From positions 1 to 57,215 of the forward strand of contig CALWSC010000039.1 in NCBI GenBank assembly GCA_944384105.1: a DNA stretch of 57,215 nt. Reading direction: 5' to 3'. A program made the position numbers and the translations under genes. Below are positions 1 to 57,215 of this stretch, in pieces. A model generated the notes under the pieces. It made no database searches and was not told where the DNA came from. It saw nothing but the letters and a program-made list of their open reading frames with translations. The DNA comes from an uncultured Lachnospiraceae bacterium (GTDB taxonomy: Bacteria > Bacillota > Clostridia > Lachnospirales > Lachnospiraceae). The first letter of the stretch is position 1. Each line of letters begins with the position of its first letter.

Positions 1-4
1 CATA

Positions 5-24
5 GTTCCATTATAACATGGAAC
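5..24. repeat. Short inverted repeat at window edge
   Basis: GTTCCA (5-10) and TGGAAC (19-24) form a perfect 6-bp inverted repeat with an 8-nt spacer. It lies just before a terminator-like hairpin. The gene it belongs to is outside the window, so its role (operator or RNA hairpin) is unknown. Confidence 0.3.
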
Positions 25-27
25 GGA

Positions 28-65
28 GAAAAAGGTGGTTGTCGTTAGCCATCTTTTTCTTTTTT
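28..65 (+). terminator. Intrinsic terminator of an upstream gene
   Basis: An 11-bp stem (28-38 with 49-59, one G-U pair) with a 10-nt loop is followed by a T-rich run. It probably ends a plus-strand transcript entering from the left of the window. Confidence 0.5.
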
Positions 66-75
66 TGCAAAAATC

Positions 76-117
76 ACAGGGGAGGCAGTAACTCATACGA
101 GTCACTGCCTCCCCTGT
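76..117 (-). terminator. Intrinsic terminator of the thiD-cytX unit
   Basis: A perfect 14-bp stem pairs 76-89 with 104-117. Four more base pairs (ACTC/GAGT) can form inside the loop. Read on the minus strand the stem is followed by a GATTTTT stretch. It lies downstream of cytX and should end the HMP-salvage transcript. Confidence 0.7.
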
Positions 118-210
118 TTAGGACTATATATTTCCCGACAGCCCCATAATCCCGGAATGTGCGGATGAAATATTCCTGGCTCTGATAACCGGTACTGTCC
201 GACGCCCCTT
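118..210 (-). pseudogene. Relic of an AraC-family regulator C-terminus
   Basis: The minus strand at 143-193 reads TGYQSQEYFIRTFRDYG. This matches the pattern of the second helix-turn-helix of AraC/XylS regulators (G-Y-x-S-x-x-Y-F-x-R-x-F-K/R-x-x-x-G). It is followed by VGKY, where a functional protein would carry T-P-x-x-Y-R. There is no N-terminal part, start codon or ribosome binding site, and the frame runs into the terminator hairpin at 76-117. It is best read as the decayed 3' end of a regulator gene lost next to cytX. The identification rests on about 20 residues. Confidence 0.45.
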
Positions 211-227
211 TCGTATTTATGTAAATA

Positions 228-1397
228 TTATTTGCGGGTAAACACCTGTTTAAGCAGGCAGAGCACAATAACAACTGCCATATCCGGCAGTGTATTTCCA
301 ACCGGAATATCCACAGTCATAAGCCAGCGGTACACGATAAATCCGATCAGCCAGATAATGAGATTAGACCATTGGAAATCTGCGGATTTTCTTTTCGCTT
401 TCAGGATGAATACATCTGCAATTTGGACTGCGATCATCGGAGCAAAGACGGATCCTATCAGGTAGAGAAAATCCGTGATATCATCCATGGGAAAGAAAAT
501 GGCAGCGATCGTTCCGATTACAGCGGCAGCGATTCCCACATGCTTTCCTCTCAGTTTTGAGAAGACAGACTCTGAGGACACTCCTGCAGAGTAGGCATCC
601 AGGAAGGTAGTCGTGACTGTGGAGAAGATTACAATCAAAAGCGCCGCGATCCCAAGGCCTGCCTTTGCCATGATAACTGCAATATCTGATTCTCCCGTAT
701 AGACAGCAGCTCCCATGCCGATCACATACATCCAGCAGCTTACTGCTCCATAGACAATCACGCTTGCCGCGGTCGCTTTCACGGGCTTTTCCGCCTCGCG
801 GGTGTAGTCGCTGATGACGGGAAGCCAGGAGAGAGGCATTGCCGCGGAAAGCTCCACGGCGGCTCCGAAGCTTATCGCGCCGCTGTCCATATCTGAGTCT
901 GCATTGCCGCTTCCGAAAAAGATAATCTTACAGAGAATAATCGTCAGGATAAAGAGCGCCGCCATTGCCACGGTGTTAATTTTCCCCAGATTAGTTACTC
1001 CGACAGCTATCCACAGTATAATCAGAAGACCAATAATAAGACACCATATCCAGGATCCGGTCTGGAAAATGCTGTTGGCAGCAAGTGCTCCGTCGTAAAT
1101 CATAATCCCCGTCCAGCCCACGAGCTGCAGAACATTCAGTACGGCAAAGAGCAGACCGCCTTTCTGTCCAAAGCTCATCTTTACAGTTTCCATAGCGCTT
1201 TTGCGCGTCCCTGCCCCGATGAGTCCGGCGAAAAACATCATGCAGCAGCCGATGATATGTCCGATCATGACTGCGGCAAGACCTTTCTGAAACCCCAGGG
1301 GAGCGAGATACGTTCCCGTGAGAATCTCCGCGATAGAAACACCTGCACCGAACCAGATAAGGCTGTTTTCATAGATAGAAGTACGCTTTGACACCAT
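228..1397 (-). CDS. cytX: CytX-like hydroxymethylpyrimidine permease (NCS1 family)
   Basis: This is a hydrophobic protein of 389 residues with about 12 predicted membrane segments. It resembles the NCS1 (nucleobase:cation symporter-1) family of CodB and CytX. CytX proteins are proposed to import hydroxymethylpyrimidine (HMP), the pyrimidine half of thiamine. The start chosen is the ATG at 1397, which begins M-V-S-K-R-T and has GGAAAGGAG about 11 nt upstream. A longer frame would overlap thiD. The gene starts one base after the thiD stop, so the two are translated from one mRNA, under the TPP riboswitch at 2293-2433. The substrate is inferred from family and context; cytosine transport is the alternative. 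Confidence 0.85.
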   Translation of the reverse strand: MVSKRTSIYENSLIWFGAGVSIAEILTGTYLAPLGFQKGLAAVMIGHIIGCCMMFFAGLIGAGTRKSAMETVKMSFGQKGGLLFAVLNVLQLVGWTGIMIYDGALAANSIFQTGSWIWCLIIGLLIILWIAVGVTNLGKINTVAMAALFILTIILCKIIFFGSGNADSDMDSGAISFGAAVELSAAMPLSWLPVISDYTREAEKPVKATAASVIVYGAVSCWMYVIGMGAAVYTGESDIAVIMAKAGLGIAALLIVIFSTVTTTFLDAYSAGVSSESVFSKLRGKHVGIAAAVIGTIAAIFFPMDDITDFLYLIGSVFAPMIAVQIADVFILKAKRKSADFQWSNLIIWLIGFIVYRWLMTVDIPVGNTLPDMAVVIVLCLLKQVFTRK

Positions 1398-1398
1398 A

Positions 1399-2205
1399 TC
1401 AGCAGCACTCCTTTCCATATTCTCCGGTGAGCGCAAAAGCGTGATTCATAGGACCGCTGCCCTTACCAAGGTCAAGCATTGCGCCGAGCGCACCGGAGAT
1501 ATAGGATTTAGCACGTTCTACAGACGTATCCAGATCGAATCCCTTTGCCAGATTGGAGGCAATGGCGCTCGAGAGCGTGCAGCCAGTACCGTGCGTGTTC
1601 GGATTGCTGATGCGCCTGCCCAGGAACCAGCGGCAGCCGCCGGATCTGCAGAGCAGGTCGTTGGCATCATTTAAGTGATGGCCGCCTTTTAAGAGAACGG
1701 CACAGTGGTAGGTGCTGCGGATTTCCTCGGCTGCCGCAGCCATATCATCCGTGGTTGTTATTTTCATTCCGGAGAGCACCTCGGCCTCGGGAATGTTCGG
1801 CGTCAGAATATCTGCCATCGGAAGAAGCCGGTTTTTGAGTGTCTCAACGGCATTGTCGCTGATCAGCCTTGCGCCGCTGGTTGCCACCATGACAGGGTCA
1901 ACGACAATATTTTTCGCCTCATACTCGGCAAGCTTATCCGCAATGGCGGTAATCAGCTCTGACGACGATACCATCCCAATCTTGACTGCATCCGGACGGA
2001 TGTCGGTAAAAATACTGTCAATCTGCTGTTTTAGAAATTCAGGAGATACCTCCATAATTCCTGATACGCCGGTCGTATTCTGTGCAGTCAGTGCAGTGAT
2101 CGCGCTCATGGCGTACACGCCGTTTGCGGTCATTGTCTTAATATCTGCCTGAATTCCGGCGCCTCCGCTGGAGTCGCTGCCAGCGATTGTTAATGCTGTT
2201 TTCAT
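1399..2205 (-). CDS. thiD: Hydroxymethylpyrimidine/phosphomethylpyrimidine kinase ThiD
   Basis: ThiD phosphorylates HMP to HMP-P and then HMP-PP, the pyrimidine donor for thiamine phosphate synthesis in the cytoplasm. The protein is about 268 residues, the normal family length. It has the ribokinase-like N-terminal motif GSDSSGGAGIQAD near residues 9-21 and the C-terminal anion-hole/catalytic motif N-T-H-G-T-G-C near residues 203-209. Two in-frame ATGs exist (2214 and 2205). The second sits at a better distance from the AAGGATGAGG ribosome binding site and is preferred. It is the first gene after the TPP riboswitch and is followed by cytX, so the pair forms an HMP salvage unit repressed by thiamine pyrophosphate. 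Confidence 0.95.
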   Translation of the reverse strand: MKTALTIAGSDSSGGAGIQADIKTMTANGVYAMSAITALTAQNTTGVSGIMEVSPEFLKQQIDSIFTDIRPDAVKIGMVSSSELITAIADKLAEYEAKNIVVDPVMVATSGARLISDNAVETLKNRLLPMADILTPNIPEAEVLSGMKITTTDDMAAAAEEIRSTYHCAVLLKGGHHLNDANDLLCRSGGCRWFLGRRISNPNTHGTGCTLSSAIASNLAKGFDLDTSVERAKSYISGALGAMLDLGKGSGPMNHAFALTGEYGKECC

Positions 2206-2292
2206 TGTCCTCATCCTTTCTTATATGTGTCAGCATCCTTTTGTATAGCGGCGGAAAGTGGTGCCCCCAGTCTGCCGCTGTCTTACGGCAAA

Positions 2293-2433
2293 GAAAAAAG
2301 CGGGGAACCTCATCAAAGGTACGCCCGCATAAAAAATACCATTATGATCCCTACGTTGGCATTACCCAAATCAGGTTTCGGGTCGAAGCGATTCATCTTC
2401 CTCTCCGCCTGCTTGATACGCAAGCTCCCCGTT
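2293..2433 (-). promoter_or_regulatory. TPP riboswitch (THI element) with terminator
   Basis: On the minus strand the aptamer begins with CGGGGAGC (about 2433). It contains the THI-box core A-C-C-T-G-A-T-T-T-G-G-G-T-A-A-T-G-C-C and ends in CGTAGGGATCAT near 2346. It is followed by a GC-rich hairpin (about 2300-2328) with a six-T run at 2293-2299, which serves as the intrinsic terminator. This arrangement indicates premature termination when TPP is bound. The downstream genes thiD and cytX fit the usual TPP regulon. Confidence 0.95.
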
Positions 2434-2474
2434 TTTCCATATGCTTTGAACAATCATACGACTGTCTGTAGATA

Positions 2475-2503
2475 ATGTTACCACTTATGCATGGAAAATG
2501 CAA
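2475..2503 (-). promoter_or_regulatory. Sigma-A type promoter of the thiD unit
   Basis: Minus strand TTGCAT (2498-2503) and TAACAT (2475-2480) are separated by exactly 17 bp. They lie about 40 nt before the aptamer start, a plausible position for the riboswitch transcript. Confidence 0.5.
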
Positions 2504-2513
2504 GAGTGCATAG

Positions 2514-3875
2514 TTACGCAGTTTCCATTTTTCCCGGAGCAAACTTCTTCTTGACAAAGTAATAGCAAACCGCCTGCATCAAAATCGTAGCGATCCATGA
2601 GCCCGGATAAGAGATGAACAGGAAATAAAGAGATCTGTGCTGTGGGAAGAAGACATAGATCCACAGCGCTCTCGTGCCGACGGTTCCGATAACGGATAAG
2701 ACCATCGGTACCGCCGAATGCCCCATACCACGCAGAGAACCCGGCAGAAGATCCATGATTCCGCAGAGGAAATAGGGGACGGTTGTGATGGAGAGGATCT
2801 CAAGACCGCACTGCACAACGTCAGCGTCCGACGTATAAATTCCCAGAAGCTGGGAACCGAATATATATGCCCCTACACCGAGTACCAGAGAGACTCCGGC
2901 GGACAAAATGATGCAGTCGATCAGGACTTTTGTAATGCGTCGGTATTTCCCTACGCCGAAATTCTGGCTTGTAAAGCTCATACAAGCCTGCGTGACGGCG
3001 TTGATGGACGCATACAGGAATCCCAGAATATTGTTGGCAGCCGTGTAACCAGCCATAGCCGTTGATCCGAAAGAATTTACTGAGGACTGCAGCATGGCGT
3101 TGGAAAAATTGATGACTGTACTCTGGATGCCCGCCGGTATGCCGACCTGAAAAATACGTATCAGGTAGACGCTCTTGATGTTTAGCTTTGAGAAGCGAAG
3201 CTGATAACTGCTGTCCGATTTATAAAGACAGCGCAGAACCAGAATACAGGATATCATCTGCGAAGTCACAGTGCCGATCGCCACGCCTGCCACGCCGAGC
3301 GGAATCACGATGACGAGCAGCAGATCCAGAAATACATTCGCAAGTCCGGCGACAGCGAGAAAAAGCAGCGGGCGTTTCGTATCCCCCACCGCGCGCAGGA
3401 TTGCTGCCCCGTAATTATAAAGCATGAAGAATGGCATTCCCACAAAGTAAATCTTCATATAGAGCGCTGACTGATCAATCACGTCTGCGGGAGTGTCCAT
3501 CAGTTCCAGTGCAAACCTGGATGCGCCAAGCCCCACGAATACCATGAGAATGCCGCTGATCAGCGCCAGCGTAATCGCCGTATGTACTGCTTCAGACATC
3601 TCCTTATCTTTCCCGGCCGCGTAGTACCGCGCCGAGAGAACATTGGCGCCCAGGGAAACTCCGATAAAAAGATTTGTAAAAATATTGATCAGCGCAGTTG
3701 TAGATCCTACCGCTGCCAGTGCCTGACTGCCCGTAAACCTTCCCACTACGATGATATCCACAGCGTTAAACATAAGCTGCAGAATACTGGAAAGCATCAA
3801 TGGAAGCGAAAAAGATATCAGCTTATCCATGATGGATCCATTGCACATGTCTATTTCGTATTTGTTTTTTTTCAA
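2514..3875 (-). CDS. MATE family multidrug/metabolite exporter
   Basis: This 453-residue inner-membrane protein has about 12 predicted transmembrane segments in two similar halves, as in the MATE (multidrug and toxic compound extrusion) family. The N-terminal half carries the family-typical stretch F-N-A-V-D-I-I-V-V-G-R-F followed by an L-A-A-V-G-S-T-T segment. Such proteins export organic cations or metabolites using Na+ or H+ gradients; the substrate cannot be told. The start is a TTG at 3875, supported by GGAGG about 10 nt upstream. The next ATG (residue 10) has no such site. It is a single gene with its own promoter and is divergent from the VWA-protein gene. Confidence 0.9.
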   Translation of the reverse strand: MKKNKYEIDMCNGSIMDKLISFSLPLMLSSILQLMFNAVDIIVVGRFTGSQALAAVGSTTALINIFTNLFIGVSLGANVLSARYYAAGKDKEMSEAVHTAITLALISGILMVFVGLGASRFALELMDTPADVIDQSALYMKIYFVGMPFFMLYNYGAAILRAVGDTKRPLLFLAVAGLANVFLDLLLVIVIPLGVAGVAIGTVTSQMISCILVLRCLYKSDSSYQLRFSKLNIKSVYLIRIFQVGIPAGIQSTVINFSNAMLQSSVNSFGSTAMAGYTAANNILGFLYASINAVTQACMSFTSQNFGVGKYRRITKVLIDCIILSAGVSLVLGVGAYIFGSQLLGIYTSDADVVQCGLEILSITTVPYFLCGIMDLLPGSLRGMGHSAVPMVLSVIGTVGTRALWIYVFFPQHRSLYFLFISYPGSWIATILMQAVCYYFVKKKFAPGKMETA

Positions 3876-3909
3876 TGTATGCTACCTCCGTCTGACATTT
3901 GCCAAATTT

Positions 3910-3938
3910 ATCTTACTGCAATTTACAATCGTAGTCAA
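3910..3938 (-). promoter_or_regulatory. Sigma-A promoter of the MATE exporter gene
   Basis: Minus strand TTGACT (3933-3938) and TAAGAT (3910-3915) are separated by 17 bp, about 35 bp upstream of the TTG start. Confidence 0.6.
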
Positions 3939-4046
3939 TAAATTTGCTTTGTACGCCCGGAAGCTGAAAACAAGTGTCTCCTGTCATCATCCCGGCATAA
4001 AATAAATCGGGATGTATCCCTTTATAATAGATTAGGAGGCAGCAGG

Positions 4047-5429
4047 ATGGGTATTACAAATTCCGATAAACAAATTGATACGGACAGCATTGACTGCGGC
4101 GGAACCTTGAAAGTAACGATTGCAATTTCCGCAGCACCGGATATCTCGTCTAATCCTACGGATATAGTTCTGGTGCTGGACCGTTCCGGCAGCATGGCGG
4201 GCAGTCCGCTTGAAAATATGAAACTGGGAGCTAAAACATTTATTGATATCATAGATGAGGCAACGGACAACTCCCGGGATGGGAACATTGGTTCCGGAAG
4301 CAGGATCGGCATAGTCAGCTTTGCCAGCACTGCACAGGAAAATACGCAGCTGATTACTTCGGCAGATACACTCAAAGATGCGGTAGACAGCCTGACAGCT
4401 GGCGGTTCTACCAACCACGCGGATGCTTTTTCAAAAGCTATACAGATGTTTGACCCGCTCTCAGCAAACGAAAAAGTGATTGTTATGTTTACGGACGGAA
4501 AGACCACTGCGGGACCGCCGCCGGAGCCTGTGGCGGAAGCGGCGAAGGCGTCCGGTGTGGTCATTTACTGTATTGGTCTGATTGGAACTAGCGGAATCGA
4601 TGTGGACACTTTGAACGAGTGGGCGAGCGATCCGGATGCAACGCATGTGGCAGTGACGCCGGACGACTCAAAGCTGGAGGAGCTGTTCAGGGATCTTGCC
4701 GCAAATATTTCCAGGACAGGTGCTACGAATATCGTGATCGATGAGGTGATTCATCCCGATTTTGAGATCACGAACATCCTTCCTCCGACAGAGGGAGACG
4801 CTGTGCAGACGGACTCGAATACAATCCAGTGGAAGATTGAAAAACTGGGCGTTTCGGGAGAGGAGAGCGCGGTTCTGGAGTTTTATATCCGGCATATCTC
4901 TCAGCAGCCCGGTGAAAAAGAGGTGAACAAATCTATCTCGTATTCCGATGATGAGGGTAATAAGGTAACATTCCCAAACCCCAGGGTGACCGTGGAATGC
5001 GGCGGCGAAGTCACACCGGAGCCGTGCCCGAAGCCGGTAGATATTACAATCGGAGGCTGTCAGGATTTCGCGGTGATCGACGCTGGGGACGTATATCTGG
5101 ATTCTCAGGGACGTATCCTTCAGCTCAACGTCACGATCAAAAATGTGTGCCCTGGAAAGCGCGTCGCGCTCGCGGTAATCCTTACGGAAGTCGATGACAA
5201 AGGCAAAGAGCATCCGCGCGGCATGAAAACCTTTACAATTCCCGCCCACAACCGCCCCGGCTGCCACGATGTGCAGGTAAAATGCATTGAGTTCGTGCTT
5301 CCGGAGGATCTGGATGTCTCAGGCGGACGACCAAAAGCAATGTGCAACCCGAGATACTTCAAGGCGCGTTTTATCGCGCACAATATCGATACAGATTTTA
5401 AATGCTGTAAAGCTGCGAAAATTCAGTAA
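4047..5429 (+). CDS. VWA-domain protein with Cys-rich C-terminal region
   Basis: The 460-residue protein has a von Willebrand factor A domain at about residues 38-200. It has a complete MIDAS metal site: D-R-S-G-S at 45-49, T122 and D150 in F-T-D-G. A beta-rich middle region (about 205-320) and a C-terminal region (about 325-460) with roughly ten cysteines follow. VWA domains with an intact MIDAS bind protein ligands through a divalent metal. No signal peptide, sortase motif or membrane segment is visible, so it seems cytoplasmic or exported by an unknown route. The ATG at 4047 has AGGAGG at 4033-4038. It stands alone between a divergent exporter and a convergent gene. Its function is not known. 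Confidence 0.8.
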   Translation: MGITNSDKQIDTDSIDCGGTLKVTIAISAAPDISSNPTDIVLVLDRSGSMAGSPLENMKLGAKTFIDIIDEATDNSRDGNIGSGSRIGIVSFASTAQENTQLITSADTLKDAVDSLTAGGSTNHADAFSKAIQMFDPLSANEKVIVMFTDGKTTAGPPPEPVAEAAKASGVVIYCIGLIGTSGIDVDTLNEWASDPDATHVAVTPDDSKLEELFRDLAANISRTGATNIVIDEVIHPDFEITNILPPTEGDAVQTDSNTIQWKIEKLGVSGEESAVLEFYIRHISQQPGEKEVNKSISYSDDEGNKVTFPNPRVTVECGGEVTPEPCPKPVDITIGGCQDFAVIDAGDVYLDSQGRILQLNVTIKNVCPGKRVALAVILTEVDDKGKEHPRGMKTFTIPAHNRPGCHDVQVKCIEFVLPEDLDVSGGRPKAMCNPRYFKARFIAHNIDTDFKCCKAAKIQ

Positions 5430-5435
5430 ATAAAT

Positions 5436-5468
5436 GATCCGGCTGCGGTCTGCAGCCGGATTCTTCTA
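5436..5468. terminator. Bidirectional terminator between convergent genes
   Basis: A 10-bp stem ATCCGGCTGC (5437-5446) pairs with GCAGCCGGAT (5452-5461), with a 5-nt loop. A short T-rich tail follows on the plus strand and A/T-rich sequence on the minus side. It separates the VWA gene from the convergent tocopherol-cyclase-like gene. Confidence 0.6.
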
Positions 5469-6317
5469 CAACGGATACTCATATTCAAAAGAAGCCCTCT
5501 GTGTTCCGAACGAAAAAAGCGTATGCCCGTCCACCATAAAACGATAATATGCGCGGCAGGACGCGCTCTCATGAATCGCCCGGCTCATTGTTCCGTGCAA
5601 AGGCGCGAGCAGCCGATGCGCGCGCTTTTCAATCAGTTTTGCGGCGAGAACCATTCTTCCCTGGCGGATAAGAAGCTCCCCGTCCTTAATTCTGAGAGCC
5701 TTTGCCCCGAGATAAGTGGCAAGCCGGTATTCACGTCCCTGCCACAGAACGACTGCTATAATCCCGGTAAAATTAAAGGGACCAAGCGGAATATCAGCCA
5801 CGCTGAGCATCAGAGAGCCGCCCTTGAAGCTGCACTGTGTCCATGCATACTCCTTTGGAAAAGAATAGCCGCGGTCGCCCTCGATATAGCCGATTCCGTT
5901 CTGAAAGAGGCAGTCCTTCCCGTTGACCGTCAGCCTCCCGTCAACTGTGTGCCTCATACTCACAACGCTGTGTCTGCATTCCATAAACGGAACGAAGCAG
6001 AAAGGTCCCATAATGTCATACCGAATAGGAGAAAAGTCTCCGAATCTGACAAAGCCTTCTGCTGAGCAGTCTGCTGTGTGCAGCTGCAGCCGGATTCCAT
6101 TTTTTCCAAAATAATTTTCTCCAGCACGAATATGAAAATTTTGCCTGTTTCTGTGAAACTCGCAGTAAGGAAGCCTGGCTGTCCAGGCATTTTCATCTGT
6201 GATCATCTGAATAGAACAGGACTTCTGCCCGCGCGATTTATGGATCGAGGGAATAATGGCAAGAGTCTGAATGTTCGATTGGCATTTAAAATACCATCCG
6301 CAGAAATAGTGATACAT
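5466..6317 (-). CDS. Tocopherol-cyclase-like protein
   Basis: This protein of about 283 residues begins M-Y-H-Y-F-C-G-W-Y-F-K-C and continues with A-I-I-P-S-I-H and G-P-F-C-F-V-P-F-M-E-C stretches. These resemble the bacterial relatives of plant tocopherol cyclase (a lipocalin-like beta-barrel family). Bacteria of this type make no tocopherol, so the real substrate is unknown. No signal peptide is seen. The start is taken at the ATG at 6317, with GAAAGG about 12 nt upstream; an ATG 12 nt earlier is possible. It is divergent from the FAD/Rieske oxidoreductase gene, with only about 85 bp between them, so shared regulation is plausible. Family assignment is from memory of the motif pattern. Confidence 0.65.
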   Translation of the reverse strand: MYHYFCGWYFKCQSNIQTLAIIPSIHKSRGQKSCSIQMITDENAWTARLPYCEFHRNRQNFHIRAGENYFGKNGIRLQLHTADCSAEGFVRFGDFSPIRYDIMGPFCFVPFMECRHSVVSMRHTVDGRLTVNGKDCLFQNGIGYIEGDRGYSFPKEYAWTQCSFKGGSLMLSVADIPLGPFNFTGIIAVVLWQGREYRLATYLGAKALRIKDGELLIRQGRMVLAAKLIEKRAHRLLAPLHGTMSRAIHESASCRAYYRFMVDGHTLFSFGTQRASFEYEYPL

Positions 6318-6401
6318 AATTTGAAACATCCTTTCTTCTGCATAGTTTTTACATCTCCAAGAAACAATATTCATCAGACATATTTTTGGGAGGAAACGAA
6401 C

Positions 6402-7718
6402 ATGGAATCAGTATGGGAGCAAACGGCAGAAGAAATTGGATTTGAACAATTAAATGGCGATGTAAAGACGGACGTCCTCATTATCGGCGGAGGAATAGCG
6501 GGAATTTTGTGTGCGTACATGCTTCATCAGGCAGGGGTTGCGTATGTTCTGGCGGAGGCTGAAAAAATCGGAAGCGGAATTACTAAGAATACAACTGCGA
6601 AAATCACCTCCCAGCACGGGCTGATTTACGATAAGCTTATCCGAAGATTCGGAGCCGAGAGAGCGCAATTATACCAAGGCGCCAACGAAGCTGCTTTGGA
6701 GAAATACAGAGAACTGTGCAGCAAGATCGACTGTGACTTTGAGGAAAAGGATTCATATGTATATCTTCTTGGCGACCGCCGCAAAATAGAAAGGGAGACA
6801 GAGGCTTTGGAAAAAATTGGCGCGCCCGCAGAATTTACAGATAAGCTGAACCTGCCGTTTCCGGCGGCGGGCGCGGTAAAATACCCGGCGCAGGCGCAGT
6901 TTCACCCGCTCAAATTTCTCACCTGTCTGTCAAAAGACCTGCACATTTACGAGCACACTACAGTGCGGGAGCTCATTGGAACACATGCAGTCACCGATCG
7001 TGGAAGAATCACTGCAGAAAAGATTATCATAGCGACGCATTTTCCGTTTCTGAATAAACGCGGCAGCTATTTTCTCAAACTGTATCAGCGCCGCTCCTAT
7101 GTGCTTGCGATGGAAAACGCGCCGTATGTGGATGGAATGTATATTGAAGGAGCGCAGGACGGTATGTCGTTCAGGAATTACAAGGATTTGCTGCTTGTCG
7201 GCGGAGGAGGGCACCGCACAGGCAAAAAGGGAGGAAACTGGAGGGAGCTGCGCGGATTTGTACAGCGCTGCTGTCCCGCAGCATCGGAAAAATACTACTG
7301 GGCAGCACAGGACTGTATGACGCTTGACGGCGTACCGTATATCGGGGCGTACTCCGCGAACACGGAAAATTTATACGTCGCTGCCGGGTTCAATAAGTGG
7401 GGCATGACCTCTGCTATGGCGGCGGCTATGATTCTGCGCGATCTCATACAGGGCAGGCAGAATCCGTTTGCAGAGGTATTCTCCCCCTCCAGAACAATCC
7501 TTCGTCCACAGCTTGCAGTCAATGCTTTCGAGGCAGCGGCGAGCATGCTGACACCCACGGCAAGGCGCTGTCCTCATCTGGGCTGCGCACTGAAATGGAA
7601 TCCCTGTGAGCGCACCTGGGACTGCCCGTGCCACGGATCCAGATTCACAGAGGACGGCAGCCTGATCGATAATCCGGCGACCGGAGGACTTAAAAATCAG
7701 TCGGCACCACGAAAATAA
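6402..7718 (+). CDS. FAD-dependent oxidoreductase with C-terminal Rieske domain
   Basis: This 438-residue protein has two modules. The N-terminal DAO/glycine-oxidase-like fold has the dinucleotide motif G-G-G-I-A-G (about residues 29-34), preceded by the beta strand V-L-I-I. Its FAD-end motif A-A-G-F-N-K-W-G-M-T lies near residue 330. At the C-terminus is a Rieske [2Fe-2S] site, C-P-H (390-392) and C-P-C-H (408-411). Such proteins oxidise an amine or alcohol and pass electrons to the cluster; the substrate is unknown. The ATG at 6402 has GGGAGG about 10 nt upstream, and the longer open frame upstream is non-coding. No clear terminator follows before the Tad promoter. Confidence 0.88.
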   Translation: MESVWEQTAEEIGFEQLNGDVKTDVLIIGGGIAGILCAYMLHQAGVAYVLAEAEKIGSGITKNTTAKITSQHGLIYDKLIRRFGAERAQLYQGANEAALEKYRELCSKIDCDFEEKDSYVYLLGDRRKIERETEALEKIGAPAEFTDKLNLPFPAAGAVKYPAQAQFHPLKFLTCLSKDLHIYEHTTVRELIGTHAVTDRGRITAEKIIIATHFPFLNKRGSYFLKLYQRRSYVLAMENAPYVDGMYIEGAQDGMSFRNYKDLLLVGGGGHRTGKKGGNWRELRGFVQRCCPAASEKYYWAAQDCMTLDGVPYIGAYSANTENLYVAAGFNKWGMTSAMAAAMILRDLIQGRQNPFAEVFSPSRTILRPQLAVNAFEAAASMLTPTARRCPHLGCALKWNPCERTWDCPCHGSRFTEDGSLIDNPATGGLKNQSAPRK

Positions 7719-7785
7719 TAGTAGAGAAAAAATCTCAGAAAAATTGTGCATGATTCACAAATAGCCAAAAGTTGGAAAATAACTC

Positions 7786-7814
7786 TTTACAAAAAGATTC
7801 TGCGGCAGTATAAT
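7786..7814 (+). promoter_or_regulatory. Strong sigma-A promoter of the Tad pilus operon
   Basis: TTTACA (7786-7791) and a perfect TATAAT (7809-7814) are separated by 17 bp. Transcription should start near 7820, about 90 nt before the first tad gene. Confidence 0.8.
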
Positions 7815-7816
7815 GA

Positions 7817-7861
7817 CACTCAAGAAAAGCAATTACACTTCTTGAGTGGTCGGTTCCGACC
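7817..7861 (+). promoter_or_regulatory. Perfect hairpin at the Tad transcription start
   Basis: CACTCAAGAA (7817-7826) and TTCTTGAGTG (7839-7848) form a perfect 10-bp inverted repeat with a 12-nt loop. A second short repeat, GGTCGG/CCGACC (7848-7861), follows immediately. The first repeat starts 3 bp after the -10 box, so it could be an operator or the 5'-end hairpin of the mRNA. The downstream T-run (7869-7878) could make 7848-7878 a weak attenuator. Confidence 0.55.
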
Positions 7862-7909
7862 GCAGTTTCCTTTTTTTTATTCTAAAATTTCTCAGAGAGG
7901 GGGTTTTTT

Positions 7910-8416
7910 GTGTCCGAATGGCTGGCGTTTTTTGCCGCTGTGGGGGCTGTTTGGATGGATCTGCGCATGCAGAAGGTCAGAAATTGGTATATTCTGGCAG
8001 GACTGGCAGCGGGATTTCTGTATCGCCTCGTCACAGGAGGACTTTCGGGAATCGCCGGTTTCGCGGCGGGAGTTTTCTGCCCGGTCATAATTCTGGCAGT
8101 GCTGTTTCTGTTTGGAGCTCTTGGAGCGGGAGATATTAAGCTGTTCGCCGTGCTGGGAGGAATTATGGGAGTCCGGCAGGTGATGCAGTGCATGTTATGG
8201 GCGTTTCTTCTTGGGGGAGCGCTGTCGCTTATCATTTTTCTGTCCGGCGGAGAGGTTCGCGGACGTCTTGCATATTTCGTGCAGTATTTTCAGTCGTTAT
8301 TTATTACAAAGCAGATGCGCCCGTATCGGGAGGATAAATTTCACGGGTCTTATATTCATTTCACTGTTCCTGTGCTTATGAGCGTACTGCTTTATATGGG
8401 AGGAATTTTCACATGA
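7910..8416 (+). CDS. Type IV prepilin peptidase, A24 family (TadV/CpaA-like)
   Basis: This 168-residue polytopic membrane aspartyl protease cleaves the class III leader of Flp pilin and TadE-like pseudopilins. Catalytic aspartates are visible at D17 (in M-D-L-R-M-Q-K-V-R-N) and D75 (in G-A-G-D-I-K). The N-methyltransferase/zinc domain of long PilD proteins is absent, as usual for Tad systems. It starts at GTG 7910 after a GAGAGGGGG ribosome binding site and is the first gene of the operon. Its stop overlaps the next start by 4 nt (ATGA), which indicates translational coupling. A second A24 peptidase lies at 15341 in the same operon. Confidence 0.88.
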   Translation: MSEWLAFFAAVGAVWMDLRMQKVRNWYILAGLAAGFLYRLVTGGLSGIAGFAAGVFCPVIILAVLFLFGALGAGDIKLFAVLGGIMGVRQVMQCMLWAFLLGGALSLIIFLSGGEVRGRLAYFVQYFQSLFITKQMRPYREDKFHGSYIHFTVPVLMSVLLYMGGIFT

Positions 8417-9435
8417 AAAGTCAAAGACATGTGTTCGCGGTATGCGATCTGGAACTTTCCTATGCGTGCAGTTTTATGGAATACATGAACAGGAAGAGGA
8501 ATATTCCCTTTGAGGTTCAGGCGTTTACGAACGTGGAAGCCCTGATGGAATTTGGAAAAGCACAGGAGATCGATATTCTTCTGATTTCCGACCGGGTGAT
8601 GTGCGGGGAGATAAAGGAACTTCCGGTAGGGCAGCTTGTGATCCTGTCTGGAGGCGGGCAGATCCCGGAGATGGAGGAGTATCCGTCTGTATACAAATAT
8701 CAGTCCTCCGACAGCCTTATCCGGGAGGTGATGGCACTCTATGCGGCAAAGCAGGAAACGCTTCCGGTTCCGGAAGCAGCAAAGAGAAAGACAGCGGTTA
8801 TAGGCGTCTACTCCCCGGTGGGGCGATGTCAGAAGACCTCCTTTGCCCTCACACTGGGGCAGATTATGTCGCGTGAACGTGCAGTGCTCTACCTCAATCT
8901 GGAGGCGTATTCAGGCTTTGAGCAGCTTCTGGAGACGCAGTATGAGCTGGGGCTGAGCGATCTCCTCTACTATATCCGGCAGGAGAACACAAATCTGATC
9001 TATAAGATGAACGCAATGGTGCGCAGCATCCAGAACCTTGACTACATACCGCCCGCGGCATCCCCCATGGATCTTCAGAACACAGGCGCTCAGGAATGGG
9101 GAAAGCTTCTGGATGAGATCAGCCGCTGCAGCAGCTATGAGGCAGTGATCCTGGATATCGGTGATGCGGCGGGAGATATTCTTCCTTTGCTGGAAGCATG
9201 CCGGAGAATCTATATGCCGGTGCGGACAGATCTCATCTCCTCTGCAAAGATTGCCCAGTTCGAGAGTCAGCTGAAGGCATGGAGCAGCGTTCAGGTGCAG
9301 GAGAGAATTCGCAGACTGCGTCTGCCGTACCATAACAGCATGCATCGCGGCAAAGAGTATATTGAGGGGCTTGTCTGGAGCGAGCTGGGAGACTATGTGA
9401 GACAACTTCTCAGAGAGGAGCAGATGCAGCTGTGA
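8413..9435 (+). CDS. TadZ/CpaE-like pilus-localising ATPase-like protein
   Basis: The 340-residue protein has an N-terminal receiver-like region (1-120). A MinD/ParA-like domain follows, with the degenerate P-loop G-V-Y-S-P-V-G-R-C-Q-K-T-S near residue 133. TadZ/CpaE proteins place the Tad machine in the cell and often have altered Walker A motifs. Here the usual K-G-G-x-G-K-T is replaced, though K-T/S is kept, so ATPase activity is uncertain. It overlaps its neighbours by 4 nt on both sides, placing it firmly between the prepilin peptidase and TadA. Confidence 0.75.
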   Translation: MKSQRHVFAVCDLELSYACSFMEYMNRKRNIPFEVQAFTNVEALMEFGKAQEIDILLISDRVMCGEIKELPVGQLVILSGGGQIPEMEEYPSVYKYQSSDSLIREVMALYAAKQETLPVPEAAKRKTAVIGVYSPVGRCQKTSFALTLGQIMSRERAVLYLNLEAYSGFEQLLETQYELGLSDLLYYIRQENTNLIYKMNAMVRSIQNLDYIPPAASPMDLQNTGAQEWGKLLDEISRCSSYEAVILDIGDAAGDILPLLEACRRIYMPVRTDLISSAKIAQFESQLKAWSSVQVQERIRRLRLPYHNSMHRGKEYIEGLVWSELGDYVRQLLREEQMQL

Positions 9436-10640
9436 GAGATTTTGAGAAGCTCAGGGCAATGCTCATGGAGCGCCTTGATACCGCGCGGGAATTGAAAGAT
9501 GATGAGATTTTAGAACTCATCGACGAATTGGTTATTCAGAACGGCAGAGGCAAAAGCCTGCTTGAGAAGGAAGAGTTAAGGCGCGAGCTGTTTTATTCTG
9601 TGCGCAAGCTGGACGTACTGCAGGATCTGATGGAAGACGCGCAGGTGACAGAGATTATGGTAAACGGCTATCAAAATATCTTTATCGAGCGCGAGGGAAA
9701 GCTGTCGCGATACGGGAAGCAGTTTACGTCTCCGGAGAAGCTGCAGGATGTCATTCAGCAAATCGTCGGAAGATGCAACAGGGCGGTAAATGAGCAGAAC
9801 CCCATTGTGGATGCCCGTCTGGAGAACGGAGACAGAGTAAACGTCGTCATGAATCCTGTTGCACTCAACGGTCCGATTCTTACAATACGGAAATTTCCCC
9901 TGGAGCCCATAACCATGCAGAAACTTGTGCGGGGAAAAAGTCTGACTGCGGAAGCAGCGCAGTTTCTCCAAAATCTGGTAATTGCGGGCTATTCCATCCT
10001 CATTGGCGGAGGTACCTCAACCGGTAAGACGACATTTCTGAATGCGCTTTCGAATTATATTCCGAGAAACGAGCGGGTGATCACTATAGAGGACAGCGCG
10101 GAGCTCCAGATTCAGGGGATCGAAAATCTGGTGCGCATGGAAACACGCAGCGCCGCATTGGAGGGGATGCGGGAAATCACAATGCGCGACCTCATAAAGA
10201 CCGCGCTGCGCATGCGCCCCAATCGTATTATCATCGGTGAGGTGCGATCGGCTGAGACGGTGGATATGCTGCAGGCATGGAATACCGGAGCTGACGGAAG
10301 TATGGGAACCGCACATGCCAACAGCACGAGAGACATGGTGAGCCGCCTGGAGACAATGGTGCTCATGGGAATGCAGATTCCGCTGGAAGCGGTGCGCAGG
10401 CAGATTTCCTCGGCGGTAGACATCATGATTCATCTGACCCGTCTGCGGAATGGGATGCGCATTGTGGAGGAGATCGCGGAGGTCTGCGGAATGGAGAATG
10501 GTGAGGTAAAGATAAAGCCGCTGTATCTGTTTGAGGAAGGAGAGGGATTATGTCAGGTGGGAGAGTTGGAAAACAGGGAAAAACTGGAAAGATACATACT
10601 GCCGGAAAACCGGAATATACCCGTTATGAATGGGGGTTGA
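9432..10640 (+). CDS. tadA: Tad secretion ATPase TadA/CpaF
   Basis: This 402-residue hexameric type II/IV secretion ATPase powers pilus assembly at the cytoplasmic face. Walker A is G-G-G-T-S-T-G-K-T-T at about residues 193-202, followed by the Asp box I-E-D-S-A-E. Walker B is I-I-I-G-E-V-R near 266, and the His box is T-A-H-A-N-S near 293. It begins at GTG 9432, overlapping the TadZ stop (GTGA). The length is normal for CpaF. This is the most securely identified member of the Tad operon. Confidence 0.95.
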   Translation: MRDFEKLRAMLMERLDTARELKDDEILELIDELVIQNGRGKSLLEKEELRRELFYSVRKLDVLQDLMEDAQVTEIMVNGYQNIFIEREGKLSRYGKQFTSPEKLQDVIQQIVGRCNRAVNEQNPIVDARLENGDRVNVVMNPVALNGPILTIRKFPLEPITMQKLVRGKSLTAEAAQFLQNLVIAGYSILIGGGTSTGKTTFLNALSNYIPRNERVITIEDSAELQIQGIENLVRMETRSAALEGMREITMRDLIKTALRMRPNRIIIGEVRSAETVDMLQAWNTGADGSMGTAHANSTRDMVSRLETMVLMGMQIPLEAVRRQISSAVDIMIHLTRLRNGMRIVEEIAEVCGMENGEVKIKPLYLFEEGEGLCQVGELENREKLERYILPENRNIPVMNGG

Positions 10641-11347
10641 GAGAAATTCTCTCATGGAGCTGCGAGGGGATACTGCTGTGCTCGGCGCTGGATTTCCTGT
10701 TCTATCGCTCGTTTTTGCTGCTCGTGATTTTTCCACCCGTGATTTATCTGTATCTGCAGTGGAGACGACGGGGAAGGATGAAGAGGATGAAACAGGAGAT
10801 GAGCCTTCACTTTAAGGACTTCCTGCAGGCACTGGAGACGTCTATGAAGGCGGGGTATTCTCTGGAAAATTCCATTGGGGAATGTGAGAAGGATATGCGT
10901 GCCAGATACGGGGAAAGGGAGCCGTTTGTGCGGGAGCTTCGGTTTATGCGGGGACAGCTTCTGGTTAACGTACCTGTGGAGCAGCTTTTTGAGGATTTCG
11001 GAAAGCGCTGCGGCATAGAGGATATCCGCTGCTTCGCAGAAGTGCTGACCATCGCCAAGAGAACAGGAGGAAGCATGAAAATGGTGCTTGAGCAGACCTC
11101 GCGTACACTGCGCGGCAAGCTGGATACAAAGAAGGAGATCGAGGCGGCGATTGCGGCAAAGAAGTATGAACAGACCATCATGAGCGTCATTCCGGCCGGT
11201 ATCATCCTCTACATGAATCTTACGTTTCCGGGCTTCCTGGACGTGCTGTATACAGGCGCGATGGGGCGTATCATTATGACGGGCTGCCTGATGGTATATG
11301 CGGCTTCCTGGTACATGGGAAGAAAAATGGTAGAGATCGAGGTGTGA
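10550..11347 (+). CDS. TadB-like inner-membrane platform protein (T2SF family)
   Basis: This 265-residue protein has two N-terminal membrane segments (about 40-75), a cytoplasmic type II secretion F domain (about 85-205, with G-Y-S-L-E-N-S-I and R-T-G-G-S-M) and two C-terminal membrane segments. It forms the platform on which TadA acts. ATG 10550 has an excellent AAGGAGAGGG site but overlaps tadA by 91 nt. A TTG at 10637 that overlaps the tadA stop would give a shorter protein lacking the charged N-terminus. The longer form is preferred because of the ribosome binding site. Confidence 0.85.
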   Translation: MSGGRVGKQGKTGKIHTAGKPEYTRYEWGLREILSWSCEGILLCSALDFLFYRSFLLLVIFPPVIYLYLQWRRRGRMKRMKQEMSLHFKDFLQALETSMKAGYSLENSIGECEKDMRARYGEREPFVRELRFMRGQLLVNVPVEQLFEDFGKRCGIEDIRCFAEVLTIAKRTGGSMKMVLEQTSRTLRGKLDTKKEIEAAIAAKKYEQTIMSVIPAGIILYMNLTFPGFLDVLYTGAMGRIIMTGCLMVYAASWYMGRKMVEIEV

Positions 11348-11350
11348 GCG

Positions 11351-12622
11351 ATGTGGGTACATATAGCGGTATGGATCGGACTGGCCGCGGCGGTGTGGCT
11401 GCTGCGGAAGAAGAGAACAAAATGGAATATGGCGATACTGACGCTGATTGCGGCTGGAAATCTCGTGGGAAATATTCTCTCGTTTGTGGAGTGCACGGAA
11501 TCCCGTGAAACAAACCGTCGGGTAGAAAGAAACGAGGGCAATGATATGACTTATACGAGAAAATTTCGTGTACTGGTAGAAGGAGAACCTGAAGAACGGA
11601 CGGTTCAGCTTGAGATTCCGGACAGGATTTATACAGAGGAGGAAAGTGAGCAGCTTTTCCGGGAGACCATGGAGGAACTGGATACCGTGATACTCGGAGA
11701 GAATCCGTCCTTCGAGAACATCTCACAGAAAATGGAGCTTGTGACGGAGCTCCCCGACAGTCCGGTTAAGATCGAATGGAATACGAGCGAACCCACCATG
11801 CTCGACTGGGAGGGGAATCCAGGTGATAAGATTCCTGAGCACGGAAGCGAAGTTGTGCTTGAGGCGCTCTTAAAGCTGGGCGCTTACACGAAAGAATACG
11901 TCCGCCTGGTTAAGGTATATCCGGGGAAGATTTCGCAGGAGGAGCAGTTTCAGCGGCAGATGCAGGAGCAAGTGGAGGAGGACAATGCGGATCCTCGGTA
12001 TGTCACACTGCCGGAATACTGGGAAGGCAGGAAGCTCACCTGGAAGGAGAGTACAGAGCATACGGGAATACTGATCCTTGCTCTCGCGGCTGTGGCAGCA
12101 GCGCTTCTGGGAATGAAAAAGAAGCAGGATGAGGCTCTTGTAAGGGAGGAGCGTGAGGAACAGCTTATTTTGGATTACCCGGAGCTGGTGAGCAAGATGA
12201 TCCTGCTGCTGGGCGCGGGTCTTAACACGAGGAGAGCATTTGAGAGAATTGCTGCGGATTATACCAGAGAACAGAAGGAGCCGAAAGCAAGAAGGCGGTT
12301 CGCCTATGAGGAGGCGGTTCACACGTATTACGAGATGGAAGGCGGTATTCCGGAGGCGCAGGCTTATGAGAACTTCGGCGAGCGCTGCGCAGTGCCTGCC
12401 TATCGGGCGCTGTCTGTGCTTTTCGTGCAGAATCTGAAGAAGGGAAACAGTTATCTGCTGCCTCTTCTGGAAAAAGAGGCAGCGGATGCGTTTGAGGACC
12501 GCAGGCGGGCAGCAAAAATTGCGGGGGAGAAGGCTTCCACAAAGCTGCTTCTGCCCATGGCAATGACGCTGGGCATTGTGCTTATAATCATTATTGTACC
12601 GGCATTCTGCAGCTTTTATTAG
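11351..12622 (+). CDS. TadC-like platform protein with large inserted external domain
   Basis: The 423-residue protein ends in a TadC-type T2SF domain (about 255-395, with L-D-Y-P-E-L-V-S-K, G-A-G-L-N-T-R-R-A-F and G-E-K-A-S-T-K) and a last membrane segment (about 396-421). Unusually, it begins with two membrane segments (2-18 and 26-42) joined by R-K-K-R-T-K. About 180 acidic residues follow (about 45-225), then a third membrane segment (228-247). By the positive-inside rule the 180-residue domain lies outside the membrane. Ordinary TadC is about 300 residues without this domain. It starts 3 nt after tadB. Confidence 0.8.
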   Translation: MWVHIAVWIGLAAAVWLLRKKRTKWNMAILTLIAAGNLVGNILSFVECTESRETNRRVERNEGNDMTYTRKFRVLVEGEPEERTVQLEIPDRIYTEEESEQLFRETMEELDTVILGENPSFENISQKMELVTELPDSPVKIEWNTSEPTMLDWEGNPGDKIPEHGSEVVLEALLKLGAYTKEYVRLVKVYPGKISQEEQFQRQMQEQVEEDNADPRYVTLPEYWEGRKLTWKESTEHTGILILALAAVAAALLGMKKKQDEALVREEREEQLILDYPELVSKMILLLGAGLNTRRAFERIAADYTREQKEPKARRRFAYEEAVHTYYEMEGGIPEAQAYENFGERCAVPAYRALSVLFVQNLKKGNSYLLPLLEKEAADAFEDRRRAAKIAGEKASTKLLLPMAMTLGIVLIIIIVPAFCSFY

Positions 12623-12700
12623 GGAAGAAAATCAGGTGAGAGCGCGCCGGACCGGGCGTACCGCCGGCGCAGAGAACACGATGAGAGAGGAGGTGGACAT

Positions 12701-12868
12701 ATGGGACTATTACGGAAGTTCTTGCGAGAAGAGGATGCGGTAGGTGTTGTTGAGATCATCCTGATTCTGGTCGTATTAATCGGACTTGTCATCATTTTCA
12801 AAGAACAGCTCGTCAGTCTTGTGAACGATATTCTTGCAAAAATCACAAGCCAGAGCAACAGTATCTAG
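12701..12868 (+). CDS. Flp-type major pilin (Flp1-like)
   Basis: This 55-residue protein has a short charged leader (M-G-L-L-R-K-F-L-R-E-E-D-A) followed by V-G-V-V-E and a roughly 15-residue hydrophobic stretch. This is the layout of class III prepilins, where cleavage leaves a Glu at +5. Placing E18 at +5 puts the cut after A13, so Ala stands at -1 instead of the usual Gly. Cleavage after G15 would put E at +3. The ATG has a strong GAGAGGAGG site 7-8 nt upstream. It lies between TadC and the DUF5702 protein, where the Flp gene is expected. It is probably the structural subunit. Confidence 0.85.
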   Translation: MGLLRKFLREEDAVGVVEIILILVVLIGLVIIFKEQLVSLVNDILAKITSQSNSI

Positions 12869-12942
12869 TCCTTCACATCGCAAGCTTCTCACTTTAATGT
12901 AACTGTTAATCACAACTTTACCTGAAGAGGAGGCTGTATATC

Positions 12943-14376
12943 TTGGAAAAGAAGGGAAGCATCACCGCAGGGCTCTGCCTGGTGCTGGCGCTGATTCTGT
13001 CTCTGACTGCGGTCAGCATTCGTTCTGTAGCGACAGCCGGCGCAAGAGTACAGATCGCTGCCGGAATGGAGCAGGGACTGTACTCTGTATTTGCTCAGTA
13101 TAACAGAGCGCTTCTGGAAAAGTACGACGTGTTTTTCGTGGACGGCGGCTATGGTACGGACGGATTTCATCCGGAACAGATGTACGGTACGCTGGAGAAG
13201 GTAATGGGAAAGGTACTGCATCCCGAGCGGGACAGAGCGCTGCCGGTGAGCGCAGATCTCTGGAACCTGAACCTGGAAGGCGGAGGAATTACGGGCTATG
13301 CGCTCGCCACGGACGGACAGGGAGCTTTCTTCCGACAGCAGGCTGTGGAATATATGAAAGAGACGTTGGGCGAACAGGGTATACAGCTCATCCTCGAACG
13401 GCTGAAAGGGGGGTCTGCGAAAGAAGAAGAGGGAGACAGCGCAGTAGACGATTTGATGGATGAGTTCGATCGGGAGAAAGCGAATGCTGAGGCAGGAGAG
13501 ACTCCGGCTGCGGTTCCGGAAGGGGAAGCGCCGCGGAAGAACCCGATCGAAGTCATCCGCGAGATTCGGAAAATGGGCGTCCTGACGCTGGTGCTGAAAG
13601 ATACCTCGAGGTTATCCTCTCTGGAGGCTGATACCGCATCCCTTGCATCCAACCGTTCTCTGCATTCCGGAATGGGGACGCTTCCGCTTCCCGGGACAGG
13701 AGGTATCTCAGATAAGGCGCTTTTGATGGAATACGCAATGACACATTTCCCCTGCTTTACATCAGGGGAGGGTAAAGGTCTTAATTGCCAGGTGGAATAT
13801 CTTCTGGAGGGAAAGGGCAGCGACACGGATAATTTAAAGAAGGTTGCCGCGAAGCTTCTTGCAGTGCGGGAGGCCGCCAATCTTCTGTACCTGAGTACGG
13901 ACGCGGGGAAGAAGGCAGAGGTGGACGCTCTGGCACTTGCAATTACGTCAGCGTTTGGACTGCCTGTGGCGCAGCAGCTTGTGAGCGCGCTTCTGATGGC
14001 GTGCTGGGCATTTGCCGAAAGCGTGCTGGATGTCAGGGAGCTGCTGACCGGAGGAAAGACAGAACTCATAAAGAGTGCGGCAGGATGGCAGTTGTCACTC
14101 GAGAATCTCCCGGAGCTTTTGAACGGACTGGACAGCTTCAGGAAGAGTCCTGCGAAGGGAATTACTTATGAAGATTATCTGAGGATTTTTCTCCTTGCAG
14201 AGAGTGAAGAGACGCTCTCCATGCGGATGCTGGATATGATCGAGCAGACGATGTGGCAGGAGGGCGAGACGAACTTTCTCGCTGACCGCTGTGTGTGCTG
14301 GATGGAGGCACGGATGATGGTGTCGGAGAAAACAATGCAATTCAATATCACAAGAAGCTATGGTTATTATCAGTAA
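12943..14376 (+). CDS. DUF5702 Tad-associated membrane-anchored protein
   Basis: This 477-residue protein has one N-terminal membrane anchor after a short basic stretch (M-E-K-K-G-S-I-T-A-G, helix about 8-27). The G-S-I-T start followed by a hydrophobic helix looks pseudopilin-like, though E5 is missing. The rest is predicted extracytoplasmic, with an acidic low-complexity piece near residues 155-190. It resembles DUF5702 proteins, which occur in Clostridia Tad loci and have no assigned function. The start is a TTG at 12943 with AGAGGAGG 9 nt upstream. It is likely a minor component or adaptor of the pilus. Confidence 0.75.
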   Translation: MEKKGSITAGLCLVLALILSLTAVSIRSVATAGARVQIAAGMEQGLYSVFAQYNRALLEKYDVFFVDGGYGTDGFHPEQMYGTLEKVMGKVLHPERDRALPVSADLWNLNLEGGGITGYALATDGQGAFFRQQAVEYMKETLGEQGIQLILERLKGGSAKEEEGDSAVDDLMDEFDREKANAEAGETPAAVPEGEAPRKNPIEVIREIRKMGVLTLVLKDTSRLSSLEADTASLASNRSLHSGMGTLPLPGTGGISDKALLMEYAMTHFPCFTSGEGKGLNCQVEYLLEGKGSDTDNLKKVAAKLLAVREAANLLYLSTDAGKKAEVDALALAITSAFGLPVAQQLVSALLMACWAFAESVLDVRELLTGGKTELIKSAAGWQLSLENLPELLNGLDSFRKSPAKGITYEDYLRIFLLAESEETLSMRMLDMIEQTMWQEGETNFLADRCVCWMEARMMVSEKTMQFNITRSYGYYQ

Positions 14377-14399
14377 AAGGGCAAAGGAGGGTATCTTTT

Positions 14400-15344
14400 A
14401 TGCGGCGAAATGCAAAGCATGAGCACAGTTTGAATCTTGACTGCTCGAAACAGAAATCTAAAGAAAGGACAAATCAGCCGAACGTGGCAGGCTCTCTTCA
14501 ACCACATCTGTACAAATTCCCCCTGAAAACGGCCGCACAAAGGATACTCTTCTCTGCCCTTTTGCATGGGAGAGCACCGCGCGCTTCCCTGACCGTGGAG
14601 GCAGCGGCGGCGGTGCCGATGTTTTTGATGGCGATGATCATGCTCCTGAGTGTTCTGGAGCTTTACCGGATGCAGGCGTTGCTCACAGTATCCGCGCAGG
14701 AGAGCGCTATGCGGGCCGGGATGTACGCCTATCTCTCAGGAGAGAAGGCAGATGAGGGGACGGTGCAGGCGCTGGGAAGCGCCGCTGCCGGTCTTCTGGG
14801 AAGCATGAATATACCGGATGAGGTGAAGAAAAACGGAAGTGTCTCCACAATCGGAAGCAGGAGCAGTGAACGTGAGATAGACATTCAGGTTACATATGAG
14901 ATGCCGGTTTGGTTTCCGTTCTTTCCGGTTTCGAAGCTTCGCACGGCCAACCGCGGTTATGTATGTCCGTGGACGGGCTGGAATGGGGAGCTGGAGGGAG
15001 CTGACGGAGAGGAAAATGCTCCGGCAGACAAAATGGTGTATGTGGCGGAAAACGGCAGTGTATACCACACATCGGAGGAATGTACGCATATTCACCTGAC
15101 AATTCTGCAGACAACGAAGGATCAGGTCGGGAAGCTGCGCAGCGATTCCGGAGGAAAATACCATGCCTGTGAGAAATGCTCGGGGAATGCTGCTGTGGGA
15201 GGGATTCTGTATGTGGCGCCGAGCGGAGACAAGTATCACACCTCGCTGACGTGCAGCGGGCTGAAGAGAACGGTAATGCTCGTAAAGCAGTCGGAGATTG
15301 ACGGAATGGAGGAGTGCGAAAGGTGCCGGGAGAAGGAAGGATGA
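14400..15344 (+). CDS. TadE-like pseudopilin with duplicated Cys module
   Basis: The 315-residue protein has an unusually long basic N-terminal extension (about 62 residues). The pseudopilin motif S-L-T-V-E and a hydrophobic helix (about 64-90) follow. The C-terminal part (about 205-315) has two copies of the pattern Y-V-A-x-x-G-x-x-Y-H-T-S-x-x-C, each followed by a Cys pair (H-A-C-E-K-C and E-E-C-E-R-C). These could bind metal or form disulfides outside the cell. ATG 14400 is supported by AAAGGAGGG. The stop overlaps the second prepilin peptidase start (ATGA). It is likely a minor tip or adhesin subunit processed by the A24 peptidases. Confidence 0.75.
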   Translation: MRRNAKHEHSLNLDCSKQKSKERTNQPNVAGSLQPHLYKFPLKTAAQRILFSALLHGRAPRASLTVEAAAAVPMFLMAMIMLLSVLELYRMQALLTVSAQESAMRAGMYAYLSGEKADEGTVQALGSAAAGLLGSMNIPDEVKKNGSVSTIGSRSSEREIDIQVTYEMPVWFPFFPVSKLRTANRGYVCPWTGWNGELEGADGEENAPADKMVYVAENGSVYHTSEECTHIHLTILQTTKDQVGKLRSDSGGKYHACEKCSGNAAVGGILYVAPSGDKYHTSLTCSGLKRTVMLVKQSEIDGMEECERCREKEG

Positions 15345-15760
15345 TTGCGATGGAACAGGCAGCGGCAGTTCTGCTTTTGGGAGGAAACACATGGAGAGAT
15401 ATAAGAAAACACAGTATCAGTATACTGCTGACTGCAGGAGTTTTTCTTGCGGCAGTGTTCTTAAGGATCTGGAGAGGCGAATATGCGGCGCTTGCCGCAG
15501 GTATTCTGCCCGGTATCTGTCTGCTGGGGCTCTCTTGGATGACAAAACAGGCGCTCGGATACGGAGACGGGCTTGTGGAGAGCGTTTTGGGAGCTCTCCT
15601 GGGCTGGAAAAAGGCGGTGGAAATTTTGATGGGGGCTTTCTTGCTGGCAGCCGTATTTTCTGCGGCGGCACTCGCAGCGCATCGTCTGGGAAGAAAGAGC
15701 GAGCTGCCGTTTCTGCCGTTTTTCCTCGGGGCGTATCTCATCCTTCTGGCTGTGGAGTAA
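15341..15760 (+). CDS. Second, short A24-type prepilin peptidase
   Basis: This 139-residue hydrophobic protein has the two A24 aspartate motifs: D in T-W-R-D-I-R-K-H-S near residue 20 and D in G-Y-G-D-G-L near residue 75. It is shorter than the peptidase at 7910 and has diverged from it; G-x-G-D-x-K is G-Y-G-D-G-L here, without the lysine. It begins inside the stop of the TadE-like gene (ATGA). Two prepilin peptidases in one operon may divide labour between Flp and TadE-like substrates. Activity is inferred from the aspartates. Confidence 0.7.
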   Translation: MIAMEQAAAVLLLGGNTWRDIRKHSISILLTAGVFLAAVFLRIWRGEYAALAAGILPGICLLGLSWMTKQALGYGDGLVESVLGALLGWKKAVEILMGAFLLAAVFSAAALAAHRLGRKSELPFLPFFLGAYLILLAVE

Positions 15761-15774
15761 GAGGAAGTCTCACG

Positions 15775-16182
15775 GTGGAGGCGGCTGTGATAGTGCCGCT
15801 GATGTGGATCGTTATTTTTCTGGTGATGTCTTTGAATTTCTATGTACATCAGAGGGCATGGTATACAGAGATTGCCTGTGAGGCAGTGATCACAGGCAGC
15901 GGACAGGGTGCGTACAAAGATAAAGATGCATCGGAAGAGGCAGGGCAGGTGATGCATAAAAGAAAACAGGAATATGAATATCCGTTTGAGGGAGCAGACT
16001 GTGCGGTAGCGGGCGGAAAAGATGAGGTCTGCGCGGAGCTGTCCGGAAGCATTCTTTTTTTCCTGCCTCAGGGGTATGCGAAGAGGAGCTACAGCGGCAG
16101 CGTGGAAGCTCAGGTAATCCGCCCGGTGGAATTTATACGTCATCTTCGGGCATTGGAAGGGATTGGAGAGGTATGGAAGTAG
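15775..16182 (+). CDS. Second TadE-like pseudopilin (start uncertain)
   Basis: About 135 residues are read from GTG 15775, which has AGAGGA 9 nt upstream. The protein has a hydrophobic helix (I-V-P-L-M-W-I-V-I-F-L-V) and a C-terminal extracytoplasmic domain. The conserved prepilin motif G-S-L-T-V-E lies immediately upstream in the same frame (from 15760), so the annotated GTG would cut the motif in half. No ATG, GTG or TTG occurs in this frame just before it (the nearest codons are TGT, GGA, GTA). The frame stays open far upstream, inside the peptidase gene. Either a rare start codon or a frameshift from the peptidase gene must supply the leader. Confidence 0.65.
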   Translation: MEAAVIVPLMWIVIFLVMSLNFYVHQRAWYTEIACEAVITGSGQGAYKDKDASEEAGQVMHKRKQEYEYPFEGADCAVAGGKDEVCAELSGSILFFLPQGYAKRSYSGSVEAQVIRPVEFIRHLRALEGIGEVWK

Positions 16183-17498
16183 CGGCGGAATATAAGAGAG
16201 ATTTAAATCATAACTATATGATCATAAAGAGCCCTCAGGATGCGGACCTGGACTCATTTAAGATCCGCATGCTGGTGGGAAATGTAATGAAGGGATTCTT
16301 AAAATGCAGGCTTCATATGCTGGACAACCAGGCATTGTTCTACTATGAGATCACTTCAAGGCAGTCGCTTGCCGTGCTGTATCAGAACGCCATGGTTGAT
16401 GCGGGGCTTCTGGAGCGGCTGGTCACGGCGGTATCAGAAGCGCTGGAGGTGCTGGACAGCTATCTGCTCGGCGGGCAGGGACTTATACTCCTGCCGGAGT
16501 ATATTTATCTGGATGCGGGGAGGCGGGAGGTATCCTTCTGTTATCTGCCGGGATATGAAGGAAATCTGGGAGAGGAGTTCCGTGCGCTCACAGAATATCT
16601 TCTGCCGAAGATCGACCATACCTGCCAGGAAGCGGTGGTGCTGGGCTATGGGATTTACAGAAAAGCCATGGAGGAGCCCTTTGACCTGACCTCGGTGCTC
16701 GCGGTTTTCCACAGACGGGGACAGGAGATCGGTCTGTCAGATTTTGTATCCTCCAGGAAAAAGCCTTCTGAAGAATTTCCTGACATGGAGAGCGAGAAAA
16801 AAGATGCGCTTCTGCAGGGCTTTCTGGAGGAAGATGAAGAGGAAGAGGAGGAGAAGCCATCCAGGGTCGTTCGGGCCATGCCGCCCGCCGCAGCGGCAGT
16901 GCTGTTGGGATTCCTCATACTGTTAAAATGGGTGACGCTCCCCGTATGGGCGTATCTGGTGCTTGTGGGGCTTTTGCTGGCAGGCGCCGCCGCCGGCGGA
17001 ATATGGCTGTACCGCAGCAGGAAAGCAGAGGAGGACAGAGAGATTGAGCAGGAATTTCGAAATGTGGAGCAGAAAGCAGAACTTCATATGCATGGAAAAG
17101 CGTGCGCGGAGTCTATGCGCTTTGAAGCAATATCCGAAGATGAGGGCAATGACGCAGACCAGCAGGACGGCGTCACCGTATGCCTGGGATATGCAGGAGT
17201 GGGAAATCCGTATCTTTCCGGCATACAGCCGGCGACTCTTCCGACGGTTGCAGCCGACCGTGAGCTGATCCTGATTGGAACGCTCTCCCAGGCAGTCGAT
17301 GTGGTCCTGCCCTCCAAAGCTGTCAGCCGTATGCACGCCAAGATAGAGAAGAGGGATGGGGAATGCTATCTGACAGATCTTAATTCCAAAAACGGCACAT
17401 TCGTCAATGAACAGCTGCTCATCGGAGAGGAGGAGCGCAGGCTGCAGGATGGTGATAAAGTAAGATTCGCAGATCTGACATATCAGTATTGCAAGTAA
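16173..17498 (+). CDS. DUF6382 / FHA-domain membrane protein of the Tad operon
   Basis: This 441-residue protein has three parts. An N-terminal DUF6382-like domain spans about 1-195. Then come an acidic linker and two membrane segments (about 231-275). A C-terminal forkhead-associated domain (about 345-440) has the G-T/V-S-R-x-H-A pattern (V-S-R-M-H-A) and the N-S-K-N-G-T-F-V-N motif. FHA domains bind phosphothreonine, so this protein may tie pilus assembly to a Ser/Thr kinase; none is in the window. It overlaps the preceding gene by 10 nt. Similar DUF6382-FHA proteins are common in Lachnospiraceae Tad loci. Confidence 0.85.
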   Translation: MEVAAEYKRDLNHNYMIIKSPQDADLDSFKIRMLVGNVMKGFLKCRLHMLDNQALFYYEITSRQSLAVLYQNAMVDAGLLERLVTAVSEALEVLDSYLLGGQGLILLPEYIYLDAGRREVSFCYLPGYEGNLGEEFRALTEYLLPKIDHTCQEAVVLGYGIYRKAMEEPFDLTSVLAVFHRRGQEIGLSDFVSSRKKPSEEFPDMESEKKDALLQGFLEEDEEEEEEKPSRVVRAMPPAAAAVLLGFLILLKWVTLPVWAYLVLVGLLLAGAAAGGIWLYRSRKAEEDREIEQEFRNVEQKAELHMHGKACAESMRFEAISEDEGNDADQQDGVTVCLGYAGVGNPYLSGIQPATLPTVAADRELILIGTLSQAVDVVLPSKAVSRMHAKIEKRDGECYLTDLNSKNGTFVNEQLLIGEEERRLQDGDKVRFADLTYQYCK

Positions 17499-17560
17499 TA
17501 ACGGAATTTCCTATAATGAACAGAGAGACAGGGCGAGGCTTTGGCTCAGAGAGGAGAATT

Positions 17561-18223
17561 ATGGGAAAAAACCAATATCAGGATATGGACATGATAGAGC
17601 GGATGATATACGGACCGAAGCAGTGGGCCACTCTGGGCATGGCGGCGGTGAATATTGTTGTGTTTGCTGTCACATCTTTATTCGGGCTTGATGCGGAGCA
17701 TATGATCAGGTATGGAGCAGCGGTTACTCCGTATATCCTCGGGGGAGAGTATTACCGTTTGTTTACGAGTATGTTCCTGCATTTTGACCTGCAGCATCTG
17801 ATTGGAAATATGGTTATGCTGATTCTGCTGGGAGCCTATCTGGAACGGTTTGTGGGGAAAGCGCGTTATCTCGCGGTCTATCTGATCGGAGGCATAGCCG
17901 GGAATTTGCTTTCCATGGTCCTGGAGCTTCGGACAGGGGAATACGCCATATCCGCCGGAGCCTCCGGCGCAGTGTTTGCAACGGTCGGAGGACTGCTTGC
18001 ACTGCTGATTGTGCACAGGGGCAGACTGGCGGATCTGACACTGCGAAGAGTGGCTCTTATGGCGATTCTTTCCGCCGCATACGGTTTCTCCAGCTATGGC
18101 GTCAATAATGCGGCGCACATCGGCGGCCTTGCTGCGGGATTTCTCACAGCACTTCTTTTGTACCGCAGAGGAAGCCGCAGATACCGGGAGAACTGTATCA
18201 GCGAACGGGGAGCCGGATGGTGA
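17561..18223 (+). CDS. Rhomboid family intramembrane serine protease
   Basis: This protein of about 220 residues has six predicted membrane helices. It carries the rhomboid catalytic serine in G-A-S-G-A-V near residue 138, the catalytic histidine in N-N-A-A-H-I-G-G near residue 188, and the H-x-x-x-N motif (H-L-I-G-N) near residue 75. Rhomboids cut membrane-spanning helices of other proteins. ATG 17561 has GAGAGGAG 6-7 nt upstream. It is the last gene of the Tad run, 62 nt after the FHA gene, so it could process or release a membrane-anchored pilus part. Its 3' end overlaps the convergent kinase gene by 26 bp. Confidence 0.9.
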   Translation: MGKNQYQDMDMIERMIYGPKQWATLGMAAVNIVVFAVTSLFGLDAEHMIRYGAAVTPYILGGEYYRLFTSMFLHFDLQHLIGNMVMLILLGAYLERFVGKARYLAVYLIGGIAGNLLSMVLELRTGEYAISAGASGAVFATVGGLLALLIVHRGRLADLTLRRVALMAILSAAYGFSSYGVNNAAHIGGLAAGFLTALLLYRRGSRRYRENCISERGAGW

Positions 18224-18926
18224 AGTCCGTGCCCTTGCCAGGCACAGATTCCGCAGTGATACTTCCGTGATGGGCGGATATGATTTCTTTTGATACGGCA
18301 AGCCCCAGCCCTGTTCCGTTGCGCTTGTGTGTCACAAACGGCTCAAAAATGGAGGAGAGCTGATCCGGCTCAATTCCGCATCCGGTATCTGTAAAATGAA
18401 TTGTGATGGAATCACCGTCACTCCCGATAGAGATCGTGAGCGTACCTCCGTCCGGCATCGCTTCCACGGCATTGCGGATCAGATTCGAAAAGACCTGGCG
18501 CATCTTGCCCACATCCTCTAAGATAGAGGGTATGGCAGAGTCCTTCTTCAGGACAAGCGATACGGATGAAGGGCATATTCCATCGGAGATGTCTGAGGTC
18601 ATAGAAAGAAGCAGACGATACAGGTTTACCATCTCGAGATGAAGCGTATGCGCATTGTTGTACGCGGAGAGATCCGCAAGCAGCTCGCGCAGCGCTTTCA
18701 TGTTCTCCAGGGCGTGTATCCAGTTCGCGGATGAAGCGGCCTCCGGATGCTCCTGTTCATAGAGCTGCATAAAACTGTTGATCAGCGTGACGGGATTTCG
18801 AATTTCGTGGGCGATCCTGGATACGGTATAGCGTTGGCCGTCGATGAACTTCTCATAGAGTTCATGTAATTCTGTATCTTTGCTGCACAATTCGGCAAAG
18901 CGCAGCTTCTCATTTTCAGTCAGCAT
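18198..18926 (-). CDS. Soluble sensor histidine kinase lacking a sensor domain
   Basis: This 242-residue protein has an H-box with H40 in I-A-H-E-I-R-N-P-V. Its HATPase domain has N-L-I-R-N-A-V-E-A-M (N box), D-T-G-C-G-I (G1) and G-T-G-L-G-L (G2). No membrane segment or recognisable sensor module exists; only about 30 residues precede the H-box. The start ATG 18926 has GGGAGG about 11 nt upstream. No response regulator gene lies next to it, so it is an orphan kinase whose input must come through a partner protein. It is convergent with, and overlaps by 26 bp, the rhomboid gene. Confidence 0.88.
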   Translation of the reverse strand: MLTENEKLRFAELCSKDTELHELYEKFIDGQRYTVSRIAHEIRNPVTLINSFMQLYEQEHPEAASSANWIHALENMKALRELLADLSAYNNAHTLHLEMVNLYRLLLSMTSDISDGICPSSVSLVLKKDSAIPSILEDVGKMRQVFSNLIRNAVEAMPDGGTLTISIGSDGDSITIHFTDTGCGIEPDQLSSIFEPFVTHKRNGTGLGLAVSKEIISAHHGSITAESVPGKGTDFTIRLPVR

Positions 18927-18951
18927 AAAATAAAAACCTCCCTTTTGGCTA

Positions 18952-18980
18952 AGTGTATCATTCGTTTTGAGAAAAGGCAA
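18952..18980 (-). promoter_or_regulatory. Promoter of the soluble histidine kinase
   Basis: Minus strand TTGCCT (18975-18980) and TACACT (18952-18957) are separated by 17 bp, about 25 bp upstream of the start codon. Confidence 0.5.
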
Positions 18981-19088
18981 TGAATTTCAGGTTGCAAAAT
19001 CTGACAAAATACGCCAAAATAAAGAGAGAGCGAAGAATGCTGAAATGGCTGCGCTGCAAACATTGAAAATATAAGGGAGGAAAGAGAT

Positions 19089-19499
19089 ATGGAATCATGT
19101 ATTTTTTGTAAAATTGCGAACGGGGAAATCCCTTCGGCTACGCTGTACGAAGATGAGGACTTCAGGGTAATCCTGGATCTGGGGCCTGCGAGCAGAGGGC
19201 ATGCGCTGATTCTGCCGAAGGAGCATTACAAAGATCTCTACGAGATTCCAGAGGAACTCGCGGCAAAAGCAATGAAGACGGCTAAAAAGGTAGTAACCGC
19301 AATGACAAAGGTGTTAGACTGCGACGGTTATAATCTGGTGCAGAATAACGGTGAAGCTGCAGGACAGACCGTATTTCATTTCCATATGCATCTGATTCCG
19401 CGCTATAAAGGCGATGGCGTCGGGCTGACATGGAAGCCCGGAGAGCTGGAGGATAAAACGAGAGATAAGATTCTTGCAGAGATAAGGAAGTATCTGTAA
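19089..19499 (+). CDS. HIT family hydrolase (Hint-like)
   Basis: This 136-residue protein has the histidine triad H-F-H-M-H (H97, H99, H101) and an N-terminal C-x-x-C (C4, C7) that with other residues can bind zinc. HIT proteins of this group hydrolyse adenosine phosphoramidates or related nucleotides in the cytoplasm. Length and motif spacing are normal. The start ATG has AAGGGAGG about 9 nt upstream. It is followed after 12 nt by the sigma factor gene, probably on the same mRNA. Confidence 0.93.
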   Translation: MESCIFCKIANGEIPSATLYEDEDFRVILDLGPASRGHALILPKEHYKDLYEIPEELAAKAMKTAKKVVTAMTKVLDCDGYNLVQNNGEAAGQTVFHFHMHLIPRYKGDGVGLTWKPGELEDKTRDKILAEIRKYL

Positions 19500-19511
19500 T
19501 CGCTGAAGACT

Positions 19512-20072
19512 ATGAAAGATAATGAAACAATTACAGTGATTTACAATAAGCATTGGAACAGACTGATGCGGACGGCATACAAGGAGCTGGGGGACTACGA
19601 CATGTCACAGGATGTCGTGCAGGATGTGCTTCTGAAGTTTGCTATGATGACCAATGTGGACAGAAGCACAGAACAGGCTCTGCTGGTGAGAATGGCAAAA
19701 AATAAAGCAATAGATTACCGGAGAAAATTCTGCAGAGGAGACACGGTATCCATGGAGGCGGGAAAAATGGAGTTAAAAAAGCATGGATTTTTCGAGGGTC
19801 TGGAGGCAAGAAAAACTCTGGAATATGACTGCGAGGAGCTGGGCTCCCGCGTATTTAAGGAGCTGAAGAAGCGAAACATTGTCTGGTATCAGATTATGGT
19901 AGGTCTTTATATTTACCGTGACGAACCCGAGACTGTTGCCGGACGGCTGGGACTGACGCTGCCTCATATGAGGACGTCTCTGAGCCGGGCAAGAGCCTGG
20001 GTTCGCAGAAAATTCGGCAAAGAATATCAGGAGATAGGAATTATTTCTGGCATTCCTGAATCAGGGAAATGA
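19512..20072 (+). CDS. Sigma-70 family (ECF-like) RNA polymerase sigma factor
   Basis: The 186-residue protein has a region-2-like segment (about 8-75, with S-Q-D-V-V-Q-D-V-L-L-K-F and the K-N-K-A-I-D-Y-R-R motif). A region-4-like helix-turn-helix lies at about 105-165 (E-T-V-A-G-R-L-G-L-T, S-R-A-R-A-W-V-R-R). It should direct RNA polymerase to a special promoter set. The start has only a weak ribosome binding site and probably depends on coupling to the HIT gene. Sigma factors of this kind are usually followed by a DUF4367 membrane protein. Here that partner type is found at 21193, beyond murG. The 3' end overlaps the convergent murG by 32 bp. Confidence 0.85.
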   Translation: MKDNETITVIYNKHWNRLMRTAYKELGDYDMSQDVVQDVLLKFAMMTNVDRSTEQALLVRMAKNKAIDYRRKFCRGDTVSMEAGKMELKKHGFFEGLEARKTLEYDCEELGSRVFKELKKRNIVWYQIMVGLYIYRDEPETVAGRLGLTLPHMRTSLSRARAWVRRKFGKEYQEIGIISGIPESGK

Positions 20073-21105
20073 TACGCTCAATGGAATCCGTATGCTGGGC
20101 ATTGCTCATTGCCTGAATGTAGGTATCGCGGTTTTGATACAGATCCTGGATGGTATGAAGAAGCTTTTCGTTCGTGATTTCTTCTTCCTCCATGACAACG
20201 CTGAAGCCCTGCTTTTCAAAGGAACGGGCGTTGAGTATCTGGTCGCCGCGGCTGGCGTTTGCTGAAAGCGGAATCAGAAGGTTCGGCTTTTTCAGTGCGC
20301 TGATCTCACAGATCGCGTTTGCGCCCGCACGGGAAATCACCAGGTCGGCAAGGGCAAATAGATCCGGAAGCTCCTGCTTGATATATTCATACTGGACATA
20401 GCCGTTCAGATTGTTTAAAGTAGGATCCAGCTTGCCCTTGCCGCAGAGGTGAACCACGTTGAAAGACTTGAGAAGCTCCGGGAGAATGGAGCGGACGGCT
20501 TCATTGACCGCTACAGCTCCGAGGCTGCCTCCGATCACCATAATCACCGGCTTGCCATCTGAAAGCCCGGTAAAGCGGAGAGCATTTTCCCTGCTGCCAT
20601 GCAGAAGCTCCTGGCGGATCGGCGTACCTGTGAGAACTGCCTTAGAGGAAGGAAGATGTTCGGCTGCCTCCGGGAAGTTGCAGCAGACTTTTGTGGCGGA
20701 GGGAATGCACAGCTTATTGGCAAGTCCCGGGCTCATATCAGACTCATGGATAATCGCCGGAACCTTGCACATCTTAGCAGCAAGAACCACAGGAACGGAT
20801 ACAAAACCGCCCTTAGAAAAGACGATATCCGGCTTGAGTCTCTTCATCAGCCGCCGTGCCTCAGAGAAGCCCTTGAGAACCTTAAAGGGGTCTGTAAAGT
20901 TCTTGGGATCAAAGTAGCGGCGGAGTTTGCCGGAAGAGATTCCATAGTATGGAATTCCAAGCTCCTCGATCAGCTTCTTCTCGATGCCGTCATAGGAGCC
21001 TATGTAGGAAATTTTATATCCAAGTTCCCGGAGACGGGGAATGAGAGCAATATTCGGGGTGACATGCCCGGCGGTTCCGCCGCCGGTGAGTACAATGTGT
21101 TTCAT
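20041..21105 (-). CDS. murG: UDP-GlcNAc:undecaprenyl-PP-MurNAc-pentapeptide GlcNAc transferase
   Basis: MurG adds GlcNAc to lipid I to make lipid II at the cytoplasmic membrane, the last intracellular step of peptidoglycan synthesis. This 354-residue protein has the N-terminal G-G-T-A-G-H motif (residues 9-14), the lipid-binding F-S-K-G-G-F region near 95, the donor-site G-G-S-L-G-A near 193 and S-R-A-G-A-N near 262. It is a single gene here, outside the usual dcw cluster, read from its own promoter. Length and motifs are normal. Confidence 0.95.
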   Translation of the reverse strand: MKHIVLTGGGTAGHVTPNIALIPRLRELGYKISYIGSYDGIEKKLIEELGIPYYGISSGKLRRYFDPKNFTDPFKVLKGFSEARRLMKRLKPDIVFSKGGFVSVPVVLAAKMCKVPAIIHESDMSPGLANKLCIPSATKVCCNFPEAAEHLPSSKAVLTGTPIRQELLHGSRENALRFTGLSDGKPVIMVIGGSLGAVAVNEAVRSILPELLKSFNVVHLCGKGKLDPTLNNLNGYVQYEYIKQELPDLFALADLVISRAGANAICEISALKKPNLLIPLSANASRGDQILNARSFEKQGFSVVMEEEEITNEKLLHTIQDLYQNRDTYIQAMSNAQHTDSIERIISLIQECQK

Positions 21106-21146
21106 ATGAATCCTCCTGAATATACATAGTAATTACAGTTTATTAT

Positions 21147-21175
21147 ATTATTATACCTGAGTGAGGAAAAGTCAA
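21147..21175 (-). promoter_or_regulatory. Promoter of murG
   Basis: Minus strand TTGACT (21170-21175) and AATAAT (21147-21152) are separated by 17 bp, about 40 bp upstream of murG. An overlapping TATAAT-like hexamer is also present. Confidence 0.5.
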
Positions 21176-21192
21176 GGAATAAGGGGGTAGTT

Positions 21193-22032
21193 ATGGATAA
21201 AACAGCATTAGACAATAAGCAGACATCCGAGAAGGATTCGGCGGACATCATCATAGACAGCGAGATGCTCAAGGAAGCAGCGAAAATTGAAAAGAGCATA
21301 GAGGACGTAGAGGTTCCATATCGCGAGGGTGACGAAGAACGCATGCTGGAAAGACTCATGGAACGCATAGAACTGGAGAAGGCAAAAGGAAAAACCGTCA
21401 GCGAAATCGAGGAATTCACAAGAAGTGCTGATGAGTACGGGAAAAAGCGTCAGAAAAAAATCCGGACAATAACACGCGCTGCCGCGGCGGTCGTGGTGCT
21501 GGGGATCGGAATTTTTGGGGTTTCGATGACCAGTGAGGCTAATCGGTTGAGGGTGATGGAAATTTTAGGGCAGACATCTAACAGTAATGAAATCGTAAGG
21601 ATAAACAATGGTGATAAAAGAGTATACTCAGAAAATGATGAGGAGCAAGTTCGGAATGATATTTATACAAAATTACATGCAGAATATCCAGAATTTTTCT
21701 ATGTACCGCAAGGGATGAAATATCGTGAAAGTATAATTGAAGAGGAGTCAGGAGTAGCTTTTGTTACATACGAGTATAAGAATGACAATCTAATATTCTA
21801 TATATCCACTAATGAAAACGATCTTTCTGAAACAAAAACCACAGACGTTAATAATACCATTGTTGATACAGTAAAACTGAACACAAAAGATAGTGATATC
21901 GAAGCTACCATTATGCAAACATTGGATAATAATTATATTGCTCATTGGGAGTATCATAATATTTATTATGAATTTGGTGGGAAAATAGCTGAGGAGGAAT
22001 TGGCTAAAATTCTAGAAGAGATGCTGTATTAA
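21193..22032 (+). CDS. DUF4367 single-pass membrane protein (anti-sigma-like)
   Basis: The 279-residue protein has a charged cytoplasmic part (1-90), one membrane segment (about 95-111) and an extracytoplasmic part (112-279) resembling DUF4367. Proteins of this layout often sit next to ECF-like sigma genes and are thought to be anti-sigma or sensor partners. The nearest sigma gene (19512) is separated by murG on the other strand. Base composition changes inside the gene: codons up to about 21570 look like the neighbourhood, while the external domain is clearly AT-rich. ATG 21193 follows AAGGGGG. The sigma partnership is inference. Confidence 0.7.
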   Translation: MDKTALDNKQTSEKDSADIIIDSEMLKEAAKIEKSIEDVEVPYREGDEERMLERLMERIELEKAKGKTVSEIEEFTRSADEYGKKRQKKIRTITRAAAAVVVLGIGIFGVSMTSEANRLRVMEILGQTSNSNEIVRINNGDKRVYSENDEEQVRNDIYTKLHAEYPEFFYVPQGMKYRESIIEEESGVAFVTYEYKNDNLIFYISTNENDLSETKTTDVNNTIVDTVKLNTKDSDIEATIMQTLDNNYIAHWEYHNIYYEFGGKIAEEELAKILEEMLY

Positions 22033-22083
22033 TGTTATTTTTTCATAACTTATTCGTTTTCTTTTTGATAAGGAGGTGAAGTT

Positions 22084-22575
22084 TTGAAAAGGTGCTTTAA
22101 GATATTGGCAGGCTTACTTGCCATAACGGCTATCGGAACTATGAATAATTTAGAAGTAGTGAAAGCTAATACCTTTGAAGACATAGGACAGATTATTGAT
22201 GGTTCTACGCTGACTAATGAAAAACAGGCAGAAGATAATGTTTTCAATGTAAAAAAGGGTACAGATTTTTATCAAGGTGGCGCTAAGATCAGTGTGCTCA
22301 GCAAAAATTCCATTAATGCGTTTGGATATACATTTGCATATCATGATTGTGATAGCATTGATTTGTATTTGTATATAGAAAAATTAGTAGGAAATTCTTG
22401 GCAGTCATATAAATCGTTTAAATTCACGGATGAAAATGTATCTACATTGAGTAAAAGCATCACTTTACAGGTTCCATCAGGATATAGTTATCGTCTTAGA
22501 GGATATCATAGAACATACAATGATGGACGGCAAGAGAGTGCGAGCACAGTAACCGAGGGCGTTTACGTCGGTTAA
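22084..22575 (+). CDS. Secreted DUF6147-like protein
   Basis: This 163-residue protein has a typical signal peptide (K-R-C-F-K, hydrophobic core about 6-20, likely cut near residue 28). The mature domain is beta-rich (about 45-163) with paired aromatic residues, resembling small Lachnospiraceae exoproteins of DUF6147. The start is a TTG at 22084 behind a perfect AAGGAGGTGA ribosome binding site. The gene is AT-rich like the end of the preceding gene and ends at a strong terminator. Its function is unknown; it may be a surface or antimicrobial-type protein, but nothing in the sequence decides this. Confidence 0.7.
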   Translation: MKRCFKILAGLLAITAIGTMNNLEVVKANTFEDIGQIIDGSTLTNEKQAEDNVFNVKKGTDFYQGGAKISVLSKNSINAFGYTFAYHDCDSIDLYLYIEKLVGNSWQSYKSFKFTDENVSTLSKSITLQVPSGYSYRLRGYHRTYNDGRQESASTVTEGVYVG

Positions 22576-22634
22576 CTAAAAAATTTAAAAAATAAAATTC
22601 GCCAGGGATTTCAGCTTCCCCCCTTGGAGAATCT

Positions 22635-22657
22635 ATGTAACTATGTAACAATGTAAC
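22635..22657. repeat. Three direct ATGTAAC repeats
   Basis: ATGTAAC occurs at 22635-22641, 22643-22649 and 22651-22657, a period of 8 nt. This may be a protein-binding cluster or simple slippage. Confidence 0.6.
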
Positions 22658-22688
22658 GAGATAACAAAAATCAACAAACCCCTAAAAC

Positions 22689-22736
22689 CCCCATCCGCAG
22701 TCATTCTTCCCCTGAACCCGCTGCGGATGGGGATTT
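22689..22736 (+). terminator. Intrinsic terminator of the DUF6147 gene
   Basis: CCCCATCCGCAG (22689-22700) pairs perfectly with CTGCGGATGGGG (22721-22732) over 12 bp with a 20-nt loop, followed by ATTTT. Confidence 0.65.
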
Positions 22737-23095
22737 TGTCATAATTCACAAATAATCACATCAATTTTCGACACATTTCCTAAAAATGAAAATTTTTCCA
22801 TTTTCAGTTATTTTTGTTGCTTCTGATGCGTATTTAATGTGTAATACAGCAGAGCGCAGGAAAGGAGGGCAGAGAGAGCGGGCAACCCCATATTGCCTCA
22901 AGGAGCGTATCGCCGGCAGGAACAGCCGCAGCGAAAGACGGACACTGCCGTATTGCAGAACAGCTACCCGTAAAACAAACAAGTAAGCAAAATTTAACAA
23001 AAGCGGGAACTGGAGGGTAAAATATCTGCAGAAAGAGTCTATGAAATACCGCGGATAGTTTTCCAAAATCGAACACAAAATAAACAGAACATAAG

Positions 23096-23182
23096 GAGGG
23101 CTGCAGTACCAATTTCCTTCTCCGATTCCGGTGCTGCAGTCCTCTGACGTTTACAGATATCTTTCTTTTAAAAATCTGTAAA
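23096..23182 (+). promoter_or_regulatory. Two consecutive strong hairpins upstream of the beta-CASP gene
   Basis: Hairpin 1 pairs 23096-23110 with 23130-23144 over 15 bp (two G-U). Hairpin 2 pairs TTTACAGAT (23150-23158) with ATCTGTAAA (23174-23182) over 9 bp. Neither is followed by a good T-run on the plus strand, so they are not typical terminators. They could be the end of a small RNA or a leader structure. Confidence 0.45.
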
Positions 23183-23291
23183 AATAAAAGAATAGCCTAT
23201 CAAAATCAGAAAATTCCATGTATAATGAAGATAGCGTGATACATGACCTGTAAATCACAAAAAACAGATTTGCAAAAGGGGGCAAGGCATT

Positions 23292-24893
23292 ATGAAGATT
23301 ACGTTTTTGGGAGCTACGCATGAAGTTACAGGGAGCTGCTTCTATTTGGAAGCAGCGGGGAAGAAGTTCCTGGTGGAATGTGGTATGGAGCAGGGACCGA
23401 ACTACTTTGAGAATAAGCCGATCCCGGTACCGGAGTCGGATTTGGATTTTGTGCTTCTGACGCACGCGCATATCGATCACTCCGGCAACCTGCCTCTGAT
23501 CTACGCGAAGGGCTTCCGCGGTTCCGTGTACGCGACGGAGGCAACAGTGGATCTGTGCAACATTATGCTGCGGGACAGTGCGCATATACAGATGTTTGAG
23601 GCGGAGTGGCGCAACAGAAAGGGAAGACGTTCCGGCAAGGATGAGTATGTTCCGCTTTACACAATGGCGGATGCCCTGGGTGTTATCCGTCAGCTTGTGC
23701 CATGTTCCTATAACAGGATTATCGAGATCGCCGAGGGGATTCAGGTGAGATTTATTGATGCGGGGCATCTGCTCGGTTCTGCGAGTATTGAGCTGTGGCT
23801 GAAGGAGGATGGTGTGGAGAAGAAGATCGTGTTCTCCGGAGACATCGGCAACATAAACCAGCCTCTCATCAAAGACCCGACCTACTTAAAGGAAGCAGAT
23901 TACGTCGTTATGGAGTCCACTTATGGAGACCGCAGCCATGGGGCGGTTCCGAATTACATCCATGAACTCGCCGGAGTCATTCAGGAAACGTTTGATAAAG
24001 GAGGCAATGTGGTTATCCCGTCCTTTGCAGTTGGCAGGACACAGGAAATGCTCTATTTTATCCGGCAGATTAAGGCTGAGAATCTCGTATACGGTCACGA
24101 CAACTTCCAGGTCTATGTGGACAGTCCGCTGGCAGTGGAGGCGACGACGATCTTCCAGAAGCATCATATCGACTGCTTTGACGAGGAGGCGACAAAGCTT
24201 GTGGAGAGCGGCATTAATCCGATTCAGTTTCCGGGCTTAAAGCTTTCGATTACGAGCGATGAGTCGAGGGCAATTAACTTTAATGAGACGCCGAAGGTTA
24301 TTATCTCAGCGAGCGGCATGTGTGATGCAGGACGTATTAAGCATCACCTGAAGCATAATCTATGGCGCAGGGAATGTACGATTCTGTTTGTGGGATATCA
24401 GGCAGTCGGAACTTTAGGAAGAGCACTTGTGGAGGGCGCAAAGGAAGTAAGACTCTTTGGTGAGGAGATAGCAGTAAACGCAAAGGTCCAGGTGCTTCCG
24501 GGAGTCAGCGGACATGCGGACAACAGCGGGCTTATGAAGTGGGCTTCTTCATTTGAGAAGAAACCGCAGAAAGTATTTGTGGTACACGGCGACGACGCAT
24601 CTGCGAAGACTTTTACCCAGAGGCTGAGGGATGAGCTCGGCTATGACGCAATGGCTCCTTACAGCGGTACAGAGTTCGACCTGAAGGCATGCGTCTGCAC
24701 GAGGGAGGAGGCTGGTATACCTCTGGAACGCGCTGCTGCGCCGAAGAGGAAGCCGTCCAGTGTATTCGAGCGCCTGCTCGCTGCAGGGCAGAGGCTTCTC
24801 ACTGTCATCCGTCACAATGAGGGCGGTGCGAATAAGGATCTTGCAAAGTTTGCGGATCAGATCAATAATCTCTGCGACAAGTGGGACAGATAA
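23292..24893 (+). CDS. MBL-fold beta-CASP RNA-processing hydrolase
   Basis: The 533-residue protein has the metallo-beta-lactamase zinc motif H-A-H-I-D-H (58-63), the further zinc ligands D-A-G-H (near 156-159) and S-G-D-I-G (near 182), and the beta-CASP/RMMBL region. The latter includes S-A-S-G-M-C-D-A-G-R (near 337) and P-G-V-S-G-H-A-D (near 400). The last 80 residues are an extra tail. Beta-CASP proteins of this type are RNA nucleases related to the CPSF73/YsiM-like group; the exact substrate is unknown. The ATG has AAGGGGGCAAGG upstream. It ends in a bidirectional terminator. Confidence 0.9.
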   Translation: MKITFLGATHEVTGSCFYLEAAGKKFLVECGMEQGPNYFENKPIPVPESDLDFVLLTHAHIDHSGNLPLIYAKGFRGSVYATEATVDLCNIMLRDSAHIQMFEAEWRNRKGRRSGKDEYVPLYTMADALGVIRQLVPCSYNRIIEIAEGIQVRFIDAGHLLGSASIELWLKEDGVEKKIVFSGDIGNINQPLIKDPTYLKEADYVVMESTYGDRSHGAVPNYIHELAGVIQETFDKGGNVVIPSFAVGRTQEMLYFIRQIKAENLVYGHDNFQVYVDSPLAVEATTIFQKHHIDCFDEEATKLVESGINPIQFPGLKLSITSDESRAINFNETPKVIISASGMCDAGRIKHHLKHNLWRRECTILFVGYQAVGTLGRALVEGAKEVRLFGEEIAVNAKVQVLPGVSGHADNSGLMKWASSFEKKPQKVFVVHGDDASAKTFTQRLRDELGYDAMAPYSGTEFDLKACVCTREEAGIPLERAAAPKRKPSSVFERLLAAGQRLLTVIRHNEGGANKDLAKFADQINNLCDKWDR

Positions 24894-24937
24894 TACAGTA
24901 AGAGGGGCTGCACAATGCAGCCCCTCTTACTGTATCA
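24893..24937. terminator. Bidirectional terminator with perfect 20-bp stem
   Basis: Bases 24893-24912 pair perfectly with 24916-24935, with a 3-nt loop. The hairpin contains the stop codons of both convergent genes. Confidence 0.75.
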
Positions 24938-25174
24938 GGCGAGCGCCTCTTTTAAAGCTTTTGCAAGCTGATCCGGACATGATGTGGACTTCATGCCGCA
25001 GCGTGTGCCCTCCAGCCTTGCGATAACATCCTTTGCGTCCATACCCTCAACAAGAGAACCGATACCCTTTAAGTTGCCGTTGCAGCCTCCGTCGAAATGT
25101 ACGTTGTGAACTTTTCCGTCTACCAGCTCAAAGTGAATTGCTTTTGAGCAGGTACCCTTTGTCTTGTATTCCAT
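24935..25174 (-). CDS. TIGR03905-type TSCPD domain protein
   Basis: This 79-residue protein has four cysteines (C9, C31, C59, C66) and the name-giving T-S-C-P-D motif at about 64-68. The same domain is found at the C-terminus of some ribonucleotide reductases and alone in Clostridia. A metal- or cluster-binding role is suspected from the cysteines but is not established. The start ATG 25174 has AAGGAGG about 9 nt upstream; the longer frame upstream is not supported. It is a single gene with its own promoter. Confidence 0.88.
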   Translation of the reverse strand: MEYKTKGTCSKAIHFELVDGKVHNVHFDGGCNGNLKGIGSLVEGMDAKDVIARLEGTRCGMKSTSCPDQLAKALKEALA

Positions 25175-25215
25175 TGAAATAACCTCCTTTGTCATGTGTC
25201 TGAGTGTCAAGGTAT

Positions 25216-25244
25216 ATTATAGCAGAACTTCCGGGGAATTTCCA
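25216..25244 (-). promoter_or_regulatory. Extended -10 promoter of the TSCPD gene
   Basis: On the minus strand TGC-TATAAT (TATAAT at 25216-25221) forms an extended -10. TGGAAA stands 17 bp upstream. Confidence 0.6.
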
Positions 25245-25334
25245 CAGAAGAAGAGGAGGCAATTTATTCCCCGCCTTAGAGTCGGGTGACTTTTGGCTGT
25301 ATAAGGTTAAAAGCGATTCCCCGAAAGTTTTTCG

Positions 25335-25363
25335 TTGTAATCGTTCTCCACTTGTAATATGAT
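25335..25363 (+). promoter_or_regulatory. Promoter of the MTA/SAH nucleosidase gene
   Basis: TTGTAA (25335-25340) and TATGAT (25358-25363) are separated by 17 bp, about 45 bp before the start codon. Confidence 0.55.
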
Positions 25364-25408
25364 GATAACAGCGAAAAATTACCAAATACAGTACAGGAGG
25401 AAATAGAT

Positions 25409-26107
25409 ATGCGTTTAGTTGGAATTATAGGGGCTATGGATCAGGAGGTAGCTCAGTTAAAGGAACAGATGAAGTCTGTATCCGTGAAGGAGAAGGCATC
25501 GATGGTGTTCTTTCAGGGAACTATAAACGGAAAACCTGCCGTTGTAGTGCAGTCGGGAATCGGCAAAGTGAACGCCGGTATCTGTACACAGATTCTGATT
25601 GATGATTATCATGTGGACTGCGTGATCAATACAGGAATCGCCGGATCTCTGAAAAATGAGATTAATATCGGGGATATTGTGATCTCTACCGATACACTGC
25701 AGCATGATGTGGATGCGACGAACTTCGGATATAAGTTGGGGTACATTCCTGGAATGGATACACACAGCTTCCCGGCAGACGAGACGCTCAGAACTATAGC
25801 TGAGAAAGCATGCCATGAGGCAAATCCGGAACTCGGAGTTTTTCAGGGACGCGTTGTCAGCGGCGATCAGTTTATTGCAGATGCAGACAGGAAGAAGACC
25901 CTCATTGAAGAATTCCAGGGATACTGCACAGAGATGGAGGGTGCGGCAATCGCACAGGCGGCATATCTGAATAAGGTTCCGTATGTGGTTATCCGCGCAA
26001 TATCCGATAAGGCGGATAACAGCGCGTCCGTCGACTATCCGACATTTGAGAGGCAGGCAATCAGCCACAGCGTAAAGCTTGTGTCCAAAATGATGGAGAT
26101 GCTTTGA
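25409..26107 (+). CDS. mtnN: 5'-methylthioadenosine/S-adenosylhomocysteine nucleosidase
   Basis: This 232-residue cytoplasmic enzyme cleaves adenine from methylthioadenosine and S-adenosylhomocysteine, feeding methionine salvage and the LuxS branch. Seen are the N-terminal G-A-M-x-x-E motif (E13), the phosphorylase-family motif N-T-G-I-A-G-S near 75, E-M-E-G-A-A near 173 and the catalytic D in A-I-S-D-K-A-D near 197. Length is normal. ATG 25409 follows ACAGGAGGAAA. Confidence 0.95.
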   Translation: MRLVGIIGAMDQEVAQLKEQMKSVSVKEKASMVFFQGTINGKPAVVVQSGIGKVNAGICTQILIDDYHVDCVINTGIAGSLKNEINIGDIVISTDTLQHDVDATNFGYKLGYIPGMDTHSFPADETLRTIAEKACHEANPELGVFQGRVVSGDQFIADADRKKTLIEEFQGYCTEMEGAAIAQAAYLNKVPYVVIRAISDKADNSASVDYPTFERQAISHSVKLVSKMMEML

Positions 26108-26164
26108 GAAAATAAGGCGGAAATCCCCCGAATCTGTCGAACGATTTTTCTTCTATTCCAAATC

Positions 26165-26179
26165 ATACCGCGGTATAAT
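26165..26179 (+). promoter_or_regulatory. Perfect palindrome overlapping a -10 box
   Basis: ATACCGCGGTAT (26165-26176) is a perfect 12-bp palindrome. It overlaps TATAAT (26174-26179) about 50 bp upstream of the next start. It could be an operator for a repressor. The -35 (TTCTAT, 26151-26156) is weak. Confidence 0.4.
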
Positions 26180-26228
26180 GTCCATACGACATGTCTAAAC
26201 AAAAAAATTTCTAAGGGGGAACACGAAA

Positions 26229-26963
26229 TTGCTGCGTGAATGTATGGAAAACAATTTATTTTTCTACGGTATGATAGCTGCCGGCCTGCTGGGAATCTGG
26301 AGTCTGTTCTGGGCAAACCGGTTTTACGAACGTGCGATAAAGGAATTGAGACATCTTCCGCAGGCAAAGGATAAGTGGGCACAGGGAATTATGGATGATT
26401 ATAATCAGAGAACAGCGCGCGGACAGGCTGTGGTCAACACGGAAGCATTTCTGCGTGCCAAGCTTCCGGAGGGAAGAACGGCCGGCGTGGCACTGCATCG
26501 GATGAAGCGTGCCTCTGGCTATATGGCGTATCTGTGCGTGCTGCTGATCGGCGCTTCCGCGTATGCAGGCTACACGCTTTCGTATCCGTTGGAGCGAGTG
26601 TATGCACATATTTTTCTGGGAGCCGGCATCATTGCCGCGCTGCTTCTCTTAAAGCAGTCCCTGGGGTTTGGAAATAAAGAGGACATGGTTCTGGACGGAT
26701 GGATTGATTATCTGGAGAACCGCGCAGCCCCGCCGGCAGCGGAGACGGCGGCAGCTCCGGGAAAGGAAGCCGCCGCCCCGAAGATAGCCGCATCAAATTC
26801 GGAACAGGAGAAGAAGCAGGAGGAGCTGATCTCCCAGGTCGAGGCGGGGATCCGGCAGACCGCTGCCGCAGACAGCCGTTTCTCCAGGCTGCTTTCCCCG
26901 GAGGAGGAAAATATCATGCGCGAGGTAATCCGCGAATATATGACGTCCCCGGGAGTGTCCTGA
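26229..26963 (+). CDS. Membrane protein of unknown function
   Basis: The 244-residue protein has membrane segments at about 9-28, 97-115 and 122-141, an Ala/Pro/Glu-rich linker (about 165-195) and a charged C-terminal helix (about 200-240, with L-S-P-E-E-E-N-I-M). No family is recognised. The start is a TTG at 26229 with AAGGGGG about 9 nt upstream; an ATG six codons on has no such site. It lies between mtnN and pgi with its own promoter region. There is nothing to tie it to either neighbour. Confidence 0.7.
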   Translation: MLRECMENNLFFYGMIAAGLLGIWSLFWANRFYERAIKELRHLPQAKDKWAQGIMDDYNQRTARGQAVVNTEAFLRAKLPEGRTAGVALHRMKRASGYMAYLCVLLIGASAYAGYTLSYPLERVYAHIFLGAGIIAALLLLKQSLGFGNKEDMVLDGWIDYLENRAAPPAAETAAAPGKEAAAPKIAASNSEQEKKQEELISQVEAGIRQTAAADSRFSRLLSPEEENIMREVIREYMTSPGVS

Positions 26964-26982
26964 GTAATTCTGTTATAAAAAC

Positions 26983-27011
26983 TTGATATTGGAATAGTGA
27001 TTTGTTATACT
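26983..27011 (+). promoter_or_regulatory. Sigma-A promoter of pgi
   Basis: TTGATA (26983-26988) and TATACT (27006-27011) are separated by 17 bp, leaving a leader of about 105 nt before pgi. Confidence 0.7.
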
Positions 27012-27123
27012 GTCTGTAACGACTGGGCGTGGTTTCTGGCAGTAGCAGACAGTTACCATACTGTTGCCGGGCAGAATCACAAGATTCTGTGGAAAATAGA
27101 TTTTTTGCAAAGGAGTAAAGAAT

Positions 27124-28470
27124 ATGGGAAAGGTTACACTGGATTATTCAAAAGCTGCAAAGTTTATCAGAGAGGATGAGATAAAAGCATTCGCTCCGAT
27201 TGTAGACGCCGCAAAGGAGGTTCTGTTAAGCAGAAGCGGACAGGGAAATGATTTCCTCGGCTGGATTGACCTTCCGGTAGATTATGACAAGGAAGAGTTT
27301 GACCGCATTAAGAAAGCCGCAGCAAAGATTCAGAGCGACTCCGAAGTTCTGATCGTAATCGGTATCGGAGGCTCTTATCTGGGAGCCAGAGCTGCGATCG
27401 AATTTTTAAGACACGGCTTCTACAACAATATCACAAAGGAGCAGAGAAAGACTCCGGAGATCTATTTTGCAGGAAACAGCATCAGCAGCTCTTATTTAAA
27501 GGGACTGATTGATGTTGTCGGCGACAGAGATTTTTCCGTCAATATTATCTCCAAATCCGGTACTACCACAGAGCCTGCGATCGCATTCCGTATCTTCAAG
27601 GAGATGCTGGAGAAGAAATATGGCAAGGAAGAGGCTGCGAAGAGAATCTACGCTACCACAGACAAGGCAAGAGGAGCCCTTAAGAACCTTGCTACCGAGG
27701 AGGGCTATGAGACCTTCGTGGTTCCGGATGACGTAGGAGGACGCTTCTCCGTTCTCACAGCCGTTGGTCTGCTTCCGATTGCAGTAAGCGGAGCTGATAT
27801 TGACAAGCTGATGGAGGGCGCAGCTTCCGGAAGAGAGCTTGCTCTGAATCAGCCGTTTGAGAGCAACGATGCGCTGCAGTACGCTGCGGTCCGCAATATT
27901 CTGCACCGCAAGGGCAAAGCAGTGGAGATCCTGGCAAATTATGAGCCGAGCCTGCATTACGTTTCTGAGTGGTGGAAGCAGTTATACGGCGAGAGCGAGG
28001 GCAAGGATCAGAAGGGTATCCTTCCGGCCTCTGTAGATCTGACGACGGATCTGCACTCTATGGGACAGTTTATTCAGGACGGTTCCAGAATTATGTTTGA
28101 GACTGTCATGAATGTTGAGAAGTCCAGAGAGGAGATCGTGATCAATGAGGAGCCGGTAGATCTGGACGGACTGAATTATCTGGCAGGCAAGACCGTAGAT
28201 TTCGTAAATAAGAGCGCAATGAACGGAACTGTTCTGGCGCATACAGACGGCAACGTGCCGAACCTGATGGTGAAGATTCCGGAGCAGGACGAGTTCTCTC
28301 TGGGTCAGTTATTCTACTTCTTTGAGTTCGCATGCGGTGTCAGCGGCTACATTCTGGGGGTAAATCCGTTCAATCAGCCGGGTGTTGAGAGCTATAAGAA
28401 GAATATGTTCGCGCTTCTCGGAAAGCCGGGTTATGAGGCGGAGAGAGAAGAGCTGTTAAAGAGACTGTAA
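27124..28470 (+). CDS. pgi: Glucose-6-phosphate isomerase
   Basis: This 448-residue cytoplasmic glycolytic enzyme interconverts glucose 6-phosphate and fructose 6-phosphate. It has the phosphate-binding I-G-I-G-G-S motif near 79, S-K-S-G-T-T-T-E near 141 and the catalytic E in [11 protein letters not shown] near 285. Length is typical of the short bacterial form. ATG 27124 follows AAAGGAG. Codon use is strongly biased, as expected for a highly expressed gene. The next gene follows after 35 nt. Confidence 0.97.
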
Positions 28471-28505
28471 GAAAAAACGGCGGCATGAAGGGAGCAAAGG
28501 CAGAG

Positions 28506-29462
28506 ATGAATATTGTAGTTCTGGAAGCACGGTCGCTCGGTGATGACGTATCGTTTCAGGCATTTGACCGTTATGGGACGGTTACGGTCTACCGGGAGAC
28601 CACAAAAGAGGAAATGCCGGAGCGAGTCCGGGATGCCGACGTTATTGTCGCAAATAAGGTGCCTTTCTGCGAAGATACGCTGCGGGATGCGAAGAATTTG
28701 AAGATGGTCTGCTTGACGGCAACCGGGATTAATAACATCGACGGAGCGTATCTGAAGTCGCGCAAAATAGCTGCCTATCACGTGGCGGGCTATTCCACGG
28801 ATGCCGTGGCACAGCACACGTTTGCGATTCTGTTCTATGTGCTCGAGAAGCTCAGCTATTATGACAGATTTGTCAAATCCGGAGAGTACAGCCGCGGTAC
28901 GATGTTTTCACACTTTGGAAAGCCGTTCTTTGAGCTGTCGGGGAAAACATGGGGAATTCTCGGGCTCGGAGCCATCGGAAGGAAAGTGGCGCAGATCGCG
29001 GAAGCCTTCGGCTGCAGAATAATCTGCTGTTCAGCTTCCGGCAGGACGTATGACACGAAGTATGAGCAGGTGGAGTTTGAGGAGCTGCTGCGCAGATCCG
29101 ACATCCTCTCCGCCCACGCGCCGCTGAACGAATATACGCAGGGAATCTTTGACGGGAAGGCGTTTTCCATGATGAAGCCGGACGCGCTGTTTGTGAATGT
29201 CGCGCGCGGCGGTCTGGTGGATGAGGATGCCCTGTACACAGCACTGACAGAGGGGCAGATTGCAGGAGCGGCACTCGACGTAATGTGTATGGAGCCTCTT
29301 CCGTCGGACAGTCCGCTCCTTAAGATTCAGGACAGCGAGCGCCTCATTATCACTCCGCATATCGGCTGGGCGCCTGTGGAGACAAGGCGCAGATGTCTGG
29401 AGATCGCGGTGGAGAATGTCGGCCGGTTCCTGCGTGGCGATGACAGAAACAGGGTATATTGA
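28506..29462 (+). CDS. D-isomer-specific 2-hydroxyacid dehydrogenase
   Basis: This 318-residue NAD(P)-dependent enzyme resembles hydroxypyruvate reductase/glycerate dehydrogenase. The nucleotide-binding G-L-G-A-I-G motif lies near 150. The catalytic Arg is in N-V-A-R-G-G near 236, followed by the conserved E and the H in P-H-I-G-W-A near 286. The exact substrate (hydroxypyruvate, glyoxylate or another 2-oxoacid) cannot be told. ATG 28506 is chosen because AAGGGAGCAAAGG precedes it; an upstream ATG seven codons earlier is less well placed. It is probably co-transcribed with pgi and ends at an intrinsic terminator. Confidence 0.9.
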   Translation: MNIVVLEARSLGDDVSFQAFDRYGTVTVYRETTKEEMPERVRDADVIVANKVPFCEDTLRDAKNLKMVCLTATGINNIDGAYLKSRKIAAYHVAGYSTDAVAQHTFAILFYVLEKLSYYDRFVKSGEYSRGTMFSHFGKPFFELSGKTWGILGLGAIGRKVAQIAEAFGCRIICCSASGRTYDTKYEQVEFEELLRRSDILSAHAPLNEYTQGIFDGKAFSMMKPDALFVNVARGGLVDEDALYTALTEGQIAGAALDVMCMEPLPSDSPLLKIQDSERLIITPHIGWAPVETRRRCLEIAVENVGRFLRGDDRNRVY

Positions 29463-29477
29463 AGGAATAAATTTTAT

Positions 29478-29519
29478 AAAAAACGGCGCGGAAGCTGGAA
29501 AAATCCGCGCTGTTTTTTT
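29478..29519 (+). terminator. Intrinsic terminator of the pgi unit
   Basis: ACGGCGCGGA (29483-29492) pairs with TCCGCGCTGT (29504-29513, one G-U), followed by a T run. Confidence 0.8.
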
Positions 29520-29557
29520 ACTGCAGCAAGAAGCTTTCAAATTCAGATAAAAATAGG

Positions 29558-29586
29558 TTGACAAACGGCAAAACAAAGTTTATGAT
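29558..29586 (+). promoter_or_regulatory. Sigma-A promoter of the trp operon
   Basis: A perfect TTGACA (29558-29563) and TATGAT (29581-29586) are separated by 17 bp, just before the T-box leader. Confidence 0.85.
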
Positions 29587-29609
29587 ACTACTAAATTAAA
29601 AAACTAACA

Positions 29610-29905
29610 CATCAAACCGTTGAAGTGGAGATAAAAACAATTCGTGCACTTACAGAGAGTCCGGGAAGGTGAGAGCCGGACAGAACGCAGACTGTTAAAT
29701 GGACCACGGAGGGCGCGGTCAAAGGGAGTACGTCCTGAGTATTCCGCGACGTCAGGCATGCGTCAGTTGCCAGGGATATGATAGTATTCCGGAAAGTGTG
29801 TGGAATATCCACAAATCAAGGTGGCACCGCGGGTGAAGTATAGGAAAATACAGGCTCGTCCTTGACAGACTATGAATATGCTGTCAGGGGCGGGCTTTTT
29901 GTTTG
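29610..29905 (+). promoter_or_regulatory. Tryptophan T-box leader with terminator
   Basis: The T-box core AAGGTGGCACCGCGG lies at 29818-29832. A competing terminator pairs 29854-29868 with 29881-29895 (15 bp, three G-U) and is followed by a T-run. In stem I a TGG triplet at 29700-29702, followed by a purine, fits a Trp specifier. The T-box UGGC pairs with G-C-C-A, matching a tRNA with discriminator G73, as bacterial tRNA-Trp has. Uncharged tRNA-Trp should stabilise the antiterminator and allow trpE transcription. Confidence 0.95.
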
Positions 29906-29953
29906 GGCACATATATCCTGACAGCGCTGAAAATTCTGAGAGGAGGAATTCAT

Positions 29954-31435
29954 ATGTTACCATCATCGGAAACTGTCGGCCAGCTGCTCAGGGAGAACCG
30001 TTACGGCGTAATACCGTTCTATGAGGAAATCCTTGCAGATATGAGCTCTCCGCTGGTCATACTCAGGAAGCTTAAAAGCAGCAGCAGTCACTGCTTCCTT
30101 CTGGAAAGCGCAGAGGATGCAGGACGCTGGGGCAGATATTCCTTTCTGGGTTATGACCCTGTTATGGAGATAACATGCATGGAAAAAAGAACCGTGCTCA
30201 CAAAATGCGGGAAGAGGACAGAGTATCTCACAGATCATCCTGAAGAGAAAATTCGCGAGATTCTGGCCCGGTACCGCAGCCCGAGAATCACCGGACTGCC
30301 GACGCTGACCGGAGGATTTGTAGGATTTTTTGCCTATGACTATATCCGCTACAGTGAGCCCGGCCTGAAACTGGACCGTACAGACACAGAGGAATTTAAG
30401 GACCTTGATTTGATGTTCTTTGATAAGATTATCGCGTTTGACCATGCCAGGCACACCGTAACGCTTATTTACAATCAGGTGATTACAGCAGGGCAGGACG
30501 CGGAGGCATTCCGCGAAAATGCGGAACAAAAATTGCAGGAGATGAAACGGATTCTTCAGAAACCCGCCGGAGAAATTCCCGGAGGACGGCTTACATCCCA
30601 GATTACGCCATTGTTTGACCGGGAGAGATACTGCAGTATGGTGGAGCGCGCCAGACGGTATATCCATGAGGGGGATATCTTTCAAGTGGTACTTTCCAAT
30701 CGGTTGGAGGCAGGCTTTGAAGGCAGCCTGTTTAACATGTACCGGATTCTGCGGAAGAGCAATCCATCCCCGTATATGTTTTATTTTTCCAGCGACGAAA
30801 TCGAGGTGGCGGGTGCTTCGCCGGAGACGCTCGTAAAGCTTGAGGACGGGGAACTGCATACCTTTCCGCTGGCGGGAACAAGACCAAGAGGAAAGGACAG
30901 CGAGGAGGACGCACGGCTTGAAAAAGAGCTTCTGGCAGATGAAAAGGAACTGTCCGAACACAATATGCTGGTGGATCTGGGACGCAATGATCTTGGAAAG
31001 ATCAGCACTTTTGGAAGTGTCACAGTGGAAAAGTATATGAATGTGGAAAAGTTTTCACATGTTATGCATATCGGCTCGGCTGTGCGATCTTTGATTTCTC
31101 CGGATAAGGATGCGCTGGACGCTGTTGCTGCTGTCCTGCCAGCCGGAACACTGTCGGGAGCGCCTAAGATTCGCGCATGCGAAATCATCCAGGAATTGGA
31201 GCAGAACCGCAGGGGGATCTATGGAGGCGCGATCGGATATCTCGATCTGACAGGGAATATGGACACCTGCATTGCCATCCGTATCGCGTATAAGCGGAAG
31301 GGCAGGGTATATATCCGCTCAGGAGCGGGAATTGTCGCGGACAGCGTGCCGGAAAAAGAGTATCAAGAGTGTATCAGCAAGGCGGAGGCCGTATGCAGTG
31401 CTCTGAGAGCAGGACAGGAGGTGGAAAGCCTGTGA
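29954..31435 (+). CDS. trpE: Anthranilate synthase component I
   Basis: TrpE converts chorismate and ammonia (from TrpG) to anthranilate, the first step to tryptophan. The 493-residue protein has an N-terminal regulatory region and the chorismate-binding domain. The latter includes P-S-P-Y-M-F-Y near 273, H-M-L-V-D-L-G-R-N-D near 337 and G-A-P-K-I-R-A near 400. ATG 29954 has AGGAGG 8 nt upstream. It is the first gene after the T-box. Feedback control by tryptophan through an L-L-E-S-A element (near residue 50) is expected. Its stop overlaps the trpG start. Confidence 0.97.
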   Translation: MLPSSETVGQLLRENRYGVIPFYEEILADMSSPLVILRKLKSSSSHCFLLESAEDAGRWGRYSFLGYDPVMEITCMEKRTVLTKCGKRTEYLTDHPEEKIREILARYRSPRITGLPTLTGGFVGFFAYDYIRYSEPGLKLDRTDTEEFKDLDLMFFDKIIAFDHARHTVTLIYNQVITAGQDAEAFRENAEQKLQEMKRILQKPAGEIPGGRLTSQITPLFDRERYCSMVERARRYIHEGDIFQVVLSNRLEAGFEGSLFNMYRILRKSNPSPYMFYFSSDEIEVAGASPETLVKLEDGELHTFPLAGTRPRGKDSEEDARLEKELLADEKELSEHNMLVDLGRNDLGKISTFGSVTVEKYMNVEKFSHVMHIGSAVRSLISPDKDALDAVAAVLPAGTLSGAPKIRACEIIQELEQNRRGIYGGAIGYLDLTGNMDTCIAIRIAYKRKGRVYIRSGAGIVADSVPEKEYQECISKAEAVCSALRAGQEVESL

Positions 31436-32010
31436 TTGTGTTGATTGATAATTATGACAGTTTCTCCTATAACCTTTATCAGGCAGTAGGAAAACTCAGA
31501 GAAGATATTAAAGTGATCAGAAACGACAGGATTACGGTAAACGAACTGTTAGCTCTTAAACCGGATGCGGTCATTCTGTCTCCCGGTCCCGGCAGACCGG
31601 AGGAGGCTGGTATTTGCGAGGCGGCGGTAAAACCCCTGGGAGAAGCAGGTATTCCGCTTCTGGGCGTCTGCCTGGGGCATCAGGCAATCTGCAAAGCGTT
31701 TGGCGCCCGTATATCCCATGCATCGCGGCTGATGCATGGCAGGCAGTCAGTGATTAAAAGAAAGGCAGAAAGTCCGATCTTCCGAGGACTTCCGGAAGTT
31801 GTAAAGGCTGCAAGATACCATTCGCTGGCGTGTGTGAAAGGAACACTTCCCGAAGAGCTGATGATTACAGCTGAGACGGAAGATGGGGAGATTATGGCAG
31901 TGCAGCACAGAAAATATCCCATTTACGGGCTGCAGTTTCACCCGGAATCCATACTGACACCGGACGGACACAAGATGATAGAAAATTTTTTGCGGGAGGA
32001 GCCAAGATGA
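31432..32010 (+). CDS. trpG: Anthranilate synthase component II (glutamine amidotransferase)
   Basis: This 192-residue class I glutamine amidotransferase supplies ammonia to TrpE. It has D-N-Y-D-S-F (7-12), P-G-P-G (51-54), the nucleophile C80 in G-V-C-L-G-H and H-P-E near the C-terminus. It starts at GTG 31432 inside the trpE stop (GTGA), so the subunits are translationally coupled. It is not fused to trpD. Confidence 0.96.
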
Positions 32011-33017
32011 TTAAAGAAGCAATTTTGAAACTGGCGAAAACGGAAGATATTGGATATGAAATGGCAGAAAAAGTTATGGATGAGATTATGAGCGGCAAAG
32101 CGTCTCCGGTACAGATGAGTGCGTTTCTGACAGCTCTTGCGATGAAGGGAGAGACCATTGAAGAGATTACGGCATGTGCTTCCGGAATGCGGCGCCATTG
32201 TATCCGGCTGCTTAATGAGAAGGATGCCCTGGAAATTGTGGGAACAGGAGGAGATCATGCGAACAGCTTTAATATTTCCACAGTTTCCGCTCTCGTGGTC
32301 TCGGCAGCGGGAATCCCCGTGGCAAAGCATGGAAACAGGGCTGCTTCGAGCAAATGCGGAGCGGCGGACGTGCTGGAGGCACTGGGCGTCAATATATCGG
32401 TTCCGCCTGAGAAGAGTAAAGAGCTTTTGGACAAAATCAACATCTGCTTCCTTTTTGCGCAGAATTATCACATTGCCATGAAATACGTGGCACCGGTCAG
32501 AAAGGAACTGAGTATCCGTACAGTATTTAACATTTTGGGACCTCTCTCCAACCCTGCCGGAGCCAATATGGAACTCATGGGTGTCTATGAGGAGGCGCTG
32601 GTAAAACCTCTGGCGAGGGTACTTGCCAATCTTGGCGTCAAAAAAGCGATGGTAGTCTACGGGCAGGATGGATTGGACGAGATTTCCATGAGTTCTCCCA
32701 CGACTGTTTGTGAGGTACGAAACGGAGTTTTTACTGATTATGTGCTGACTCCCGAGCAGTTCGGAATGAAACGGTGCCGGAAGGAAGATCTGGTGGGAGG
32801 AACTCCACACGAGAACGCACAGATTGCCTTGGACATTCTGAGAGGTCAGGAAGGACCAAAGACCGATGCGGTAATTTTAAATTCCGCCGCCGCTGTTTAT
32901 CTGACGAGAGAGGGCATAACGATGGAGCAGGCTGTGGAAGAGGTTCGCGAAATTTTAAAGAGCAAAAAAGCACTGGAACAGCTCCGGCTGTTTGCAGAGC
33001 TTTCCAATGAAGAGTAG
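32007..33017 (+). CDS. trpD: Anthranilate phosphoribosyltransferase
   Basis: TrpD joins anthranilate to PRPP to give phosphoribosylanthranilate. The 336-residue protein has the PRPP/Mg motif G-T-G-G-D near 78 and N-I-S-T near 90. The K-H-G-N-R-A and metal-binding D-E (G-L-D-E near 221) motifs are also present. Its ATG overlaps the trpG stop by 4 nt. Length is normal. Confidence 0.97.
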
Positions 33018-33027
33018 GAGGCATGTC

Positions 33028-33810
33028 ATGATATTGGACCAGATTTCGGAAAACACACGCAGGCGGTTAAAGCAGCGAAAAGCGCATCTGCCGGTTGAAG
33101 AGCTGCGGCTTATGGCAGAGCAGAGAGAAAAGAAGGAGATATCATCATTTGCCAAGTGTCTTGCCAAGCCGGGAATATCCTTTATCTGTGAGGTAAAGAA
33201 GGCTTCTCCGTCCAGAGGGCTGATCGCGCCGGAATTTCCATATGTGCAGATTGCCCGTGAGTATGAGCAGGCGGGGGCGGCTGCAGTTTCCGTGTTGACA
33301 GAGCCTGATTTTTTTCAGGGCTCTCTGACTTTTCTTAGAGAGATCCGTGCAGCAGTGCACATACCGGTACTCTGCAAAGATTTCATTGTGGATGAGTATC
33401 AGATTTACGAGGCGGCATACGCCGGAGCAGATGCAGTGCTTTTGATCTGTGAGCTGCTTGGGGAGGCTCAGTTAAAGGAATATATTCAGCTCGCGAAGAA
33501 GCTTGGTATGGATGCCCTTGTCGAAGGACATACTGAGGAGCAAATTCAAAAAGCGCTTCGTGCGGGAGCGGAAATTGTCGGTGTCAACAACAGGGATTTG
33601 AGAACGTTTGAGGTGCACATGGAGACAAGTATCCGCCTCAGGAAGCTGGTGCCTGCGGAACGCCTGTTCGTCGCTGAAAGCGGGATACGTACACCGGAGG
33701 ACATCAGCAGGCTGAGAGATCATATGGTAGATGCGGTGCTTATTGGAGAAACACTGATGCGCAGCCCGGATAAGGCGGCTGCGCTTCGGCAGATGAGCAA
33801 AAATGAATAA
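33028..33810 (+). CDS. trpC: Indole-3-glycerol phosphate synthase
   Basis: TrpC closes the indole ring from CdRP. The 260-residue TIM-barrel has the N-terminal E-V-K-K-A-S-P-S motif near 53. C-K-D-F-I-V-D-E-Y-Q-I-Y lies near 114 and G-V-N-N-R-D-L near 186; the A-E-S-G-I motif lies near 215. It is not fused with TrpF. ATG 33028 follows TAGGAGG. After it comes the only sizeable gap in the operon (121 nt). Confidence 0.97.
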   Translation: MILDQISENTRRRLKQRKAHLPVEELRLMAEQREKKEISSFAKCLAKPGISFICEVKKASPSRGLIAPEFPYVQIAREYEQAGAAAVSVLTEPDFFQGSLTFLREIRAAVHIPVLCKDFIVDEYQIYEAAYAGADAVLLICELLGEAQLKEYIQLAKKLGMDALVEGHTEEQIQKALRAGAEIVGVNNRDLRTFEVHMETSIRLRKLVPAERLFVAESGIRTPEDISRLRDHMVDAVLIGETLMRSPDKAAALRQMSKNE

Positions 33811-33931
33811 AAAAACTGAAAATATATTCAATTTAAACTGATTGTTCCGACAAACACTCTTTTGTGATAAAATAAAAAAAAGGCGCAAATTTCAGCGTCG
33901 GGGAATTTAGACTTACAAAGGAGGGTGCCTC

Positions 33932-34561
33932 ATGGGAAACACAAAGATTAAAATCTGCGGAATTACGAGAATTTGTGAGATTAACTGGCTTAATGAGTTT
34001 GAACCGGACTATGCCGGATTTGTATTTGCCAGGAGCAGAAGGAGGATTTCACTGGAAGAACTGCAGATATTCAGGAAATTTTTAAGCCCCAGGATCAAAG
34101 CGGTCGGCGTGTTTGTAAACGCCGCACCCAACCTTATTGCAGATCTGCTGGAAGAAGGGCTTTTGGATGCTGCCCAGCTTCATGGTACGGAAACCCCGGA
34201 GGAGATTGAAATGCTGAAGCGCAGAACCGATAAACCAGTCATTAAGGCCGTCTCCGTAAGCAGCATACAGGATGTGATACGTGCGCAGCAGTATCCTGTG
34301 GACTATTTGCTGTATGATCGGGAACAGGGGGGTACCGGGCAGAGTTTTGAGTGGGATTTGCTGGAACAATGTGACATACAAAGACGCCCGTTTTTCATGG
34401 CAGGCGGCATCAGCAGTGCAAATGTAGGAGAGGTGATCAGGAGATTTCATCCCTATGCCGTGGATGTCAGCAGCTCTGTGGAAAGCCAGGGGAAAAAGGA
34501 CAGAGAAAAGATACTGGAATTTATAAGGAGTGTTAGAAATGCAGAAGGGACGATTCGGTGA
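33932..34561 (+). CDS. trpF: Phosphoribosylanthranilate isomerase
   Basis: TrpF converts PRA to CdRP by an Amadori rearrangement. The 209-residue TIM-barrel has K-I-C-G-I-T (catalytic Cys near residue 9), Q-L-H-G near 87, the D in L-L-Y-D-R near 128 and V-D-V-S-S-S-V-E near 178. ATG 33932 has AAAGGAGG upstream. It overlaps trpB by 23 nt, implying coupled translation. Confidence 0.95.
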
Positions 34562-35723
34562 GTACGGAGGTCAATATATTCCGGAAACCCTGATGAACGA
34601 AGTGATACGCCTGGAAGAGTACTATGAGAATTGCAAAAACGATCCGGAATTTATGCAGGAGCTGGATACCCTGTTGAGAGAATACGCAGGCAGACCTTCG
34701 CTTTTATATTATGCCGGGAAGATGACGGAACAGCTCGGAGGTGCAAAAGTTTATCTGAAGCGTGAAGACTTAAACCATACAGGGTCCCATAAGATCAATA
34801 ATGTGCTGGGGCAGGTACTTCTGGCAAAGAAGATGGGAAAAACGAGAGTGATCGCGGAGACCGGCGCAGGACAGCACGGTGTGGCGACCGCCACGGCGGC
34901 AGCTCTGCTGGGAATGGAATGCGAGATTTTTATGGGAAAGGAAGATACAGACCGCCAGGCACTCAACGTATACCGCATGGAGCTTTTGGGAGCAAAGGTA
35001 CATCCCGTGACCAGCGGTACTCAGACACTCAAAGATGCAGTCAATGAGACGATGCGGGAATGGGTGAGCCGCGTGGATGACACGCTGTACGTTTTGGGCT
35101 CCGTTATGGGTCCGCATCCGTTTCCAACGATAGTGCGCGATTTTCAAAGTGTGATCAGCCGGGAGGCGAGAAAACAGATTTTGGAAAAAGAAGGCAAGCT
35201 GCCGGCGGCAGTTTTTGCCTGTGTTGGCGGCGGCAGCAACGCGATGGGAATGTTTTATAATTTTATCGGAGACGAGAGTGTGCGGCTGATTGGCTGCGAA
35301 GCTGCGGGCAGAGGAGTCGATACGGCATTTCACGCGGCGACAATGGCAAAAGGTGAGAAGGGCATTTTCCACGGCATGAAGTCATATTTCTGTCAGGACG
35401 GGTTCGGACAGATCGCTCCGGTGTATTCGATTTCTGCAGGGCTTGACTATCCGGGGATAGGACCGGAGCACGCGTATCTAAGAGAAATTGGGCGTGCAGA
35501 ATATTATCCGGTAACGGATGATGAGGCGGTGGAAGCATTTGAATATCTGGCACGGACAGAGGGTATTATCTGTGCGATTGAGAGCGCGCATGCCGCAGCG
35601 TATGCGAGAAAGATTGTACCGCAGCTTCCGAAAGACGAGAATGTTATTATCTGCCTATCCGGAAGAGGCGATAAGGATGTGGCAGCAATAGCGCGATACA
35701 GAGGGAGGGATATCCATGAGTAA
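34539..35723 (+). CDS. trpB: Tryptophan synthase beta chain
   Basis: TrpB is a PLP enzyme that condenses indole with serine. The 394-residue protein has the PLP lysine in H-K-I-N-N (near residue 84), E-T-G-A-G-Q-H-G near 106, and the phosphate-binding G-G-G-S-N near 230. It is the standard TrpB1 type. ATG 34539 has AAGGAG 9 nt upstream and is preferred over the GTG three codons earlier. It forms the alpha2-beta2 complex with TrpA, whose gene overlaps by 8 nt. Confidence 0.97.
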
Positions 35724-36492
35724 AATAGGCAAGGCGTTTGAAGGGCGGAAGGCATTCATCGGATTTCTGACCGCAGGAGATCCCTCGCTGGAGAAAACGG
35801 AGGAGTATATACTTGCAATGGAACAAGCCGGTGCCGACCTCATTGAAATAGGAATTCCATTCTCTGATCCGATTGCTGAGGGGATTGTTATTCAGGAGGC
35901 AAATATCCGTGCGCTGAAAAATGGTGTGAATGCAGAACAGATTTTTCATATGGTTGAGAGACTGCGTAAAAAAACAGAGATACCGCTCGTATTTCTGACG
36001 TATATGAATCCGATTTATCACTATGGATATGCAGAATTCTTTGAGCGGGCAAAGCAGGCAGGGCTGGACGGTGTGATTATCCCCGACCTTCCGTTTGAAG
36101 AGAAGAGTGAGCTGAAGGCAGATGCGGAGAGAAATGATATAGATTTGATATCGCTGATTGCTCCCACATCACAAAAGCGTATTGAAATGATCGCATCGGA
36201 AGCAACAGGATTTCTCTATGTGGTATCATCTTTAGGTGTGACCGGAATGCGCAGCGAAATTAAGACAGATTTATCGTCAATTCTTACGGCTATACGCCGG
36301 GTGACAGATCTGCCGGCAGCGGTTGGATTCGGTATCAATACGCCGGAGCAGGCTGCTGCGATCGGAGCGGAAGCAGACGGCGTGATTGTGGGAAGCGCGA
36401 TTGTCAAGATTATAGAAAAGTATGGTAATGAGGCAGCAAAACCGGTTTATGAATATGTCAAAAGAATGAAAGATGCGCTGACGCAAAAATAA
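35716..36492 (+). CDS. trpA: Tryptophan synthase alpha chain
   Basis: TrpA splits indole glycerol phosphate to indole and glyceraldehyde 3-phosphate and channels indole to TrpB. The 258-residue TIM-barrel has the catalytic E in [11 protein letters not shown] near 46 and the D in G-V-I-I-P-D-L-P near 120. It is the last gene of trpEGDCFBA and is followed by a hairpin at 36503-36529. Confidence 0.97.
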
Positions 36493-36502
36493 AATATTAA
36501 CC

Positions 36503-36535
36503 AGGGGAGACGTATAAAGTGCCTCCCCTATTCTT
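36503..36535. terminator. Hairpin terminator after trpA
   Basis: AGGGGAGAC (36503-36511) pairs with GCCTCCCCT (36521-36529), one mismatch, followed by ATTCTT. It is shared with the convergent small gene. Confidence 0.6.
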
Positions 36536-36791
36536 CGATAATCTGAATCTCGAGATAGTCAAAGTCGATGGAATCAATGAAATTATCGCTTGAGAACCTC
36601 GTCTTGCCGCGGCGTTTAAATTCGTCAATGTTATGGTCGAGCCAGAGCGGCTTGCTCAGATCCCACAGACGGCAGAGCTCATCGAGCGCGTGAAAGATTT
36701 TGTGCGTGCGCGTATCGTCTGATTCATCGCAGACAACCGTATCTTTCAGCATCCGGTTCTCCTTCCAGATTTTACCCCACATTCGGAACAT
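36528..36791 (-). CDS. Small conserved-looking protein of unknown function
   Basis: This 87-residue soluble, charged protein begins M-F-R-M-W-G-K-I-W and has an L-W-D-L-S-K-P-L-W-L segment near 48-57. No family or motif is recognised. ATG 36791 has GAAGGGAG about 8 nt upstream, and a good promoter stands about 50 bp further, so it is likely a real gene. It is convergent with trpA. No function can be given. Confidence 0.7.
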   Translation of the reverse strand: MFRMWGKIWKENRMLKDTVVCDESDDTRTHKIFHALDELCRLWDLSKPLWLDHNIDEFKRRGKTRFSSDNFIDSIDFDYLEIQIIEE

Positions 36792-36842
36792 GAAAAATCT
36801 CCCTTCGTACAGCATATGGTTCATCAGTTTCAGACAGATTTC

Positions 36843-36871
36843 AGTATAACCCAAAAAGAGGTGTGTGTAAA
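36843..36871 (-). promoter_or_regulatory. Promoter of the 87-residue protein gene
   Basis: Minus strand TTTACA (36866-36871) and TATACT (36843-36848) are separated by 17 bp. Confidence 0.65.
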
Positions 36872-36934
36872 GAAGTGTAATAGTCCAGCGAGACCAAACC
36901 GCTGCAAAGAATTTTTTCAGACCGCTTGTTAGGC

Positions 36935-36964
36935 TTGTTTAACCGGGGGATGAGAGTCTATAAT
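36935..36964 (+). promoter_or_regulatory. Promoter of the ferredoxin gene
   Basis: TTGTTT (36935-36940) and a perfect TATAAT (36959-36964) are separated by 18 bp. Confidence 0.6.
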
Positions 36965-37005
36965 GATAGCCATAAATAACAATACCATGGCGGAGGAAAA
37001 GACAA

Positions 37006-37398
37006 ATGAAGAAATTAGTGGTTACCGATAAGACAAAGTGTATGGCATGTCTGGAGTGCGTGAGAGCCTGCTCAGTAGCATTCTATAAGGAGTTTGATCC
37101 GGCAAAATCCTGCATTCAGATCGTGGAGGGGAAGACAAAGGGCAGCATTAAGACAAATGTCTGCATTCAGTGCGGAAAGTGTGCGAGAACCTGTGAGTAC
37201 GGAGCGATCAAGCAGAACGCGAAGGGCGTGTACATGATCGACAAGAAGCTCTGCACAGGATGCGGCAAGTGCGTAGAGGCATGTCCGATGGGCGTTATGG
37301 TTAAGGCTCCGGAGAAGGAGATTACATCCAAGTGTATCGCCTGCGGAATCTGCGCAAAGGCATGTCCGATGGGAATTCTCGAGGTGAAAGAGAGCTAA
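37006..37398 (+). CDS. Four-cluster 4Fe-4S ferredoxin-type protein
   Basis: This 130-residue protein has four C-x-x-C-x-x-C-x-x-x-C motifs (starting at about residues 13, 50, 80 and 106), enough for up to four [4Fe-4S] clusters. The layout resembles electron-transfer subunits of the HycB/CooF type. No catalytic partner is adjacent, so it probably serves as a stand-alone carrier. ATG 37006 has GGAGGAAA upstream. It has its own promoter and terminator, so it is monocistronic. Confidence 0.88.
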   Translation: MKKLVVTDKTKCMACLECVRACSVAFYKEFDPAKSCIQIVEGKTKGSIKTNVCIQCGKCARTCEYGAIKQNAKGVYMIDKKLCTGCGKCVEACPMGVMVKAPEKEITSKCIACGICAKACPMGILEVKES

Positions 37399-37407
37399 GA
37401 ATTACAG

Positions 37408-37452
37408 TAAATAGGGACAGCTGCTGAGTGCCAGCGGCTGTCCTATTTATCT
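37408..37452 (+). terminator. Intrinsic terminator of the ferredoxin gene
   Basis: A stem of about 17 bp (AAATAGG-GACAGC... with ...GCTGTCCTATTT, one bulge) is followed by a short T-rich stretch. Confidence 0.6.
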
Positions 37453-37480
37453 TGACAAGCAGCTTTAAATGAGTTATATT
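37452..37480 (+). promoter_or_regulatory. Promoter of the GntR/ABC operon
   Basis: A perfect TTGACA (37452-37457) and TATATT (37475-37480) are separated by 17 bp. Confidence 0.8.
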
Positions 37481-37483
37481 CAA

Positions 37484-37514
37484 AGTGTACTAAGAACATT
37501 AATACACTTAGTAC
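37484..37514 (+). promoter_or_regulatory. YtrA-type GntR operator
   Basis: AGTGTA (37484-37489) and TACACT (37503-37508) are separated by exactly 13 nt, the form described for YtrA of Bacillus subtilis. An overlapping longer repeat pairs GTACTAAG (37487-37494) with CTTAGTAC (37507-37514). It starts 3 bp after the -10 box and precedes the GntR gene, so the regulator should repress its own operon. Confidence 0.8.
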
Positions 37515-37541
37515 AGAATACCGCAGAAGGGAGGTTTTTTC

Positions 37542-37916
37542 TTGATTGTGATTGATTATCAGGACAGAAGACCGCTCTATGAGCAGATTGTCGAGAAGTT
37601 CCAGCTTCTGATCCTGAAAGGGGTTCTGGAAGCAGGCGAACAGATGCCGTCTGTGCGCCGCCTGGCGGCGGATCTGGCGATTAACCCGAATACGATCCAG
37701 AGAGCATATGCAATGCTTGAGCAGCAGGGCTACATCTATTCCGTGAAGGGGAGGGGGAATTTTGTCTCCGGAAAGGGAAGCCTTCTGGGAGAAAAACGCG
37801 AGAGTTATTGGAAAGAATTTGCGCAGGTGCTTGAGAAGGGGCGGCAGATAGGTATCGGGAAACAGGACTTTATTCAAAAGATTGAGGAATACTGGAAGGA
37901 GGGATCGTATGATTGA
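37542..37916 (+). CDS. GntR family regulator, YtrA subfamily
   Basis: This 124-residue protein has an N-terminal winged helix (about 10-75) with the GntR pattern: P-L-Y-E-Q-I-V, P-S-V-R-R-L-A, N-P-N-T-I-Q-R-A-Y and G-R-G-N-F-V. A short C-terminal helical part (about 80-124) as in YtrA replaces a large ligand domain. It is likely the repressor of the following ABC transporter, acting on the operator at 37484-37514. The start is a TTG at 37542 with AAGGGAGG upstream. It overlaps the ATPase gene by 8 nt. Confidence 0.92.
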   Translation: MIVIDYQDRRPLYEQIVEKFQLLILKGVLEAGEQMPSVRRLAADLAINPNTIQRAYAMLEQQGYIYSVKGRGNFVSGKGSLLGEKRESYWKEFAQVLEKGRQIGIGKQDFIQKIEEYWKEGSYD

Positions 37917-38808
37917 GCTGAGAGGAATCAGCAAGAAATTTGACGATGTCATCGCGCTGACGGATGTGAGCGGCACAATTCGTGAGGGCAGCGTCTTTGG
38001 GCTGGTAGGAACGAACGGAGCAGGAAAGAGTACCTGCCTGCGTATGATTTCCGGTGTATTAAAGCCCGATGCAGGGGAGGTTCTTGTAGATGAGAAGAAT
38101 GTATATGAGGACGCGGAGATCCGGGGGAATCTGTTTTTCATCTCCGATGACCCATATTACTTTCCAAATGCGACGCCGCGCGAGATGATGCGATACTACG
38201 CGGCTTATTATAATGGATATGACCGTGAGCGCTTCTCGGAACTGATGGGTAAATTCGGACTCCAGGAGACGAGGAAGATCCGCACGTTTTCCAAGGGAAT
38301 GAAAAAGCAGCTCAGCGTAATTTTAGGCATCTGTGCGAACACGAAGTATCTGATCTGCGACGAGACATTCGACGGTCTGGATCCGGTGATGCGCCAGGCG
38401 GTAAAAAGTATCTTTGCAGTGGAGATGATGAACCGGGATTTTACTCCTGTGATTGCTTCCCACAACCTGCGGGAGCTCGAGGATCTCTGTGATCATGTTG
38501 GGCTGCTGCACAGGGGCGGGATGCTGCTTTCGAAGGATGTCGAGGAATTAAAGAGCGGTCTGCACCGTATCCAGTGCGCTGTAAAGCAGGAGGAGAAAGA
38601 GCAGCTGCTCGCGGCTCTGCAGGTCGTGAAGATGGAGCAGAGGGGATCTCTGCTGATGCTGACCGTACGCGGGGAAGAGCGGCAGATACAGGCGGTGATT
38701 CAGCAGGTACATCCCGTATTTGCAGAGATTATACCGCTGACACTGGAAGAAATTTTCGTGAGCGAAACGGAGGTGGCTGGATATGACGTCAAAGATCTCT
38801 TATTTTAA
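37909..38808 (+). CDS. ABC transporter ATP-binding protein
   Basis: The 299-residue ATPase has Walker A G-T-N-G-A-G-K-S-T near 36, and Walker B followed by the catalytic glutamate replaced in part (L-I-C-D-E-T near 149). The signature is degenerate, F-S-K-G-M-K-K-Q instead of L-S-G-G-Q. This signature form is common in YtrB/EcsA-like drug or peptide exporters. It acts with the membrane protein encoded next, which it overlaps by 26 nt. The substrate is unknown. Confidence 0.92.
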   Translation: MIELRGISKKFDDVIALTDVSGTIREGSVFGLVGTNGAGKSTCLRMISGVLKPDAGEVLVDEKNVYEDAEIRGNLFFISDDPYYFPNATPREMMRYYAAYYNGYDRERFSELMGKFGLQETRKIRTFSKGMKKQLSVILGICANTKYLICDETFDGLDPVMRQAVKSIFAVEMMNRDFTPVIASHNLRELEDLCDHVGLLHRGGMLLSKDVEELKSGLHRIQCAVKQEEKEQLLAALQVVKMEQRGSLLMLTVRGEERQIQAVIQQVHPVFAEIIPLTLEEIFVSETEVAGYDVKDLLF

Positions 38809-40894
38809 CATAATGCGGCAGTCGGCAAGGCAGAGAATCTGGTACGGCGCATGTATGGCTCTGGTACTGTTTATTGCTCTTCCGGTCGCGGCAATGCTGC
38901 ATTTCTCCGGTGACGCGGCGGAGCTGGCCAAAAGAGGTGTCTCGGATGCAGGTTATATTCTGGATAATATGAAAACAGACTTTCGTGCTTTTGTGGGAGG
39001 CGGCTATCCACTGACTTCGATTGCTGTGGGAGCGGGAGCCCTGCTTGCGGCGTGGTCGGGACTGTCGTATCTGCATTCCTCCAGAAATCTGGATCTGATG
39101 CACAGCCTTCCGGTGAAGAGAGAGAAGATTTTCATGGCGCAGACCGGCGCGTCGCTGCTTTTATTCGCAGTTCCGTATGCGGCCAATCTGCTGCTGGTAA
39201 GCATCCTGGGTGCGCTTCTTGGAATCTATGAGCCGGATATGGCTGGTATAAGTCTGGCAGCATTTTTCGTGCACCTGATTTTCTTCCTGGCGGTTTATTT
39301 CTTCGGCTCAGCGGCAATGCTGCTGACCGGAAAGCTGCTGGCAGGAATACTGGGCAGCCTGGTGCTTCTGGGATATTTGCCTGGTGCAGCACTGCTGCTT
39401 TGGCAGCTTCCATCTATATTCTATTCCACCTACAGCCGGGCATCCCGCAGTGCTGAGATGGCGGTGAGTGCTGCAGTGTACAGCTCCCCGGTATGCAGCC
39501 TGGGCGATTTCTGTGTAAGAGCCGGGAAAATGGGGAAGCCGGGAGCATATTGGAGATTTTTCAGTGATAAGGGCTGGGAGCTTCTGGCTTTCGGTGCAGC
39601 CGCCGGGCTTGTGATGGGAGCGCTGTCATGGTATCTGGCAAGGATCCGCCCGTCCGAGGGCGCAGGGCATTCCCTTGTATTTCGCAGAACAGAGGGCGCA
39701 TTCAAGCTGGCGCTGCTGCCTGTTCTGGGAATCGCCGGAGGGCAGTTCTTCCTCAGTCTGGGTGAGTTAAATGGCGGCGCAAGGGATGCCTGGTTTTGGT
39801 TTGGCATTGTGTTTTCACTTATTATATGCAGTGCTCTGATCGAGATTATTTATCACTTTGACAGGAATAGACTTCTGGATCACAAGCTGTGTACCGGTAT
39901 AGCGATTCTTCTGACCGTAGGAATAGGGGCATGGTTTCAGATGGATCTGGGCGGCTTTGACAATTTCCTGCCGGCTGCCTCCAGGGTGAAGGCGATGGCA
40001 GTCAGTTATTATAACTGGTATGGGTCGGTTATGACTGAAGACGGAGAGATGGATGTGCAGACGTACCTGGAAAAATACGGCATGATGGAAGCGTTTGATC
40101 CGATCTATCGGCTCGCTCAGGAGGGCGTGGATGCAGTCAGAGGCGGGGCGCCGGAGGACACGCAGATGACCGGGATAACAGTGATCTATCAGATGGAAAA
40201 CGGGCAGATAAAGCAGAGAGAATATGAGATACCGACAGCGGCGCTGAGAGAGACGGAGGCACTGTTATATGAACAGGAGGCATACCGAAATGTCATGTTC
40301 CCGATCCTGACGAGAGATCCCGATGCGGTAAGGGTTATGGATGTACACGATCCGGCTGTCTCAGTAGATCTGATGCAGATGAGTTCGGAAGAGAGCGCGG
40401 AACTTGTGAGAACGTATCAGGAGGAGCTTTCAACCATGAGTTATGAACAGCTTCTGGAGCCTGCATCCGCGATTCTGCGATTCTGTGACCCGGACGGAAG
40501 CTGGATTGGGAATGGACTTCCGGTCAGCAGATATTTTGAAAGGACGCTTGCCGTCTTAAAGGAGAGAGGCTACGTGCCGGATGCTTCTCTAAATAATATT
40601 AAGATCAGCAGTATTACGGTGAACTGCCGCCCTACGGATAAGGATGGAACGGAATCGGAGGCAGAAAGTTCCGACAGCGCAGTCTATACTCTGCCGGATG
40701 ATATTGAAGCTGTGCGGAAGAATCTGGTCTGGGATGAGAATAACTGGCTGCTGGGACTATCGGATACCTTTGAACAGGATATTCTTGTGGATGTGGAGGG
40801 CATAAACGCTCAGGGAGAGTCTGTATATATAAGCTGCCGGTATCCGCGTGGAAAAATTCCGGAACCGGTGAAAGAATTCTGCGGATTAGACTAA
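38783..40894 (+). CDS. ABC transporter permease with DUF6449-like C-terminal domain
   Basis: This 703-residue protein has an N-terminal membrane part with about 8 hydrophobic helices (about 18-380). It is followed by a soluble extracytoplasmic or membrane-distal domain (about 390-703) resembling DUF6449, found in Lachnospiraceae permeases. It forms the membrane half of the YtrA-regulated transporter. ATG 38783 overlaps the ATPase gene. Systems of this regulon in Bacillus respond to cell-wall-active antibiotics. That role is only a possibility here. Confidence 0.82.
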   Translation: MTSKISYFNIMRQSARQRIWYGACMALVLFIALPVAAMLHFSGDAAELAKRGVSDAGYILDNMKTDFRAFVGGGYPLTSIAVGAGALLAAWSGLSYLHSSRNLDLMHSLPVKREKIFMAQTGASLLLFAVPYAANLLLVSILGALLGIYEPDMAGISLAAFFVHLIFFLAVYFFGSAAMLLTGKLLAGILGSLVLLGYLPGAALLLWQLPSIFYSTYSRASRSAEMAVSAAVYSSPVCSLGDFCVRAGKMGKPGAYWRFFSDKGWELLAFGAAAGLVMGALSWYLARIRPSEGAGHSLVFRRTEGAFKLALLPVLGIAGGQFFLSLGELNGGARDAWFWFGIVFSLIICSALIEIIYHFDRNRLLDHKLCTGIAILLTVGIGAWFQMDLGGFDNFLPAASRVKAMAVSYYNWYGSVMTEDGEMDVQTYLEKYGMMEAFDPIYRLAQEGVDAVRGGAPEDTQMTGITVIYQMENGQIKQREYEIPTAALRETEALLYEQEAYRNVMFPILTRDPDAVRVMDVHDPAVSVDLMQMSSEESAELVRTYQEELSTMSYEQLLEPASAILRFCDPDGSWIGNGLPVSRYFERTLAVLKERGYVPDASLNNIKISSITVNCRPTDKDGTESEAESSDSAVYTLPDDIEAVRKNLVWDENNWLLGLSDTFEQDILVDVEGINAQGESVYISCRYPRGKIPEPVKEFCGLD

Positions 40895-40906
40895 AAAAGA
40901 AGAAAG

Positions 40907-40960
40907 AGAACGCCTTCTGTCGGAAAACATAAAGGGAAGCCGGCAGGGGGCGTTCTTTAT
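40907..40960 (+). terminator. Terminator of the GntR/ABC operon
   Basis: AGAACGCC (40907-40914) pairs with GGCGTTCT (40949-40956). Inner pairing (CTGTCGG/CCGGCAG) extends the stem, and a TTTAT tail follows. Confidence 0.7.
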
Positions 40961-41107
40961 ATCGGCAAAACGCCTGGATATCCTAAGAAATTCTTAATCT
41001 TTTCCCCCGAATTTATAAAGAAATATCTGATATAGTAATTTCAGAAACAAGAAATAGCTGGCATCCTCTCCCGGAGTCGGTTATACTGTAAGGCGAGGTG
41101 ATGAAAA

Positions 41108-41803
41108 ATGATAAACATATTAGTATGTGACGACGACAAAGAGATCGTAGATGCGATCGAAATCTATCTTTCCCAGGAGGGATACCATATTTTGAAGGCT
41201 TATGACGGGATGCAGGCTGTACAGATGCTCCAGAAGGAGGATGTGCAGCTATTGATTATTGATGTCATGATGCCGAAGCTTGACGGAATCCGGGCGACAC
41301 TTAAAATTCGTGAGTACAGCAGCATTCCGATCATTATACTTTCAGCAAAATCCGAGGACGTGGATAAGATTTTGGGACTGAATATCGGGGCGGACGACTA
41401 TGTGACAAAGCCCTTTAACCCTCTGGAACTGGTGGCGAGAGTCAAGTCACAGATCCGCAGATACACGAAGCTTGGAAACATGAATACAGAAGAAAGTCAG
41501 GCAGTCTATAAGACGGGCGGTCTGATGGTGAACGACGACCTCAAGGAAGTGACTGTGGATGGGGAGCCTGTAAAGCTGACCCCGATCGAATACAATATAT
41601 TGCTATTGATGATGAAGAACCAGGGAAAAGTATTTTCAATCGAACAGATCTATGAGAGTATCTGGAACGAACAGGCGATCGGCGCTGACAATACCGTCGC
41701 CGTCCATATCCGGCATATCCGGGAAAAGATTGAGATCAATCCCAAGGAGCCCAGATATTTGAAGGTAGTCTGGGGGATCGGATATAAGATTGAGAAGCTC
41801 TGA
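41108..41803 (+). CDS. OmpR-family response regulator
   Basis: The 231-residue protein has a receiver domain (1-115) with the acidic pocket D8-D9-D10, phospho-acceptor D52 (I-I-D-V-M-M-P) and K in V-T-K-P-F-N-P near 103. A winged-helix DNA-binding domain lies at about 135-230. It is encoded directly before its kinase (23 nt gap). ATG 41108 follows a GGCGAGGTGATG site. The target genes are unknown; the ABC operon upstream is a candidate by position only. Confidence 0.95.
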   Translation: MINILVCDDDKEIVDAIEIYLSQEGYHILKAYDGMQAVQMLQKEDVQLLIIDVMMPKLDGIRATLKIREYSSIPIIILSAKSEDVDKILGLNIGADDYVTKPFNPLELVARVKSQIRRYTKLGNMNTEESQAVYKTGGLMVNDDLKEVTVDGEPVKLTPIEYNILLLMMKNQGKVFSIEQIYESIWNEQAIGADNTVAVHIRHIREKIEINPKEPRYLKVVWGIGYKIEKL

Positions 41804-41826
41804 CCCTGTATTGAGGAGGAGTGTAT

Positions 41827-44307
41827 ATGGAAGATAATGGAACAAAGAAGAGGGGAATTTTCTCGCTGCCTGCCAAGGTAATTACACTTGCTGCGGTGAT
41901 GATAAGTACTGTAATTTTTTTGTTCGGAATCATGATTGTTCTTTTCATGTATTCCTATGATGTATCTGTTGACAGTGCGGAGGAAGGGACGGCATATGAG
42001 GAGACAAGAGTTTTCGGAGAAGAGGTATGGAATACGCTTTCGCATGTTCCGCTTGACGCGAGTATAAGAAAAGAATTTGAAGTTGACGGCAAATATGATG
42101 AGAATGCAGTGATTGATATCACAGATATCAGTGCAGGAGCCAAAAAGGAGGCAGAAGCCCCGGAGACATCTTACCGGCTGAAGGATCTGGATACGCTCTG
42201 GTACGATTCGCAGGGAACGGTGTATGTGCTTGACAACATTCTGGAAAACGCTTCCTATCTTACAGCGGCACCGGACAGCACAGCCGCAGAGGAGATGATC
42301 GGAGAGGAACAGTCGGGAGAGGCAGAAGCAGAAAATAAATCTGACGCAAACAGCCTTCTGTACTCTGAGCGGTTCATTTATCTGTACCGAAATGGAAAGG
42401 AAGCGGAGAAGGTACTGCCGGTATCCGGCGTAAGCCTTGCAGATTACGCAGCCAAGAATCCGGAGACAGTATCTCTGCAGACGCTGTATGAGCAGCTTCG
42501 CAGTGCGCTCCTGGAATGGGAAAATTATATGACAGAATATTCAGAGTACGCGGAGAATGAAAGGAACCTGCAGTACCTGATTGTGGATAAGGATACCAAA
42601 GCTGTCTATACAAAGGGGTTCGGAGAAGATGTCACAGCGGATGATTTTGACAGGCTCGCTGCACAGGACAATGTAGTATTTACAGCAGACAGAACTGCAG
42701 GACGGATTACGGATATGATCAATTCGGGCTCTGAGGCGCAGACCTACCTTGCGGCAATGCTTCAGGATCAGACGCTTGTCGGAGAAAATGAGAAAATCCT
42801 GGTAGCAGTCAATCCGGGCTATCCGTATCACGATTATCTGAGACAGTCTGCTGAGACATATAACGCGCTTGCACCGTGGTTTAAAAACGGCGTGATTTTT
42901 TCGATTGCAGGCTTTGTGCTTTTTATTGGAACATTTGTGCTGGCTACCGTGCAGGCGGGCAAGCGCTACTGGGATGAAGAAGCTGTTCTGCAGCCGATTG
43001 ACCGCATGCCGCTGGAGCTGGAACTGTGCATCACCGCGGCCCTTGCCGGATTGATGATAGTGCTGACTGCCGGAACCATGGATTTTCTGTTAAACAATTC
43101 GGCGACGTCTGAAAAGCTGCTGCTTCTGAGCATGGTGTTCGGGGCTGATATGGGTGTGTTTATGTGGCAGTATCTGAGCTACGTCAGAAGAATTAAGTGC
43201 CGGTATTTCTGGAAGGGCAGCCTCTGCGCGAAGGTGTGGGGATGGATTTCGAGGACATGCCGCTATATTATAAAGAGCTGCCGGGATATCTACGACGCGC
43301 GCAATACTTCGAGCAAGCTGATCATATCTTTCGGCGCAGTTGTATTTGTGAATTTCCTGTTGATTGCAGCATTCTGGGACTTCGGATTTATACTGGCTCT
43401 GCTCGCGGATGCAGGGGTGCTGCTCTGGCTGCTCAGAGACGCTGCCGGCAGGCAGGTCTTAAAGGACGGACTTCAGAAAATCTCAGAGGGCAATCTGGAC
43501 TTTAAGATTACGCTCGACGGTATGCACGGCGACAATCTGGAGATGGCGGAGTGCATTAACGGGCTCGGAAACGGACTGCACGCGGCGGTGCAGAAGAGTA
43601 TGAAGAGTGAGCGCCTGAAAGCGGATCTCATCACAAACGTATCGCATGATATCAAGACGCCGCTGACGTCTATCATTAACTACGTTGACCTGTTAAAGAG
43701 AGAAAAGATTGAGGATGATAAGATACGCGGCTATATAGATGTGCTGGACAGCAAGTCGCAGAGGCTTAAGCAGCTCACGGAGGATCTGGTGGAGGCGTCA
43801 AAAATCAGCTCCGGAAACATCACGCTGGAATATGTGAACCTGAATTTAAAAGAGTTGATCCAGCAGACAAACGGAGAGTTTTCCGAACGGTTTGAGGCAA
43901 AGAACCTGGAGCTGGTGTGCACGCTTCCTGAGGAGCCTTTAGTTATCCGTGCTGATGGGCGGCGCGTGTGGAGAATCATTGAGAATCTCTACGTTAATGT
44001 CGCAAAGTATGCGATGCCCGGGACGCGCGTGTATGTAAATGCACAGAAGCGGGAGAAGCGCGTAATCATGACCATCAAGAATATCTCCGAGCACCGTCTG
44101 AATATTAATGCCGACGAGCTGACCGAGCGCTTTATCCGAGGTGATATTTCAAGAAGCACGGAGGGCAGCGGACTCGGATTATCCATTGCGAAGAACCTAG
44201 CGGTGCTGCAGAAGGGAACGTTTGACATCTATCTTGACGGTGATTTATTTAAAGTGACCGTGACATTCCCGGAAGCGGAACCGGAACAGGAAAACGCAGA
44301 AGAATAA
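41827..44307 (+). CDS. Large membrane sensor histidine kinase
   Basis: This 826-residue protein has a first membrane segment (about 18-42) and a large extracytoplasmic sensor part (about 43-350). A membrane region with several helices follows (about 352-540), including helices near 395-430 and 495-530. A HAMP-like piece (about 545-590) leads to the HisKA domain with H607 (V-S-H-D-I-K-T-P) and the HATPase domain (about 705-815, G-S-G-L-G-L). ATG 41827 has AGGAGG 7 nt upstream; a GTG two codons earlier sits too close to it. The kinase phosphorylates the regulator encoded before it. The signal is unknown. Confidence 0.92.
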   Translation: MEDNGTKKRGIFSLPAKVITLAAVMISTVIFLFGIMIVLFMYSYDVSVDSAEEGTAYEETRVFGEEVWNTLSHVPLDASIRKEFEVDGKYDENAVIDITDISAGAKKEAEAPETSYRLKDLDTLWYDSQGTVYVLDNILENASYLTAAPDSTAAEEMIGEEQSGEAEAENKSDANSLLYSERFIYLYRNGKEAEKVLPVSGVSLADYAAKNPETVSLQTLYEQLRSALLEWENYMTEYSEYAENERNLQYLIVDKDTKAVYTKGFGEDVTADDFDRLAAQDNVVFTADRTAGRITDMINSGSEAQTYLAAMLQDQTLVGENEKILVAVNPGYPYHDYLRQSAETYNALAPWFKNGVIFSIAGFVLFIGTFVLATVQAGKRYWDEEAVLQPIDRMPLELELCITAALAGLMIVLTAGTMDFLLNNSATSEKLLLLSMVFGADMGVFMWQYLSYVRRIKCRYFWKGSLCAKVWGWISRTCRYIIKSCRDIYDARNTSSKLIISFGAVVFVNFLLIAAFWDFGFILALLADAGVLLWLLRDAAGRQVLKDGLQKISEGNLDFKITLDGMHGDNLEMAECINGLGNGLHAAVQKSMKSERLKADLITNVSHDIKTPLTSIINYVDLLKREKIEDDKIRGYIDVLDSKSQRLKQLTEDLVEASKISSGNITLEYVNLNLKELIQQTNGEFSERFEAKNLELVCTLPEEPLVIRADGRRVWRIIENLYVNVAKYAMPGTRVYVNAQKREKRVIMTIKNISEHRLNINADELTERFIRGDISRSTEGSGLGLSIAKNLAVLQKGTFDIYLDGDLFKVTVTFPEAEPEQENAEE

Positions 44308-44353
44308 AAAAACAGGAGGTACATCTGCTATACGGATGTACCTCCTGTTTTTT
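44305..44353. terminator. Bidirectional terminator between convergent genes
   Basis: AAAAAACAGGAGGTACATC (44307-44325) pairs with GATGTACCTCCTGTTTTTT (44335-44353), a 19-bp stem with A- and T-runs on both sides. Confidence 0.85.
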
Positions 44354-44359
44354 CTGCTG

Positions 44360-45160
44360 TTATAGGGGTTTTTCTTCAGAGTTATTCTCCGATGATTCTT
44401 CCATTACGGAGATTTCATCTGTCTCATCGGCAGTCGTTTCAGCGTCCCCGGCCTCAAGCGCCGCAGCCGTGCCCATCTGCTCTTCGATGGAAAAGTCCTC
44501 ATCTGCTGTGATCTCTTCCTCTTCTTCCTTCGGCATATATTTTGCAAAGATCTTCTTAAACATATAGGAATTGACCAGCGCCGGAACAGACAGACCGCCG
44601 AGCAGTGCGTACAGTGTGTACCAGACGAATACTTCCGGAATCAGTATTGCCAGAATAAACGGTCCGAATGTCACCAGAAGCATCAGAATCGTGTACGGAA
44701 GATGTGTGATGGACATCAGGATCGCATTGCGCATCGTGTTCTTCGTGGTGTTGTAGAACTGAGCCAGCACCGGGAATACATAGGTAAAAAAGAACAGAAA
44801 CAGAACCATGATTACCATAAAGATGTACTTCATTACAGTGGAGACGGTTCCGCCCATGCGGTTGCTCATGATCAGATCCACAAGAAGGACAATCCCGAGT
44901 ACTGCCGAAAACAGCCAGATAATTGTCGCCTGCTTGAAGTTTTCCTTCCAGGACTTGAAATAAGCTCTGATAATGTAAGACTCCTCATTCTTTGCCATCT
45001 TCAGCGTGACGTAATACAGAGCCGTCAGATTGGCGCCGACGGTAAACAGCGGAATACTGCACACGCAGGCAATTACATTCAGGACAATCAGGTCGAAGAC
45101 TCTGCTCATGAAGACGGAAAACTTACTGTCTACATTGAAAATTCCTCCTAAGCCACTCAT
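44360..45160 (-). CDS. YesL-like DUF624 membrane protein
   Basis: The 266-residue protein begins with the family-typical N-x-x-S-K-F (N-V-D-S-K-F) and has about five hydrophobic helices (about 15-200). An acidic Glu-rich cytoplasmic tail (about 208-266) follows. DUF624/YesL proteins often accompany sugar ABC transporters; their role is unknown. ATG 45160 has AGAGG about 8 nt upstream. It is divergent from the UgpC-type ATPase gene, which fits a link to sugar uptake. Confidence 0.85.
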   Translation of the reverse strand: MSGLGGIFNVDSKFSVFMSRVFDLIVLNVIACVCSIPLFTVGANLTALYYVTLKMAKNEESYIIRAYFKSWKENFKQATIIWLFSAVLGIVLLVDLIMSNRMGGTVSTVMKYIFMVIMVLFLFFFTYVFPVLAQFYNTTKNTMRNAILMSITHLPYTILMLLVTFGPFILAILIPEVFVWYTLYALLGGLSVPALVNSYMFKKIFAKYMPKEEEEEITADEDFSIEEQMGTAAALEAGDAETTADETDEISVMEESSENNSEEKPL

Positions 45161-45194
45161 TATGTCAACCTCTTTTCTTGATATTTCAATAGAA

Positions 45195-45223
45195 AGTATA
45201 GCGAAAAAAAACATGAAATGCAA
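45195..45223 (-). promoter_or_regulatory. Promoter of the yesL-like gene
   Basis: Minus strand TTGCAT (45218-45223) and TATACT (45195-45200) are separated by 17 bp. Confidence 0.6.
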
Positions 45224-45367
45224 ATAAACTCTACAGAAAATTACGATTCGTCAATTTGCCCAGTTAAAAGCATAAAGTTTCGGCAATATGTCATAAAGCT
45301 TCTGCACGCTCCCAAGGGATAAGCAGATTTTACAACCACGAAACAGAATATTTGTTTATTTGTGGCA

Positions 45368-45396
45368 TGGATAAAAATCTGACTTTTCGGTATACT
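45368..45396 (+). promoter_or_regulatory. Promoter of the UgpC-type ATPase gene
   Basis: TGGATA (45368-45373) and TATACT (45391-45396) are separated by 17 bp. A leader of about 60 nt follows. Confidence 0.5.
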
Positions 45397-45460
45397 GTTC
45401 ACAGAAACAAGCGAAACGGAATTTTAACATTTACGTTATCAATTAGGGAGGAATATAGTA

Positions 45461-46573
45461 ATGGCAAGTTTATCATTAGAGCACATCTACAAGAGATACC
45501 CGAACGGGTTCGAAGCAGTTAAAGATTTCAACCTGGACATCGCAGACAAAGAGTTCATCATTTTCGTAGGACCGTCCGGATGCGGTAAGTCCACCACACT
45601 GCGTATGATCGCAGGTCTGGAGGAGATTTCCGAAGGTATATTAAAGATCGGCGACAAAGTTATGAACGATGTAGAGCCGAAGGACAGAGATATCGCGATG
45701 GTATTCCAGAACTACGCTCAGTATCCGCATATGACCGCTTACGCTAACATGGCATTCGGTCTGAAGCTAAGAAAAGTTCCGAAAGATCAGATTGATAAGA
45801 TGGTTAAAGAAGCAGCTCATATCCTTGACCTGGAGAAGCTGTTAGACCGTAAGCCGAAGGCTCTTTCCGGTGGTCAGAGACAGCGTGTTGCTATGGGACG
45901 TGCAATTGTGCGTGATCCGAAGGTCTTCCTGATGGACGAGCCGCTGTCCAACCTGGATGCTAAGCTGCGTGTTCAGATGCGTACTGAGATCTCCAAACTG
46001 CATGAGAGACTGGGCGCTACCATCATTTACGTAACACATGACCAGACAGAGGCTATGACCCTGGGAACAAGAATCGTTGTTATGAAAGACGGTGTTGTTC
46101 AGCAGGTAGATACTCCGCAGAACCTGTACAATGCTCCGGGCAACCTGTTCGTAGCCGGATTCATCGGTTCTCCGCAGATGAACTTCCTGGATGCAACTGT
46201 TAAGGTTACAGGAAACGATGTAACACTTCAGGTCGGCAAATACAATCTGAAGCTTCCGGCATCCAAAGCAAAAGCAGTGATCGACGGCGGCTACAACGGA
46301 AAGACCGTTGTTATGGGTATTCGTCCTGAGAACGTGCATGACTCTCAGATGTTCATTGAGACATCCAAAGACAGCGTAGTAGAGTCCAAGATCAATGTAT
46401 ACGAGCTGTTAGGTGCTGAGGTTTACTTATACTTCGATATTGAGGGATTCCCGGTAACAGCACGAGTTGATCCGCGTACAAGTGCAAGATCCGGCGATAC
46501 CGTTAAGTTCGCTCTGGATATGGAGAAAGTTCACCTGTTCGACAAAGAGACAGAGCTCGTTATTACGAACTAA
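45461..46573 (+). CDS. ugpC: UgpC/MsmK-type sugar ABC transporter ATPase
   Basis: The 370-residue ATPase has Walker A G-P-S-G-C-G-K-S-T near 38, signature L-S-G-G-Q near 136, Walker B with D-E-P-L-S-N-L-D near 159 and an H-switch (T-H-D) near 193. A C-terminal MalK-like OB/TOBE region lies at about 240-370. Such ATPases are shared by several sugar uptake systems, and none of the permease genes is next to it. Codon use is highly biased, suggesting strong expression. It has its own promoter and terminator. The gene symbol indicates the family, not a proven substrate. Confidence 0.9.
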   Translation: MASLSLEHIYKRYPNGFEAVKDFNLDIADKEFIIFVGPSGCGKSTTLRMIAGLEEISEGILKIGDKVMNDVEPKDRDIAMVFQNYAQYPHMTAYANMAFGLKLRKVPKDQIDKMVKEAAHILDLEKLLDRKPKALSGGQRQRVAMGRAIVRDPKVFLMDEPLSNLDAKLRVQMRTEISKLHERLGATIIYVTHDQTEAMTLGTRIVVMKDGVVQQVDTPQNLYNAPGNLFVAGFIGSPQMNFLDATVKVTGNDVTLQVGKYNLKLPASKAKAVIDGGYNGKTVVMGIRPENVHDSQMFIETSKDSVVESKINVYELLGAEVYLYFDIEGFPVTARVDPRTSARSGDTVKFALDMEKVHLFDKETELVITN

Positions 46574-46591
46574 TTATAACGTAAATTTTTC

Positions 46592-46626
46592 GGAGGCGCG
46601 CCGTAAGGCACGCCTCCTTTTTTTCT
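46592..46626 (+). terminator. Strong intrinsic terminator after ugpC
   Basis: GGAGGCGCGCC (46592-46602) pairs with GGCACGCCTCC (46607-46617), one mismatch or G-U, with a GTAA loop and a T-run. Confidence 0.9.
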
Positions 46627-46654
46627 TGATATTTGGGGAAAATTACGATATTAT
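46626..46654 (+). promoter_or_regulatory. Promoter of the CdaR-like regulator gene
   Basis: TTGATA (46626-46631) and TATTAT (46649-46654) are separated by 17 bp, starting at the end of the ugpC terminator T-run. Confidence 0.6.
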
Positions 46655-46733
46655 TATTCTTGAACAAAAAAAGTCCGTGAAAATGCAAATGTTCGGCAGA
46701 AGCGGACATGGATATGGAAAGGAAGTGACCGAA

Positions 46734-47822
46734 ATGGTTTCAAGTCAGGTGTTACAGAAAACACTCGACGAATTGCGAACGATCACGAGGATCGATCTGT
46801 GTGTCCTGAATACGGACGGCGTGATGCTGGTAACAACATTTTCCGATGCAGCCCCTGATTCCGACAGCGTGAGGGAATTTGCGCAGTCACAGGCGGACAG
46901 CCAGGTGCTTCAGGGATATTATTTTTTCAAAGTCTATGACAATCAGAATATAGAGTATATATTAGTGGCAAGAGGCAACAGCGATGATGCTTATATGATC
47001 GGCAAGGTGGCTGTCTGCCAGATTCAGAACCTGATCATAGCTTATAAGGAGAGGCTCGACAAGAATAACTTCGTGCAGAATCTGCTGCTTGATAACCTGC
47101 TTCTGGTGGATATCTATAATCGTGCAAAGAAGCTGCGGATCGAGACAGATGTGCGCAGAGTCGTGTACATTGTCGAGACCAAGTATGAGAAGGACAACAG
47201 TGCGCTGGAGACGGTGAAGAGTCTGTTCGCTACAAAACCGAAGGATTTTATCACTGCGATCGACGAGCGCAATATCATTATTATCAAAGAACTCAGGGAT
47301 ACAGATACCTTTGAGGATATGACGAACACAGCGCATATGCTTGTGGACATGCTCAACGCAGAAGCAATGTCTCAGGTGCGCGTAGCATATGGAAACCCGA
47401 TCATGGAGATTAAGAATGTATCACGTTCTTATAAAGAGGCGAAGATGGCGCTTGAAGTCGGCAAGATCTTCTATGCGGAGAAGAACGTGATCCCGTACAA
47501 CAATCTCGGAATCGGCAGACTGATCTATCAGCTCCCCATTCCGCTGTGCGAGATGTTCATGACAGAGGTATTCGGAGAACATCTGCCGGATACTTTTGAT
47601 GAGGAGACGCTCATGACTATCAATAAGTTCTTTGAGAACAACCTGAACGTATCCGAGACGTCCCGTCAGCTCTATGTACACAGAAATACACTTGTGTACC
47701 GTCTCGAGAAGCTGCAGAAGAGCACAGGGCTCGATATCCGCGTATTCGATGATGCACTGACATTTAAGATTGCAATGATGGTGGTCAGCTATATGAATTA
47801 TATGCGGAATAATGAACTTTAA
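46734..47822 (+). CDS. CdaR/PucR-type transcriptional regulator
   Basis: The 362-residue protein has an N-terminal sugar-diacid-recognition-like region (about 1-130), a middle GGDEF-like/PucR region (about 140-270) and a C-terminal PucR helix-turn-helix (about 300-355). The last contains L-N-V-S-E-T-S-R-Q-L-Y-V-H-R-N-T-L-V-Y-R, the typical H-R-N-T-L-x-Y-R motif. CdaR-type regulators activate sugar acid or glycerate genes. ATG 46734 has AAAGGAAG about 10 nt upstream; the longer upstream frame overlaps ugpC and is not coding. The hydratase gene follows after 82 nt and may be its target. Confidence 0.88.
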   Translation: MVSSQVLQKTLDELRTITRIDLCVLNTDGVMLVTTFSDAAPDSDSVREFAQSQADSQVLQGYYFFKVYDNQNIEYILVARGNSDDAYMIGKVAVCQIQNLIIAYKERLDKNNFVQNLLLDNLLLVDIYNRAKKLRIETDVRRVVYIVETKYEKDNSALETVKSLFATKPKDFITAIDERNIIIIKELRDTDTFEDMTNTAHMLVDMLNAEAMSQVRVAYGNPIMEIKNVSRSYKEAKMALEVGKIFYAEKNVIPYNNLGIGRLIYQLPIPLCEMFMTEVFGEHLPDTFDEETLMTINKFFENNLNVSETSRQLYVHRNTLVYRLEKLQKSTGLDIRVFDDALTFKIAMMVVSYMNYMRNNEL

Positions 47823-47824
47823 AA

Positions 47825-47875
47825 GGCAGAAAAGCTGCCGTATCATTTTGAGTGAAATATGAACTCAAAGTATGA
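47825..47875 (+). promoter_or_regulatory. Two hairpins between regulator and hydratase genes
   Basis: GGCAG/CTGCC (47825-47829 and 47835-47839) and TTTGAGT/ACTCAAA (47847-47853 and 47863-47869, extendable by TCAT/ATGA) lie just before the hydratase start. No T-run follows. They may affect mRNA stability or translation. Confidence 0.35.
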
Positions 47876-47904
47876 TGGAAAGAGCAAAACAGGAGGATAA
47901 AATC

Positions 47905-50190
47905 ATGATCAAATTACTTGATGGAGGCGCTTGGCTGTTAAACGGCACGGAAGTAATTCCGGACGGGGCGGATGCCGCCGCGGCGATCAGCGCAAAGCTT
48001 GGCAACTGTCCCTCTAAGGAAGAGGCGTCGCAGAATACGATCGCCTATGGTATCCTGAAGGATCACAACACTTCCGGAAACATGACGAAGCTTCAGATTA
48101 AGTTCGATAAGCTGACCTCGCACGACATCACTTTTGTCGGCATCATTCAGACTGCGAGAGCGTCAGGACTTGAGAGATTCCCGATTCCGTATGTGCTGAC
48201 GAACTGTCACAACTCTCTGTGCGCAGTAGGCGGAACGATTAACGAGGATGACCACATGTTCGGACTGACGTGCGCGAAGAAATACGGCGGCGTTTATGTA
48301 CCGCCGCATCAGGCAGTTATCCATCAGTTTGCGCGCGAGATGCTCGCAGGCGGAGGAAAGATGATCCTGGGTTCCGACAGCCATACCCGCTACGGCGCTC
48401 TGGGAACCATGGCAGTCGGCGAGGGAGGACCGGAGCTTGTTAAGCAGCTTCTCTCCAAGACATATGACATCAACATGCCGGGCGTAGTGGGCGTATATAT
48501 GACAGGAAAGCCGGTTCCGGGCGTAGGACCTCAGGATGTGGCTCTCGCAATCATCGGCGCGGTTTTCGCAAACGGCTATGTAAAGAATAAAGTTATGGAG
48601 TTCGTAGGACCGGGCGTATCCAACTTGAGCGCAGACTTCCGTATCGGCGTCGATGTTATGACGACTGAGACGACATGTCTGTCATCTATTTGGAGAACTG
48701 ATGACACCATCAAAGAGTTTTATGAGATCCACAAGAGACCGGAGGATTACAAGGAGCTGAATCCGGGCGCTGTGACATATTATGACGGAATGATTCTTGT
48801 TGAGCTCGACAAGATCAAACCGATGATTGCGATGCCGTTCCATCCAAGCAACACCTACACGATTGAGGAGCTGAATGCAAACCTTATGGACATCCTCGAT
48901 GATGTGGAGAAGAAGGCGCTTGTCAGCCTGGACGGAAAGGTTCCGTTCACATTAAAAGACAAAGTGCACGACGGAAAGCTCTACGTGGAACAGGGAATCA
49001 TCGCCGGCTGCGCAGGCGGCGGATTTGAGAATATCTGTGATGCTGCGGATATTCTGAAAGGAAAGAGCATAGGTGCGGACGAATTTACACTGAGTATCTA
49101 TCCGGCAAGCACACCGATTTACATGGAGCTGGCAAAGAACGGCAGACTCGCAGACCTGCTCGCTACGGGAGCTATTGTAAAGACCGCATTCTGCGGACCG
49201 TGCTTCGGAGCAGGTGATACTCCGGCAAATAATGCTCTGAGCATCCGACACTCCACAAGAAACTTCCCGAACCGAGAGGGTTCCAAGATTCAGAATGGGC
49301 AGATCTCTTCTGTTGCTCTTATGGACGCGCGTTCTATCGCAGCGACAGCGGCAAATAAGGGATTCCTGACTCCGGCGACTGAGTTTGCGGGAGAGTACAG
49401 CCATCCGGTATACCATTTTGACAGTACGATCTATGAGAACCGCGTATTTGACAGCAAGGGCATTGCCGATCCGTCTGTGGAGATTAAGTTCGGTCCGAAC
49501 ATTAAGGACTGGCCTGAGATGCCGGAGCTGACAGAGAATCTGTTCCTGAAAGTCGTATCTGAGATCCACGATCCGGTGACAACGACTGACGAGCTGATTC
49601 CGTCCGGCGAGACATCCTCCTTCCGTTCCAATCCGCTTGGGCTTGCTGAGTTTACACTGTCCAGAAAGGATCCGGACTATGTAAAAGAGGCTAAGATCGT
49701 TCAGCAGGCGGAGAAGGTAAGAGAGACGGGCGACTGCCCGGTATGCGCAGTCATCCAGATGCGTCCGGCATGGATGAAGATTAAGGAGACGTATCCGGAT
49801 ATGAACCGCTATAATACAGGTATCGGAAGCACGATCTTTGCAGTGAAGCCGGGCGACGGCTCCGCGAGAGAGCAGGCCGCTTCCTGCCAGAAGGTACTCG
49901 GCGGCTGGGCAAATATTGCGAATGAATACGCAACAAAGCGCTACCGTTCCAATTTGATCAACTGGGGCATGCTGCCGTTCCTGATTCCGGAGGGAGAGCT
50001 CCCGTTCAAGAAGGGCGATTATCTGTTTATCCCAGGAATCCGCGATGCGATCAAGCAGAAAGCGACAGAGATCAAGGCGTATGTGGTGCGTGATACTCTG
50101 GAGGAGTTCACTTTGACGCTCGGAGATATGACTGACGATGAGAGAGAGATCATCCTCAAGGGATGCCTGATTAACTACTATAAAGGCTAA
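47905..50190 (+). CDS. Aconitase-family hydratase (YbhJ-like)
   Basis: This 761-residue protein has aconitase domains 1-3 and the swivelling domain 4 at the C-terminus. Cluster ligands are present: one Cys in A-G-C-A-G-G-G near 369 and two in F-C-G-P-C-F-G near 430-433. It also has G-S-D-S-H-T-R near 152-158. The usual aconitase G-S-C-T-N is replaced by G-C-A-G-G, and overall it looks like the YbhJ/hydratase branch. The substrate is therefore uncertain: citrate/isocitrate or another hydroxy-diacid. ATG 47905 follows AGGAGG. It is probably co-transcribed with the CdaR-like gene and ends at a strong terminator. Confidence 0.85.
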
Positions 50191-50240
50191 GAAAATTGCC
50201 GCCGGCAGCGATAAGGTTGCCGGCGGCAATTTTCTAAAAA
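50190..50240 (+). terminator. Terminator of the hydratase gene
   Basis: Bases 50190-50207 pair perfectly with 50218-50235 over 18 bp with a 10-nt loop. The TTTTCT tail is within the stem end. Confidence 0.8.
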
Positions 50241-50325
50241 ATCATGTTAATTACAAAAATTAGTGCGATAATTATGAGGACAAAAAACTGTTATAAAAAA
50301 ATATAAAAAAGTTTTGAAAAAAGTG

Positions 50326-50354
50326 TTGACAAATCGAAGTTTGTCTGGTATTAT
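50326..50354 (+). promoter_or_regulatory. Strong promoter of the large non-coding transcript
   Basis: A perfect TTGACA (50326-50331) and TATTAT (50349-50354) are separated by 17 bp, in an AT-rich stretch with A-tracts upstream that may act as an UP element. No gene with a credible start follows for more than 900 bp. Confidence 0.8.
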
Positions 50355-50514
50355 AAAACCATCAAAAGAAACAACACACAGACAACTGAAAAGCTTAATA
50401 AAAAACCGAAAAATCAAACCATTTTCTATGAAAGAGACGAGAAATCTTCATAAGAAGAATGGGAAAGGTTCTAAATATTAAGAACTTCAGAACAAGTGAA
50501 AAGGAGTGAGTCCA

Positions 50515-50562
50515 TTGGCAAAGGAACATCACAATAATCAATATGAGAGTGGTAAGATTTAA
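50515..50562 (+). CDS. Possible 15-residue micro-ORF inside the large RNA
   Basis: TTG 50515 has AAGGAG 8 nt upstream and opens a 15-codon frame (M-A-K-E-H-H-N-N-Q-Y-E-S-G-K-I). A second one, ATG 50543 to TGA 50593, overlaps it in another frame (16 codons, M-R-V-V-R-F-K-V-P-A-G...) but has no ribosome binding site. They may be chance, or part of a decayed gene or leader peptide. Confidence 0.25.
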   Translation: MAKEHHNNQYESGKI

Positions 50563-51150
50563 AGTACCTGCTGGAAAGACCTTCCCGAAATGACACAATA
50601 CGAATCCAGAGAAGAGAAAACTTCAGATAGAGATTCAAGCAGGAGGGTAAAGTAATTAAATCCTCATATTGAATAATTACCACAAAAAATAGTACAAAGG
50701 TTTTAAGATATGTGTAAAGAAACATAACTTAAAAGGATATAAATTCATATACTACTTGAAAGTTCACAGAAGAGGGAGAATATATAAAGAGGGAAATCGA
50801 TATATATTGTAGGTGTGAATTGAAAGAAACTATATTAATTTATATTTTGAGAGACAGATGAGGAAAGAGTCTGAATCGTAAACTTATACTATTCATGAAA
50901 ATATACTTATAACTTTTCGACATAGGCAACCGCTTATGAGCAGGGAATATAAAGAAGCGATAGTTCATATATAGTAACTATAAACAAACTAAAGATAATA
51001 GATCCAAGAAGAACTATTACCGAAGAAAGAATAAAGAGGAACAAAAGAATTGAATAACGAAGAATTTTAGAACAGCCGTTGTATCAAATATTAGAAGTTG
51101 GTATGGCGGCTGTTCAAATTCTGTGCATATCCTTAGCGGAGAATAATATA

Positions 51151-51199
51151 GAAGAGGTATCCCGAATAGATATTGAGTATCGGGATGCCTTCTTTTTTT
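51151..51199 (+). terminator. Terminator of the large non-coding transcript
   Basis: GAAGAGGTATCCCGA (51151-51165) pairs with TCGGGATGCCTTC (51180-51192), with wobble pairs and a small bulge, followed by seven T. Confidence 0.85.
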
Positions 51200-51222
51200 A
51201 AAAAACATTCATCAAGCCGGGA

Positions 51223-51251
51223 TTGCGCGGGGGCTTGGGGTAGGATATAAT
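51223..51251 (+). promoter_or_regulatory. Promoter of the pseudouridine synthase gene
   Basis: TTGCGC (51223-51228) and a perfect TATAAT (51246-51251) are separated by 17 bp. Confidence 0.6.
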
Positions 51252-51285
51252 GCAGGAAAATACGTGAAAAAGAGAGGATTTCAAT

Positions 51286-51963
51286 ATGATGCTGAAAAAA
51301 GAATGGGTACTCTATGAAGATGGAGAGGTTCTGGTTCTGCATAAACCTGCAGGGATAGCGGTACAGAATGCGCGCTCGTCACAGACGGATCTCGAACACA
51401 TGGTACTGAATGAACTTGCGCAGCGGACAGGCGGCGGCAGAGATATACCGTATCTTGGGGTGATTCACCGCCTCGATCAGCCGGTAGAAGGAATTCTTGT
51501 ATTTGCGAAGACGCCTGCGGCGGCAGCGGAACTGAACCGGCAGCTTCAGTCTGGAAAGATGGATAAACGGTATCTGGCAGTGACGGAAGGGATTCCCGTT
51601 CCGGCAGAGGGGACGCTTGTGGATTATATAAAGAAAGAACCGCGGACAAATCTCTCACGCGTGACAGACCGGACTGACCGGGATGCAAAGCGCGCTGAGC
51701 TGTCCTACTGTGTAATAAATAGTGATCAGGGAGAAGCCCTGGTGGAGATTCATCTGAAGACCGGACGTCATCACCAGATCCGGGTACAGATGGCGCACCT
51801 GGGGACACCGCTTGCAGGAGACAGAAAATACGGTGCAGCGCATGAGGGTGTGCAGCTTAGCCTCTGTGCGTATAAGCTTCGGTTTGAGCATCCGCTGACA
51901 CATAAAAAAATGGAATTTTCTGTAACACCTTCCAATCCTCATTTCAAAAATCTGGCTGTATAG
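51286..51963 (+). CDS. RluA-family RNA pseudouridine synthase
   Basis: The 225-residue enzyme isomerises uridine in rRNA or tRNA. The catalytic aspartate is in H-R-L-D-Q-P-V-E-G near residue 63 (the family norm is H-R-L-D-x-x-T-S-G, so T-S is replaced by V-E). K-R-Y-L-A-V near 94 and the H-Q-I-R-V-Q motif near 163 are also present. It lacks the S4 domain of longer RluA/RluD proteins. ATG 51286 (or the adjacent 51289) follows AGAGAGGA. It lies just after the structured-RNA unit but has its own promoter. Confidence 0.92.
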   Translation: MMLKKEWVLYEDGEVLVLHKPAGIAVQNARSSQTDLEHMVLNELAQRTGGGRDIPYLGVIHRLDQPVEGILVFAKTPAAAAELNRQLQSGKMDKRYLAVTEGIPVPAEGTLVDYIKKEPRTNLSRVTDRTDRDAKRAELSYCVINSDQGEALVEIHLKTGRHHQIRVQMAHLGTPLAGDRKYGAAHEGVQLSLCAYKLRFEHPLTHKKMEFSVTPSNPHFKNLAV

Positions 51964-52012
51964 AAAGTTCAGCCGCACCGGATACTAACAAAAAGTCAGT
52001 TAAGGCGCGGTG

Positions 52013-53059
52013 ATGAAGATGCAGAAAAAATGGAAACAATATCTGGCTGCGGCAGGCGCGGCGGCGGGAGTATTTCTTGTCATGAAATATCTGGTCCCGC
52101 TGCTGCTGCCGTTTCTTGTAGGACTGTTCCTGGCAGTTCTGGTGCTGCCGGCGGCGAGAAAGCTAGAGGAGAAATTTAAGATCAGCAGAAGTCTTACGGG
52201 GGCGGTGATGATCTTTGCCCTTCTGGTTCTGCTCGGATGGGGGTTGGTGCGCGGTGCGGCGGCTCTTATCGTACAGGCGCAGAATCTGTTTGAAGAGATC
52301 GGCGTGCTGACGGAGGGCTGGGAGCACATGCTGGATAACTGCTGCAATGCAGTGGAGAGGTATGTGGGAATTGCCAGTGAGGACACGCGGGAGTTTCTGC
52401 TGCTGCAGTTCCGCAGTGTGAGCAGTCAGCTCAAGGAAAAGTTTTCTCCGGCTATGCTCTCGTACCTGCTCCGCATCATGAAGGGAAGCATAGCGGCAGT
52501 CACGACGGTCGTGATCTCCTATGTGTTTGCGGTGCTCCTGGTGAAAGATCTCGATGAGTGGAATAAGAAATTAAACCGCTGGCCGGCTCTGGTAAAGTGG
52601 AAGAAAATCTGGCAGCAGATGCTTCATGCGGGCGGCAGATACTTTAAGGCACAGATCATCATTATGGTCATTATCAGCGCTGTATGTATGGCAGGGCTGT
52701 TTCTGCTTAAGAATCCGTATTATCTGATCGTGGGAATTATCATCGGCTTTCTTGACGCTCTTCCTTTTATTGGAACGGGAACGATACTGATTCCCTGGGC
52801 AGCCATTCTTCTTCTGCAGGGAGAGGCGGCACAGGCAGCAGGGTATTTTCTGCTCTTTGTTGTGACTGCGGTACTCAGAGAGTTCCTGGAGCCGAAGCTG
52901 ATCGGAGGAAAGCTCGGCATCGCCCCGGCAGCTATGCTGGCGTCCGTTTATCTGGGCATTGTTGGCTACGGCGTATCCGGTGTGCTCCTGGGACCGCTCA
53001 CACTGATGCTTCTGCAGGCGATTTTCCGGGAATGGGGCTGGTGGAGAGTCCGGGAATGA
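52013..53059 (+). CDS. AI-2E/PerM-family membrane protein (YtvI-like)
   Basis: The 348-residue protein has about eight hydrophobic helices in the AI-2E transporter layout. There is an N-terminal pair (about 8-45), a helix near 62-85, a soluble middle (about 85-155) and a C-terminal membrane block with the conserved D-A-L-P-F-I-G-T-G motif near 244 and L-E-P-K-L-I-G near 290. In Clostridia and Bacilli many such proteins are the sporulation protein YtvI. ATG 52013 is chosen with AAGG about 10 nt upstream; a GTG one codon earlier and an ATG two codons later are alternatives. Confidence 0.85.
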   Translation: MKMQKKWKQYLAAAGAAAGVFLVMKYLVPLLLPFLVGLFLAVLVLPAARKLEEKFKISRSLTGAVMIFALLVLLGWGLVRGAAALIVQAQNLFEEIGVLTEGWEHMLDNCCNAVERYVGIASEDTREFLLLQFRSVSSQLKEKFSPAMLSYLLRIMKGSIAAVTTVVISYVFAVLLVKDLDEWNKKLNRWPALVKWKKIWQQMLHAGGRYFKAQIIIMVIISAVCMAGLFLLKNPYYLIVGIIIGFLDALPFIGTGTILIPWAAILLLQGEAAQAAGYFLLFVVTAVLREFLEPKLIGGKLGIAPAAMLASVYLGIVGYGVSGVLLGPLTLMLLQAIFREWGWWRVRE

Positions 53060-53112
53060 ATAATTACAGTAAAATGTAAGAAAATCCTAAGAAAAATCGT
53101 CATAAAAACCTA

Positions 53113-53142
53113 TGGACGAAATTCTCCCTGAGAGTGTATAAT
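53113..53142 (+). promoter_or_regulatory. Promoter of the substrate-binding lipoprotein gene
   Basis: A perfect TATAAT (53137-53142) is preceded 18 bp upstream by TGGACG (53113-53118). Confidence 0.45.
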
Positions 53143-53195
53143 TATGGCTGTTACCGGGAACAGACATGTTTTGCGTATTAAGAGGAGAAATGAAG

Positions 53196-54341
53196 ATGAA
53201 ACGAAAAGCAGTGGCAGGACTGTTGATTCTTTGCCTTACATCAGCGCTCGCCGGATGCGGAAAAGAAACGGAAGCGTCTGACAGTACAGATGGTACGGAG
53301 ACTACACCGGAAGTGACGGAAGAGCCGAAGCAGGAGAAGGCAGAACCGACAGAAGAACCGGAGGAGGAAGAGCGGCAGATCGCCCTCCCGGAAAATCAGG
53401 ATTTAGTGACCGACTATACATCACCAGAGGGAATTGTACTGGAAGCCGGCACGCACATCGCGCTGGTGGGACAGAATTTGTCTTCAGGCTACTGGGGTGC
53501 GGTAAAGGACGGCGCACAGCAGGCAGTTGCAGATTTGAATGAAAAGCTGGAGTTTACCTCAAAGGACGAAAAGGTAAGGCTTACCTTTGAGGGGACGGAT
53601 ACAGACGAAGAGGTCGAGACGCAGATTAATACCATTGACGCAGTACTCTCGGAAAACCCGGATGTGCTTTGCATATCAGCGATAGATATGGATTCCTGTA
53701 AGGCGCAGATAGAGACTGCGAGGGAGAACGGGATACCGGTCGTGATTCTGGATTCCGGCATCGCGGGAGAGAGCCAGCTCAGCGTGTGTGCAACGGATAA
53801 TACAGCAGTTGGAGCCGAAGCAGCAAGGCATATGATTGAGGCTGTCGGGGAAAGCGGTAAGGTTCTTATAGCAGCACATCAGAAGAGCGCGCAGACAAGC
53901 GTTGACAGAATTAATGGGTTTCAGAATGAGCTCGCAGCATCCAGTCCGGCGGTGACGGCGGAGACTGTGATTTATGAGACTGAGGAGAAGTCTATAGCAG
54001 ATCAGATCAGGGAGGCGATGGATGCGAATCCGGATTTGAAAGGAATCTTCTGTACAAATGAGGAGATGACCTGCACGGTGCTCGACGCGCTGAAAGATGC
54101 GGAGAACGCGCCGAAGATTATCGGAGTTGACGCTGGAAAGGAAGTGCAGGAGGCAATCGAGAAGGGAACGCTGTACGGAACGGTATGCCAGAATCCCTAT
54201 GGCATGGGCTATGCGACAATTATCATGGCGGCTCGCGCAGCGGCGGGGCTTCCGAACAGTCAGTTTGTGGACTCCGGTTTTCAGTGGCTGGATGCATCCA
54301 ATATCGGTGCAGAAGAAAACCAGAAGTATCTTTATAAATAA
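53196..54341 (+). CDS. Sugar-type substrate-binding lipoprotein
   Basis: The 381-residue protein has a lipoprotein signal peptide with lipobox L-A-G-C (Cys near residue 21), an acidic Thr/Glu-rich linker (about 25-65) and a periplasmic-binding-protein fold of the RbsB/LacI type (about 80-370). That fold has A-L-V-G-Q near the N-lobe and V-I-L-D-S-G near 175. It would bind a sugar or similar ligand outside the membrane. No permease or ATPase gene adjoins it, so it works with a remote transporter or as a sensor. ATG 53196 is preferred over ATG 53190, which lies too close to GAGGAG. Confidence 0.88.
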   Translation: MKRKAVAGLLILCLTSALAGCGKETEASDSTDGTETTPEVTEEPKQEKAEPTEEPEEEERQIALPENQDLVTDYTSPEGIVLEAGTHIALVGQNLSSGYWGAVKDGAQQAVADLNEKLEFTSKDEKVRLTFEGTDTDEEVETQINTIDAVLSENPDVLCISAIDMDSCKAQIETARENGIPVVILDSGIAGESQLSVCATDNTAVGAEAARHMIEAVGESGKVLIAAHQKSAQTSVDRINGFQNELAASSPAVTAETVIYETEEKSIADQIREAMDANPDLKGIFCTNEEMTCTVLDALKDAENAPKIIGVDAGKEVQEAIEKGTLYGTVCQNPYGMGYATIIMAARAAAGLPNSQFVDSGFQWLDASNIGAEENQKYLYK

Positions 54342-54481
54342 TGTTTATGATGCCGGAGGTTAAAGGTCAGTCGGTTCATGCCTGCTTGAAAGATCTGGCG
54401 CATCATGGATAAGAAGAGGCGGTGGGAACCGATATACAGCGCGGTGCATATAGTATACCAAAGAACAGATGGAGCAGACCT

Positions 54482-54862
54482 ATGTATTTTGAGCAGCCGC
54501 TGCCGTTTTATATGGCATATCCGTTTCCCCAGTTTTATGAGGATGACCGGGAGCAGGAACGCGACCGCAGGGTGATGCGCTCCTACTACTCCCGCCCGGC
54601 GAGGAAGATTCAGGAGCTGGTCGACCAGGAATGCGACCGGATGGAATATGAAGGAAGCATGATGTTTGACGAGTATCCCGATAAATTCATGATGAGTCAG
54701 ATCTGCGCGAGGATTGAAGAAAAGTTTCGTGCGCAGGAAGGCGCTTCGGAGCAGGCGCAGGCTCTTGACTGCTGCGGTCTCAGGGATCTTATCGGGGTTA
54801 TTCTCTATAATGAGATGTATCGCCGCAGGTGCAGAAGACGCAGATGCAGGAGATATTTTTAA
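54482..54862 (+). CDS. Small charged conserved protein of unknown function
   Basis: A 126-residue protein with an aromatic/Pro-rich N-terminus (M-Y-F-E-Q-P-L-P-F-Y-M-A-Y-P), an acidic middle (M-E-Y-E-G-S-M-M-F-D-E-Y-P-D) and a very basic C-terminus of Arg and Cys (R-R-R-C-R-R-R-R-C). The pattern recalls a conserved Lachnospiraceae protein without known role. ATG 54482 has GGAG about 8 nt upstream; a GTG at 54422 would add 20 residues. The basic end suggests nucleic-acid binding, which is speculation. Confidence 0.65.
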   Translation: MYFEQPLPFYMAYPFPQFYEDDREQERDRRVMRSYYSRPARKIQELVDQECDRMEYEGSMMFDEYPDKFMMSQICARIEEKFRAQEGASEQAQALDCCGLRDLIGVILYNEMYRRRCRRRRCRRYF

Positions 54863-55190
54863 AATCGAACAGGTCAGTACACCTGTAACAAATTTTTTAA
54901 AAAATCGTTAATTTCCTGTTGAGTTTTTGAGACAAAGCGATTACTATATAGTCATAGCATGTTTGCTATGACTATATTTTTGGGTTTCGATTTTTTCGTT
55001 CCGGAGCGGTCTGCCGATCCCGCAGATGACCCTCCGGATTTTCGACAGTGATTGTGGGACGGCTTTATTTTCGGCGTTTTAGGGGAAATGCCGGCAGACA
55101 GCAGGCGTCTTAGTACCTGCCAGACAAGAGACAGAGCATCCGGCGGCGGGCCGGAGTAACAGGCATGGATTTTGAAGGGAAATTTTATTG
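54863..55190. other. 328-bp non-coding stretch with terminators
   Basis: It holds a short hairpin (ACAGGT/ACCTGT, about 54870-54887) followed by a T-run, the perfect hairpin at 54946-54977, and an inverted repeat TCCGGAG (55000-55006)/CTCCGGA (55032-55038) with inner CTGC/GCAG that may be a leader structure of the next gene. No coding signal is seen. Confidence 0.5.
54946..54983 (+). terminator. Intrinsic terminator with perfect 14-bp stem
   Basis: ATATAGTCATAGCA (54946-54959) pairs perfectly with TGCTATGACTATAT (54964-54977), with a TGTT loop and four T after. Confidence 0.7.
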
Positions 55191-56366
55191 ATGAAGGAAT
55201 TAGTTGAATTTTTGGAAGAATTCATTTCCGAACGGCTGATCCGGATGATTATAAGCGGTGCGAGAAATACGGGAGAAGTCTCGAAGGTACGCATCCGGCC
55301 GGTGCTGTTAAAAGGAGAGATTAAATATCAGTGCTCCGAGACACATGGAACGAAGGAGCTTCATAAGAACTATGATAAGAGGGAATTGATCAGCAGGATT
55401 GAACAGTGGATGGAGCGGGATTTCCGGCAGCTCCAGCTCGAGAGCCAGAATGGAACGGGAAGCGTGCTGGTCAGCAAAAAGGGGAAGATGACCGTCAGAT
55501 TTAAGAGGAGTCAGAGCTGCAGCAGACCGTCGGCGGTGCTTACCCACAACAGAAAAAAGAAATATATCCTTGAGGAGGGCACGCCCGTGGAATTCCTCGT
55601 GGATCTGGGTGTCATGACGCCGGAGGGGAAGGTCGTCCGGTCGAAGTACGATAAGTTCCGGCAGATCAACCGTTTTCTGGAATTTATCGAGGACATCCTG
55701 CCGCGGTTTGCAAGAGACCGGGAGGTGACGATCCTGGACTTCGGATGCGGAAAGTCATATCTGACATTTGCAATGTATTACTATCTGAAGACCCTGAAGG
55801 GCTACGATGTGAATATTATCGGGCTTGACCTGAAAGCGGATGTAATAATGCACTGCAATGAGCTTGCCGAACAGTACGGATATGAGAAGCTGAAGTTCCT
55901 GCAGGGTGATATCGCATCGTATACGGGAACGGATCGCGTTGATATGGTCGTGACGCTGCATGCCTGCGATACGGCGACAGACTACGCTCTGGCAAAGGCA
56001 GTCGCGTGGAATGCACAGGTAATTCTGTCAGTGCCGTGCTGCCAGCATGAGTTAAACGGGCAGATTGAGAATGAAATGCTCTCTCCTGTGCTTTCGTATG
56101 GGATCATAAAGGAACGTATGGCAGCTCCGATTACGGATGGACTGCGGGCACAGCTCCTGACGGAGGCAGGATACGACACGCAGATTCTGGAATTTATAGA
56201 CATGGAACACACGCCGAAGAACCTTCTGATCCGGGCGGTCAGAAGCGGGAAGCGGACGAAGAATAAGGAATTGGAGACCTGTATGCAGGCGCTTCATGTT
56301 ACACCGACACTGAAAACCTTGTTAGACGAGCAGGAGGCGGCGAACCATGAAGAAAATACTGATTAA
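55191..56366 (+). CDS. Class I SAM-dependent methyltransferase (Methyltransf_32-like)
   Basis: The 391-residue protein has a long N-terminal region (about 1-165) that is not an obvious known domain. A Rossmann methyltransferase domain follows (about 175-330), with motif I L-D-F-G-C-G-K-S-Y near 183 and G-L-D-L-K-A near 211. T-L-H-A-C-D-T-A-T near 255 and S-V-P-C-C-Q-H-E near 282 are also present. The last two motifs resemble RNA/small-ribosomal methyltransferases of the PF13679 type. The substrate is unknown. ATG 55191 is chosen, with GAAGGGAAA upstream; TTG 55188 directly precedes it. It overlaps the next gene by 20 nt. Confidence 0.85.
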   Translation: MKELVEFLEEFISERLIRMIISGARNTGEVSKVRIRPVLLKGEIKYQCSETHGTKELHKNYDKRELISRIEQWMERDFRQLQLESQNGTGSVLVSKKGKMTVRFKRSQSCSRPSAVLTHNRKKKYILEEGTPVEFLVDLGVMTPEGKVVRSKYDKFRQINRFLEFIEDILPRFARDREVTILDFGCGKSYLTFAMYYYLKTLKGYDVNIIGLDLKADVIMHCNELAEQYGYEKLKFLQGDIASYTGTDRVDMVVTLHACDTATDYALAKAVAWNAQVILSVPCCQHELNGQIENEMLSPVLSYGIIKERMAAPITDGLRAQLLTEAGYDTQILEFIDMEHTPKNLLIRAVRSGKRTKNKELETCMQALHVTPTLKTLLDEQEAANHEENTD

Positions 56367-57215
56367 GGCCGGCATACTGCTTGTAATATTTATTGCTGCA
56401 TTTCTTGGGTTTTCCAGGTTGTTTGACAGAACGGAGACAGAGGATACGGAGGACATGAAAGCCGCGTCACTGCCGGTTCTGTATATGGAGGTCTCGGGCA
56501 GCGAGGCTAACCGGATGTACGGATACGTCAGAGAAATGAACGCAGCCACCCTGCGCGAGAGCATCACACCGCTCGGAGCGACGAGGGAGCTGGCGCTTCT
56601 TGTGGATACGAAGGGTAATGACATCAGCAGCGTGACATACGAGGTATCGGACATCAGTACCGGAGAGACACTGGAAAATGCCAGGATCAAGACACTGGAG
56701 ACGGAGGATAAAAAGCTTCGGGCAGATTTCAAACTGCAGTCCTCCATCCTCATGAACCGGGAGTATTCCCTGGGATTTACCGTAGAGACCGAGGACGGTA
56801 AGACAGCGCATTACTATACGCGGCTGGTGCAGCGCACCGGTACCAATGTCGGCACTTACCTGGAATTTGTCCAGAACTTCTATGAGCAGTCACTGGATAA
56901 GTCGGCGGCGCAGAACCTTTCGGCTTATCTGGAATCGGATAATACGGTGACGAACAGCAGCTTTACGAGCGTGAATATTCATTCCAGCCTTGATCAGGTG
57001 ACCTGGGGAAATCTGAACCCTAAGGTTGTAAAGAAGGCAACGCCTCAGATCAAGGAACTGAATGAGACAACGGCGAGTATCAGTATGGAGTATCTTCTGA
57101 GCGCACAGGATGAGGACGATAAGACAGAATACTACCAGGTACAGGAATTCTACAGACTGCGGTATTATAATTCGCAGGTAATGCTTCTGGACTTTGAGCG
57201 AAATACCCAGCAGAT
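56347..57215 (+). CDS. Membrane-anchored protein, cut by the window end
   Basis: The frame is open from ATG 56347 to the last base (about 289 residues, no stop). It starts with a short basic stretch and one hydrophobic helix (about 4-22), then a predicted extracytoplasmic part with charged linker (about 26-40) and beta-rich sequence. No family is recognised. It overlaps the methyltransferase gene by 20 nt and has GGAGG about 8-10 nt upstream, so the two are coupled. The rest of the gene lies to the right of the window. Confidence 0.8.
   Translation, partial: MKKILIKAGILLVIFIAAFLGFSRLFDRTETEDTEDMKAASLPVLYMEVSGSEANRMYGYVREMNAATLRESITPLGATRELALLVDTKGNDISSVTYEVSDISTGETLENARIKTLETEDKKLRADFKLQSSILMNREYSLGFTVETEDGKTAHYYTRLVQRTGTNVGTYLEFVQNFYEQSLDKSAAQNLSAYLESDNTVTNSSFTSVNIHSSLDQVTWGNLNPKVVKKATPQIKELNETTASISMEYLLSAQDEDDKTEYYQVQEFYRLRYYNSQVMLLDFERNTQQ

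Follow-up and report, generated by a model that had tools for sequence, protein, structure and literature searches.

A large structured RNA class of Lachnospiraceae with a core that may be gated by ribosomes on a short reading frame

Introduction

Bacteria have only a small number of known large structured RNA classes, several of which still lack an assigned function. tmRNA is a structured RNA with pseudoknots and a short internal open reading frame (ORF), and the dual-function regulatory RNAs RNAIII and SgrS are likewise structured and carry an embedded short ORF. In a recent account of ROOL and GOLLD (Nature 2025, PMC12286853), ROOL measures ~0.66 kb in the imaged member, adopts a complex fold with multiple pseudoknots, has no known function and belongs to phages and prophages, where it often lies close to tRNA islands, and many members of GOLLD exceed 800 nt and consist of a conserved and a variable part; cages are reported there for both RNAs, and ribosome binding of GOLLD in pull-downs is cited. 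OLE is a large RNA (~600 nt) of Gram-positive bacteria.

Here we analysed a stretch of 57,215 nt, hereafter the window, from an uncultured Lachnospiraceae bacterium (GenBank assembly GCA_944384105.1, contig CALWSC010000039.1), in which an original prediction had placed a structured RNA of about 840 nt, taken for GOLLD, ROOL or OLE, a divergent member of one of them or an undescribed class. Like ROOL, this RNA is large and has a complex fold with a putative pseudoknot, but it differs in lacking any Rfam or phage match and in carrying a conserved ribosome start site. It resembles GOLLD in size and in joining a conserved to a variable part; however, the conserved part is 3′ in GOLLD, whereas the core lies near the 5′ half here, and neither the phage and tRNA setting of GOLLD nor an Rfam match was found. 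With OLE it has in common that it is a large RNA of Gram-positive bacteria, yet it has no Rfam match and no constant neighbour. An embedded short ORF in a structured RNA recalls RNAIII and SgrS, but here the codons of the ORF make up one of the core strands, conservation of the peptide is slight and Rfam reveals no relation; pseudoknots and a short internal ORF recall tmRNA, whereas no tmRNA is called here. We regard the RNA as a new class, which stands, in style, with the large ornate RNAs.

Results

A predicted transcription unit between two protein genes

The RNA stretch (50326-51199) is flanked upstream by an aconitase-family gene (47872-50190) and downstream by one for a pseudouridine synthase (51286-51963); its GC content is ~0.30, compared with ~0.51 in these two genes. 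Its limits are given by the following features:

50326..50354, + strand: sigma-70-type promoter TTGACA-17-TATTAT (TTGACA 50326-50331, 17-nt spacer, TATTAT 50349-50354)
50362..51199, + strand: RNA of ~837 nt, supported by a fold z of -10, an 89% identical full-length homologue and alignment A9
51151..51199, + strand: intrinsic terminator, a hairpin (51151-51192) followed by seven Ts (51193-51199)
51223..51251, + strand: likely separate promoter TTGCGC-17-TATAAT of the downstream pseudouridine synthase gene, judged from its sequence

The promoter and the seven-T terminator are both where the original prediction had put them, and the transcript is predicted to start near 50362. Folding of 50355-51203 (849 nt) yielded -181.1 kcal/mol, whereas shuffles averaged -134.5 (z -10.05, with none of 20 shuffles equal), in agreement with the proposed structured RNA of ~840 nt; the stem described near its 3′ end is present, but 18 contiguous pairs were counted rather than 22. 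The accompanying statement that the stretch has no coding content does not hold, in that a 15-codon ORF with a Shine-Dalgarno sequence is present, its position and frame being conserved in relatives. Five longer ORFs overlap the stretch, and in Pfam all of them stayed below the curated cut-off (best E 0.026); a disrupted protein gene, named as a refuting condition, was not borne out. ARAGORN found no tRNA or tmRNA in the whole window, consistent with the predicted absence of a nearby tRNA, and the RNA stretch had no match in phage or plasmid collections. At 50200-50235, 3′ of the aconitase-family gene, a hairpin GCCGCCGGCA...TGCCGGCGGC followed by Ts separates that gene from the RNA promoter.

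The same organisation recurs in the homologues described below. A near-consensus promoter (score at least 10.5 of 12.5) precedes the RNA in 77 of the 84 homologues with enough upstream sequence, compared with 12 of 84 once-shuffled stretches, and promoter and terminator were both called in 51/84, delimiting RNAs with a median length of 720 nt (range 438-946).

Homologues in one bacterial family

A DNA search of 145 genomes, the window's own included, returned matches in 13. Among these, one from the same genus spans the full length at 89% identity, and other genera contributed pieces; some of the weakest matches are chance or the promoter region alone. The conserved pieces keep one order, CAATATGAG and GTGGTAA, then CTCATATTG, TTACCAC and a hairpin with GUGUAAAGAAAC, in which the first two are the 5′ strands (A and B) and the next two the 3′ strands (A′ and B′) of two core helices. 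A pattern scan of named genomes collected 117 stretches, of which 86 contain the full A-B...A′-B′ core and 31 lack it; the latter include stretches from Xenorhabdus, Prevotella and others, which are taken for chance, and some Lachnospiraceae records, which may be diverged members. Altogether the core is common to 91 distinct homologues, where the invariance of A, A′, B and B′ is partly by construction, as the collecting pattern fixes several of their letters. Named carriers include Blautia hansenii, Blautia parvula, Coprococcus comes, Dorea, Extibacter muris, Lactonifactor longoviformis, Robinsoniella, Ruminococcus torques and Sellimonas, and a few carrier records are labelled otherwise (uncultured Bacteroides, Thermoflexaceae, Eubacteriaceae). 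Three viral contigs matched the pattern, and the A-B...A′-B′ core was found in none of them.

Two covariance models, whose E-values are rough, were then applied to genomes. In Lachnospiraceae, the family to which the window belongs, 397 genomes were searched: R1, modelled on the A′-B′-hairpin part, matched 35 of them and R2, built from 56 members, matched 55, with a single match in 54 of the 55; the sole genome with two R2 matches holds two modelled cores 2.8 kb apart (G356:C24:101978-102080 and 104824-104925). Class-wide samples of 291 (R1) and 221 (R2) genomes, which include some unmatched genomes of the family and were searched with stricter filters, gave the window's own genome as the only match. 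In the genome samples searched, all matches fell within one bacterial family.

Some matches of the DNA search lack the core. L011 and L013 were dropped as members for this reason, and L009, L010 and L012 have the promoter/leader and the start module in common with the RNA, without the core. The last three are shorter, transcription-unit-like stretches (L009 ~1510-1830; L010, in genome G069, reverse complement ~1490-2090 and 2280 onward; L012, reverse complement ~1500-1740) with the leader TAT(A/T)ATnAAACCATCAAAAGA and a Shine-Dalgarno/start module; an ORF of few codons follows the start module in L010 and L009, two stretches stand in tandem in G069, and the leader pattern occurs in 5 of the 145 genomes, the window's own included. 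These stretches are possibly related RNAs with the same start module.

A covarying core with a putative pseudoknot

The core is formed by three helices, A, B and C, whose strands in the window are:

50539..50547, + strand: helix A, 5′ strand CAATATGAG, also ORF codons; pairs 7-9 vary with compensation
50549..50555, + strand: helix B (putative pseudoknot), 5′ strand GTGGTAA; seventh pair formed in 68/91 homologues, shuffle maximum 57
50556..50562, + strand: helix C, 5′ strand GATTTAA, which holds the ORF stop in this member
50656..50662, + strand: helix C, 3′ strand TTAAATC, from an alignment of 60 members
50663..50671, + strand: helix A, 3′ strand CTCATATTG, from covariation in 91 homologues and the 60-member alignment
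50677..50683, + strand: helix B, 3′ strand TTACCAC, from covariation in 91 homologues and the 60-member alignment

Covariation was checked on the homologues and covarying helices were found, as the original prediction would lead one to expect. Positions 1-8 of helix A are paired in 91/91 homologues; its pair 8 occurs as A-T (49), T-A (35), G-C (6) and T-G (1), thus paired in all 91 against a shuffle maximum of 59, and pair 9 is formed in 82/91 (shuffle maximum 52). Helix A is 99.3% paired in the alignment of 60 members, and helix C, stacked with it, has both-side changes in 7 of 8 pairs, yet 70.3% of its cells are paired; covariation supports both helices. The first six pairs of helix B are almost invariant, partly fixed by the search pattern, so that the case for this putative helix is made by one covarying pair, pair 7, together with partly built-in invariance. 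Scored jointly on the 60 members (less than 85% alike), helices A, B and C reached a covariation score of 0.241, compared with 0.094 in shuffles that ignore the relatedness of members (0/500 as high) and at most 0.098 when slid, while neither the count of double-changed pairs (181/500 shuffles as high) nor that of pair types (219/500) was above the shuffles. Given the order A-B-C...C′-A′-B′, helix B would cross A and C and so create a pseudoknot, if it forms. In L085 and L036, only 30 nt lie between B and A′, and the inner core domain can therefore be almost absent.

Outside the core, four further elements were delineated:

50428..50451, + strand: 5′ hairpin; the loop GACGAGAAA is conserved, and the stem pairs ATGAAAGA (50428-50435, including one bulged A) to TCTTCAT (50445-50451)
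50701..50734, + strand: hairpin after B′ with the near-invariant loop region GUGUAAAGAAAC; both-side changes in 11 of 12 pairs
50938..50947, + strand: GAGCAGGGAA element, exact in 10 of 82 loci with enough sequence, with variants in alignment A9
51050..51115, + strand: 3′ domain, comprising a TTGAATAA box (51050-51057) and an 18-bp helix (51070-51087 / 51098-51115)

ACGAGAAA is found upstream of the ORF in 46 of 84 homologues, compared with 1.5 expected from composition, and of the 276 cells of the 5′ hairpin stem 240 are paired, with shuffles averaging 139 and reaching at most 174. The hairpin after B′ has a covariation score of 0.520 versus 0.200 shuffled (0/500), with a count of double-changed pairs not above shuffles (152/500). 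In A9, an alignment of 14 full-length members, the TTGAATAA box is exact in 12 members, and the 3′ helix shows compensatory changes, for instance A-U in 9 and G-C in 5. The RNAalifold consensus of these 14 members contains helix A, the 3′ helix, the hairpin after B′ and one more hairpin; 23 of its 54 pairs show a double change, and helix C and the 5′ hairpin are absent from it.

A conserved start site in frame with the core

The 5′ strands of the core are preceded by a ribosome start site:

50502..50506, + strand: Shine-Dalgarno AGGAG, a 4-6 nt match in 89/89 members (6 nt in 67)
50515..50562, + strand: short ORF MAKEHHNNQYESGKI, TTG start at 50515, 15 codons, stop TAA 50560-50562

Among the 89 members with enough upstream sequence (2 of the 91 were left out), all have a start codon, ATG in 44, TTG in 38, GTG in 7 and CTG in 0, after a conserved CC-type context. 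In 84 members it lies 24, 27 or 30 nt before strand A, distances divisible by three, whereas the other 5 have it at 23 or 25 nt; ten start offsets were allowed, on which only 8 NTG triplets besides the 89 chosen occur. The ORF runs in frame through A and B in 76/89 and ends before A in 13/89, after 2-4 codons and 12-18 nt short of A, the 13 including all five out-of-frame members, and none reaches A out of frame. Passage of the ribosome through A is thus not universal, if these reading frames are translated as read here. Stops before A occur in the ORF frame in 13/89 members, whereas the two remaining frames have them in 34 and 35 and shuffles would predict 42; after thinning to members less than 75% alike, the counts (9/39 versus 13 and 10) are no longer distinct, so that stop avoidance is largely, or at least partly, a matter of common descent. 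The start codon, for its part, is kept in 39/39 members of the thinned set and the in-frame spacing in 35/39.

Differences between 97 near pairs fall on codon positions 1:2:3 in the ratio 112:96:126, a weak bias which suggests that the peptide is weakly constrained at most, and selection on the peptide was rejected on this ground. Its conserved QY..G residues are encoded on the helix A and B strands. Shine-Dalgarno, start and frame are thus conserved within a structured RNA, as read from sequence alone, and it looks as if translation initiation is conserved and the peptide hardly. The GGAG...TCC...NTG block could partly be a structural motif.

Two main subtypes and candidate long-range contacts

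The position of the ORF stop divides the 89 members into 33 that stop just after B (15-18 codons), among them the window RNA, 43 with a longer ORF (21-34 codons) and the 13 that stop before A. In members with enough sequence, the TTGAATAA box is present in 22/29 of the short-ORF type, 5/10 of the early-stop type and 5/41 of the long-ORF type, and CCTCC, mostly as CCTCCGAT or a near variant, in 38/41 long-ORF members (1.0 expected), 0/29 short-ORF members and 1/11 early-stop members. These distributions point to two main subtypes, one with an ORF of 15-18 codons and usually a TTGAATAA 3′ box, the other with an ORF of 21-34 codons and a CCTCC(GAT) box.

The CCTCC box is complementary to the core strand AATCGGAG, and we examined this contact in 37 of the 43 long-ORF members; in the remaining 6, one motif or the other is missing. 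Four pairs of the contact vary and are formed in 37, 37, 32 and 31 of 37 members, with shuffle maxima of 37, 37, 31 and 31, and there are a few double changes, such as TTTGGAG/CTCCAAA; given this weak covariation, the pairing is argued for mainly by complementarity. The data suggest that the CCTCC box pairs back into the core as a second long-range contact of long-ORF members. A long-range pairing of the Shine-Dalgarno sequence (columns 346-350 with 938-942) is weakly suggested by the modelled consensus fold of 14 members, and pairing of CCTCC with the Shine-Dalgarno site is possible in long-ORF members.

Comparison with known RNA classes

At gathering level, no Rfam 15 family matched anywhere in the window, and at E up to 5 the RNA stretch gave only two animal microRNA matches at chance level, so that GOLLD, ROOL and OLE, the candidates named in the original prediction, are without a match even at this threshold; its third option, an undescribed class, is the one borne out. 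Another 18 loci were compared with Rfam, and the sole match was a T-box in a flank of L090; the 16 homologues among these loci that have the core matched no family themselves. Membership in GOLLD, ROOL or OLE was rejected on these covariance-model scans. A setting of the ROOL type, in phages or prophages near tRNAs, was not found either (no tRNA in the window, no phage match), and tmRNA was rejected, as ARAGORN and Rfam find none in the window. Word searches of the literature returned no description of the RNA; the gut candidates of PMC8040213, 3161 in number, may include fragments of it. Because covarying structure is present in many genomes and no known family matches, we regard it as nearly certain, from these comparisons, that the RNA is a real class outside Rfam 15, found in Lachnospiraceae.

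Neighbouring genes

Flanking genes were taken from crude ORF calls of at least 90 codons, and the Pfam comparison covered 75 upstream proteins out of 81 and 74 downstream proteins out of 77. An upstream ORF was called at 83 loci, and at 20 of these it is an aconitase gene. A downstream ORF was called at 80 loci; it is the TPR/P-loop gene at 27 of them and encodes a pseudouridine synthase at 17. Of the 72 loci with both neighbours, 54 have the downstream ORF on the same strand and 18 on the opposite one. By eye, the TPR/P-loop product (L096:744-3638 and 26 other loci, 3′ of the RNA) is a large protein with N-terminal TPRs, an acidic middle and a C-terminal P-loop motif. Its gene is found in 356 of 394 family genomes (E 1e-30), compared with the RNA in 55 of 397; in the genome of the window it is located on a different contig. 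As the gene is far commoner than the RNA, the adjacency is read as synteny; a functional link between the RNA and this protein was rejected, since co-occurrence with a nearly universal gene is uninformative.

Discussion

Taking these observations together, we tentatively favour, at a little under an even chance, a free-standing large RNA that acts in trans and whose pseudoknot is opened or shut by the ribosome on the short ORF. A ribosome would initiate on the short ORF and, while it occupies strands A and B, the pseudoknot would be unable to form; once initiation fails or the ribosome departs, the core would fold. Ribosome loading and pseudoknot folding would then compete, coupling the active RNA shape to translation initiation, and the RNA might act in trans as a scaffold, sponge or regulator, with the peptide itself of little importance. 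Action in trans is inferred from a terminated RNA in differing gene neighbourhoods, and the trans role is a guess. Stated in full, as a new large RNA machine with a ribosome-gated core that senses translation initiation and comes in two main subtypes, the proposal is possible but leans towards doubt.

The main rival is a purely structural giant RNA, either a ROOL-like, RNA-only particle (a homo-oligomer or cage, as in ROOL and GOLLD) or an OLE-like RNA-protein scaffold, in which the ribosome site would be incidental or a tether. The size and the complex, probably pseudoknotted fold are in that style, the ORF of 2-4 codons in 13/89 members fits an incidental site, and PMC12286853 offers cages for ROOL and GOLLD and ribosome binding for GOLLD as precedents; however, no Rfam match connects the RNA to those families, and a start codon with Shine-Dalgarno in 89/89 members, in a frame kept whenever the ORF reaches A, is left unexplained, and we consider this reading rather unlikely. 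The same start site and frame, with the conserved QY..G, could instead mark an mRNA with a long structured 3′ region, whose product is the peptide of 15-34 residues. Yet QY..G sits on the helix A and B strands, where pairing holds the letters, the peptide varies outside it with a weak codon-position bias, and neither the 2-4 codons in 13/89 members nor the conserved downstream structure is accounted for, which makes an mRNA improbable.

A cis-acting leader or attenuator of the downstream gene would be in keeping with the same-strand ORF in 54/72 loci and with the recurrence of the TPR/P-loop (27/80) and pseudouridine synthase (17/80) genes, but a terminator marks the end of the RNA in the window, as it does at the 50 other loci where both signals were called, and in the loci inspected by eye the following gene is preceded by a promoter of its own. 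The downstream ORF, moreover, varies between loci and is on the opposite strand in 18/72, and the TPR/P-loop adjacency reads as synteny (356/394 versus 55/397). With no constant downstream gene in the same transcript, the leader was rejected and is very improbable. Divergence from GOLLD, ROOL, OLE or another known class draws on size and style only, against which stand the absence of any Rfam match for the window or the 16 core-bearing loci, a window without tRNA and the lack of a phage or plasmid match, so that such a membership is scarcely credible. Low GC and short ORFs are what a decayed protein gene or a chance AT-rich spacer would also show, but with no Pfam match above cut-off and compensatory changes across 91 homologues the chance of this is negligible.

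The RNA gave a single match in 54 of 55 genomes, and named strains are available for gut genera that carry it (Blautia, Coprococcus, Dorea, Ruminococcus torques), which should make it open to deletion and probing. If the ribosome-gated reading is true, a pseudoknot strand that doubles as a translated frame would be an unusual coupling of RNA shape to ribosomes.
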